Shown: in pieces, positions 1-33,724 of the stretch
Layout of the letters: every line of letters begins with the position of its first letter
Numbering within the stretch: position 1 is the first letter of the stretch
Virus record (IMG/VR): IMGVR_UViG_3300025151_000152
Coordinates: 1 to 33,724 of that record
Length of the DNA: 33,724 nucleotides
Reading direction: 5' to 3' (one strand)
Origin: a virus
Made by a program: the position numbers and the translations under genes
The notes under the pieces: generated by a model
Database searches by the model: none
The model's input: the letters and a program-made list of their open reading frames with translations, nothing else
Told to the model about the DNA's origin: nothing

Positions 1-1454
1 CTGACGGCTTTGGAGTGGGCCTAACCGCTGCTCGAGGCTTCATTCAAGACAAGCGAGATGCGGAATACCAGCAAGCCAAACTTGATGCGGACGCAGAAGA
101 AGCTCGACTGACTGCGGATTTCAGATCAAAGCAGCTGGACAACGAGGCTACGCGCATCCGCTTGCAAGGCGAAGAAAACGCGGCTGCTGAGCAATTTAGA
201 GCTGATCAAAGAGCTGCCGCCTCCGCTGAGAGCATAGCCGAAGCAGAGGCAAGAACAGCCAGAGCTGAAGCCGAAGCTGGCCTGAGAGCAGTTCAATTAT
301 CAGCAGCAGAAAAAGCAGAAGCCGTCGCTCAAGGGCAGCTGGACGCTCAAACGAGAGAGCAAAAAAACACAGCAGCTCTCGAGTCCATAGCTCAGCTTGA
401 TCTGCTCATTAAGCGCGCCCAGCAAACCGGAACTCAACCCGATTTAGAGATGATCAATACGCTGATAGGCAACACTGCTGACACTAAATTTGATCTCTCC
501 ACGATCTTGGGCGCCGATTACCAAAACGACATTGCCAATCTTACCTCTGTCATAAGGGAGCAGCTAAGCAGCGGACAGATGCTCGACACATCAGATCCCA
601 GGATCCTTGCCGGGGCTGATGCTTTAGTCAACGCAAATGGCGGAACCATGATTGGTCGTACCGTCGATAGCACGTTTGTAAACGCGCCCGAAGAGTATCA
701 GGACGGAAACTATCGCGTCGTTTCTAGAGAGGCTACTGGCATCGACATTAAAGAGGGTGCTGATGGCCTGATGTTTTCTTCAGACGTCCTCGTCACGCTG
801 GAGCGCAAAGACGCGCCGGGTCAGTTTTATCACTACATAGCGCCGATGACGGACGGAAGAGTCGCCGGATCAACACAGCGTGCTCAGGTTCCCATCAATC
901 AGATCATAGATGGCATGGGTGGCACCGCGATTCTTATCGACACTCTCAACAGAGATATGGCGCCCGTTGTTCGTGCAGCAAAAATCGATCAGATGGGCGG
1001 CGATAGTGCGTTCCGTTCAGCAGTAAATAGCGAAATAGAGAGCATGGTTGCCGTGATGGAGGCCTCCCCCAGCTCTCGCACTTACATGGGCAGCAAAACC
1101 AACGAAGAGCTGTTGCAGTCCCCAGATGACATACGTCGCATTGCTGAAGACAGGGCCCTGGGTCTTGGTCGGAAGACAGAAAGGTTTGGGGATCAAGCGA
1201 AGCAAGGCCTTCTTGAAACGCAAGCGATCATAGATACGCCTCTTCAAGCTTTTAAGGTAGCAGGCCCTGACGGCAGGCCCACCAAAACTATGGAGCTTTC
1301 TGACAACGAAATTTTTGAACTAGCGTCAACTTTAGATGATGGAGGTATCACTGAAAAAACAAGAGAAATGCTCAGAGATATTGCCAGAAGAAAAGGGGCA
1401 ATCGATACGAATAGACGCCTTTTCGGAAGAATGGCGCGAGCTAATAATAGGTAA
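1..1454 (+). CDS. Internal virion / coiled-coil protein, 5' end outside window
   Basis: The frame is open from the left edge, so the true start is upstream; the first in-window start-like codon is a GTG at 15 and at least 480 residues are visible. The first ~115 visible residues are almost pure Ala/Glu/Gln/Arg/Lys heptad-like sequence, a long coiled coil. The remainder is a mixed globular region with no motif I recognise. It sits 8 bp upstream of the giant polyvalent gene, which is where T7-like phages place internal core or ejection proteins. I infer a virion-internal or ejection role from position and coiled-coil content only. A tail-fibre-proximal structural protein is an alternative. Confidence 0.75.
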   Translation, partial: DGFGVGLTAARGFIQDKRDAEYQQAKLDADAEEARLTADFRSKQLDNEATRIRLQGEENAAAEQFRADQRAAASAESIAEAEARTARAEAEAGLRAVQLSAAEKAEAVAQGQLDAQTREQKNTAALESIAQLDLLIKRAQQTGTQPDLEMINTLIGNTADTKFDLSTILGADYQNDIANLTSVIREQLSSGQMLDTSDPRILAGADALVNANGGTMIGRTVDSTFVNAPEEYQDGNYRVVSREATGIDIKEGADGLMFSSDVLVTLERKDAPGQFYHYIAPMTDGRVAGSTQRAQVPINQIIDGMGGTAILIDTLNRDMAPVVRAAKIDQMGGDSAFRSAVNSEIESMVAVMEASPSSRTYMGSKTNEELLQSPDDIRRIAEDRALGLGRKTERFGDQAKQGLLETQAIIDTPLQAFKVAGPDGRPTKTMELSDNEIFELASTLDDGGITEKTREMLRDIARRKGAIDTNRRLFGRMARANNR

Positions 1455-1462
1455 CGGGCAAA

Positions 1463-4400
1463 ATGCCACTAGCCACCTACCGACCCGGCGATAGCCGCGG
1501 ATTCGCCCAGAAAGAAGAGGAGAAAGACGAGGATCTTCTTCAGTTTGGGGAGGGCCTTTCTGCCGGCTGGGATACAACCATTGGCACACTTGCTGGCGTC
1601 CGGTCTTTATTTAATACCCTCACTGGTGACGAAGCAGAGGCGATTGAGTACATGGGCTATGCCCGTGATCGCTTCCAGCAGGCTGCTGAATCCGGCGGAA
1701 CGGTCACACAGCTTGATGATATTGAGGGGGTGGGCGATGTTGTCCGCTGGGCCTCTTATTCAGCTGGAACAATACTCCCCTCCATAGCAACGAGCATTGC
1801 TGGCGGTGGTGTTGTTGGTGCAGCCGCGCAAGCTTTAGCTAAAAGGCGAATCAAGGACGAGGTCAGAAAAGAAGTAATTGATTCGTTTGAGGGCAAGGTT
1901 AAAGAAAGCGTCAAAAATCGGCGCATTCGTGAAGTCCTAGATGCCAGAACGCAGACTGCTCGCAGGGGTGGCCAGATTGGTGGCGCTATGGCGGCTTCAA
2001 CTGCACAAAATACTGGCGCTACGTTCGTCGATATCTACGAAGAAACTGGCATCGAGGCGCCTGATGTGGCGCTTGCTGCTGGTGTGGTTTCTGGAGCACT
2101 AGACTCTCTTGTTCCCCTTGCGGTGCTGAAGAGGGTGATGCCCGGCAGCACGTTCGCAAAATTTAAAGATGAGCTCGCAGACAAAGTCGTTCAGAACGGG
2201 GGCGTAACAAGGCGCATCCTCCAAGAGGCAGTTAAAAACGGTAGCGGTGAAGGCCTGACGGAAGCCGCTCAGGAGCTCATACAGGCCACTGCAGTGGGGA
2301 TGATGAGGAACGATCCTCAAGGCGGGTTTGCAGAATATTTTGACGAGCTGATGAATCCTACTACCGAGGATTTAGGCAGTCGCCTGATGAATGCTGCCGC
2401 TGTCGGCTTCCTTGGCGGCGGTGTTACGGGTGGCGCTTCGGGGTTCTTTAAAGGCGAGCCCACGAAAACCGAGGATCCGAAGGCGCCCCCGGTTGATCGC
2501 CCCGATGAGACCGCAGAAACAGATGCTGAGGCTGATGATACTGAGGCCCCCACTCTCGACAGCCTGACTGGGGCAGCGGCAAGAATGGCTCAGCAGTCGG
2601 CCAGAGCCGGCGCCAGAGAAGAGCTGGATGCGCAGGGCCGCAGAAAAATTGAAGGGCGGGAAGAAAGGAATGAACAGCGCCTACAAGTCACCCTCAGAAA
2701 TGTAGGTGAAGGCAGACGGGTAGCTGCTGAACGTATTCCGCAAAGCCTGCTTGAAACTGGCAATGTAACTCCTGAAGAAAATGCCGCAGCTGCTCAGGAA
2801 TACGAAGAGAACAAGCCCCAGGTCATAGAGCCACAGGTAGAAGTAAAGCCTCTCAATGTGAACTATGACCCAGAGACTGATGAGTTCACGTCTCGAGGCA
2901 AAAGATTTAAGTATCTCAGCACGCTGTCTGACGATCAGGGCCGGCCCGAAAAAATTGTTGCCCGGGATCTGCAGAACGGGAAGGAAAAAACATTCCGCAG
3001 CCAGCGCTTGCTTCAGTCTCTTACTCAGGCCAGAGAAGGCAGGGTAGATCCGCCCAGTGACGCAGCGACCAAGTTCGCTGATGTGCTTCAGTTCGATGCC
3101 ATGCCGGCTGCTATTCAGCAGGCTGTCCTCGATGACGCTGATGCGGTCGTTTCTGATGACGATACGGTTGATCTTGCCACGATGGTGCAGGCTGCTCAGA
3201 AAGCCGGTCTGTCTCAGGATCTGATTGACCGCACAAAAGCTATCGCAGAGCGTCAGCAAACCAGAACTTTAGACTCGGAACAGCGATTCACCGAAAAGGA
3301 TGAATGGCGTGAGTATCAAGGCCCAATTGCCCCTCGCTCAATTCCTCTCGAGCAGCGTCAGGCAGAGGCTGGTCAAGACGCGGCGGACAAAGTAAGAGGA
3401 TCTATAGGCTCCCGGGGTTTCAGTGTCCAACTCGGCTCCCCTCTAACGCTACGAGGCATAAAGCAGTTTGATCCAGACGACGTTGTCGATGCTGAGATCG
3501 AATATGCCATCTATGATTTGCTCGACGCCGGCTTGCCCACTCAGGTTTTCGATTACCTGAAGAGGCTGGCATTTCACGATGAAGACGGTGACCTAGTTAG
3601 AGTTTCCGGCTTGGCCACCAGCCAGGGCATCTCGCTTTCTAGCGCCATATTGGATCAGGTAAAAAAGGGCACCGCTGGCAGACAGCTGCGTTGGTCTTTG
3701 TCTCATGAGATGTGGCACATCCTAGACAAAAACCTAAACATAGCAGCCAGCTTGGCGCCGTTTAAGGCAACTGTTTCATTTGAAAGCCAGACCATAGATG
3801 CCGGTGATGTCGTCGCTGAGCTATATGAAAACTATCTGAACGAGACAGAGCTCGGAAAGGTCTTTATATATCCATTCCACTGGGTCAATGAAGCGGTGAC
3901 TGCAGGCGAAGGTGATCCCGCAGCACTCGAGCAAATGATTCAAGAGGAAGTATTCGCGCAGCTGGGTGCGATTTATCTGAGCAACCCTGAGCTGGTACAA
4001 TCATTAGCGCCAAGCGCATTCGAGGCAATGCAGGCAATCGCTGAGAACCCAGCGCTGCCGCAGCTTGTAGGAGCAAGAGATGCCGTTACTCAAGATACAA
4101 GAACCGAAGCTCAGCCCGACCCTGCAGGAGTACCGGGAGAAGTTCGGGCACCTGCCGTCGCCAGAAGCGATGAAGTTCCAGACGACGGAAGAGGTGGAGA
4201 CGCTGGCGTCGGTGGCGTTGCGCAGGGAGAAGCCGGTGAAGGACTGGGCGGAGAGGCCGACACGCAAGACGGGGACGGTGACAGACCTTCTGTTCCAGAA
4301 GTAGAGCGACCCGCACCCACCCCACCATCTGAAGAAGAGTTCTCGCCTGACGAGCTAAGGCGCCTGCTCACAGGCGTTCAAGATGTAAACGAGTTTACTG

Positions 4401-7400
4401 TCGCTGATTTGCGGCGAGTCCTGTCTGGGCTTGAAGCCCTCTCTCCAACTCAAGAAGAGTTCACGGTCTCCGATCTTCAGCAGCTGTTGTCAGGAGTTCA
4501 GCAGCGTGACGAGTTTACGACTGATGATCTGCTTCAACTGCTTGGGGGTGACAGCCCAGAATCTCCAGCCATGATGCGGCGCCGGGGCCCTACGGGGCGC
4601 CCCTATCAAGGCTTGCCGGCTAACGAAACTCTTGGCGGAGAAGATCGAGTGCAAACCTCGTTGCCTAACGGCACCAGGCTGGGCGAGAAAATTTATGAAA
4701 TAGGTGCTCCAGAAGATTACTCAATCGGAATAGACAGAATCCTGACGGATACGTCGAAGGTTCCGCTGGTTTCAAAGCTGAAAACCGCTGTCGAGGGGTA
4801 CGACTTCTTCACCCCATCTCGAGCTGACTTAACCGCCGAAGAAACCATTGAAGAATTTAAGACGCACATGGTGGAAAACCTTGTCTGGCTGCATGACCAA
4901 ATGGATCCTGCGCTTCGAGACGAGGCGAAACAGTGGTACGACGGCGCCAGAAAACAGGTAGATATCTGGGTAGATCGATACGGGCTGGAGCCGCGTCAGG
5001 TTGCTGCGGTAATTGCAAACCTTTCCCCGCAAAAAGACTGGTTTATGAACATGTCTTTGGCGGAGCGCATGATGGATGTCTACTCCTATCGTCAGGACTA
5101 TGTTGCTGATGCGGAGATGAACAAGGCGTTCACCCGAATAGTTCTCAAGGATGAAAAAGGCAAGCTGATTCAGGTATCGAAGATCGCTAAAGACACAACA
5201 AGGGAGGCGTTTAAGCTTCAAAGAGATATCTGGAAAAAAATAAAAAATCAGCCCCTGTCTGGTGTAGAAAAAGTTCTTAGCCCGGAAGAGGTAAGCCTTG
5301 GTCAAGCGATATGGATTCGCATGTATGACGAGGCGAATCACTCACGCTCATTCAGGGTTATGTCTCCGTCAGGTGAAATCATGGGCCCCTCTATGGGCAA
5401 GGATGGCCCCCAGAAAGTAGCTTGGGGATCGTTCACTGAAATCATGAAGGGCGTTCAGGTTCTCAGAGACGGATCCCTTGAAAGTGTTTCTCTCAGCCTT
5501 GGCGATGCTCATAAGGTAAGAAACTTCTACAACAACATCGTCGCTCCTGACTCTCAGTTGGGAGAGGTCACTATCGATACTCATGCCGTTGCAGCTGCTG
5601 TGTTCAAGCCTCTTTCAGCTAAGGGCTATGAGGTGTCTCATGCCTTCGGCTCTACACCCCCCAAAGATACTCTGGGCATACCAGAAGGGGTTGTCCGTGC
5701 CGGCGCGGGAAGCAGTGCCAAGTTTGGCGCGGGAGGCACATACGGCATTATTGCTGATGCATATCGAGAGGCCGCTGAGAAGCTTGGAATACTCCCCCGG
5801 CAGCTGCAAAGCATCACTTGGGAAGAGATCAGGGTTATCTTCCCCGCGTCATTTAAAGACGAAAAAGGTGTAAATCTTGGTAAGATAAACGAACTGTGGA
5901 CGCGCTATGCAAATGGCGAGCTGTCTGTAGATCAGGTAAGGGAGCAGGCGTATGGCCTCACAGGAACTAAAGGCAACAAGCCCGTCTGGGCCGATCGATC
6001 CGATGCTGTCGTTGATGAAGAGCAAGGGGATGGCACTTACAGCCGAGATGTATATAGCGCTGGCGTACCCGGACAAGGAGCTCGAGGACGTGATGTCCGA
6101 CCCAGAGGCGATGGCGATGCTGCCGGCGGAGCTGCAGCAGGAGGACTAGAGCGCCCCTCATTCCAACGCAGACTATCAGGACAGACTAAGTCATACGACG
6201 ACGCTGTCGCTGATGGCACCCGCCTGAACGGCGAGCCTAATACTAACGAACTCAATCTCGACGACGAGACTCGAGCAGAACTGACGCTGAAAAAGTGGCA
6301 GGACAAATACCTGACGGTTAAGAAGCTGCAGGAGCAAGCAAAAGAAATCCTGGGGGTAGATGAGCTACCAGAGCGCCTCAACATACACGGCGCCGAAACA
6401 TTAAGTCACGGCAAAATAAAAAATGACTATGACGGTCTCGAGGATAACTACGTCAAGCCGATTGGCGACATCCTCCGAGAGAACGACATCGACATGGACG
6501 ATGCCGCGCTTTACCTGATTGCCAAGCACGCCAAAGAGCGCAACGAATACATTGCCTCAATCAATGAATCGCTACCTGACGGTGGCTCTGGCCTAACCAC
6601 GGCAGCGGCTGCTGAGATCCTTGAAAACGCAGAGAACAAAGACGCGCTCGAAGAGATCGCCCAGCTTGTCTATGACATGCTCGAGGAGAACCGGAAGCGT
6701 ATGGCGGATGCTGGCCTGCTATCAGAAGACACCGTCGATGGATACCGGGAGCAGTATCAGTTCTACGTTCCGCTGAAGGGATTCGCGGCAATCACAGTGG
6801 TAGATGAAAACGGTGTTGAGCAAACCGTAAGAGAGCAATCTCCTGTATCTAGCGGCTCGACCGGGCGCGGATTCAGCATTACCGGGAAAGAAGTTTTCAA
6901 GGCGCTGGGCCGTGAAAGCAGGTCAGACAACCCGCTGCTGTATGCCTTGAAGGATACGGAAGAAAAGATTGTTCGATCCAGAAAGAATGAGGTGAGCCAG
7001 CGGTTCTTAGAGCTGGTGGATAGACTCGTCGCTCAAGGCACAAATGCGTTCAAGGTCTTCCGCCCCGGCGACGAATACCCAATGAAGCGCGTGGAAAAAA
7101 ATGGGCAGGTCGTTCAGGAGCGCATGAGCACCACAGACATGCGTAACGACACCATCGAAGGCACCAAAGATCCTAAGTACATGTCGGTCAAGGTAGACGG
7201 GGAAGAGGTATTCATAGAGATCAAGAGCCCCGCACTCAATCGCGCCATGCAGAACCTCGGTGCTCAGCAGTATGAGGCCACGTTCGAGGTGCTTAACAAG
7301 AGCACCACTGCGTTCCTGCAGAAGTTCCAGAACTTCCGGCGGAATATGCTGATCAACTACAACCCGAGCTGGTTCCTTATCAACCCGGTTAGAGATATCC

Positions 7401-9007
7401 AGACGGGAATCATGTTTAGCCTTGCTGAAGAAAGCAAAGAGGGCGGGCTGGTATACGGGGAAAACCTCACCGCGGACATTCTTAAAAACTATTTCCCGGC
7501 AGCGTTCGCATATCGCGCAAATCTAAGGGGCAAAAAAGGATCAGAGTACGACGGATACTTTGAGGAGTATCAGGCCTCTGGCGCTCCGACTGGGCAAACG
7601 CTGACCAGAGAGATCGAAGAGCAGCAGCAGCGACTGGAAAACATAATCAGCGAAGGCTCTATCAAGTCACGAGCCCGCGCTATGGCGGATTGGATCGAGG
7701 ACGCCAACACGGCAGCTGAGAACGCTGTGCGCTTCGCCGCATACATCGCTGCGCGTGAAAAGGGAGTAACCGTACAGAAGGCAGCATTGCTTGCCAAAAA
7801 CATGACGGTCAACTTCAACCGAAAGGGCGAGGCTTCATCAGCGGCGAACCTTTTCTATCTGTTCTTCAACGCTGCAGTTCAGGGCACCGACCAGATAGTA
7901 AAAGCTATGAGTGGCCGCAGCCCCACCGGAGGTTTGACCAAAGCTCAGATGGCCGGTATCGCTATCGCAACGTCGGCCTACGCCATTACCAAGTACAACA
8001 TCGAAGCAGCCGACGAAGATGACGACGGCGAGAGTCTTTACAACGATCTGTCTCCATACGACAAGTTGATGAGCTGGAATTACGTCAGGCCAGACGGCAA
8101 GACATTCTTCCAGATGCCGCTCCCATACGGGTACGGGCTCATCCACACAATCGGCAGGCTCGCTGCTGAATATGAACATGATGCTATTGACGGTGGCGAG
8201 GTAGCTGCAGAGCTCACCGCAGCGTTTGTGCATCACATGTTGCCACCGCCTTTAGGCTTCCTGGGAGCCCTTGGAACTGCCGACGACGCGACAGAGATTG
8301 CAAAGAGAGGATTCAACGATCTGGTTCCAGATATTTTTGAGTTCCCGGCAACTGTCGCGACGAACATGAATCACTTCGGGGCCCCTATTTATATAGAGGA
8401 CAACCCCCTTCTGCCTCCCGCTCCAGATTCGAGCAAGGCAAAGCGGAGCACTGAGAAGTTTTATCGGGACATCGCTGAGAGCATGAATGAGATAACCGGC
8501 GGCTCTCTCTACAGAACAGGCAGTGCAGACGTATCTCCAGACGTGTTGAAGTACGCGGTCGATTTCTTCGGTGGCGGTCTGGGGCGATTCATCACTCGCG
8601 GCGTTGATACCGCGATGATCAATAACAATGACGTTGATGAGGACGACCGCCCAATGGGTGAGTGGCCTATCTTCAGATACTTGTACGGCGAGCCATCTGC
8701 CTTCAACGACAAGCTCGAGTACTACGACAACATCAGAGACTCGCAAGAGGTCTTCAAAGAAAACGAAGGCACCACTGACGCAGAAGAAAGGGAGCGATTC
8801 CTGCAGCGCTTTGGCTCAGTAGCGCAGCTCGAGCCCCTGTACAAAGAAACCCAGAAGCAGCTTCGCGCCCTTCGTAAGAAGAAAAAACAAATTGAGAAGA
8901 CACAGAGCGATCCATCTCTGGCCTACACGCAGATCCAAAAGCTAGAGGCCGACATGGAAAAGCTCTATGACCAGTACAACAAGCGTTACCGCGAAGCGAC
9001 GAGGTAA
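1463..9007 (+). CDS. Giant polyvalent / internal virion protein (2514 aa) with zincin motif and LPD38-like region
   Basis: Multidomain protein of the kind ejected with phage DNA. Visible parts: glycine-rich hydrophobic segments near residues 95-125 and 308-330; a zinc-metallopeptidase signature HEMWH at 748-752; an Asp/Gly/Ala-rich linker at ~873-950; four degenerate copies of EFTxxDLxxLLsG at ~957-1030; a domain around 1110-1500 with SPQKDW at 1188-1193, resembling a family I recall as DUF7178; a second low-complexity linker at ~1497-1563; a helical region with NPVRD at 1974-1978 typical of LPD38; and a Lys/Glu/Gln-rich coiled coil at the C-terminus. The start ATG follows the previous stop by 8 bp with a weak GGGC-type ribosome site. 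Two small out-of-frame genes appear nested in the two linkers. Function is inferred: virion-packaged, delivering enzymatic domains at infection. The family labels are from memory. Confidence 0.85.
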   Translation: MPLATYRPGDSRGFAQKEEEKDEDLLQFGEGLSAGWDTTIGTLAGVRSLFNTLTGDEAEAIEYMGYARDRFQQAAESGGTVTQLDDIEGVGDVVRWASYSAGTILPSIATSIAGGGVVGAAAQALAKRRIKDEVRKEVIDSFEGKVKESVKNRRIREVLDARTQTARRGGQIGGAMAASTAQNTGATFVDIYEETGIEAPDVALAAGVVSGALDSLVPLAVLKRVMPGSTFAKFKDELADKVVQNGGVTRRILQEAVKNGSGEGLTEAAQELIQATAVGMMRNDPQGGFAEYFDELMNPTTEDLGSRLMNAAAVGFLGGGVTGGASGFFKGEPTKTEDPKAPPVDRPDETAETDAEADDTEAPTLDSLTGAAARMAQQSARAGAREELDAQGRRKIEGREERNEQRLQVTLRNVGEGRRVAAERIPQSLLETGNVTPEENAAAAQEYEENKPQVIEPQVEVKPLNVNYDPETDEFTSRGKRFKYLSTLSDDQGRPEKIVARDLQNGKEKTFRSQRLLQSLTQAREGRVDPPSDAATKFADVLQFDAMPAAIQQAVLDDADAVVSDDDTVDLATMVQAAQKAGLSQDLIDRTKAIAERQQTRTLDSEQRFTEKDEWREYQGPIAPRSIPLEQRQAEAGQDAADKVRGSIGSRGFSVQLGSPLTLRGIKQFDPDDVVDAEIEYAIYDLLDAGLPTQVFDYLKRLAFHDEDGDLVRVSGLATSQGISLSSAILDQVKKGTAGRQLRWSLSHEMWHILDKNLNIAASLAPFKATVSFESQTIDAGDVVAELYENYLNETELGKVFIYPFHWVNEAVTAGEGDPAALEQMIQEEVFAQLGAIYLSNPELVQSLAPSAFEAMQAIAENPALPQLVGARDAVTQDTRTEAQPDPAGVPGEVRAPAVARSDEVPDDGRGGDAGVGGVAQGEAGEGLGGEADTQDGDGDRPSVPEVERPAPTPPSEEEFSPDELRRLLTGVQDVNEFTVADLRRVLSGLEALSPTQEEFTVSDLQQLLSGVQQRDEFTTDDLLQLLGGDSPESPAMMRRRGPTGRPYQGLPANETLGGEDRVQTSLPNGTRLGEKIYEIGAPEDYSIGIDRILTDTSKVPLVSKLKTAVEGYDFFTPSRADLTAEETIEEFKTHMVENLVWLHDQMDPALRDEAKQWYDGARKQVDIWVDRYGLEPRQVAAVIANLSPQKDWFMNMSLAERMMDVYSYRQDYVADAEMNKAFTRIVLKDEKGKLIQVSKIAKDTTREAFKLQRDIWKKIKNQPLSGVEKVLSPEEVSLGQAIWIRMYDEANHSRSFRVMSPSGEIMGPSMGKDGPQKVAWGSFTEIMKGVQVLRDGSLESVSLSLGDAHKVRNFYNNIVAPDSQLGEVTIDTHAVAAAVFKPLSAKGYEVSHAFGSTPPKDTLGIPEGVVRAGAGSSAKFGAGGTYGIIADAYREAAEKLGILPRQLQSITWEEIRVIFPASFKDEKGVNLGKINELWTRYANGELSVDQVREQAYGLTGTKGNKPVWADRSDAVVDEEQGDGTYSRDVYSAGVPGQGARGRDVRPRGDGDAAGGAAAGGLERPSFQRRLSGQTKSYDDAVADGTRLNGEPNTNELNLDDETRAELTLKKWQDKYLTVKKLQEQAKEILGVDELPERLNIHGAETLSHGKIKNDYDGLEDNYVKPIGDILRENDIDMDDAALYLIAKHAKERNEYIASINESLPDGGSGLTTAAAAEILENAENKDALEEIAQLVYDMLEENRKRMADAGLLSEDTVDGYREQYQFYVPLKGFAAITVVDENGVEQTVREQSPVSSGSTGRGFSITGKEVFKALGRESRSDNPLLYALKDTEEKIVRSRKNEVSQRFLELVDRLVAQGTNAFKVFRPGDEYPMKRVEKNGQVVQERMSTTDMRNDTIEGTKDPKYMSVKVDGEEVFIEIKSPALNRAMQNLGAQQYEATFEVLNKSTTAFLQKFQNFRRNMLINYNPSWFLINPVRDIQTGIMFSLAEESKEGGLVYGENLTADILKNYFPAAFAYRANLRGKKGSEYDGYFEEYQASGAPTGQTLTREIEEQQQRLENIISEGSIKSRARAMADWIEDANTAAENAVRFAAYIAAREKGVTVQKAALLAKNMTVNFNRKGEASSAANLFYLFFNAAVQGTDQIVKAMSGRSPTGGLTKAQMAGIAIATSAYAITKYNIEAADEDDDGESLYNDLSPYDKLMSWNYVRPDGKTFFQMPLPYGYGLIHTIGRLAAEYEHDAIDGGEVAAELTAAFVHHMLPPPLGFLGALGTADDATEIAKRGFNDLVPDIFEFPATVATNMNHFGAPIYIEDNPLLPPAPDSSKAKRSTEKFYRDIAESMNEITGGSLYRTGSADVSPDVLKYAVDFFGGGLGRFITRGVDTAMINNNDVDEDDRPMGEWPIFRYLYGEPSAFNDKLEYYDNIRDSQEVFKENEGTTDAEERERFLQRFGSVAQLEPLYKETQKQLRALRKKKKQIEKTQSDPSLAYTQIQKLEADMEKLYDQYNKRYREATR
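4080..4304 (+). CDS. Nested small gene, out of frame inside the giant gene (74 aa)
   Basis: The frame is shifted relative to the giant gene and lies entirely within its low-complexity linker (giant residues ~873-948). The ATG has a textbook AGGAG at 4069-4073, 6 nt upstream. The product has an ordinary globular-looking composition, with segments such as EYREKFGHLPSPEAMKF and EEVETLASVALRREKPVKDW, and its codons look GC-rich at third positions. The overlapping giant frame reads as Gly/Asp/Arg/Ala-rich filler. It resembles short stand-alone phage proteins with an YRxRFGxxPP-like opening, but this is recollection, not a search. Function unknown. The alternative is a chance open frame or a remnant of a gene that became fused into the giant frame. 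Confidence 0.6.
   Translation: MPLLKIQEPKLSPTLQEYREKFGHLPSPEAMKFQTTEEVETLASVALRREKPVKDWAERPTRKTGTVTDLLFQK
5952..6149 (+). CDS. Second nested small gene, out of frame inside the giant gene (65 aa)
   Basis: It lies in the second low-complexity linker of the giant protein (residues ~1497-1563), in a different frame. The sequence AAGGGAG at 5938-5944 precedes the ATG by 7 nt, a good ribosome site. The product contains MLSLMKSKGMALTAEMYIAL followed by an acidic, Leu/Met-rich tail, and looks like a compact phage protein. The giant frame across the same bases reads as a Gly/Arg/Asp/Ala string with little fold potential. This arrangement mirrors the first nested frame, which makes chance less likely. 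Function unknown; no motif recognised. Confidence 0.58.
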   Translation: MASQELKATSPSGPIDPMLSLMKSKGMALTAEMYIALAYPDKELEDVMSDPEAMAMLPAELQQED

Positions 9008-9009
9008 CT

Positions 9010-9483
9010 GTGGATCCCGCGTCTCTCGCCCTACTTGCCGGCAGCGCCTTCAAGGGCATACAGGCCGTGGTGCAGGCTGGCGGGGAGATAGAGCACGTCA
9101 CCAAAAAGCTGGGCCAGTGGTTCACGATCGCCAGCGACTTCCAAGACAAGATGAAGGAGATAGAAAACCCTCCTTTGTTCAAGAAAGTCTTCGATGGTGG
9201 AAGTGTCGAGCAGGCTGCGCTGGACATCGTGGTAAGTCAGAAGAAGTTCGCCGAGCAAGAGAAGCAGATCCGCGAACTAATTACCTGGGCGTATGGGCCA
9301 GAGACTTACCGCGAAATGATGCAGCTGAGAAAGGACATCAAGGCGCGGCGCGAAGCCATGATTTACAAGCAGCGGAAGCGGCAGCAAAAGATGCTCGATA
9401 TTGCTTTCATCATTTTGGGGCTCGGCATCGCGGGCGGAATTATTTATTCCACGGTTCTATTTATTCAAGGAGCTCGTGGATGA
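9010..9483 (+). CDS. Conserved-type phage membrane protein with C-terminal TM segment
   Basis: GTG start two bases after the stop of the giant gene, so probably translationally coupled. The 157-residue product has an Ala/Gly-rich N-terminus, a basic helical middle (RKDIKARREAM, KQRKRQQK) and one strongly hydrophobic C-terminal segment at about residues 128-152 (IAFIILGLGIAGG and following), so it should be tail-anchored in the inner membrane with the bulk in the cytoplasm. Its position after the ejection protein and before tiny basic proteins suggests a late gene. A holin-like or virion-membrane role is possible, but no family motif proves it. Confidence 0.75.
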   Translation: MDPASLALLAGSAFKGIQAVVQAGGEIEHVTKKLGQWFTIASDFQDKMKEIENPPLFKKVFDGGSVEQAALDIVVSQKKFAEQEKQIRELITWAYGPETYREMMQLRKDIKARREAMIYKQRKRQQKMLDIAFIILGLGIAGGIIYSTVLFIQGARG

Positions 9484-9684
9484 ATGACGGAGCTGGCGCC
9501 AATCCAGCCGCTGTCTCACGTCCCAATAGTGACTCAGGAGAAGCAGGTTACGTTCCGCACATCGGATGGCCATATAGAGGGCAGCGTAAAGGTCGAGGCG
9601 ATCACGGACGAGTGGTTGGTTTACGACTACAGAGGAATGGTGAAGACGTCGCACCGGGCGTCAACGATTGATTACTTAGTGTGA
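9484..9684 (+). CDS. Small hypothetical protein (66 aa)
   Basis: The ATG follows the stop of the membrane-protein gene directly, which implies coupling. The product is predicted mostly beta (alternating hydrophobics in VTFRTSDGHIEGSVKVEAI and WLVYDYRGMV), consistent with a small beta-barrel or SH3-like fold. No motif is recognised. Spacing of a few bases to both neighbours supports it being a real late-operon gene. Confidence 0.65.
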   Translation: MTELAPIQPLSHVPIVTQEKQVTFRTSDGHIEGSVKVEAITDEWLVYDYRGMVKTSHRASTIDYLV

Positions 9685-9691
9685 GGTAGTA

Positions 9692-9865
9692 ATGGCAGCT
9701 AAGAAAAAAAAGTCGGCGAAAAAGAGTGGAGCAACGCCAAAGAACAAGGCGCTTTATGCCCGGGTAAAGGCTGAGGCCAAGCGCAAGTTTAAGGTCTGGC
9801 CCTCTGCATACGCTTCTGGATGGCTGACCAAAGAGTACAAGCGCAGGGGTGGCACCTATGCCTAG
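9692..9865 (+). CDS. Tiny Lys-rich protein (57 aa)
   Basis: The ATG at 9692 lies 7 bp after the previous stop, preceded by GAGGTAGTA. The product begins with a polylysine stretch (AAKKKKSAKK) and continues ALYARVKAEAKRKF, then a conserved-looking AYASGWLTKEYKRRGG segment. I recall this tail motif in small marine-phage proteins, but no function is known to me. The next gene's ATG overlaps its stop region by 8 bp. The strong positive charge suggests nucleic-acid binding. Confidence 0.72.
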   Translation: MAAKKKKSAKKSGATPKNKALYARVKAEAKRKFKVWPSAYASGWLTKEYKRRGGTYA

Positions 9866-10124
9866 CAAAAAGCCAAGTGGCGGTCTGACCAAGTGGTTCA
9901 AGGAAGACTGGGTTGATCTCAAGACCGGCAAAAAGTGTGGGCGCTCTGGCAAAGAAAAGAAAAAGCGACCGTACCCATCCTGCCGACCGAAGAAAGTTGC
10001 AGCGAAGATGACTGCAGCGGAGAAGGCTAGATCCAAGTCTAAAAAGACTGGGCCAGCCAAGGTGAAGCATGACGTAACGGCTTCAGGAAAACGCAGAAAA
10101 ACCACCAAGAAAAGGAGCAAGTGA
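9858..10124 (+). CDS. DUF5872-like small basic protein (88 aa)
   Basis: The start is set at the ATG at 9858, overlapping the preceding gene by 8 bp; an upstream in-frame codon at 9849 is possible but less likely. The N-terminal half carries GGLTKWFKEDWVDLKTGKKC, GRSG and YPSCRPKKVAAKMT, a Trp/Cys pattern I associate with the DUF5872 family. The C-terminal half is Lys/Ser/Ala-rich. The Cys and basic content suggests a small DNA-associated protein. Family assignment is from memory and function is unknown. Confidence 0.75.
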   Translation: MPSKKPSGGLTKWFKEDWVDLKTGKKCGRSGKEKKKRPYPSCRPKKVAAKMTAAEKARSKSKKTGPAKVKHDVTASGKRRKTTKKRSK

Positions 10125-10125
10125 T

Positions 10126-10239
10126 ATGCCGCAGGGAAAAGGTACTTACGGTAAAAAGCGCGGAAGGCCACCGATGACTCCGCAACAGAGACGTGCTGCG
10201 GCGGCTAAGGCCAAAGCTAAAATGAAAGGGAAGAAGTGA
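10126..10239 (+). CDS. Tiny basic protein (37 aa)
   Basis: ATG one base after the previous stop, preceded by AAAGGAGCAAGTGAT, a good ribosome site. The product starts MPQGKGTYGKKRGRPP and ends in Ala/Lys repeats. The GRPP element resembles an AT-hook core (RGRP), so minor-groove DNA binding is conceivable. It is third in a run of four tiny basic genes. Confidence 0.7.
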   Translation: MPQGKGTYGKKRGRPPMTPQQRRAAAAKAKAKMKGKK

Positions 10240-10240
10240 G

Positions 10241-10330
10241 ATGCACGACGGTAAACCATGCAAAGGCAAACGAATGAAAAAGGGCAAAAGAAAGGCTGCG
10301 CCCAAGAAAAAAGCAGTAAAAAAGGCCTGA
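10241..10330 (+). CDS. Tiny Lys-rich protein (29 aa)
   Basis: ATG one base after the previous stop, with AAAGGGAAGAAGTGAG upstream. The product is about half Lys/Arg (GKRMKKGKRKAAPKKKAVKK). It is the last gene of the left plus-strand operon, ending 52 bp before a strong hairpin. Too short for a family call; its place in the ordered array of basic genes supports it. Confidence 0.58.
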   Translation: MHDGKPCKGKRMKKGKRKAAPKKKAVKKA

Positions 10331-10382
10331 TCACTGGTATACTCCGCGCCGGCAGGGGCTTCCTCCAAGTTGTCCCTTGCTA

Positions 10383-10408
10383 GCTGGCCGGGGGAAACCC
10401 CGGTTAGC
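10383..10408 (+). terminator. Strong GAAA-tetraloop hairpin after the late operon
   Basis: An 11-bp helix (GCTGGCCGGGG against CCCCGGTTAGC, including two G-U pairs in RNA) is capped by a GAAA tetraloop. It lies 52 bp after the last plus-strand late gene. No clean U-tract follows (GACCCTTATTT), so an RNA-processing or recombination-associated structure is an alternative to intrinsic termination. Confidence 0.6.
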
Positions 10409-10417
10409 GACCCTTAT

Positions 10418-10441
10418 TTGGGGCACAAATTGGGGCACAAA
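10418..10441 (+). repeat. Two abutting copies of TTGGGGCACAAA
   Basis: Two perfect, directly adjacent 12-bp copies at 10418-10429 and 10430-10441. They lie between the hairpin and the tmRNA-like tail. Adjacent direct repeats near an attachment site are typical of integrase arm-binding sites; this role is an inference. Confidence 0.65.
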
Positions 10442-10490
10442 ATACGCCCAGCCCCCTCCAGCCCTTGCTATGTAAGGGTTTCCAGATCGA

Positions 10491-10514
10491 GTTCAACTCC
10501 CGCCGCCTCCACCA
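10491..10514 (+). other. tmRNA (ssrA)-like 3' tail, possible second attachment core
   Basis: The 24 bases contain a T-loop (GTTCAACT), the 3' strand of a T-stem and acceptor (CCCGCCGCCTCC) and an encoded ACCA end, matching the 3' end of proteobacterial tmRNA genes as I know them. The expected 5' T-stem strand (GCGGG-like) is missing, since the preceding bases are AGATCGA, so this is only the tail and not a functional gene. A CCCTT/AAGGG hairpin with 7-nt loop lies just upstream at 10462-10478. Such tails are left by integrases that target ssrA. Confidence 0.55.
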
Positions 10515-10526
10515 TATTAGGGTCTA

Positions 10527-10540
10527 CAGACGTCCGTCTG
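10527..10540. repeat. Short perfect inverted repeat CAGACG-TC-CGTCTG
   Basis: Two perfect 6-bp arms separated by 2 bp, 40 bp upstream of a TATAAT box. It could be an operator for the DUF1289-like cassette or a small hairpin. Confidence 0.45.
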
Positions 10541-10579
10541 AGCAGCAGAAGCCCCCTATTTACCTTTCGATTTAGCGTT

Positions 10580-10585
10580 TATAAT
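10580..10585 (+). promoter_or_regulatory. Putative -10 box of the DUF1289-like cassette
   Basis: A perfect TATAAT lies 34 bp before the ATG at 10619. The best upstream -35-like hexamer is TTTACC at 10559-10564 with a short 15-bp spacer, so the promoter would be weak or activator-dependent. Confidence 0.45.
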
Positions 10586-10618
10586 GCAGAAAGCCACTAC
10601 TAACTGTGGGGTTTTTGT

Positions 10619-10855
10619 ATGAACCTGAGTGGAGAAGTAGAGTCCCTGGCGGATAGCCCGTGCAACGGGTGGTGTACCACAGCCATCTTCGGAGACGTTG
10701 TCTGTAAGGGCTGCGGTCGAACATCCAAAGAGGTAACTGACTGGCAGGACATGTCAGATGTCGAGCGCAAGCTGGTAGTTATTGACTTAGCCAAGCGCGA
10801 TTTTGCGATACGGCACCTGTACGCCGTCACATATAAGCCAAGGAAGCTGGGGTGA
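10619..10855 (+). CDS. DUF1289-like Cys-rich protein (78 aa)
   Basis: The sequence shows the DUF1289 pattern: SPCNGWC near residues 13-19, VCKGCGRT near 28-35, then TDWQDMSDVER. The four cysteines probably bind metal or an Fe-S cluster, as expected for this family of small bacterial proteins of poorly known function. It is followed by a gene with GTGA overlap, so the two form a unit. They lie between a tmRNA-like tail and the tRNA-Ala attachment core, the classic place for host-derived cargo (morons). Translation start: ATG preceded by GTGGGGTTTTTGT, a weak site. Confidence 0.8.
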   Translation: MNLSGEVESLADSPCNGWCTTAIFGDVVCKGCGRTSKEVTDWQDMSDVERKLVVIDLAKRDFAIRHLYAVTYKPRKLG

Positions 10856-11130
10856 AGGTTGTGCCCATAAAGAACGGAGAGGCGATAGCCGAGCTTGATC
10901 GCCTGAGAGAGGCCCTGCTGTCCGGTGAGGCGACGAAATTCTATGCCTTCACCAATGCCGCGGTCGCCGATAACTTTCAGGACGCGATCTTCTATGGCGG
11001 TGGCTGGGACGTTACCGAGATCATCGCAGCATTGGGCGCACTGCAGTCCATGGAGCTGGCAGCTGCACTCGATGAGCTGTTCGATCTACGCGATGAAGTC
11101 GAGGGGGATGACCCCGGTTTGGTAGATTAG
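10852..11130 (+). CDS. Hypothetical acidic protein (92 aa)
   Basis: GTG start overlapping the stop of the DUF1289-like gene (GTGA), so translationally coupled. The product is mainly helical with a short Gly-rich turn (FYGGGWDV) and an acidic end (DEVEGDDPG). No motif recognised. The cassette position next to the attachment site suggests a lysogeny-expressed cargo gene, by inference. Confidence 0.65.
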   Translation: MKVVPIKNGEAIAELDRLREALLSGEATKFYAFTNAAVADNFQDAIFYGGGWDVTEIIAALGALQSMELAAALDELFDLRDEVEGDDPGLVD

Positions 11131-11210
11131 CTAACTGCGATTACGGCGACAGTTCCTGCAGTTAGATTTTCCCAAGTCGAAATGTAACTCAGACTATATG
11201 CAATTAAGTT

Positions 11211-12266
11211 CTAATTGAGTTGTGTTGCGGTCGCTTTGGACACTAACACTGGCAGTGTTGAGGTCGGCGGTTCGATCCCGCCTAGCTCCACCACCAATTT
11301 ACTAGGCCGTTTGACCGTTTCACAAACCGACTTCGGTTTTTTAATAGCCTTTTGTTCTAAGCGGCTCTCAGATCCTCCCATCTGAGTATCGGAATTGCGC
11401 GGCGCCGAAAACCCGTTATTGACGTAGCTACGCATGTCGACCGCATTTAAATGTGTGTAACGCTCCAGCATCTTCATGCTGCTCCACCCGGCAAGCTTCT
11501 GCACCATCGGCAATGGGGTGCCCGACATGACATGCCGAGTCGCCCATGTGTGCCGGAAGTCATGAAACCTCACGCGGCCCACCTCAGCGCGCTCACAGGC
11601 CCTTCTCCACGCTTTGGACGTGACACTAGAGCTCTCGGACATAGGTTGCCCGTTGCGCTTTGTGAAGACGTACACGGGCTCCTGACCACGCTGCGTTTGT
11701 AGTGCTTTTTGCTCCGCCAGAATCACATTGGCCTCATCACACATCGGCACAAACAAACGCTTGCCTCCCTTCATTTTGGCAGCTGGAATATCAAGCATCC
11801 CGTCCACCACCTCAGACCATGTCAGCAGCTTGATGTTCGACACCCGCAGGCCAGTAGCCAACGCGAACCGAGCCATCGAGCTATAGAGCAGCGGCAAGCA
11901 AAACAGCAGGCGATGTATCTCATCCTCCTGTAATACCCGCGGCTCAATCGCGTCGTCGCTGGTTGAAAGGTTCTCGAAGTGAGGGACGTGATGCGCCTCG
12001 ATCAAGCCACGCTTATCCTTTGCGTAGTTGAGCACGGCGATGAAGTAGCGCACCCGTGAGTTGATGGTCGCGCTCTTATACCCCTCTACCTGCAAGTCTT
12101 CGACGTAGTCCGTCACGTCAAGAATCTTGAAGCTATCTATCTCCCGTTCACCCCAGCGATCAACTGCCTCCCTGATCGCCTTCTTTGCAGCGGGGCTCTT
12201 TGGCCTGCCCAGCCGCTTACTCGGCAAAGCAATGTACCGCTCTGCCACTTCGCGAAACGTGTTCAT
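11211..12266 (-). CDS. int: Tyrosine-family integrase (351 aa)
   Basis: Site-specific recombinase. The catalytic set is visible: Arg141 in ATGLRVSNIKLLTW, a Lys in KMKGGKR (164-169), HDFRH (His235, Arg238), Trp261 at the second His/Trp position in LAGWSS, and nucleophile Tyr270 in ERYTHL. The N-terminal ~110 residues look like a SAM-like core-binding domain. ATG with AAGGGG 7-8 nt upstream. The last residues (about 325-341, LVVELGGIEPPTSTLPV) are the antisense reading of a tRNA-Ala 3' half, so the attachment core overlaps the gene end and integration would leave or exchange the C-terminal tail. It is the last gene of the recombination operon. No excisionase is evident nearby. Confidence 0.97.
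   Translation of the reverse strand: MNTFREVAERYIALPSKRLGRPKSPAAKKAIREAVDRWGEREIDSFKILDVTDYVEDLQVEGYKSATINSRVRYFIAVLNYAKDKRGLIEAHHVPHFENLSTSDDAIEPRVLQEDEIHRLLFCLPLLYSSMARFALATGLRVSNIKLLTWSEVVDGMLDIPAAKMKGGKRLFVPMCDEANVILAEQKALQTQRGQEPVYVFTKRNGQPMSESSSVTSKAWRRACERAEVGRVRFHDFRHTWATRHVMSGTPLPMVQKLAGWSSMKMLERYTHLNAVDMRSYVNNGFSAPRNSDTQMGGSESRLEQKAIKKPKSVCETVKRPSKLVVELGGIEPPTSTLPVLVSKATATQLN
11244..11293 (+). other. attP core: 3' half of tRNA-Ala(GGC)
   Basis: From the anticodon stem to CCA the sequence folds as tRNA: stem TAACA/TGTTG around loop CTGGCAG (anticodon GGC, U33 and A37 present), variable AGGTC, T-arm GGCGG-TTCGATC-CCGCC, then acceptor strand TAGCTCC and ACCA. Bases upstream do not form a D-arm or a 5' acceptor, so no complete tRNA exists here. 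This is the standard form of a phage attP that restores the host tRNA gene on integration. It overlaps the 3' end of int. Confidence 0.85.
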
Positions 12267-12267
12267 G

Positions 12268-12669
12268 TTATTCCCCTTGTTCGAGGAAGCTGTCGCCGAA
12301 TCGCCCGTCCAATATACCCCACAACGGTGGCTGCTGGGATACTCGGAGCTGCTCGGCCAGATGTATAGCTTCGTCTTTGCTCATATATGACTCGCCTACC
12401 CGCCAGATCTCATGGCCATCTGTGCCGCCGTAGGCTTTCAGGGTGACTGTGGTGCTGGCGTCTTTGCGAACAGGGTGTACAGGGCGATAGTGCATGCGCA
12501 GCAGCGTTAGCCAGAGTCGCTCGGGATAATGAAGCGAGAGGTCTTTTTCCCACTTGCCGTGACCTGCAGCGACCGCGGCTCTGTGCTTCGCGGCGTCAGA
12601 GTTTTTTTCCGGGTCGGTCTCCTCGCCGGATTTTGACGCTCTTAGGCGCAACAAACTTGATAAGTCCAT
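12268..12669 (-). CDS. Hypothetical protein upstream of int (133 aa)
   Basis: One base separates its stop from the int start, and its start overlaps the CsrA-like gene by 74 bp. The N-terminal third is charged and probably disordered. The rest is a mixed alpha/beta sequence with aromatic clusters (HYPERLWLTLLRMHYRP, GTDGHEIWRVGESYMS). No family motif recognised. The ribosome site is modest (CAGGTG about 11 nt upstream). Operon membership with recombination genes is clear; function unknown. Confidence 0.68.
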   Translation of the reverse strand: MDLSSLLRLRASKSGEETDPEKNSDAAKHRAAVAAGHGKWEKDLSLHYPERLWLTLLRMHYRPVHPVRKDASTTVTLKAYGGTDGHEIWRVGESYMSKDEAIHLAEQLRVSQQPPLWGILDGRFGDSFLEQGE

Positions 12670-13021
12670 TGTATCGAGTCACCTGTTTATGTTCCTGCTC
12701 TTGTCCGCAACGCACGCAATAGCGCTCCCAGGTCGAATACCTTTTGAGTCCGGTGTAGAAAATCAGCACGCTACCCACCTGCACTGGGTCTTGGTGGTGC
12801 TCTACCAGCATGATCTCCATCGATGATTGTTTGGCGGGCTCATCGATGCGTAACAAAATGAAACTGTTACTGACCTTGCTGTAACGAAGCCCCGTCACCA
12901 TCACTCGAATATCGCAAGTCTCAAGTGATCGGCCTTTCTCCATGTTCTTGCCGAGGAAGACCGACTGGCCATTACCGCGGGCCAGAATGACGGTGCCCAT
13001 GTTTAAGTCGTCGGCTCCCAT
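12596..13021 (-). CDS. CsrA-like RNA-binding protein with C-terminal extension (141 aa)
   Basis: Residues 11-24 (VILARGNGQSVFLG) match the CsrA opening LxLxRxxGExIxIG. Residues 37-44 (DIRVMVTG) match the next strand, and 55-63 (ILLRIDEPA) match the VRIGIDAPK segment. A 12-residue insertion separates strands one and two, and a tail to residue 141 includes CVRCG (102-106). CsrA dimers bind GGA motifs in mRNA leaders. The start ATG has GAGG 8 nt upstream, and two GGA triplets straddle the start codon (AAGGATGGGA), which would suit autoregulation. Canonical CsrA is ~60 residues, so this is a long variant. Assignment rests on motif alignment by eye. Confidence 0.6.
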   Translation of the reverse strand: MGADDLNMGTVILARGNGQSVFLGKNMEKGRSLETCDIRVMVTGLRYSKVSNSFILLRIDEPAKQSSMEIMLVEHHQDPVQVGSVLIFYTGLKRYSTWERYCVRCGQEQEHKQVTRYNGLIKFVAPKSVKIRRGDRPGKKL

Positions 13022-13045
13022 CCTTAACGCCTCACATGTTCAGTT

Positions 13046-13130
13046 GCTCGGGCAGCGCTTTGACCCCGGGAGGGCAGGCTGGGTAACGCGGGCCGACACC
13101 ACGTTAGGAGGGTGCCCGAGCCCGGTCAAA
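13046..13130 (-). promoter_or_regulatory. Interleaved inverted repeats (pseudoknot-capable) before the CsrA-like gene
   Basis: GCTCGGGCA at 13046-13054 pairs perfectly with TGCCCGAGC at 13113-13121. TTTGACC at 13059-13065 pairs with GGTCAAA at 13124-13130. The pairs cross each other, giving a pseudoknot topology in the minus-strand transcript, just 5' of the CsrA-like start and overlapping the SSB stop. Role inferred: leader or attenuator. Confidence 0.5.
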
Positions 13131-13599
13131 ATGGAATGTCCGCCTCTTCTTCCGCCTGCTGAGGAGGCTGATCAGGTATCAAGTCTGCGCTGTAAGACGA
13201 CTTCCTTTCTGCCTCTTCAAGAACACAGATTCTCTGCAAAAACGTCGAGACGCCGTACTGATCAAGGATGCGCTGCTCTAACGCATCCCAAGGGTCGAAC
13301 TGCACTCTCACTACCGATCCGCGGGGGATATCCATGTCTGTTGCCGCGCCTGAGAGGTCGATTACATCATCCGCTCTCAGGGGCTTGAAGCTTTTAAACG
13401 TGCGCTGCTTGACGGTTACGCCCTTATCGTTGGTGTAATCTTTGAGCTTGACGCCCAAGTCCTCCAGCTTCTTGATTTCCGCATCGTCCTTGATGGCAAT
13501 CACGACGCTGTAGGTGGGCTTGTCTGGGTTAAATTTTGTGTCGGGCGTTATCAGGTTGTTGAAAACAAGTTCGCCTTGCACCACGGGTTTGTCGTTCAT
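13126..13599 (-). CDS. ssb: Phage single-stranded DNA-binding protein (157 aa)
   Basis: The OB-fold-like beta-rich body begins with VVQGELVFNNLITPDTKFN, and the acidic C-terminal tail ends EEEADIPF (150-157), the signature tip that recruits partner proteins in bacterial and phage SSBs. It lies directly after a YqaJ-type exonuclease (ATGA overlap) and with a Rad52-like annealing protein in the same operon, a standard recombination set. It probably coats ssDNA during exonuclease resection and replication. It belongs to the diverged T7 gp2.5-like or DUF2815-like group rather than E. coli SSB, by my reading. Confidence 0.8.
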   Translation of the reverse strand: MNDKPVVQGELVFNNLITPDTKFNPDKPTYSVVIAIKDDAEIKKLEDLGVKLKDYTNDKGVTVKQRTFKSFKPLRADDVIDLSGAATDMDIPRGSVVRVQFDPWDALEQRILDQYGVSTFLQRICVLEEAERKSSYSADLIPDQPPQQAEEEADIPF

Positions 13600-14645
13600 G
13601 ACTCCTCCTGTTTGACAGTCACTTGACGGGTGTTCGTTTTGCGTCGGTATTGATCGATTTCGTAGCCTTTAGACTCCAAGGCAACAATTCCGCCTAGTGC
13701 GTCGAAAGCTTTCTCGTAGTCGATTGGTGGGGTTTTATGCGTCACCTGAACCTTTGTGCTGCCGTCAGTGACCGACCTTTGATAGGCATCGGCCACCGCG
13801 TTTTTCGCCACCCTGATAACGCCATCGAGTGTTTTCAAAGTAGCTAGGTCTGCAGCAATCTTGGTTTCGATCTCGCGCTTTTGCGTCAGCGCAGCAGTGA
13901 GCTCAGAGAGGGCGTCATGCTTAACTACCTCGTAGATCTCTTTGCCGGCGTCTTCATCTAGGTGCTTGGCGCGCCGCTCGGGGTTGTCGAACTCCGCATG
14001 GACGTGCTTATGCCACTCCCAGTAAAGATCGATCCTTTGCACAGTGCCTTTGCGGGGGTGTGGCAGAAGAGATCCAGATAAAGGCTGAGTCAGCCACTTC
14101 TCTTCTCGCTCTACTCGTACCAGTTTGTGCGCGATCGGCTCGGCTCCGGGGGTGGAGCATTGGAAGCAAAGAAAGTCGACCCAGTCTAGATCCCACACCT
14201 CCATCATCAGTTGCACCTGACGCAGGTAGTGCTTTTTGTCGTCGTCCCAGACGCTATAGATTTTCGCTCCCGGCATTGGGCATTTGATTTCAATGCCACC
14301 GTCCAGGGGGATGAGTCCGTCAGGAGATTGGGTCAGCCAGTCGTATTTTTTATGCACGCCTACGCCAACTTCATGAACCTCTGCCTTGTACTCGCGCTCG
14401 TACCACTCTCGGGCCCAAGGCTCCATGAGATTGCCGTGCTTTACCGCCTTGATGTAACTAAGGTCTCTGAATTGCCCTGACAGCGCACGCACTGCATCGC
14501 GCAGCCAAACATCTGACTTCAGATAGCGGTTTACATTCTCGATGACACCTACAGCGGTGCCGCTGATGGGGTGTTGTGCTTTGTACTCAAGCCACTCTTG
14601 GCCTGTTTGCGCAAGCCGCCCCGGGTGTGTTTTTAATTCCGCCAT
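13596..14645 (-). CDS. YqaJ-like phage recombination exonuclease (349 aa)
   Basis: Lambda-exonuclease-superfamily 5'-3' exonuclease. Motifs, numbered from the chosen start: HGNLMEPWARE with Glu75, SPDGL with Asp109, EIKCP with Glu119 and Lys121 (the PD-(D/E)XK core), and the downstream QVQ (143-145). The C-terminal part is a helical, charged extension. I chose the ATG at 14645 because GGGAGGG sits 7 nt upstream; an in-frame start at 14684 would add 13 residues but lacks such a site. Its stop overlaps the SSB start. With the annealing protein it forms a two-component recombinase. Confidence 0.9.
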   Translation of the reverse strand: MAELKTHPGRLAQTGQEWLEYKAQHPISGTAVGVIENVNRYLKSDVWLRDAVRALSGQFRDLSYIKAVKHGNLMEPWAREWYEREYKAEVHEVGVGVHKKYDWLTQSPDGLIPLDGGIEIKCPMPGAKIYSVWDDDKKHYLRQVQLMMEVWDLDWVDFLCFQCSTPGAEPIAHKLVRVEREEKWLTQPLSGSLLPHPRKGTVQRIDLYWEWHKHVHAEFDNPERRAKHLDEDAGKEIYEVVKHDALSELTAALTQKREIETKIAADLATLKTLDGVIRVAKNAVADAYQRSVTDGSTKVQVTHKTPPIDYEKAFDALGGIVALESKGYEIDQYRRKTNTRQVTVKQEES

Positions 14646-14929
14646 ACAACGCCCTCCCGAAGTGCCTGCAATGCGTTCGACCAAGATTTTTCAACGGTCA
14701 ACAGCATTGCCATGTCGCCACGAACAAACATTGATGGCAGGATATTCCTTGGGCACCAAGTTGCAGATCTGCCCTCTAAATTGGTGCGAGACCACGCCGT
14801 CAATATTCGCTCGCGATGCCTCACAAAATAATCCCTGTTTATTTGCCGCTTACCTTTTCGCCCAGCCATAATCATGACCGTGCGACTCATGCGACTCATA
14901 CGACACCTTTCTGGTTTTTCATTTGTCAT
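14633..14929 (-). CDS. Small basic hypothetical protein (98 aa)
   Basis: The ATG overlaps the stop of the annealing-protein gene (ATGA), and the 3' end overlaps the exonuclease start by 13 bp, so it is embedded in the operon. The product is Arg/Met-rich with a central segment INRDYFVRHRERILTAW and no recognised motif. Operon packing is the main support. A regulatory or nuclease-accessory role is possible but unproven. Confidence 0.65.
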   Translation of the reverse strand: MTNEKPERCRMSRMSRTVMIMAGRKGKRQINRDYFVRHRERILTAWSRTNLEGRSATWCPRNILPSMFVRGDMAMLLTVEKSWSNALQALREGVVWRN

Positions 14930-15615
14930 TTTTTATTCCTTCCCTTTTTTGTGGGCTTAGCCCACCCCTTTTGTTGAAGCAGCTCTTCAAACAGCCGAGC
15001 CACCTCATCCTTCCCTTCGCCGCCCGTTTGCTCTATGAACCCGAGCATCTTTTTGTAACGCTCGGTGGCGTCCTCGAGCGATTGTTCAGAACCGACGCTG
15101 CGGTCGAACAACTGACGCATTGTTTCTTTTGGTTCCTCGTCCATCTTTTTTGGAGGCTCTGCGGTTTCTTGATCTTCACTCGGTTGTGACTCTCGTGCCG
15201 CAACGGGCTTGGCCCACAGGCTGAAACCCAAGCCAAAGCCTTCTGCTGCGCAGCGGACTCGCGCACGCATTTTCGCGTTGTGTATCTGGCTCGCATTTGG
15301 ATTCACGGCAGACACATACTCGTCGCTGGTTTCACTGGCGGCTGTGGTTACGACTTGCGAGACAGTGGTCTCATGGCCGCAGATAGACATGGTGCAGCGC
15401 ACTTCACCAGTGCCGTCTGGATATTGGAAAAAATCAGATCCTTCAGGAGTGCTCTCAAATCGCCAGCTGTAGTCGCTCGCGTAGGTCTGCATCAGAATGT
15501 CGTGGGCTGCATGCCACGGTAGATAAGTTGTGTTTGCTTGCTCGTTGGATTGAATGTGCTGGGAAATGTCTAGGGTGCTTAGATGCGCCCAGATTTCGCC
15601 TCTCGATCTACTCAC
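14926..15615 (-). CDS. Rad52-like ssDNA annealing protein (DUF1071 / Sak3-like, 229 aa)
   Basis: The opening LSTLDISQHIQ followed by TTYLPWHAAHDILMQTY, a beta-rich middle (VRCTMSICGHETT) and AKMRARVRCAAEGFGLGFSLW match the DUF1071 (Sak3) annealing-protein pattern as I know it. These proteins form rings that anneal ssDNA exposed by the phage exonuclease. The C-terminal ~90 residues are charged and helical and end in Lys/Arg. GTG start with AAGGGG 7 nt upstream. First gene of the minus-strand recombination/integration operon, downstream of an operator-containing promoter. Confidence 0.85.
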   Translation of the reverse strand: MSRSRGEIWAHLSTLDISQHIQSNEQANTTYLPWHAAHDILMQTYASDYSWRFESTPEGSDFFQYPDGTGEVRCTMSICGHETTVSQVVTTAASETSDEYVSAVNPNASQIHNAKMRARVRCAAEGFGLGFSLWAKPVAARESQPSEDQETAEPPKKMDEEPKETMRQLFDRSVGSEQSLEDATERYKKMLGFIEQTGGEGKDEVARLFEELLQQKGWAKPTKKGRNKK

Positions 15616-15672
15616 TGATTACCCCTTATACGGCGCTGCGGCGCACCGCATAAACCATCGCTAACTCAGGGT

Positions 15673-15700
15673 AATTTACCAGTTAACTATGAGATGTCAA
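15673..15700 (-). promoter_or_regulatory. Leftward promoter with operator in the spacer
   Basis: On the minus strand, a perfect -35 TTGACA (15695-15700) is followed by a 16-bp spacer and TAAATT (15673-15678). The spacer contains AGTTAACT (15681-15688), the core of the palindrome found on the other side of the repressor gene. A related half-site TAACTCAG lies just downstream, about 15662-15669. This should drive the recombination operon and be repressed in the lysogen. Confidence 0.7.
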
Positions 15701-15746
15701 TTTTTTATCGAGCGCTTAGAGGAATATGTATAGTTAGGCGACAGTT

Positions 15747-16205
15747 TCAGTCTGGCTGCTGGAAAAACCGCGCCATGGTGGCGAGAATATCCTCAGCTTC
15801 CTTGGGATTTTTGTAGACGTTGCCCATAAGGAGGGTGCGCTGCTCATTGGTGAGGGTCAGCTCATGATCCTCTGCAAACACATCCACTTTTCTACCGGCG
15901 CGCACCAGCTTTTCAACATCCAGGGACATGCGCGGGCGAGACTCCCCGTTAACCCACCAGTAGATATCGACGTCGTATTCATCGCAGAATTTAATCAGAT
16001 TGACCGGATCTCTAGGTAAAGAACCTTTCATCCACGCAGCGATTGTAGCTTCAGATACGCCTACCTGCTTGGCAAGTCGCGTTTGAGCTCCGTGTATAGG
16101 GATCTGGTGGCGCTCCAGCACCTGAAGAAAACGCTGGGCCCTCTTCTTCTTTTCATGAGCCTCATCGATAGGGCTTGGGTCATTAGACGCATGCTGAGCC
16201 GACAC
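15747..16205 (-). CDS. CI-like HTH repressor (152 aa)
   Basis: A helix-turn-helix of the XRE type spans about residues 43-62 (RLAKQVGVSEATIAAWMKG) and is followed by PVNLIKFCDEYDVDIYWWVNG, the usual end of CI-like DNA-binding domains. The C-terminal half is helical and lacks a visible LexA-type Ser/Lys protease dyad, so relief of repression may depend on another factor. GTG start with GGAGG 7 nt upstream. It lies between two operator-bearing promoters that face away from it, the layout of a lysogeny master repressor. A Cro-like function cannot be excluded. Confidence 0.85.
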   Translation of the reverse strand: MSAQHASNDPSPIDEAHEKKKRAQRFLQVLERHQIPIHGAQTRLAKQVGVSEATIAAWMKGSLPRDPVNLIKFCDEYDVDIYWWVNGESRPRMSLDVEKLVRAGRKVDVFAEDHELTLTNEQRTLLMGNVYKNPKEAEDILATMARFFQQPD

Positions 16206-16304
16206 TGACCTTCCTCCATTGTTTAGGTATGAAATGTCCGGTCAACATAGATCAAAAATAAAAAGATGTCTACTTAATATTTCTCTTTAGGTGACAGTTT
16301 CCAT

Positions 16305-16350
16305 TTGTATTTATGGAGGCGCCAAGTTATCTTTATCTCAGTTAACTGAG
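16305..16350 (+). promoter_or_regulatory. Rightward promoter with palindromic operator
   Basis: TTGTAT (16305-16310), 17-bp spacer, then TATCTT (16328-16333) form a modest sigma-70-like promoter. A perfect 14-bp palindrome CTCAGTTAACTGAG occupies 16337-16350, overlapping the predicted start of transcription, 36 bp before the replication operon. It shares AGTTAACT with the leftward promoter. Confidence 0.65.
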
Positions 16351-16385
16351 ACTTTTTAATTTGCACTTCGTATTTGGGGGCGTTG

Positions 16386-17030
16386 ATGCACTGGCTCAAG
16401 CTGTACACTGAGATAGTAAATGATCCGAAAATTCAATTACTTGCGCCATCTGATAGGTGGCACTACATCGTGCTTCTGTGCGCGAAGGCCGATGGCCTGT
16501 TTGATTATGAACCCCAATTTAAGGCTCAGCTCCTAGAGGTTCAGCTAAGGCTGACCTCTGAAGAGATGACTGCACTCTACGACCGGCTGCGCGGCGCGCT
16601 GCTGATCAACGAGGACTGGTCGCCAGCCGGGTGGGATAAGAGGCAGGTAGTTAATGACCCCACAGGCAAGCTCAGAAAGAGAGCTCAGCGTGAGCGAGAT
16701 AAGAACAAAGAAAAAGATATAGATATAGATATAGAGAGTCACGTGACAGTCACAGGACAAAAACGTGACAAGTGTGACATCGAAGACTTTGAAGAGGCTT
16801 GGGCCAAGTGGCCAAGGAAGGTAGGGAAGGCTGCAGCAAGGAAGGCCTACCTAAAACTCTTTAAAGAAATCCACCCCTTAATTCTGGCCGACATCAACCG
16901 CAGAACCAAAAACAAAGAGTGGCCAGAGGACAAGCAATACATTCCGCACTTTTCGACCCACCTAAACCGGGAAGGATGGGAAGACGAGCCTGATTCACCA
17001 GTCCAGACAGCAGGGGAGAACTATGTCTGA
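16386..17030 (+). CDS. Replisome organiser / helicase loader-like protein (214 aa)
   Basis: The N-terminal ~90 residues (WLKLYTEIVNDPKIQLLAP and onwards) match the winged-helix opening of phage replisome organisers. A charged linker with an Asp-Ile run follows, encoded by three AGATAT units at 16715-16734. The C-terminal domain contains FEEAWAKWPRKVGKAAARKAY, typical of phage O/DnaT-like loader proteins. The ATG at 16386 is preferred, with GGGGG about 6 nt upstream; a TTG at 16374 is in frame. The gene overlaps the helicase gene by 8 bp. It probably binds the origin and loads the next gene's ATPase. Confidence 0.8.
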   Translation: MHWLKLYTEIVNDPKIQLLAPSDRWHYIVLLCAKADGLFDYEPQFKAQLLEVQLRLTSEEMTALYDRLRGALLINEDWSPAGWDKRQVVNDPTGKLRKRAQRERDKNKEKDIDIDIESHVTVTGQKRDKCDIEDFEEAWAKWPRKVGKAAARKAYLKLFKEIHPLILADINRRTKNKEWPEDKQYIPHFSTHLNREGWEDEPDSPVQTAGENYV

Positions 17031-18087
17031 TTTATCACACCCAATACTCAGGGAGATGGAGCGCGAGCAGTCTGCTCAGCGAGAACTAAAAGCGAACGCC
17101 GTTCGGCGCAACGAATTTATCGGCAGGGTCGAGGACATGTCTAGCTACAGCCGTCATGAAGACGTTACGCAGCTGGATTATCCAGACCCTGAAGATATTT
17201 ATTTTCCGTCTGATTTTAAGGAGGCGGTGCTGCACCTGAATGAGCATGGCGTGAACGAGCATGCGTTCCTTCCATTCTGGGATGTGTTTGGTGACAAGTT
17301 CGCGCTGCGTCCCAGAGAGCTGAGCATCTTTTTTGGTTCCCGTGGGTCATACAAATCAACGGTGATCAACTATCTGGTGGCAACGCTCATTATGCAGCGC
17401 CACAAAGTCGGGTATTTGAGCTACGAGATGGACACACCCTACCTGCTGAGCCTGCTTGCGCAGCAGATGGGCAACTCATCAACGGTGACCCCGGGCTATG
17501 TCAGCGCGTGCATTGATTTTGCGCAGCCATATCTGCACCTGATTAACGAGATGGTTGACACCCCGGCCAAGGCGCTCGGCAAGATCGAATTCATGCTGCA
17601 GTCCGGCTGCAAGCTTGTTGTCCTCGACTGTCTGCAGCGCATCCACATGCCGCAGAACGACATCAATCTAGAGCGCGAGTTTGTGGTGCATCTCACAACC
17701 ATGGCTCGTGAGCACAACGCCCACATCATCATCGTTCACCACAGTCGCAAAGGATCTGCCGCGCAAGGCGACAACCCCAAGCCAGTGATCGACGATCTCA
17801 AGGGGTCAGGGGGGTTAGCTGATAACGCGCAAAACGTGATAGCGGTGCATAGCCACAAGCAGAAAAAAGATGAGCTGTTCTGGATCGATCTGCGCGAGCG
17901 CAACCAAATGCCGCAGGCCTCTGATGCGGATCGCAAGGCGGAGCTGCAAGAGGAGCCGGACGTCCTGCTGATGGTCAAGAAGCAAAGACTGTCTGGCTTC
18001 GAGGGCAATATCGGCCTCTTTAGAACCGACGCCCGGGCATTCCATACCAAGGGCGGCAGGGTCAAGACGTACACGCCGGGGGACTGA
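17023..18087 (+). CDS. DnaB-like / RecA-fold replicative ATPase (354 aa)
   Basis: Walker A GSRGSYKST at residues 105-113, Walker B KLVVLD at 197-202, a downstream IIIVHHSRKG strand (236-244) and DDLKGSGGLADNAQNVI match the C-terminal ATPase domain of DnaB-type helicases. The preceding ~95 residues replace the DnaB N-terminal domain and are not recognisable. With only ~350 residues it is shorter than DnaB (~470), as in many phage helicases of the RepA/Gp4-like kind. ATG with GGGGAG upstream. The overlap with the loader-like gene supports a joint role in fork assembly. Confidence 0.85.
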   Translation: MSDLSHPILREMEREQSAQRELKANAVRRNEFIGRVEDMSSYSRHEDVTQLDYPDPEDIYFPSDFKEAVLHLNEHGVNEHAFLPFWDVFGDKFALRPRELSIFFGSRGSYKSTVINYLVATLIMQRHKVGYLSYEMDTPYLLSLLAQQMGNSSTVTPGYVSACIDFAQPYLHLINEMVDTPAKALGKIEFMLQSGCKLVVLDCLQRIHMPQNDINLEREFVVHLTTMAREHNAHIIIVHHSRKGSAAQGDNPKPVIDDLKGSGGLADNAQNVIAVHSHKQKKDELFWIDLRERNQMPQASDADRKAELQEEPDVLLMVKKQRLSGFEGNIGLFRTDARAFHTKGGRVKTYTPGD

Positions 18088-18428
18088 TGTTCGACGATCA
18101 AGAGAATCACGCGCACAACATCCGTCAAGCCGGCCAGCGGCAGAAAGAGGCTGAGGAAAATCTGGCTCGTGCTCAGGCCATGGAAAAGATGACTTTCGCC
18201 AAGGCACAGATGGAGGGTGAGGCCCAGGGGGCCAAGAGTCTCGCAGCACAGACACGTCACGCTGATTTGCAGGGAGAAGTATTCAACGCCCGGCTGAATG
18301 TGGGCGTGGCAAAGGGCGAGGTGGCCGCAGCGAAAGCTGAGTACCGCGCCTGCGAAATGGAGTTCGACACATGGCGGACACAACAAGCAACTCATCGATT
18401 GGAGCGAAACCTGTATGCAAAAACCTAG
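18087..18428 (+). CDS. Coiled-coil hypothetical protein (113 aa)
   Basis: The ATG overlaps the helicase stop (TGATG). The product is Ala/Glu/Gln/Lys-rich throughout (KEAEENLARAQAMEKMTFAKA and similar), predicted as one long helix or coiled coil. No motif recognised. Its 3' end overlaps the next small gene by 14 bp. Confidence 0.7.
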   Translation: MFDDQENHAHNIRQAGQRQKEAEENLARAQAMEKMTFAKAQMEGEAQGAKSLAAQTRHADLQGEVFNARLNVGVAKGEVAAAKAEYRACEMEFDTWRTQQATHRLERNLYAKT

Positions 18429-18606
18429 AGCGCGCTTTCAGCTGCGGCTGAACATGGAAGCGATGGATCGCCTGAAAAATTTGGCGAAAAGGAGGAAGAC
18501 AACCATCACCGCCATGCTCGTTGAGGCAGTGAACGACTTGCTTGTGAAGCACGGGCTCAAGCCTATTGCCAAGGCGCCCCCTGTCGGACGCCCGAAACAA
18601 AAGTGA
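18415..18606 (+). CDS. Ribbon-helix-helix DNA-binding protein (63 aa)
   Basis: Residues ~5-45 (RARFQLRLNMEAMDRLKNLA, then TTITAMLVEAVNDLLVKHG) match the Arc/MetJ-like fold: a short strand, a helix, and a second helix. The length is typical. The start is set at the ATG at 18415, with GGAG about 10 nt upstream; extending the frame further would add a low-quality segment overlapping the coiled-coil gene. Its stop overlaps the next GTG. Probably a transcriptional regulator of phage genes. Confidence 0.75.
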   Translation: MQKPRARFQLRLNMEAMDRLKNLAKRRKTTITAMLVEAVNDLLVKHGLKPIAKAPPVGRPKQK

Positions 18607-18917
18607 AGGGCCGCACCCCCACTCAGGAGGAGAAGAAGTGGATGGACGACGTCCGCGAGCTTGGCTGCATTGTCTGCCGCAAGTATCGCGACGTGCTCGT
18701 GCCGGCTGAAATCCATCACGTCGAGGGAAAGACCAAGCCCGGGAGTCACTTCCATGTCTTGCCACTGTGTTTCTGGCACCACCGGGAGGGGAGCTCGTCG
18801 GATCTGTACGTCTCTCGCCATCCCTACAAGTCTCAGTTCGAGGCTGCATACGGAACAGAGAAGGAGCTGCTTATGGAAATCAATGAGCTGGTCTCACAGT
18901 TGAGGGTGAAGCAATGA
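18603..18917 (+). CDS. Ref-like HNH nuclease (104 aa)
   Basis: A zinc-knuckle pair C22xxC25 (GCIVC), the IHHV motif (His38/His39) and LPLC..HH (Cys56, His59, His60) match the small phage HNH nucleases of the Ref type, of which P1 Ref is a RecA-dependent nuclease. The GTG start overlaps the previous stop, and its stop overlaps the next ATG (ATGA). In the replication operon it could process recombination intermediates or cleave targeted DNA. Similarity to Ref is by motif spacing only. Confidence 0.75.
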   Translation: MKGRTPTQEEKKWMDDVRELGCIVCRKYRDVLVPAEIHHVEGKTKPGSHFHVLPLCFWHHREGSSSDLYVSRHPYKSQFEAAYGTEKELLMEINELVSQLRVKQ

Positions 18918-19456
18918 CTCATGATCCGCAGGATAAAGCGTACTGGGTGCGCCGCGGTCGAGAGCTGGAGCAGCTGTTCCACTCGACGGTTCACATTGAG
19001 GGCTGCGGGGTGTCGTTCCCGACGGCCAAAATCGATGACCCCTACGGGCATGACTTTCTGCTGACCCGACCAATGGATCTCAAGGTTCAGGCAGAGCCTT
19101 TTTATACGGCAGAGGAGCGCTTCGGGATACCGCCTCGTTACGCCATCTCGATCAACCTCAAAGACCTTCAGCGCTACACAACGATGTACCCAAACATTGT
19201 TTTCGTGGTGGTCGTTTTATTTGAGGGGGAGATGGAGATCAGGCAGATGACGCTACAGCGGGCCCGGGAGTTGGTGGCAAACAAATCGGCGAAAAGACAT
19301 GAATACAAGAATCGCAAAGGCGATCAGTCGGGGAACGCAAAGGTCAGCTACATCTTCGATCTTAGAGATCTCGATGAGATTAGCTACACAGTTACGGACG
19401 AGCAAAAGTGGGGAGAGGTACATGCGAGAACACAAACCGCTGCAAGCACTGGCTGA
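18914..19456 (+). CDS. Possible PD-(D/E)XK-type nuclease or hypothetical protein (180 aa)
   Basis: ATGA overlap with the HNH gene. The segment GHDFLLTRPMDLKVQAEPFY has an Asp, then D-L-K and an amphipathic context reminiscent of a PD-(D/E)XK core, preceded by a helix with acidic residues (RGRELEQLF). The rest is beta-rich (NIVFVVVVLFEGEMEIRQM). The match is suggestive, not diagnostic. A beta-rich DNA-modification accessory is an alternative. Confidence 0.65.
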   Translation: MTHDPQDKAYWVRRGRELEQLFHSTVHIEGCGVSFPTAKIDDPYGHDFLLTRPMDLKVQAEPFYTAEERFGIPPRYAISINLKDLQRYTTMYPNIVFVVVVLFEGEMEIRQMTLQRARELVANKSAKRHEYKNRKGDQSGNAKVSYIFDLRDLDEISYTVTDEQKWGEVHARTQTAASTG

Positions 19457-19721
19457 TCACATTGATAAGACTCACGGCGACTACTACGGAGGTGACAAAC
19501 AGCAGCCGCTGGACTGGGCGATCGCTCAGGGAATTGTCGAGGAGTACTGCCGGTGCAACATCCACAAGTACAACCACCGCATCAATGCCAAGCATGCCGA
19601 CGCTGAGGGCCAGTACCTCGACGCCCTGAAGTGCGCGCATTACGCGGTGCTTTTGGTGGGGGAGAAGTTAAAAAAATTGGAGGCGGTAAAGAGTGAGAAC
19701 CAAAACGGCGAGAGCGCCTGA
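19422..19721 (+). CDS. DUF3310-like small protein (99 aa)
   Basis: The ATG at 19422 has GGGGAGAGG upstream and overlaps the previous gene by 35 bp. The sequence QPLDWAIAQGIVEEYCRCNI, then HKYNHRIN and YLDALKCAHYAVLL, resembles the DUF3310 pattern (I/D at start, IKYxxR, D-x-KA-x-Y) seen in phage nucleotide-metabolism-associated proteins, but the key residues are not exact. Family call is tentative. Confidence 0.65.
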   Translation: MREHKPLQALADHIDKTHGDYYGGDKQQPLDWAIAQGIVEEYCRCNIHKYNHRINAKHADAEGQYLDALKCAHYAVLLVGEKLKKLEAVKSENQNGESA

Positions 19722-19980
19722 GAACTTGGAGCGCTTTCTGGAGATGAACATAAACACCTTCACGATAAAGGATGTGATGAAGGCGCTTGATCTTTCAATG
19801 CAGCGAGCACACGCGACGATCTTGCATGGCATGAAGGAAGAAAAAATCAGGCTGGCAAGGGCCCAGGGAGAGGCAAACCGGCCACCCATCGAGGCAAGTC
19901 TTTATCAGCTGAGCAGTTTATCGCGGCAGTGGATAACCAAACCGTGGAGAGTTACGGATGACGATCAACTCACGAGCTAA
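19693..19980 (+). CDS. Small HTH-like protein (95 aa)
   Basis: GTG start with GGAGG 9 nt upstream, overlapping the previous gene by 29 bp. The segment FTIKDVMKALDLSMQRAHAT followed by ILHGMKEEKIRLAR reads as a winged-helix or HTH (helix, turn, recognition helix, wing-like basic stretch). Probably DNA-binding; specific role unknown. Confidence 0.65.
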   Translation: MRTKTARAPENLERFLEMNINTFTIKDVMKALDLSMQRAHATILHGMKEEKIRLARAQGEANRPPIEASLYQLSSLSRQWITKPWRVTDDDQLTS

Positions 19981-20365
19981 AGGGCACGCCTTCGAGCGTG
20001 AGATTGTGAAGCAGCTGCGGGATGAGCTGGGACAGATCGTGGACGAGCCGATCAAAAGAATCCTCGACCAGTACCGAGAGGTTGAGCTGCCAGACATCGT
20101 GGTGCCGCCGTTCGCTATCGAGTGCAAGCGCTACGCCAAGGGCAACACCTATCGCCCTGAGTGGTGGACGCAGGTCACGCTCGCATCCGAGAAGGCTGGC
20201 CTGACCCCGGCGCTCGTGTACCGATATGACCGGCAGCAAATACAGTGCGTGATCCCTCTGTACGCTATCAACCCAGAGTACCCCCGCACGAATGAGTGCC
20301 AAGCCATCGTGGATTGGTGCGATTTCGTGATGATCATGAGAGAAAACATCGTTGCATCCGCGTGA
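19958..20365 (+). CDS. Holliday-junction-resolvase-like PD-(D/E)XK nuclease (135 aa)
   Basis: An N-terminal helix with a conserved Glu (KGHAFEREIVKQL), then ELPDIVVPPFAIECKRYAKG supplies the Asp and the E-x-K catalytic pair, followed by a Gln-containing helix (WWTQVTLASEKAG). This order matches small phage resolvase or archaeal Hjc-like nucleases. Such enzymes cut branched DNA before packaging. It overlaps the previous gene by 23 bp. Confidence 0.78.
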   Translation: MTINSRAKGHAFEREIVKQLRDELGQIVDEPIKRILDQYREVELPDIVVPPFAIECKRYAKGNTYRPEWWTQVTLASEKAGLTPALVYRYDRQQIQCVIPLYAINPEYPRTNECQAIVDWCDFVMIMRENIVASA

Positions 20366-20729
20366 TCTGCGCATCGCGTGCGACCGGGCAGCAAACCTAA
20401 TCAACTACCCCGAAGTCAGGGCCTCTTTGGAGCGAGATCTTGAGCCGCAGTTCATCGATCTGGCGGTCAAGTTGTGCATCATGATGGTCAGTTCACGCAT
20501 CTGCGAACTGTCAAGTCTAGCCGAGCGCAGAGCTGCGATTGATACTTGGCCTGAAGAAGACGGCGCCCTGCAAGGCATTCGAGTCGAGCTACGGTTCGGG
20601 GTGCAAAGACTGTGGGAGCGCCGTCCACCATCCCCCACCTTGAGGCCAAATTATGAGCACACCCGCACAGGCGCTGGAGCGCCGGGACAACGTCGTCTTT
20701 CTGCACAGGGAAACATGGAATTATTTTGA
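20352..20729 (+). CDS. Hypothetical protein (125 aa), start and end uncertain
   Basis: The likely start is a TTG at 20352, overlapping the resolvase gene by 14 bp; no strong ribosome site is visible. The N-terminal ~85 residues (LRIACDRAANLINYPEVRA and onward) look like a normal helical protein. The C-terminal ~30 residues overlap the next gene and are less protein-like, so the 3' end may have been extended by mutation. No motif recognised. Confidence 0.52.
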   Translation: MHPRDLRIACDRAANLINYPEVRASLERDLEPQFIDLAVKLCIMMVSSRICELSSLAERRAAIDTWPEEDGALQGIRVELRFGVQRLWERRPPSPTLRPNYEHTRTGAGAPGQRRLSAQGNMELF

Positions 20730-20898
20730 CGAAAAAGCCCCCGAGATCGAGGGCTGGTATGTTGTCAGCGGGACGTCGAAGGATGGCCCTTGGATGGGTG
20801 TCTTCGAGCTAGTGCAGGGGAGGCTGTCCGGGGAGGTGGAAATGCAAGACCCTTACCCGATCAGCTATCTCAGGCTACCCGACCCACCATTAGTTTGA
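20653..20898 (+). CDS. Small hypothetical protein (81 aa), end of replication operon
   Basis: ATG with GAGG about 7 nt upstream. A beta-rich segment (EGWYVVSGTSKDGPWMGVFE) is followed by a Pro-rich end. It meets the minus-strand operon tail to tail, with a 29-bp overlap with the HTH gene ending at 20870, and no terminator is visible between them. No family recognised. Confidence 0.62.
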   Translation: MSTPAQALERRDNVVFLHRETWNYFDEKAPEIEGWYVVSGTSKDGPWMGVFELVQGRLSGEVEMQDPYPISYLRLPDPPLV

Positions 20899-21061
20899 GC
20901 AGCCGAAGCATGGGCCCCGGCATCGCTCGGTAGTTGCTGGTTTCAGGATCGCGCAGCCAGTTGCGAACTGTCTCGGGTGAGACCTCAAGGATCTTTGCCA
21001 GATCCTTTCGAGACAGGCGGCTCTCCTCTGCGATTGCGCGCAGCTCCTCGTTAGTGGTCAT
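20870..21061 (-). CDS. Small HTH protein (63 aa)
   Basis: The start is placed at the ATG at 21061 because GGAGGGG lies about 8-9 nt upstream; an in-frame start at 21097 would add 12 residues. Residues ~15-35 (SRKDLAKILEVSPETVRNWL) are a clear XRE-like helix-turn-helix, followed by MPGPMLRLLKLM, as in DNA-binding antitoxin or regulator domains. Last gene of the small-gene cluster. Possibly a Cro-like or late regulator. Confidence 0.75.
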   Translation of the reverse strand: MTTNEELRAIAEESRLSRKDLAKILEVSPETVRNWLRDPETSNYRAMPGPMLRLLKLMVGRVA

Positions 21062-21251
21062 TGCGGCGCCCCTCCAAGTAGGCCTGCGCTGCGTCATAGT
21101 CCATGCTGTCGACCTCGATCCCGTTGTAGCTCACGTTGAAGTCCGGGTCGCACAGCGTGCGCCCGTCTTCCTTCCAGCAATTGAGAGTTGACTTGCTCAT
21201 GTCGAGCAGCGGATCGTTGGTATCAACGACTATTGTCAGCCAAAGCTTCAT
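21051..21251 (-). CDS. Small hypothetical protein (66 aa)
   Basis: The ATG at 21251 has GGAGAGAG upstream. It overlaps the HTH gene by 11 bp and the membrane peptide gene by 29 bp. The sequence is a beta-rich LWLTIVVDTNDPLL followed by a Cys-containing middle and YDAAQAYLEG near the end. No motif recognised. Confidence 0.62.
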   Translation of the reverse strand: MKLWLTIVVDTNDPLLDMSKSTLNCWKEDGRTLCDPDFNVSYNGIEVDSMDYDAAQAYLEGRRNDH

Positions 21252-21366
21252 GGGCTCTCTCCATCTGTGCTGCGTCCCGGGCGTCGATCTCCCCCACAAC
21301 GGAGAAGATCAGCACCAGAAATACACAGGCGATTAGTGCGGCGAAGTGCTCGGGGATGTCGCTCAT
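21223..21366 (-). CDS. Small membrane peptide (47 aa)
   Basis: Begins MSDIPEHF, then ALIACVFLVLIFSVVG, a single transmembrane helix, then an amphipathic helix. The ATG overlaps the upstream gene's stop (ATGA), the same coupling seen throughout the cluster, and a GGGGGTGG lies upstream. Small TM peptides in phage early regions often act on host membranes or in superinfection exclusion; that role is inference. Confidence 0.6.
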   Translation of the reverse strand: MSDIPEHFAALIACVFLVLIFSVVGEIDARDAAQMERAHEALADNSR

Positions 21367-21665
21367 GCGTCCACCCCCAGCTGCTCCCGAAAATGCCAGT
21401 CGTCCGCCTCGTTGAGGTACACGGTGTTGGCCACATCGAACGAGCGAATGCCCAGCTTCGATTTTTCAAATTTGGCGGAAAAGGGTCGGAACCAAACCAC
21501 CCCATAGCTGCCCGTCTCTGTACACGTCACAAGGAACAGGGCCCGCTGCTTACTGAGGGATACCTTCACGTTCATGACGGTGAGCCCCTGCCTGTTCGCT
21601 AGAGTGGTGCCCTCCTGCACGATCATCTGGTTCTGGGATACTGGCTCGACGGCTGCAATGTTCAT
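21363..21665 (-). CDS. Hypothetical protein (100 aa)
   Basis: A perfect ribosome site AAGGAGGTGA precedes the ATG. The product is beta-rich in the middle (LTVMNVKVSLSKQRALFLVT) with a helical end. Its leader and first codons closely resemble those of the next upstream gene, so the two share a duplicated translation start region. No family recognised. Confidence 0.7.
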   Translation of the reverse strand: MNIAAVEPVSQNQMIVQEGTTLANRQGLTVMNVKVSLSKQRALFLVTCTETGSYGVVWFRPFSAKFEKSKLGIRSFDVANTVYLNEADDWHFREQLGVDA

Positions 21666-21889
21666 GACGTCACCTCCTTTTCGCCGTGCTCGATGACTGC
21701 AGAGCTAACCTCTATCCAGCCATAATCGTTTCCGGTTTCTCCGTTCGGGGAGTACCAGATCTCTAGCTTGTGATCTTCGTTGGCGCATTGGATTACCAAG
21801 CACCCCCCAACATCCGGTTGCCAGCCATGCGTCAGCTGAGAGACCTTAAATCTCTGGGACAGCCAGACTGGTTTGTCCTCAATATTCAT
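21662..21889 (-). CDS. Hypothetical protein (75 aa)
   Basis: ATG preceded by GGGAGGTGAGGTC. The start is almost identical at DNA level to that of the gene at 21665. The predicted fold is beta-rich (LVIQCANEDHKLEIWYSPNG). ATGA overlaps on both sides. Function unknown. Confidence 0.7.
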   Translation of the reverse strand: MNIEDKPVWLSQRFKVSQLTHGWQPDVGGCLVIQCANEDHKLEIWYSPNGETGNDYGWIEVSSAVIEHGEKEVTS

Positions 21890-22107
21890 GACCTCACCTC
21901 CCGGCGCTTGTGCTCGATGAACTGGGCAACGGTCAGGTCTGATCGCTCCGCGTCCATCCAGAATGAATTGATCTGATCTAGTGACCAGCTGCTGAAGTCA
22001 CCGATCCCCAGTGAGTCGAGGATCAGTGAGCAGTAGGGCTCGCCTGCGGAGCCCGCGGTGGCAGACCGCACGAGGCGGTCGAGATTGAGTTGTGGCTCGC
22101 GCTTCAT
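21886..22107 (-). CDS. Hypothetical protein (73 aa)
   Basis: Overlaps both neighbours by 4 bp. Helical, with SWSLDQINSFWMDAERSDLT and a charged end, suggesting a small interaction domain. No motif recognised. Confidence 0.65.
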   Translation of the reverse strand: MKREPQLNLDRLVRSATAGSAGEPYCSLILDSLGIGDFSSWSLDQINSFWMDAERSDLTVAQFIEHKRREVRS

Positions 22108-22433
22108 GCTTGCAGCTCCTGCTTAATCCGCTGGAACTCCTCGCGGTCGCCGTTATCGAAAGCCTCATACAGTCTTTGCCGGTGGTCGTGCAGCTGCTTC
22201 TGGGCCAAAGGCATCAGGAACACCGGGGTGTAGTCAGTGGAATTAATGACGGGGCATATGTGCGCGCTATGCAGCTCGAACTGAAGCCAGTCCATGCCCA
22301 ATACGTTGCTGCCAGCTTTCAGCGCTTCGTACATGACCTCAGCCTCAGCCCGGCACCTGAAAGCCTCATAGCTGTGGTGCAGGGTGTCCGGCTCATCGCG
22401 GTGGCGCTTTGTGTAAATTAGTAAAAAGCTCAT
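22104..22433 (-). CDS. Hypothetical protein (109 aa)
   Basis: ATGA coupling at both ends. A beta-strand opening (FLLIYTKRH) is followed by a helix (FRCRAEAEVMYEALKAGS) and a C-terminal charged helix (EAFDNGDREEFQRIKQEL). It resembles the next upstream gene's pattern (FLVTWHNAEL then a helix), so the two could be distant paralogues. Function unknown. Confidence 0.7.
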   Translation of the reverse strand: MSFLLIYTKRHRDEPDTLHHSYEAFRCRAEAEVMYEALKAGSNVLGMDWLQFELHSAHICPVINSTDYTPVFLMPLAQKQLHDHRQRLYEAFDNGDREEFQRIKQELQA

Positions 22434-22648
22434 TGCATGTTCTCCCGGGCTATGGCTGCGGTTTCGATGACGTCCATCCCGGGCACCGGGTCATAGTCGG
22501 TAGAGCGCAGCACGGCTGCGATGCTGACTGACCACATGTCATCGTCCTGAGTCAGCTGTTCGTATCGCTCCTGCGCGTCGGTCAGCAGCTCGTGCGTTTC
22601 GTATCGGTCAGCGCTGAGCTCTGCGTTGTGCCAAGTCACTAAAAACAT
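22430..22648 (-). CDS. Hypothetical protein (72 aa)
   Basis: The ATG at 22648 lies 7 nt after the extended box ACAACTTGGAGA. The product opens FLVTWHNAELSADRYETHEL and continues in a helix. Start chosen by the box; an in-frame start at 22765 would pass through the upstream gene. It begins the second half of the cluster. Confidence 0.7.
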   Translation of the reverse strand: MFLVTWHNAELSADRYETHELLTDAQERYEQLTQDDDMWSVSIAAVLRSTDYDPVPGMDVIETAAIARENMQ

Positions 22649-22655
22649 AATTCGA

Positions 22656-22667
22656 TCTCCAAGTTGT
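22656..22667 (-). promoter_or_regulatory. Extended Shine-Dalgarno box, copy 4
   Basis: ACAACTTGGAGA on the minus strand, exactly 7 nt before the ATG at 22648. The bases beyond the ribosome site are conserved with three other copies. Confidence 0.75.
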
Positions 22668-22676
22668 TTCGGTGGT

Positions 22677-22844
22677 TTAGTAGCCCAGCCAGACGAGGAT
22701 CTCGTCCGACTGGTAGTTGGTGCGGTTTGGGTGCTCGCTGCGGAATTCGTCGATGTCAGCGTCACTCATCGAGTGCCTGCGCATCTCACGAACCATTTCG
22801 GCATCGCTCACCTCGTGGCCGTCCATCGCCTCGTCGTAGGTCAT
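22677..22844 (-). CDS. Small acidic hypothetical protein (55 aa)
   Basis: Starts MTYDEAMDGHEVSDAEM and ends WLGY; helical and acidic. The ATG overlaps the preceding gene's stop (ATGA), so it is coupled, and the 10-bp gap to the box at 22667 places the next unit right after it. No motif recognised. Confidence 0.6.
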   Translation of the reverse strand: MTYDEAMDGHEVSDAEMVREMRRHSMSDADIDEFRSEHPNRTNYQSDEILVWLGY

Positions 22845-23029
22845 GCCGCCACCTCATCCGCTAATGCTTTGCTTGCCTTCTGAGCGGCATCGATTGCTGC
22901 CCAAACATCGCTTTCACCGTGGGCAATAGCCGCCGCGTCCAGCGCTACCGCAACTTCGCCTATCAGCTCATGTAGCTCCTGTGCCAGCGGCGCTACGCTC
23001 TCCCGCAGATAAAGTTCCAGAGTGTTCAT
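22841..23029 (-). CDS. Small helical protein (62 aa)
   Basis: Ala/Glu/Leu-rich, predicted as two helices (LYLRESVAPLAQELHELIGE and AAIDAAQKASKALADEV). Coupled to the flanking genes by 4-bp overlaps. Function unknown. Confidence 0.65.
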   Translation of the reverse strand: MNTLELYLRESVAPLAQELHELIGEVAVALDAAAIAHGESDVWAAIDAAQKASKALADEVAA

Positions 23030-23307
23030 GCCGCAGCCCTCCTGTCGCAGCTGGCACGCATGCGGTCGCAGCGCACCCGGTAGTCGGTGATGGCGGACTG
23101 CTCGTCCCTGATGAAGTAGTGGCCAAAGCAGAACTCATCGTTGGGCATGTAGAACTCATGCGTGCCCCACTCGATGCCGAACTCTCCGCGGTCGCGAGAC
23201 CAGAGCACGACGGCTTCGGTTTTGTCCCGGCTGAGCTCGATGTTCTCGAACTGCCAGCCCTTACGGGCCAGCAGCGATTTGATGTGGTCGATTGCCTGAG
23301 TGCTCAT
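23026..23307 (-). CDS. Hypothetical protein (93 aa)
   Basis: The start is at the ATG at 23307; upstream sequence in the same frame is Pro/Arg-rich filler. An alpha/beta pattern (HIKSLLARKGWQFENIELSR, then TEAVVLWSRDRGEFG) suggests a small globular domain. Arg/Cys-rich C-terminus (RCDRMRASCDRRAAA). ATGA coupling on both sides. Confidence 0.68.
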   Translation of the reverse strand: MSTQAIDHIKSLLARKGWQFENIELSRDKTEAVVLWSRDRGEFGIEWGTHEFYMPNDEFCFGHYFIRDEQSAITDYRVRCDRMRASCDRRAAA

Positions 23308-23633
23308 GCCGCCACCTCCTGCTCGATGCAGCCGCGGACGACACACTGCGAGTGCTCCCATTGGACGGGGTAGGCGTGGGTGAACAGATACCCGGTATCG
23401 AGGTGCTGGCACACCATCCGCTCGGGGTCATGGTCAAGGCACCCCCACTTCTGGATCAGCTGGTAGGCAGCGAAGTAGTGGTTGGCGACGGTGTCGAGCT
23501 CGTACTTGTAGGGCACTGTCAGCTGCCGCTGCATGTCACTGTCGGCGCGACCGTCAATCTTTGCGACGATGCGGGCGCCGTTGGTGTCAGTGGGGCCCTC
23601 GAAGCGGGTGCGAATTTTAAAGAATGAGTTCAT
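23304..23633 (-). CDS. Hypothetical protein (109 aa)
   Basis: ATG 7 nt after the box ACAACTTGGAGA. Contains FFKIRTRFEGPTDTNGARIV and a C-terminal part with His/Cys (MVCQHLDTGYLF, CVVRGC), which could bind metal. Predicted soluble. No family recognised. It is the first gene of a unit preceded by two hairpins. Confidence 0.7.
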   Translation of the reverse strand: MNSFFKIRTRFEGPTDTNGARIVAKIDGRADSDMQRQLTVPYKYELDTVANHYFAAYQLIQKWGCLDHDPERMVCQHLDTGYLFTHAYPVQWEHSQCVVRGCIEQEVAA

Positions 23634-23640
23634 GTCAAAG

Positions 23641-23652
23641 TCTCCAAGTTGT
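23641..23652 (-). promoter_or_regulatory. Extended Shine-Dalgarno box, copy 3
   Basis: ACAACTTGGAGA on the minus strand, 7 nt before the ATG at 23633, identical to the other copies. Confidence 0.75.
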
Positions 23653-23653
23653 T

Positions 23654-23686
23654 ACGGGTGGTTTCCCGTGACGCCCCGGGGGGCGT
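23654..23686 (-). terminator. Tandem hairpins between small-gene units
   Basis: A perfect ACGCCCC/GGGGCGT stem (23671-23686) and a 5-bp ACGGG/CCCGT stem (23654-23669) lie between the gene ending at 23726 and the box at 23641. No U-run follows either, so processing or partial termination is more likely than strong termination. Confidence 0.5.
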
Positions 23687-23725
23687 TTCGGCCAGTAACC
23701 AGCTGGCAGCTCTTCGGACGGGGGA

Positions 23726-24100
23726 TCACTTCGCGGCTCGGCGCCGGCTCTCGGTGGCGATTGCCATCAGCTGATCGTGGGCGCGATCCCAGAGCTCGCG
23801 CTCGGCGTCGGTGGCTTCCATCAGCCGATGGGTGAAGCCCTCGTTCCAGCAGGACAGGTTGCCCCAGCGCGCAGCGTGAGCAGCGAACTTGAACGCCTTG
23901 TAAACGAAGTACTCGGGCCCACCCTTGGGGTCGGTCTTGCGCAGGCTCCAGAGGGGCCCTTTCGGGCCCGCGTTGCGCTTGCGGCAGCACTTGGCCAGTG
24001 CTTCCACGATGTCGGCGTCGACGTTGAATTTGTGCAGCTGCATGCTGGCGTTGATCCAGTCGGCAGCGGTGGCGAATCTTTGGTTTCCAAATGTGCTCAT
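23726..24100 (-). CDS. Hypothetical protein (124 aa)
   Basis: ATG 7 nt after box copy 2. Helical, with Cys/Arg-rich (CCRKRNAGPKGPLWSLRK) and aromatic (YFVYKAFKFAAHAARWG) segments and an acidic helix later (EATDAERELWDRAHDQ). No family recognised. The 3' side carries the tandem hairpins. Confidence 0.7.
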   Translation of the reverse strand: MSTFGNQRFATAADWINASMQLHKFNVDADIVEALAKCCRKRNAGPKGPLWSLRKTDPKGGPEYFVYKAFKFAAHAARWGNLSCWNEGFTHRLMEATDAERELWDRAHDQLMAIATESRRRAAK

Positions 24101-24107
24101 GATGTTG

Positions 24108-24119
24108 TCTCCAAGTTGT
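24108..24119 (-). promoter_or_regulatory. Extended Shine-Dalgarno box, copy 2
   Basis: ACAACTTGGAGA on the minus strand, 7 nt before the ATG at 24100. Confidence 0.75.
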
Positions 24120-24121
24120 CA

Positions 24122-24160
24122 AAAATTTGGGCGGAAAAAGCGTGAATCCCGCCCATCCGA
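24122..24160. repeat. Dispersed repeat with hairpin, copy A
   Basis: AAAATTT-GGGCGGAAAA-AGCGTGAATCCC-GCCCATCCGA. Near-identical to 25263-25305 in the same orientation. A TGGGCGG/CCGCCCA stem forms, followed on the minus strand by AAATTTTT, so it may terminate the DUF2786 gene's transcript. Confidence 0.65.
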
Positions 24161-24832
24161 TTAGCTCGCAAGCCTCTGTTGAGAAGATGATCCAACCTGT
24201 CGGTTGAGAGAGACGTTAGACCCGGCGCTCTTGCCGGCCGCGTAAGAGCGACCGTCCCTGATGGTGTATGAGCTGGCGCGCCCGTAGCTGAGGTTGAATT
24301 TTTTGCTGATCAGGTCGCGCTTGACTACGACCAGATCCTTCCCGGTTGACACGGCCTTGAAGGCCTCTTCGCGCTCAGCCTTGATTGCCCGGGCGTTCTT
24401 CAGAATCCCGTGGACGCAGCCCATCTTGAATGCGTTGCGCATGGAGCGGTCGCCATCGAACTGCTTTGCCAGTCGCTCGACCACTGAAACCAGATAGTCG
24501 AAATACATCATCGCTACCTCGTTGTCGTGACTGGTGCCACAGAAGAGAATGGTGTTGCCGCGTTTCCATGGCAGAGTCTCTGTCATGTAGGCAGCTGCCC
24601 ATGCCAGACTCCATACCCAGCGTGAGTTTCTGCTCTCTTCGGTCTCCGCTCGAAACATGTCATCTTCGGACTGTGCTTTGGCTGATTCGAGCTCAGCCAT
24701 TTTGACGTCGTGCTTGCGCATCATGGACTCAGCCTGTCGGAGTGCAGTTGCTGCCTCCTGCTCGTTGCTCGCTGAGTGCTTCGCCATGTTCAGAAGCTTT
24801 GAGACTTTCTCGATAATTCTGTGTCGGTGCAT
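24161..24832 (-). CDS. DUF2786-like protein (223 aa)
   Basis: The opening IEKVSKLLNMAKHSASNEQE and AATALRQAESMMRKHDVKMAE match the N-terminal domain of the DUF2786 family of bacterial and phage proteins. The middle contains WVWSLAWAAAYMTETLPWKR and CGTSHDNEVAMMYFDYLVS, and the C-terminus is basic and Ser-rich. Biochemical role is not known to me. First and largest gene of the minus-strand cluster, directly after the promoter and box copy 1. Confidence 0.85.
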   Translation of the reverse strand: MHRHRIIEKVSKLLNMAKHSASNEQEAATALRQAESMMRKHDVKMAELESAKAQSEDDMFRAETEESRNSRWVWSLAWAAAYMTETLPWKRGNTILFCGTSHDNEVAMMYFDYLVSVVERLAKQFDGDRSMRNAFKMGCVHGILKNARAIKAEREEAFKAVSTGKDLVVVKRDLISKKFNLSYGRASSYTIRDGRSYAAGKSAGSNVSLNRQVGSSSQQRLAS

Positions 24833-24839
24833 GTTGTGA

Positions 24840-24851
24840 TCTCCAAGTTGT
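24840..24851 (-). promoter_or_regulatory. Extended Shine-Dalgarno box, copy 1
   Basis: ACAACTTGGAGA on the minus strand, 7 nt before the ATG at 24832, first of four identical boxes. Confidence 0.75.
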
Positions 24852-24862
24852 AGATTTGAGTT

Positions 24863-24887
24863 ATGGGGTGTGGGTCAGTGACCCCAT
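24863..24887 (-). promoter_or_regulatory. Nested inverted repeats in the early leader
   Basis: ATGGGGT (24863-24869) pairs with ACCCCAT (24881-24887), and inside this GGGTCA-G-TGACCC (24872-24884) is a second perfect palindrome. The two pairings are mutually exclusive in RNA. It lies between the promoter and the first gene, as an operator or switch-like leader would. Confidence 0.55.
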
Positions 24888-24894
24888 GGTGCGC

Positions 24895-24925
24895 ATTATA
24901 ACTCACAGGTAAAATCGCATTTCAA
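24895..24925 (-). promoter_or_regulatory. Promoter of the small-gene cluster
   Basis: On the minus strand TTGAAA (24920-24925) and a perfect TATAAT (24895-24900) are separated by 19 bp, slightly long. It is the only strong promoter-like sequence upstream of the whole 24832-20870 cluster. Confidence 0.65.
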
Positions 24926-24987
24926 GGGGTTTTCTCAATTAAATTTGAAAAGATCTCAGGTAGCTAGTGTTTATGCGGGATTCAGCA

Positions 24988-25263
24988 ATGGAAATTGACC
25001 TACAGGATCGGCTGCTGCGGATCGAAACGAAGCTTGATTCGCTCACCGAGAAGCTATCTGAGCTCGGGAGAATCGATGAGAGAACCGACTCAGCGCATGC
25101 CCGCCTGACCCGTCATGAGACCCGGCTGGATTGGATCGAGAGAGAGCATCGAGAGCTCGTTGAGCAGGTGCAGCAGCAGGCCGGATCGAGTCAGGTTTGG
25201 GAGCGTGCAGCGTGGCTCATCTTTGCGGCAGCGCTCGGGATACTCGGGCACCTGATGCAGTGA
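24988..25263 (+). CDS. Coiled-coil protein with C-terminal TM segment (91 aa)
   Basis: Preferred start ATG at 24988 with GGGA 7 nt upstream; an ATG at 24973 and a GTG at 24967 are alternatives. Begins MEIDLQDRLLRIETKLDSL, a heptad coiled coil, then WLIFAAALGILGHLM, a single TM helix at the very end. This shape (coiled coil plus tail anchor) occurs in small phage membrane proteins beside lysis or packaging genes (XhlA-like). Possible holin-associated role. Its stop lies in dispersed repeat copy B. Confidence 0.68.
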   Translation: MEIDLQDRLLRIETKLDSLTEKLSELGRIDERTDSAHARLTRHETRLDWIEREHRELVEQVQQQAGSSQVWERAAWLIFAAALGILGHLMQ

Positions 25264-25305
25264 AAATTTTTGTGGGCGGAAAAGAGGTGAATCCCACCTA
25301 TCCGG
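25263..25305. repeat. Dispersed repeat with hairpin, copy B
   Basis: AAAATTTTTGTGGGCGGAAA followed by AGAGGTGAATCCCACCTATC. It differs from copy A at only a few positions. The paired positions change together (GTGGG/CCCAC here, GGGCGG/CCGCCC in copy A), consistent with hairpin conservation. Confidence 0.65.
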
Positions 25306-25335
25306 GCCCCGCCAACCCAGTAAGGAATACCCATA

Positions 25336-25797
25336 GTGAGTAAGACAGATCCCAATACAGGAAACCCGAAGAATCTCAACTGGAGACAGTCCAAGTTCGT
25401 GGCTGAATTTGTTGAGCATGGGAATGCCACTCAAGCAGCCCAAGCAGCGGGATATTCGCACCCGAAGCAGCAGGGCTCGCGACTGTTGACTCATGTTGAC
25501 GTGAAGGCGGGAATTGAGGCTCACAAGCGCCAGTTAATGGCTCGAGCGGTGGATAAACACGATTGGTTGATGGAGCGTCTCGAGAGGGAAGCGCTCGACC
25601 CTGAGAACACCGACGCCTCCCGGGTTCGCTCGCTTGAGCTGATTGGCAAGGTGATTGGCGCCTTCGCCCCTGAGAAGCAGCAGATCGAGACGGTCAGCAG
25701 CGGGTTCTTCGCAGACCTGAGCCCGGAAGAATCGGATGCACTTGAGGAATCGATGGGCGAGTTCCCATTCACAGATGGCAATACCACCATTAACTGA
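25336..25797 (+). CDS. terS: Small terminase subunit (153 aa)
   Basis: The opening LNWRQSKFVAEFVEHGNATQ, then AAQAAGYSHPKQQGSRLLTH and DVKAGIEAHKRQ, is the standard Terminase_2 N-terminal HTH/oligomerisation pattern of phage TerS. It recognises the packaging site and hands the genome to TerL. GTG start preceded by AAGGAAT. The acidic end has no further motif. TerL is 2.5 kb downstream, with unrelated genes and a GC-rich palindromic stretch between. Confidence 0.9.
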   Translation: MSKTDPNTGNPKNLNWRQSKFVAEFVEHGNATQAAQAAGYSHPKQQGSRLLTHVDVKAGIEAHKRQLMARAVDKHDWLMERLEREALDPENTDASRVRSLELIGKVIGAFAPEKQQIETVSSGFFADLSPEESDALEESMGEFPFTDGNTTIN

Positions 25798-26150
25798 CGT
25801 AAACATACATTTAAGGAAGTTAGTTTGCGGCTAAATTTGGGCCGCTTGGCTGGCGGGATTGGCTCGGGCGTTTTCGAGCGGATGGGCCCCGCGGCACCCG
25901 GGCATGATGCGCATGATCGCCGGCAGGCGCCCGGGCCCACCCGGGGGGGGGTGCCAGATGGAAGATCCAGGGGCATCGACGACCATGGTTCCATAGGGCC
26001 TATGCCTATCAGTAGAACGAGGTTTGATGGCCGGGACACAATTAGCCAAAAAAATTCCTAATTACCACCATTAGACCCCCGGGGGGTGCATTTGATAGGG
26101 GGGGGTGGTCTTTCTGAGAGTACCCATGCAAAAAATGTGGAGATATTGAA
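25798..26150 (+). other. Non-coding GC-rich palindromic region (possible packaging site)
   Basis: No convincing gene. Contents: GCGGC/GCCGC stem near 25829-25848; GGCACCC (25893-25899) paired with GGGTGCC (25949-25955) around CCCGGG elements and a run of 9 G; CATAGG-G-CCTATG (25992-26004); and CCCCCGGGGG (26076-26085) enclosed by ACCACC (26064-26069) and GGTGGT (26104-26109) with a run of 8 G. Position directly after terS suggests a cos or pac site, by inference. Confidence 0.5.
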
Positions 26151-26405
26151 ATGACAAAGCCTGCTAAGGGCAAAGCCAAGGCTAAGAAGGTAGGAAATCG
26201 CAAGGTTTCGTATGGCCAAGCTGGTAAAGCTAAGGACGGTGGCCCTCGTGTTCGCCCGGGAACTAGCAAAGGCGACTCATATTGCGCGAGAAGCTTGGGT
26301 ATCAAGAAGAGATTGTCCAAGAAGAAGCAGAATGACCCCAATACCCCCAACAATTTGAGCCGGAAACGCTGGAAATGTAAGGGTGCAAAGTCCACGAAGA
26401 AGTAA
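26151..26405 (+). CDS. DUF6321-like basic protein (84 aa)
   Basis: The pattern KVSYGQAGKAKDGGPRVRPG, then TSKGDSYCARSLGI and SKKKQNDPNTPNNLSRKRWK, fits the DUF6321 family of small phage proteins as I recall it. The N-terminus is a Lys/Ala run. The high positive charge suggests DNA or RNA binding. GGAGATATTGAA precedes the ATG. Function not known to me. Confidence 0.8.
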   Translation: MTKPAKGKAKAKKVGNRKVSYGQAGKAKDGGPRVRPGTSKGDSYCARSLGIKKRLSKKKQNDPNTPNNLSRKRWKCKGAKSTKK

Positions 26406-26420
26406 ATCCATGTGGATTTA
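26403..26420 (+). terminator. Perfect 8-bp hairpin at the end of the DUF6321-like gene
   Basis: TAAATCCA-TG-TGGATTTA, starting at the stop codon. No poly-U tail follows (TGTCTAATTAG), so it may protect the mRNA end or terminate weakly. Confidence 0.5.
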
Positions 26421-26440
26421 TGTCTAATTAGTGGTTACAT

Positions 26441-26463
26441 TTGACTTAACGCGGTTAACTGAG
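26441..26463 (+). promoter_or_regulatory. Third operator-like site, with a -35-like hexamer
   Basis: GTTAACTGAG at 26454-26463 is a 10-bp exact match to the right half of the palindrome at 16337-16350. TTGACT at 26441-26446 is a good -35, but no matching -10 is visible. It is 115 bp before the lipoprotein gene. Confidence 0.45.
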
Positions 26464-26578
26464 CCTCTGGGAGGCCCTAGAAGCGACGAAGTTGCCTTTC
26501 CCCTTGGGCATTATCCTTCCCGTTATCGTCGTTTCTGGGCCTTCTGGGGACTCTCTCGAGGACACAGGGGAATTATCT

Positions 26579-27457
26579 ATGAAGAAGCTTGCGATTGCGG
26601 CGAGTTTGGTGGTTTTGGGTGGCTGTTCTAGTGCGACGACTCAGTATTATGAAGCGGTTCAGGCAGCTGCTCAGGCGAATGCTGCGGCATCTCAGGCGAA
26701 ATATGAGGCCTTATCTAAGATAGCTTCGAGTGGTGACGGCCAAGCTGCCAGTGCTGCGGTGATGGCGTTGGCTTTGACGCAGACGCCTACGGTAACGCCA
26801 CAGCCACAGCAATCTCAGGCGATTCAGTGGGCTTCTATTCTGGCTACCCCGGTTACCAGCTTGGGCATGATGTGGATGCAGGCCGATTCTGCAAAGACCA
26901 TGGCTCAGTACGGGGCTGAGGTAGATCTCGCTCGAATTTCTGCGAACTCAACTAGCCAGCAGGCGCTATATGGTTCGTTTGTAGATATGGGCGAGGCGAC
27001 CGCCTCTGTGGCTAACGGTATTGATTACACGCCCTTTGTAAATGGGATGGTGGATTTGGGTAATGCTGGCATTGATGGGGCGGTAACGCTGGGCACTGCT
27101 GGATTTGATTCCAATGTGGCGATCTCCGGCGCTGCGATCACTGGGCTTGTGGATCTGGGCAATGCTGGCCTTGATTCCACGGTGACCATGGGGACGGCTG
27201 GTCTTGATTCTGCGACCACTCTGGGCACGGCGGGGCTTACCAGCGCAGTGACTCTGGGCACCGAGGGCATGACGGGGATTACCAATGTCAGCCTAGCGGG
27301 CTACGAAAACATGCTGAACATGGATGCCGCCAACAATAATTTATTTAGCAGTGTTTGGACTGACTACCAGACTGCTGTTCAGAACATTCTCGATTCACAG
27401 GTTAATTGCTCAGCGACTACGGCGGCTGACGGCGCGGTGACGATAACCTGCCAATGA
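26579..27457 (+). CDS. Lipoprotein with Leu/Gly/Asp-rich degenerate repeats (292 aa)
   Basis: Signal peptide MKKLAIAASLVVLGGC with lipobox LGGC, Cys16 as the lipidated residue, so it should be exported and anchored in a membrane (probably outer membrane in a Gram-negative host). Residues ~157-234 contain degenerate 11-14-residue units of the form VDLGNAGLDSTVTMGTAGLD. The Ala/Gln-rich region after the lipobox is helical. ATG chosen with AGGGG upstream; upstream in-frame codons would bury the signal. The location between packaging genes is unusual. Possible roles are lysogenic conversion or superinfection exclusion; unproven. Confidence 0.82.
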   Translation: MKKLAIAASLVVLGGCSSATTQYYEAVQAAAQANAAASQAKYEALSKIASSGDGQAASAAVMALALTQTPTVTPQPQQSQAIQWASILATPVTSLGMMWMQADSAKTMAQYGAEVDLARISANSTSQQALYGSFVDMGEATASVANGIDYTPFVNGMVDLGNAGIDGAVTLGTAGFDSNVAISGAAITGLVDLGNAGLDSTVTMGTAGLDSATTLGTAGLTSAVTLGTEGMTGITNVSLAGYENMLNMDAANNNLFSSVWTDYQTAVQNILDSQVNCSATTAADGAVTITCQ

Positions 27458-27867
27458 TTACGATCAAGCGTTTTGCGCACCACCCGACAGGGACGTTGGG
27501 GGTTATGCAGATTCCCAGTAACCAGTTACATACTTTCTACACGATTGAGCGACCCTGGCTGAACAACAAGCCGTTCGAGTCTTGCATTCCGTTGGGCGAA
27601 TACTCGATCAAGTGGAAGGAATCCCCCAAGTTTGGCATGTGCTATGAGGTGGAAAACGTCGAAGAGCGTACCCACATTCTGCTGCATGTTGCTAATTTCC
27701 CGACCGATGTTGTGGGCTGCATCGGATTGGGCATGGATTTAATGGGAGATCGCATAGCTGTCGCGAGCTCCAAGTTAGCAATGGAGAAGTTTCATGACCT
27801 TACTGGGGGTAGGCCATGGCAGCTCAAAATCGCAAATGCGCCATATGCGGCGTTACCAAGCCCATAG
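27454..27867 (+). CDS. DUF5675-like protein, possible lysis-related enzyme (137 aa)
   Basis: TGTLGVMQI, then FYTIERPWLNN, SCIPLGEY and HVANFPTDVVGCIGLG match the DUF5675 pattern (TLG, TxE, CIPxGxY, NxxxDxxGCI). This family is predicted to adopt an L,D-transpeptidase-like fold with a catalytic Cys in GCI, consistent with cell-wall action. ATGA overlap with the lipoprotein gene suggests they are expressed together. No other endolysin is seen in this window, so this is the best lysis candidate. Confidence 0.78.
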   Translation: MITIKRFAHHPTGTLGVMQIPSNQLHTFYTIERPWLNNKPFESCIPLGEYSIKWKESPKFGMCYEVENVEERTHILLHVANFPTDVVGCIGLGMDLMGDRIAVASSKLAMEKFHDLTGGRPWQLKIANAPYAALPSP

Positions 27868-28292
27868 CGGAGTTCCCGCCACACCAAAAAAAAGGCTACT
27901 TCAAAAGGACGTGCAGGCCCTGCACTAAGGCAAAGAATGCCGCTTACAAGCACAAGTGCCCTGAAAACTATCTGTACACACGGCTCGGCAGGCAAAACCC
28001 GGGTCAACCCCGGATAGATGTGCAGATCACGAAAGAGGATCTGAGGGAGCTGTGGGATCACCAGCAGGGCAAGTGCGCCGTCACGGGATTACACATGACC
28101 TATTTCCCGCGGGCCCAAAGGAAATCGACGGGGCTGAATGCTTCGGTAGACCGCATCGACTCGGACGACATTTACAGGAAAGGCAACGTCCGGTTGGTGT
28201 GCAGCAAGGTGAATGTGATGAAAGGCGCCGGAGAAGACGCCGACATGCTGTGGTGGTGCAAGCACGTTATCGAGGGCTTAGAGGGTGAATGA
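27816..28292 (+). CDS. HNH endonuclease beside TerL (158 aa)
   Basis: Two zinc-knuckle cysteine pairs at the N-terminus (Cys8/Cys11 and Cys33/Cys36) precede a nuclease core: CAVTG (Cys87), ASVDRIDSD (Asp112-Asp115), KGNVRLVC (Asn124, Cys129) and Asn133. The N-terminal 52 bp overlap the DUF5675-like gene, and its stop overlaps the terL start. HNH enzymes beside terminase genes are known to assist cos cleavage and packaging in HK97-like phages, which is the most likely role. A homing endonuclease is the alternative. Confidence 0.88.
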   Translation: MAAQNRKCAICGVTKPIAEFPPHQKKGYFKRTCRPCTKAKNAAYKHKCPENYLYTRLGRQNPGQPRIDVQITKEDLRELWDHQQGKCAVTGLHMTYFPRAQRKSTGLNASVDRIDSDDIYRKGNVRLVCSKVNVMKGAGEDADMLWWCKHVIEGLEGE

Positions 28293-29874
28293 TCAGGAGT
28301 TGATGGAGGCTGCGCGAGTCTTCAAAAGCGACTTCCCTATTTACGCCAAAAATATTTTGAGTGTGGTGAACAAGGAGGGGGAGCAGGTTCCTTTCAAGCT
28401 GAATGACGGTCAGAAGCTAGTTCACCGCCAGCTTGAGAGGCAGCTCAAAGAGCAGGGCAAGATCAGGGCCCTGATTTTAAAGGCCAGACAGGTGGGGATA
28501 TCTACTTATGTGGAAGGTCGATTCTTCTGGAAAATTACACAGACGCGGAACGCTAATGCGTTCGTTCTCTCGCACTTGGCTGAAAGTACGAATTCGATTT
28601 TCAACATGGTTCGTATGTTTTACGACAACGTGCCGCATAAAGCTTTCAAGCCTAATCTTTCGTCTCAAAGCGCCGCGACGTTGGTATTCGACGAGATCAA
28701 CTCACGTTACCGAGTGGGTACGGCACGATCTACTCAGACGGGGCGAGGACAAACTAACCGATTTGTCCATGGATCGGAGGTCGCCTTCTACCCGCAAGGG
28801 GCCGACATCGTAGCGGGTCTGCTGCAAACGGTAGGCGGATCCGGCAGTGAAGTAATCCTTGAGTCCACGGCCAATGGTGCCGGCGGCTGGTTCTATGACC
28901 AAGTCATGAAGTCCCTGCGCGGGGAGACTGACTGGATAACTTGTTTTGTCCCATGGTTTGCGATGGCGGAGTACCGGGCCAAGGTACGGCCTTACTTTGA
29001 GCGCAGCCGTGAAGAGGAGCAGCTAGCCGAAAAGTACAACCTGAGTGATGAGCAGCTGCAGTTCCGCCGCAATAAAATCGATGAGTTAGGCGGTTTCGAT
29101 CTATTTAAACAAGAATATCCCTCAACTCCCCTCGAGGCCTTCCTTACTTCAGGCCGGTGCTTTGTCGAGGACGAGGTGCTGGGTGATGCCGAGAAGGAGT
29201 GCTATACACCTGACTTTGTGGGTGAGTTTCTCAGCGACGGCATGGCTGAGCGTTCCAGTGGGCCTTACCGGGAATGGTACGCACCAAGCCAGGACGAGTC
29301 TTATGTGATCGGCGTGGATGTGGCAGAGGGCCTGTCATACGGTGATTACTCGTGCGCTCAGGTGCTGGATAGCCGCGGGAATCAGGTGGCCTGCTGGCAC
29401 GGGCACATTGATCCGTATGAGTGGGGCAACGTGGTGTCCAATCTTGGGCGCAGGTTTAACGGCGCTTATGTCATCGTCGAGCGCAACAATCACGGGCTCA
29501 CCACTCTCCGCCGGCTGCAGGAGTTGAACTATCCCAGCCTATTCGTAGAGAGCTCTGTTGATGGTGCATACGGTGACAAAATCACAAAGCGCGGTGGCTT
29601 CCTGACGACCTCAAAAACCAAGCCTTTGATCATCGACAACCTCGCAGCCTTGCTTAGGCAGCGCGATTCTGGGATAGCAGATACGAACCTAATCAAAGAG
29701 TTGCGAACGTATGTGATCGACGAGAAGGGGGCGACAAACGCTCAGTCGGGATGTTATGATGACAGGGTGATGGCTTTCGCTGTCGCGCTCCACGGACTGG
29801 CATCTATGCCGCGGCCTCGGGTACACACGGCTGCTCGGCGATTTAAAACCGTTGACACCACCGTGGGGTATTGA
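28285..29874 (+). CDS. terL: Terminase large subunit (529 aa)
   Basis: ATPase motor plus nuclease. Walker A-like KARQVGIST at 66-74, Walker B region VILESTANG with Glu193, nuclease motif IGVDVAEG with Asp345, and CYDDRVMAFA with Asp492/Asp493 near the end. GTG start overlapping the HNH stop by 8 bp. It packages DNA into the prohead through the portal encoded directly downstream (4-bp overlap). Length and motif order are typical. Confidence 0.96.
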   Translation: MNDQELMEAARVFKSDFPIYAKNILSVVNKEGEQVPFKLNDGQKLVHRQLERQLKEQGKIRALILKARQVGISTYVEGRFFWKITQTRNANAFVLSHLAESTNSIFNMVRMFYDNVPHKAFKPNLSSQSAATLVFDEINSRYRVGTARSTQTGRGQTNRFVHGSEVAFYPQGADIVAGLLQTVGGSGSEVILESTANGAGGWFYDQVMKSLRGETDWITCFVPWFAMAEYRAKVRPYFERSREEEQLAEKYNLSDEQLQFRRNKIDELGGFDLFKQEYPSTPLEAFLTSGRCFVEDEVLGDAEKECYTPDFVGEFLSDGMAERSSGPYREWYAPSQDESYVIGVDVAEGLSYGDYSCAQVLDSRGNQVACWHGHIDPYEWGNVVSNLGRRFNGAYVIVERNNHGLTTLRRLQELNYPSLFVESSVDGAYGDKITKRGGFLTTSKTKPLIIDNLAALLRQRDSGIADTNLIKELRTYVIDEKGATNAQSGCYDDRVMAFAVALHGLASMPRPRVHTAARRFKTVDTTVGY

Positions 29875-31862
29875 TGGACGCTGTCCTGCAAGAGGCGCCC
29901 GGATTCGATGTGGAGAATCCTGATGGCACTCAAGATGTAGAAATGATGAGTCTCGGATCAAAGCTTTCTGCTTTGTTTTCCGAGTATAAGGATGCGCGTC
30001 GAGAAACCGAGGACGAGTGGATCAAGGATCTGCGTCAGTTCTCCGGCCAGTATGACCCCGAGACGATCGCCAGACTCAACGAAGCTGCCGGTTCACGCAG
30101 CAAAGTATTCGTAGGACTTTCTCGCACCAAGGTGATGGCTGCATACAGCCGCCTTGTCGACCTCTTATTCCAAAGCGGCCATGCGTTTTTCGCAGTCAGT
30201 CCTACTCCCCGCCCCAAGATAAATCCCCTGAAGCGTGCAGAGATGCAGCAGATGTTGATCAACAACATTGTGGAGCTGGGTCAGGGCCAGCCTGAAGAGG
30301 TGATACGGCAAGTTCTCGCGGAGAACGAAGAGGCTATTCGCCAGGGGCTTCAGGAACAAGAAGAGCGTCTCGCCCTGATAGCTTCTGAAGAAATGCAGAA
30401 GGACATCGAAGATCAGCTGATCGAAGAGAACACTGAGCAGAAGATGAAGGAGGCGATTCTCGAGGCCTGCATTTTCGGTTCCGGCGCAATCAAGTCAGGG
30501 ACGGTAAAGATCGACCGAGTTCAGTCGTATCAGCGCATTGAGGACGAGATGGGCCGGTCTACCTACGCGATGGTCATGCAAGAGGAGGCGCGGCCAGAGA
30601 TTGAGTCGGTTTCGATTTTTGATCTCTACCCAGATCCCTATTGCACAAGCCTCGAGGACTGCTCAGGTATGTTCCGGCGTCATGTGTTGACCCGCCGTCA
30701 GTTCCGCGAGCTATCAGATCTGCCTGCGTTTGATTCCGAGATTGTTCTTTCGATCTTGAAAAATAACCGAGGCGGCAATCACGAAGAGGAAGACCATGAA
30801 CGAACCCGGCGACAGATCGCTGGAATTCAGGATCATGGTGACTCTCGGCGGTATGAGCTTCTGGAGTTCTGGGGGACGATAGACGGGTATGACCTGCAAG
30901 ATGTTGGCGTTGAGCTGCCAGAGGGGGCTGATCCTTCTGCAGACTTTGATGCAAACGTCTGGATCTGTGCCGGCAAGGTAATCAAGGCGGCTATGAACCC
31001 GGTTAAAGGCTACCGCATCCCTTACAACATTTTTCCATATGAGCGCACGCCCCACCAGTTTTGGGGAGTTGGGGTGCCCCGCATGATGCGCGACTCGCAG
31101 CAGACCATGAATGCGGCGACCCGTATCTGGCTGGACAACATGGCCCTTAGCTCGGGGCCGATGGTGGAAGTAAACACCGATCTTCTCGCTGCGGGTGAAG
31201 ATCCGACTGACCTTCATCCGTGGCGAGTCTTTTTGAGGTCTGGTGGCGATGGTTCTATGCCGGCGGTGAGGTATTACCAGCCTGTTGCAAACGCGAATGG
31301 CCTGAACCAGATCATCGAGATCTTCCGAAGATTTGCCGACGAGACCACATCGCTGCCTTCCTATACTCATGGCGAGCAGACTAAGAGCCTCAACAAAACG
31401 GCGACTGGCATATCTATGCTCATGGGCGCAGCCAACGTCGCACTGAAGTCCACCATCAAGAACATTGATGACTTCCTAATTAGGCCCATGATAGAATCGT
31501 TATTCCACTTCAATATGAATTTTGGAGTGAATGAGCGTGCCAAAGGCGACTTAAAAGTCGTGGCGCGTGGCAGCACCGCACTCGTGCAGAAAGAAGTGCA
31601 GAGCCAGCGACTTCTTCAATTCCTCTCGCTGGTCTCAAATCCCATGGACTCTCAATTGGTGGATCGAGCCAAGCTTTTGCGTGATATCGCGCAGAGCATG
31701 GACATCGATCCTGCCGACGTTATCAAGTCTGAGGAGCAGCTAATTGCCGAACAGCAAGCAGCGTTACAGCAACAGCAAATGCTCGCCGCGGCAGGCCCGG
31801 GCGATCAAGGTCTTAACCCTGACGGAGGAATGGCCCCTCCTGGTGGAGTTGCTGGAATCTAG
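29874..31862 (+). CDS. Portal protein (662 aa)
   Basis: The dodecameric head-tail connector through which DNA enters and leaves. The N-terminal region has KLSALFSEYKDARRETEDEW and SRSKVFVGLSRTKVMAAYSR, then long helices (LIEENTEQKMKEAILEACIF), and a Gln-rich tail (EQQAALQQQQML), the usual layout of podovirus-type portals. ATG at 29874 (preceded in frame by TTG) overlapping the terL stop. ~660 residues is within the range of podovirus portals. Confidence 0.9.
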   Translation: MDAVLQEAPGFDVENPDGTQDVEMMSLGSKLSALFSEYKDARRETEDEWIKDLRQFSGQYDPETIARLNEAAGSRSKVFVGLSRTKVMAAYSRLVDLLFQSGHAFFAVSPTPRPKINPLKRAEMQQMLINNIVELGQGQPEEVIRQVLAENEEAIRQGLQEQEERLALIASEEMQKDIEDQLIEENTEQKMKEAILEACIFGSGAIKSGTVKIDRVQSYQRIEDEMGRSTYAMVMQEEARPEIESVSIFDLYPDPYCTSLEDCSGMFRRHVLTRRQFRELSDLPAFDSEIVLSILKNNRGGNHEEEDHERTRRQIAGIQDHGDSRRYELLEFWGTIDGYDLQDVGVELPEGADPSADFDANVWICAGKVIKAAMNPVKGYRIPYNIFPYERTPHQFWGVGVPRMMRDSQQTMNAATRIWLDNMALSSGPMVEVNTDLLAAGEDPTDLHPWRVFLRSGGDGSMPAVRYYQPVANANGLNQIIEIFRRFADETTSLPSYTHGEQTKSLNKTATGISMLMGAANVALKSTIKNIDDFLIRPMIESLFHFNMNFGVNERAKGDLKVVARGSTALVQKEVQSQRLLQFLSLVSNPMDSQLVDRAKLLRDIAQSMDIDPADVIKSEEQLIAEQQAALQQQQMLAAAGPGDQGLNPDGGMAPPGGVAGI

Positions 31863-32022
31863 ACTAATTGATGCGCAGGTCAAGTTAGAGGCCGCGGGGA
31901 AAGATGATTTTAGGTACGAGCAAGGGCGCGTGGCAGAACTGCGCACCGTGCTTGGACTGGAAGAATCTGCAGAAGCAGTTATTGAAGCCGAGAGAAATCC
32001 AAGACGGAGCTCCGGCTTTTGA
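31843..32022 (+). CDS. Small hypothetical protein overlapping the portal 3' end (59 aa or longer)
   Basis: Frame shifted from the portal. The start is uncertain: GTG at 31843 is chosen, TTG codons at 31744 and 31849 are possible, and GGAGGA lies 13 nt before the GTG. The downstream part (LLESRLIDAQVKLEA, FRYEQGRVAELRTVLGLEES) reads as a helical protein of the head-completion type. It fills the gap to the scaffold gene with 25 bp to spare. No firm family call. Confidence 0.6.
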   Translation: MELLESRLIDAQVKLEAAGKDDFRYEQGRVAELRTVLGLEESAEAVIEAERNPRRSSGF

Positions 32023-32047
32023 CGGACACCCCCTAGAGGAACCGTAA

Positions 32048-32950
32048 ATGGCAAAAGTAAATCCTGAGCAATTGGAAGCGGAAGCTCAAGAAATGATGGC
32101 CCGATTAAAGGGCGAGGCTGAGGCCCCTCAAGAAGAGGATACCCAAAGCCCCGAGCCGGAGATCGAGGCACAGGCACCCGAAGAGCCAACGGATACTGCC
32201 GAAGAAATTGAGCAGGCTCCCGTCGAAGACAGTGAAAGCGGCGAAATGTCTGAGACGGATCAAGCTTTGAAAAAAGCTGATGAACGCTACCGAAATGCCC
32301 AGCGAAAGATGACGCAGGCGACACAAGAGTCAGCCGATCTCCGACGAGCACTCGAGGAGACACAAGGCCAGCTTAAAAACCTGCAGCGTCAGCTTGCTGA
32401 AAAGGACGTCGATCTAGAAAAGTTAAAGGCAGTTAGGGAAGAGTATCCAGACTTAGCCGGCCCTATTCTAGATATGGTGGACAGGACGCAAGCACAGGTA
32501 GCCGAACAAAATGAAGAGCTTGAACAGCTCCGGCGAATGCGAGAGCAAGAAGCAGTTGATGCTGCTCAGGCAGCTCACATGGCTCGCATCAGAGACGCCC
32601 ACCCGGACTTGGATGACATCGTCCAAACGGGAGACTGGGCTGATTGGCTGGAGACTCAGGGTGCTGAGGTTCACCATTGGGTTCGTGAAGGATCCTCTAA
32701 TGATGTGATCAAAGTCCTGAGTGATTTCAAGTCCGACATGGGATTCGGTCAACCGACGCCGCAAGAGAAGGCGCTCGATAAGGCGAAAGCTGTGGCAGAG
32801 CCAAAGCTCCCGAAATCGAGAAAGCCTGATACTGGTGCCGGACAAAAAATCTACTCTGCGGCTGACATAAAGGCTATGTCTCTGAAGGACTTTGAGAACC
32901 AAAGAGGCGACATTATGGAAGCTTGGAGGCAAGACAACATCCGGCGTTAA
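32048..32950 (+). CDS. Scaffolding protein (300 aa)
   Basis: An acidic, Glu/Pro/Ala-rich N-terminus (residues ~1-70), a long coiled coil (~75-180), a short globular segment (MARIRDAHPDLDDIVQTGDW), and a Lys-rich C-terminal helix that would contact the capsid protein. This order and the position between portal and capsid define an assembly scaffold. ATG with AGAGGAAC upstream. The intergenic gap to the capsid gene is 27 bp. Confidence 0.9.
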   Translation: MAKVNPEQLEAEAQEMMARLKGEAEAPQEEDTQSPEPEIEAQAPEEPTDTAEEIEQAPVEDSESGEMSETDQALKKADERYRNAQRKMTQATQESADLRRALEETQGQLKNLQRQLAEKDVDLEKLKAVREEYPDLAGPILDMVDRTQAQVAEQNEELEQLRRMREQEAVDAAQAAHMARIRDAHPDLDDIVQTGDWADWLETQGAEVHHWVREGSSNDVIKVLSDFKSDMGFGQPTPQEKALDKAKAVAEPKLPKSRKPDTGAGQKIYSAADIKAMSLKDFENQRGDIMEAWRQDNIRR

Positions 32951-32977
32951 TTAACTCTTGCATAGAGGTATTTAACA

Positions 32978-33724
32978 ATGGCTATTGGTGCTAACGGCTC
33001 TGGCGCGGCTTTCGAGTACGCGGCTAATCAGGGCGGCTTCATCCCGGAAATTTTCAGCAAGTTGCTGCAGGCTAAGTTCTACGCATCTTCTGTTCTTCCG
33101 GCAATCTCAAACACCGAATATGAGGGTGAAATCTCTGGTCAGGGCGATAAGGTTCACATCCGAACCGTGCCCAACGTAACGGTTGCCGACTACACTGGCT
33201 CAATCAGCTACGCTGATTTGACCACCAGCACTGTCGAGCTCCTGATCGATCAGGCCAAGAGCTATGCCTTTAAGGTAGACGACATCCTTGGTGCTCAGGG
33301 CGATATTGACATGCTGGCGGAAGCTTCTGCTGACGCTGCAGAGTCAATGCGCATCGCTGTCGAGACGGATGTCCTGGCTAACGTCGTAACTGGTGCAACC
33401 ACTACGGGCGCTCAGACTACGATTACTGCGGCCAACATCCTCGAAAACATCCTTGAAATTGCAAAGGATCTGGACGAGCTGAACATCCCTGAAGAGGGAC
33501 GCTACATCGTTCTGCCGCCCAGCATGATCTCTCTGCTCAAGCAGAGCGAACTGCGTCAGGCGTACTTGACTGGTGATGGCACTTCACCTCTCCGCAACGG
33601 TCAGGTGGGTCAGGTAGACCGCTTTACGGTTTACCAGAGCAATCTGCTCTACACCCCAGCTTCAGGTACTGATGCTACTTACACCCACGTTCTCGCGGGT
33701 CATCCCAAGGCAATCACGTTCGCC
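32978..33724 (+). CDS. Major capsid protein, 3' end outside window (249 residues seen)
   Basis: ATG at 32978 with AGAGG 10 nt upstream. Starts MAIGANGSGAAFEYAANQGG, then FIPEIFSKLLQAKFYASSVL, typical of P22-like or T7-like coat proteins with an HK97 fold. The N-arm lacks the long delta domain of HK97. The E-loop region (KVHIRTVPNVTVADYTG) and later ILPPSMISLLKQSEL fit. It runs out of the window in frame. Confidence 0.92.
   Translation, partial: MAIGANGSGAAFEYAANQGGFIPEIFSKLLQAKFYASSVLPAISNTEYEGEISGQGDKVHIRTVPNVTVADYTGSISYADLTTSTVELLIDQAKSYAFKVDDILGAQGDIDMLAEASADAAESMRIAVETDVLANVVTGATTTGAQTTITAANILENILEIAKDLDELNIPEEGRYIVLPPSMISLLKQSELRQAYLTGDGTSPLRNGQVGQVDRFTVYQSNLLYTPASGTDATYTHVLAGHPKAITFA

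Follow-up and report, generated by a model that had tools for sequence, protein, structure and literature searches.

Does a complete ORF lying out of frame in the linker of a giant phage gene encode a protein of its own, or is it an accident of the letters around it? The question is raised by IMGVR_UViG_3300025151_000152, a virus record of 33.7 kb, analysed here as one stretch of 33,724 nucleotides (the window; Table 1). Judged from the genes recognised in it, which include those for an integrase, a RecE-like exonuclease, a helicase, a terminase, a portal/adaptor and the major head protein, the source is a temperate podovirus-like phage. Because the head gene runs past the end of the window, the record probably lacks part of the genome or was opened inside the late region. 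The first-pass annotation had left two readings of the ORF: an overprinted, separately translated phage protein, or an ancestral stand-alone gene absorbed into the giant frame. We conclude that it is almost certainly a real gene, its translation being inferred from comparative evidence. As the best explanation of the whole, to which we give a probability of about 55%, we propose an overprinted gene that is translated by internal initiation and whose product partners the upstream zincin domain in trans.

Table 1. Features of the locus in window coordinates.
Feature	Position	Strand	Basis
Giant polyvalent protein gene, 2514 aa, with zincin, DUF7178 and LPD38 domains	1463..9007	+	open frame, domain searches
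Zincin-like metallopeptidase domain of the giant (HEMWH 3704-3718, EVFAQ 3947-3961)	3374..4048	+	alignment, AlphaFold, fold matches, co-occurrence
Gly/Asp/Glu/Ala-rich giant linker, overlapped by the nested gene	4049..4304	+	translation, phase-wise divergence
Shine-Dalgarno AGGAG, 6 nt before the nested ATG (spacer CAAGAG)	4069..4073	+	sequence; Shine-Dalgarno conservation in homologues
Nested (overprinted) gene, 74 aa, phase +1 relative to the giant; start ATG at 4080, stop TAG at 4302-4304	4080..4304	+	complete ORF, homologues, giant third-position divergence
Integrase, RecE-like exonuclease, helicase, terminase, portal/adaptor and head genes	11211-33724		

The giant gene product carries DUF7178 (E 2.9e-27) and LPD38 (E 1.1e-28) in addition to the zincin domain, and meets the definition of a polyvalent protein, i.e., a phage protein of great length in which several known but unrelated domains are combined. 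That it is packed in the virion and injected is inferred from its family. Its neighbours look like late genes of a podovirus-like phage. LPD38-bearing giants exist among cultured phages (32% identity), and no match was found in cultured phages to the N-terminal part, the half of the giant that bears the zincin and the nested gene. Across the nested ORF the giant frame reads GARDAVTQDTRTEAQPDPAGVPGEVRAPAVARSDEVPDDGRGGDAGVGGVAQGEAGEGLGGEADTQDGDGDRPSVP, a translation rich in Gly, Asp, Glu and Ala that agrees with its initial description as filler.

An overprinted gene should be a complete ORF wholly within another gene and in a different frame, should have its own translation signals, and should leave both frames conserved with less synonymous change in the host frame. 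The ORF at 4080-4304 within 1463-9007 has the first of these properties, and the complete 74-codon frame and the AGGAG 6 nt upstream of its ATG are present as first claimed. Its length alone is unremarkable: with the giant residues fixed and the codons resampled, the +1 frame remained open in about 22% of draws (median). What places the ORF beyond chance is not its length but its conservation, with real nested-nested alignment scores of 136-240 against a highest single score of 78 in simulations that kept the giant residues and resampled the codons.

A search with the 74-residue product (query P0001) recovered four IMG/VR contigs at 61-65% identity. The first homologue set spans 46-65% identity, each member nested within a homologous giant. 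Profiles built from the first IMG/VR matches were used to recruit further homologues, and an HMM run over the fetched loci detected the nested gene in 163 loci representing 48 distinct proteins. In every one of these true homologues (163/163) the frame is open, in the same +1 phase, and inside a homologous giant gene. The search thus gave the outcome that had been named as support for a real gene, and the broken alternative frame that would have counted against it was not seen. The loci are not phylogenetically independent and several are repeat fetches of one contig, so that the 48 distinct proteins and the 55 contigs of the zincin scan described below are the fairer counts. All carriers found are uncultured contigs; cultured phages gave no match to the nested protein and plasmids (PLSDB) none to P0001. 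Sequence profiles of Pfam, PHROGs, NCBIfam, PADLOC and PDB gave nothing convincing, and the family was not represented in the libraries searched. Because gene finders as a rule pass over out-of-frame ORFs within long genes, it is missing from these libraries despite its presence in dozens of phage contigs. The only non-nested HMM match, in a Telmatospirillum protein (L161:5389-6636), was short, covered residues 202-245 of an unrelated in-frame protein, and was taken as chance; it contains a short stretch, TFGHEPSPEALRWKSTEHN, common to the nested family.

Selection on the two frames was followed along the giant gene in 40-codon windows of an alignment of 12 giants. Third-position divergence of the giant frame was 0.59-0.75 in every window outside the nested ORF and fell to 0.32 in 4103-4222 and 0.41 in 4223-4342. 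Giant third positions are nested second positions here, so the dip is the mark expected of a constrained nested protein, and the synonymous-site suppression that the initial reading had listed as a check is borne out (0.32 where about 0.6-0.7 is found elsewhere). The profile shows no further dip anywhere in 1463-9007 that would indicate a second hidden gene in another linker of the giant. Among close pairs, changes at nested positions 1, 2 and 3 numbered 501, 455 and 796, making the wobble position the most variable; over all pairs, nested third positions diverged by 0.48, less than the flanking wobble positions. A maximum at position 3 that nevertheless remains below ordinary wobble divergence implies that both readings are constrained, and the host frame shows the reduced synonymous change expected of an overprinted pair at 4080-4304. 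The GC-rich nested third positions that had been remarked on are real (G 52%, T 6%), but they do not amount to independent codon-usage evidence, because these bases largely coincide with first positions in the giant frame, hence their being G-rich and T-poor.

The start region provides the remaining property, a set of dedicated translation signals. Of the 37 nested starts in the first set, 33 have a Shine-Dalgarno core upstream, compared with 9.7% of out-of-frame ATGs in the same giants. The alignment opens with a start codon, GTG in a few, in every full-length row and in 36 of the 37 rows overall. The mRNA around the start is less structured than elsewhere in the giants (mean +4.9 kcal/mol). 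Base composition accounts for part of this; compared with shuffled versions of the same sequence, the excess is modest, although positive in 26/32. Like the loci themselves, these tallies lack phylogenetic independence. On these signals the nested gene is very probably translated by internal initiation, again as deduced from comparison. Together with the uniform position and phase and the suppression of synonymous change, the conserved Shine-Dalgarno and start codon give strong support to the first of the two original readings, an overprinted and separately translated phage protein.

Could the frame be conserved for another reason? Ribosomes might reach it by frameshifting, to give a truncated giant with an alternative C-terminus in which the zincin is joined to the nested domain; the constant phase in all 163 loci and the start of the nested frame soon after the zincin would fit such a product. 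It would not account for the conserved Shine-Dalgarno and start codon, and entry from upstream is disfavoured because in L012 and L013 an in-frame stop immediately precedes the nested ATG. Several other homologues have such a stop 3-15 nt 5´ of the start, leaving almost no room to enter, and we regard frameshifting as very improbable. An RNA or DNA element in the linker, with the open frame incidental and no protein made, could likewise constrain giant third positions in the overlap. Such an element predicts neither conservation at the level of nested amino acids, with close-pair changes concentrated at nested position 3, nor a frame that is open in every homologue and equipped with a ribosome-binding site, and we give it next to no credence. 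Under the preferred internal initiation, the conserved Shine-Dalgarno and the conserved start codon would direct ribosomes to begin within the giant mRNA; translation in the +1 frame would yield a protein of about 75 residues, small and mostly helical, and the giant frame would read the same bases as a flexible linker.

The strict link of the nested gene to one metallopeptidase domain was absent from the first reading. The domain directly upstream has an AlphaFold model with pLDDT 92.7, and its alignment (A7) shows invariant HExxHxxD and ExFAQ; with an HEXXH helix and a downstream Glu helix in a zincin fold, it qualifies as a zincin. The best solved matches are of the ATLF/PPEP type (Z about 11 over 150-177 residues). 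The likeness is one of fold only, at 16-22% identity and a Foldseek E no better than 0.007; some members also match Pfam ATLF and M90 weakly. The resemblance belongs to the giant's domain, not to the nested protein. In the 37 first-set homologues HExxH lies 118-152 codons 5´ of the nested gene and is followed by ExFAQ, with the exception of L008, a cut contig and the only one without an upstream HExxH, and L012, where a module intervenes and the distance is 243 codons. A scan seeded with the zincin only returned 56 contigs, of which 55 carry the nested gene and the last stops 2 bases past the domain; an earlier zincin scan had found it in 23/23. More than 50 uncultured phages thus keep the gene beside one protease domain, for which reason we consider it real and missed by ordinary annotation.

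A scan seeded with LPD38, in the C-terminal region and independent of both zincin and nested gene, found the latter in 27 of 80 contigs. The others are cut before the site or have different middle modules without this zincin, and intact giants with other middle modules are without both. Between L003 and L019/L021, the giants are 54-56% and 68-69% identical at their ends and differ in the middle block; L003 has this zincin and the nested gene, and L019/L021, whose zincin is another one with HEGTH, lack the nested gene. Pairwise distances of the nested protein track those of the zincin (r 0.88) and of the giant N-terminal part (r 0.88) equally, and the correlation therefore gives no ground for preferring the zincin as the partner. 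Possession of the N-terminal part does not suffice, because the nested gene is missing from giants that have that part but not this zincin. The main caution is that the co-occurrence could reflect physical linkage, both elements lying in one swapped block. Modules 3´ of the nested gene (window 4343 onward and homologues) vary strongly among giants, which places the gene near an exchange boundary. By eye, the module at L012:1400-2702, which sits there between the zincin and a still-intact nested gene, is found 3´ of the nested gene in other giants.

The model of the nested product is small and helical (pLDDT 75.6, pTM 0.53), and fold searches with it gave no significant match. Its role has to be inferred from strict co-occurrence in the absence of binding or activity data, and on that basis we put a dedicated partnership with the upstream zincin at even odds. 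Linkage in a shared exchange block would also allow the product to be a small virion or morphogenesis protein, e.g., a packaging escort or minor internal virion protein, next to the zincin by adjacency only. The setting in a giant gene of a podovirus-like phage beside apparent late genes, the equally good fit of nested distances to the N-terminal part and the strongly variable modules downstream all leave room for this. We nevertheless find it rather unlikely, in that giants with homologous ends and another middle block do without the gene, which is thus not needed for packaging giants generally, and that each of the 55 contigs that could be evaluated in the zincin scan keeps it beside that domain. 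Action away from the giant protein, e.g., on the host in late infection, with the linker a chance housing, could be imagined for a widely conserved protein without known relatives; that the gene was never seen free-standing or in giants lacking this zincin makes such a role quite unlikely. A dedicated partner made from the same mRNA is favoured because it fits the strict co-occurrence. As to origin rather than function, a folded, helical prediction (pLDDT 75.6) over a linker resembling disordered filler might suggest that a stand-alone gene was absorbed into the giant frame, the second of the original readings. We found no support for it: searches of IMG/VR, GTDB contigs, INPHARED and PLSDB (the last with P0001 only) recovered no free-standing homologue, and codon usage, atypical in both frames, gives no indication of their relative age. 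Distant relatives may escape pattern-seeded scans, and absorption stays conceivable but unlikely; de novo birth in the linker is the simpler reading.

If the nested product is indeed a trans partner of the zincin, it most likely works as an inhibitor, a regulator or an assembly partner, a proposal whose chances we see as evenly balanced. Our favoured guess is that the product inhibits or regulates the peptidase, restraining it or guiding its self-processing while the giant is synthesised and packed into the virion. A peptidase with its controller in another frame just downstream would form an overprinted effector-control pair that moves between giant injected proteins as a single block of DNA. 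Control is inferred here, and we offer this only tentatively, as somewhat less than an even bet. Should the product control the adjacent peptidase, enzyme and controller would travel together, and the controller gene could not be lost without altering the linker of the giant protein.

Overprinted viral genes have been reviewed (PMC8227390). As in the cases treated there, a second protein lies wholly inside a longer gene in an alternative frame, and both are constrained; unlike them, the nested gene here occupies a linker of a giant multi-domain gene in a tailed dsDNA phage, beside a peptidase domain. The polyvalent proteins described from phages and conjugative elements (Iyer et al., 2017; PMC5512222) resemble the giant in being very long and in combining several unrelated domains, zincin-like metallopeptidase and LPD38 among them. 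The paper also notes a phage-type group with an Asp three residues after HEXXH, which is invariant in the present zincin as well, and proposes that zincins of this kind act after injection or serve to process the giant protein. A search of its text for the word "overlap" found no instance, and within the reach of that search it does not describe a partner encoded separately and nested in a polyvalent gene; titles and abstracts of the open-access papers searched yielded no account of a gene nested inside one for a polyvalent protein. In view of these findings, a search for hidden genes in the linkers of other giant phage proteins seems worthwhile.

Immediately 5´ of the giant gene, at window 15-1454, lies an ORF of 479 aa without a Pfam or PHROGs match. 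An ORF of comparable length (514 codons) is also found upstream of the giant in one of the other loci (L160).
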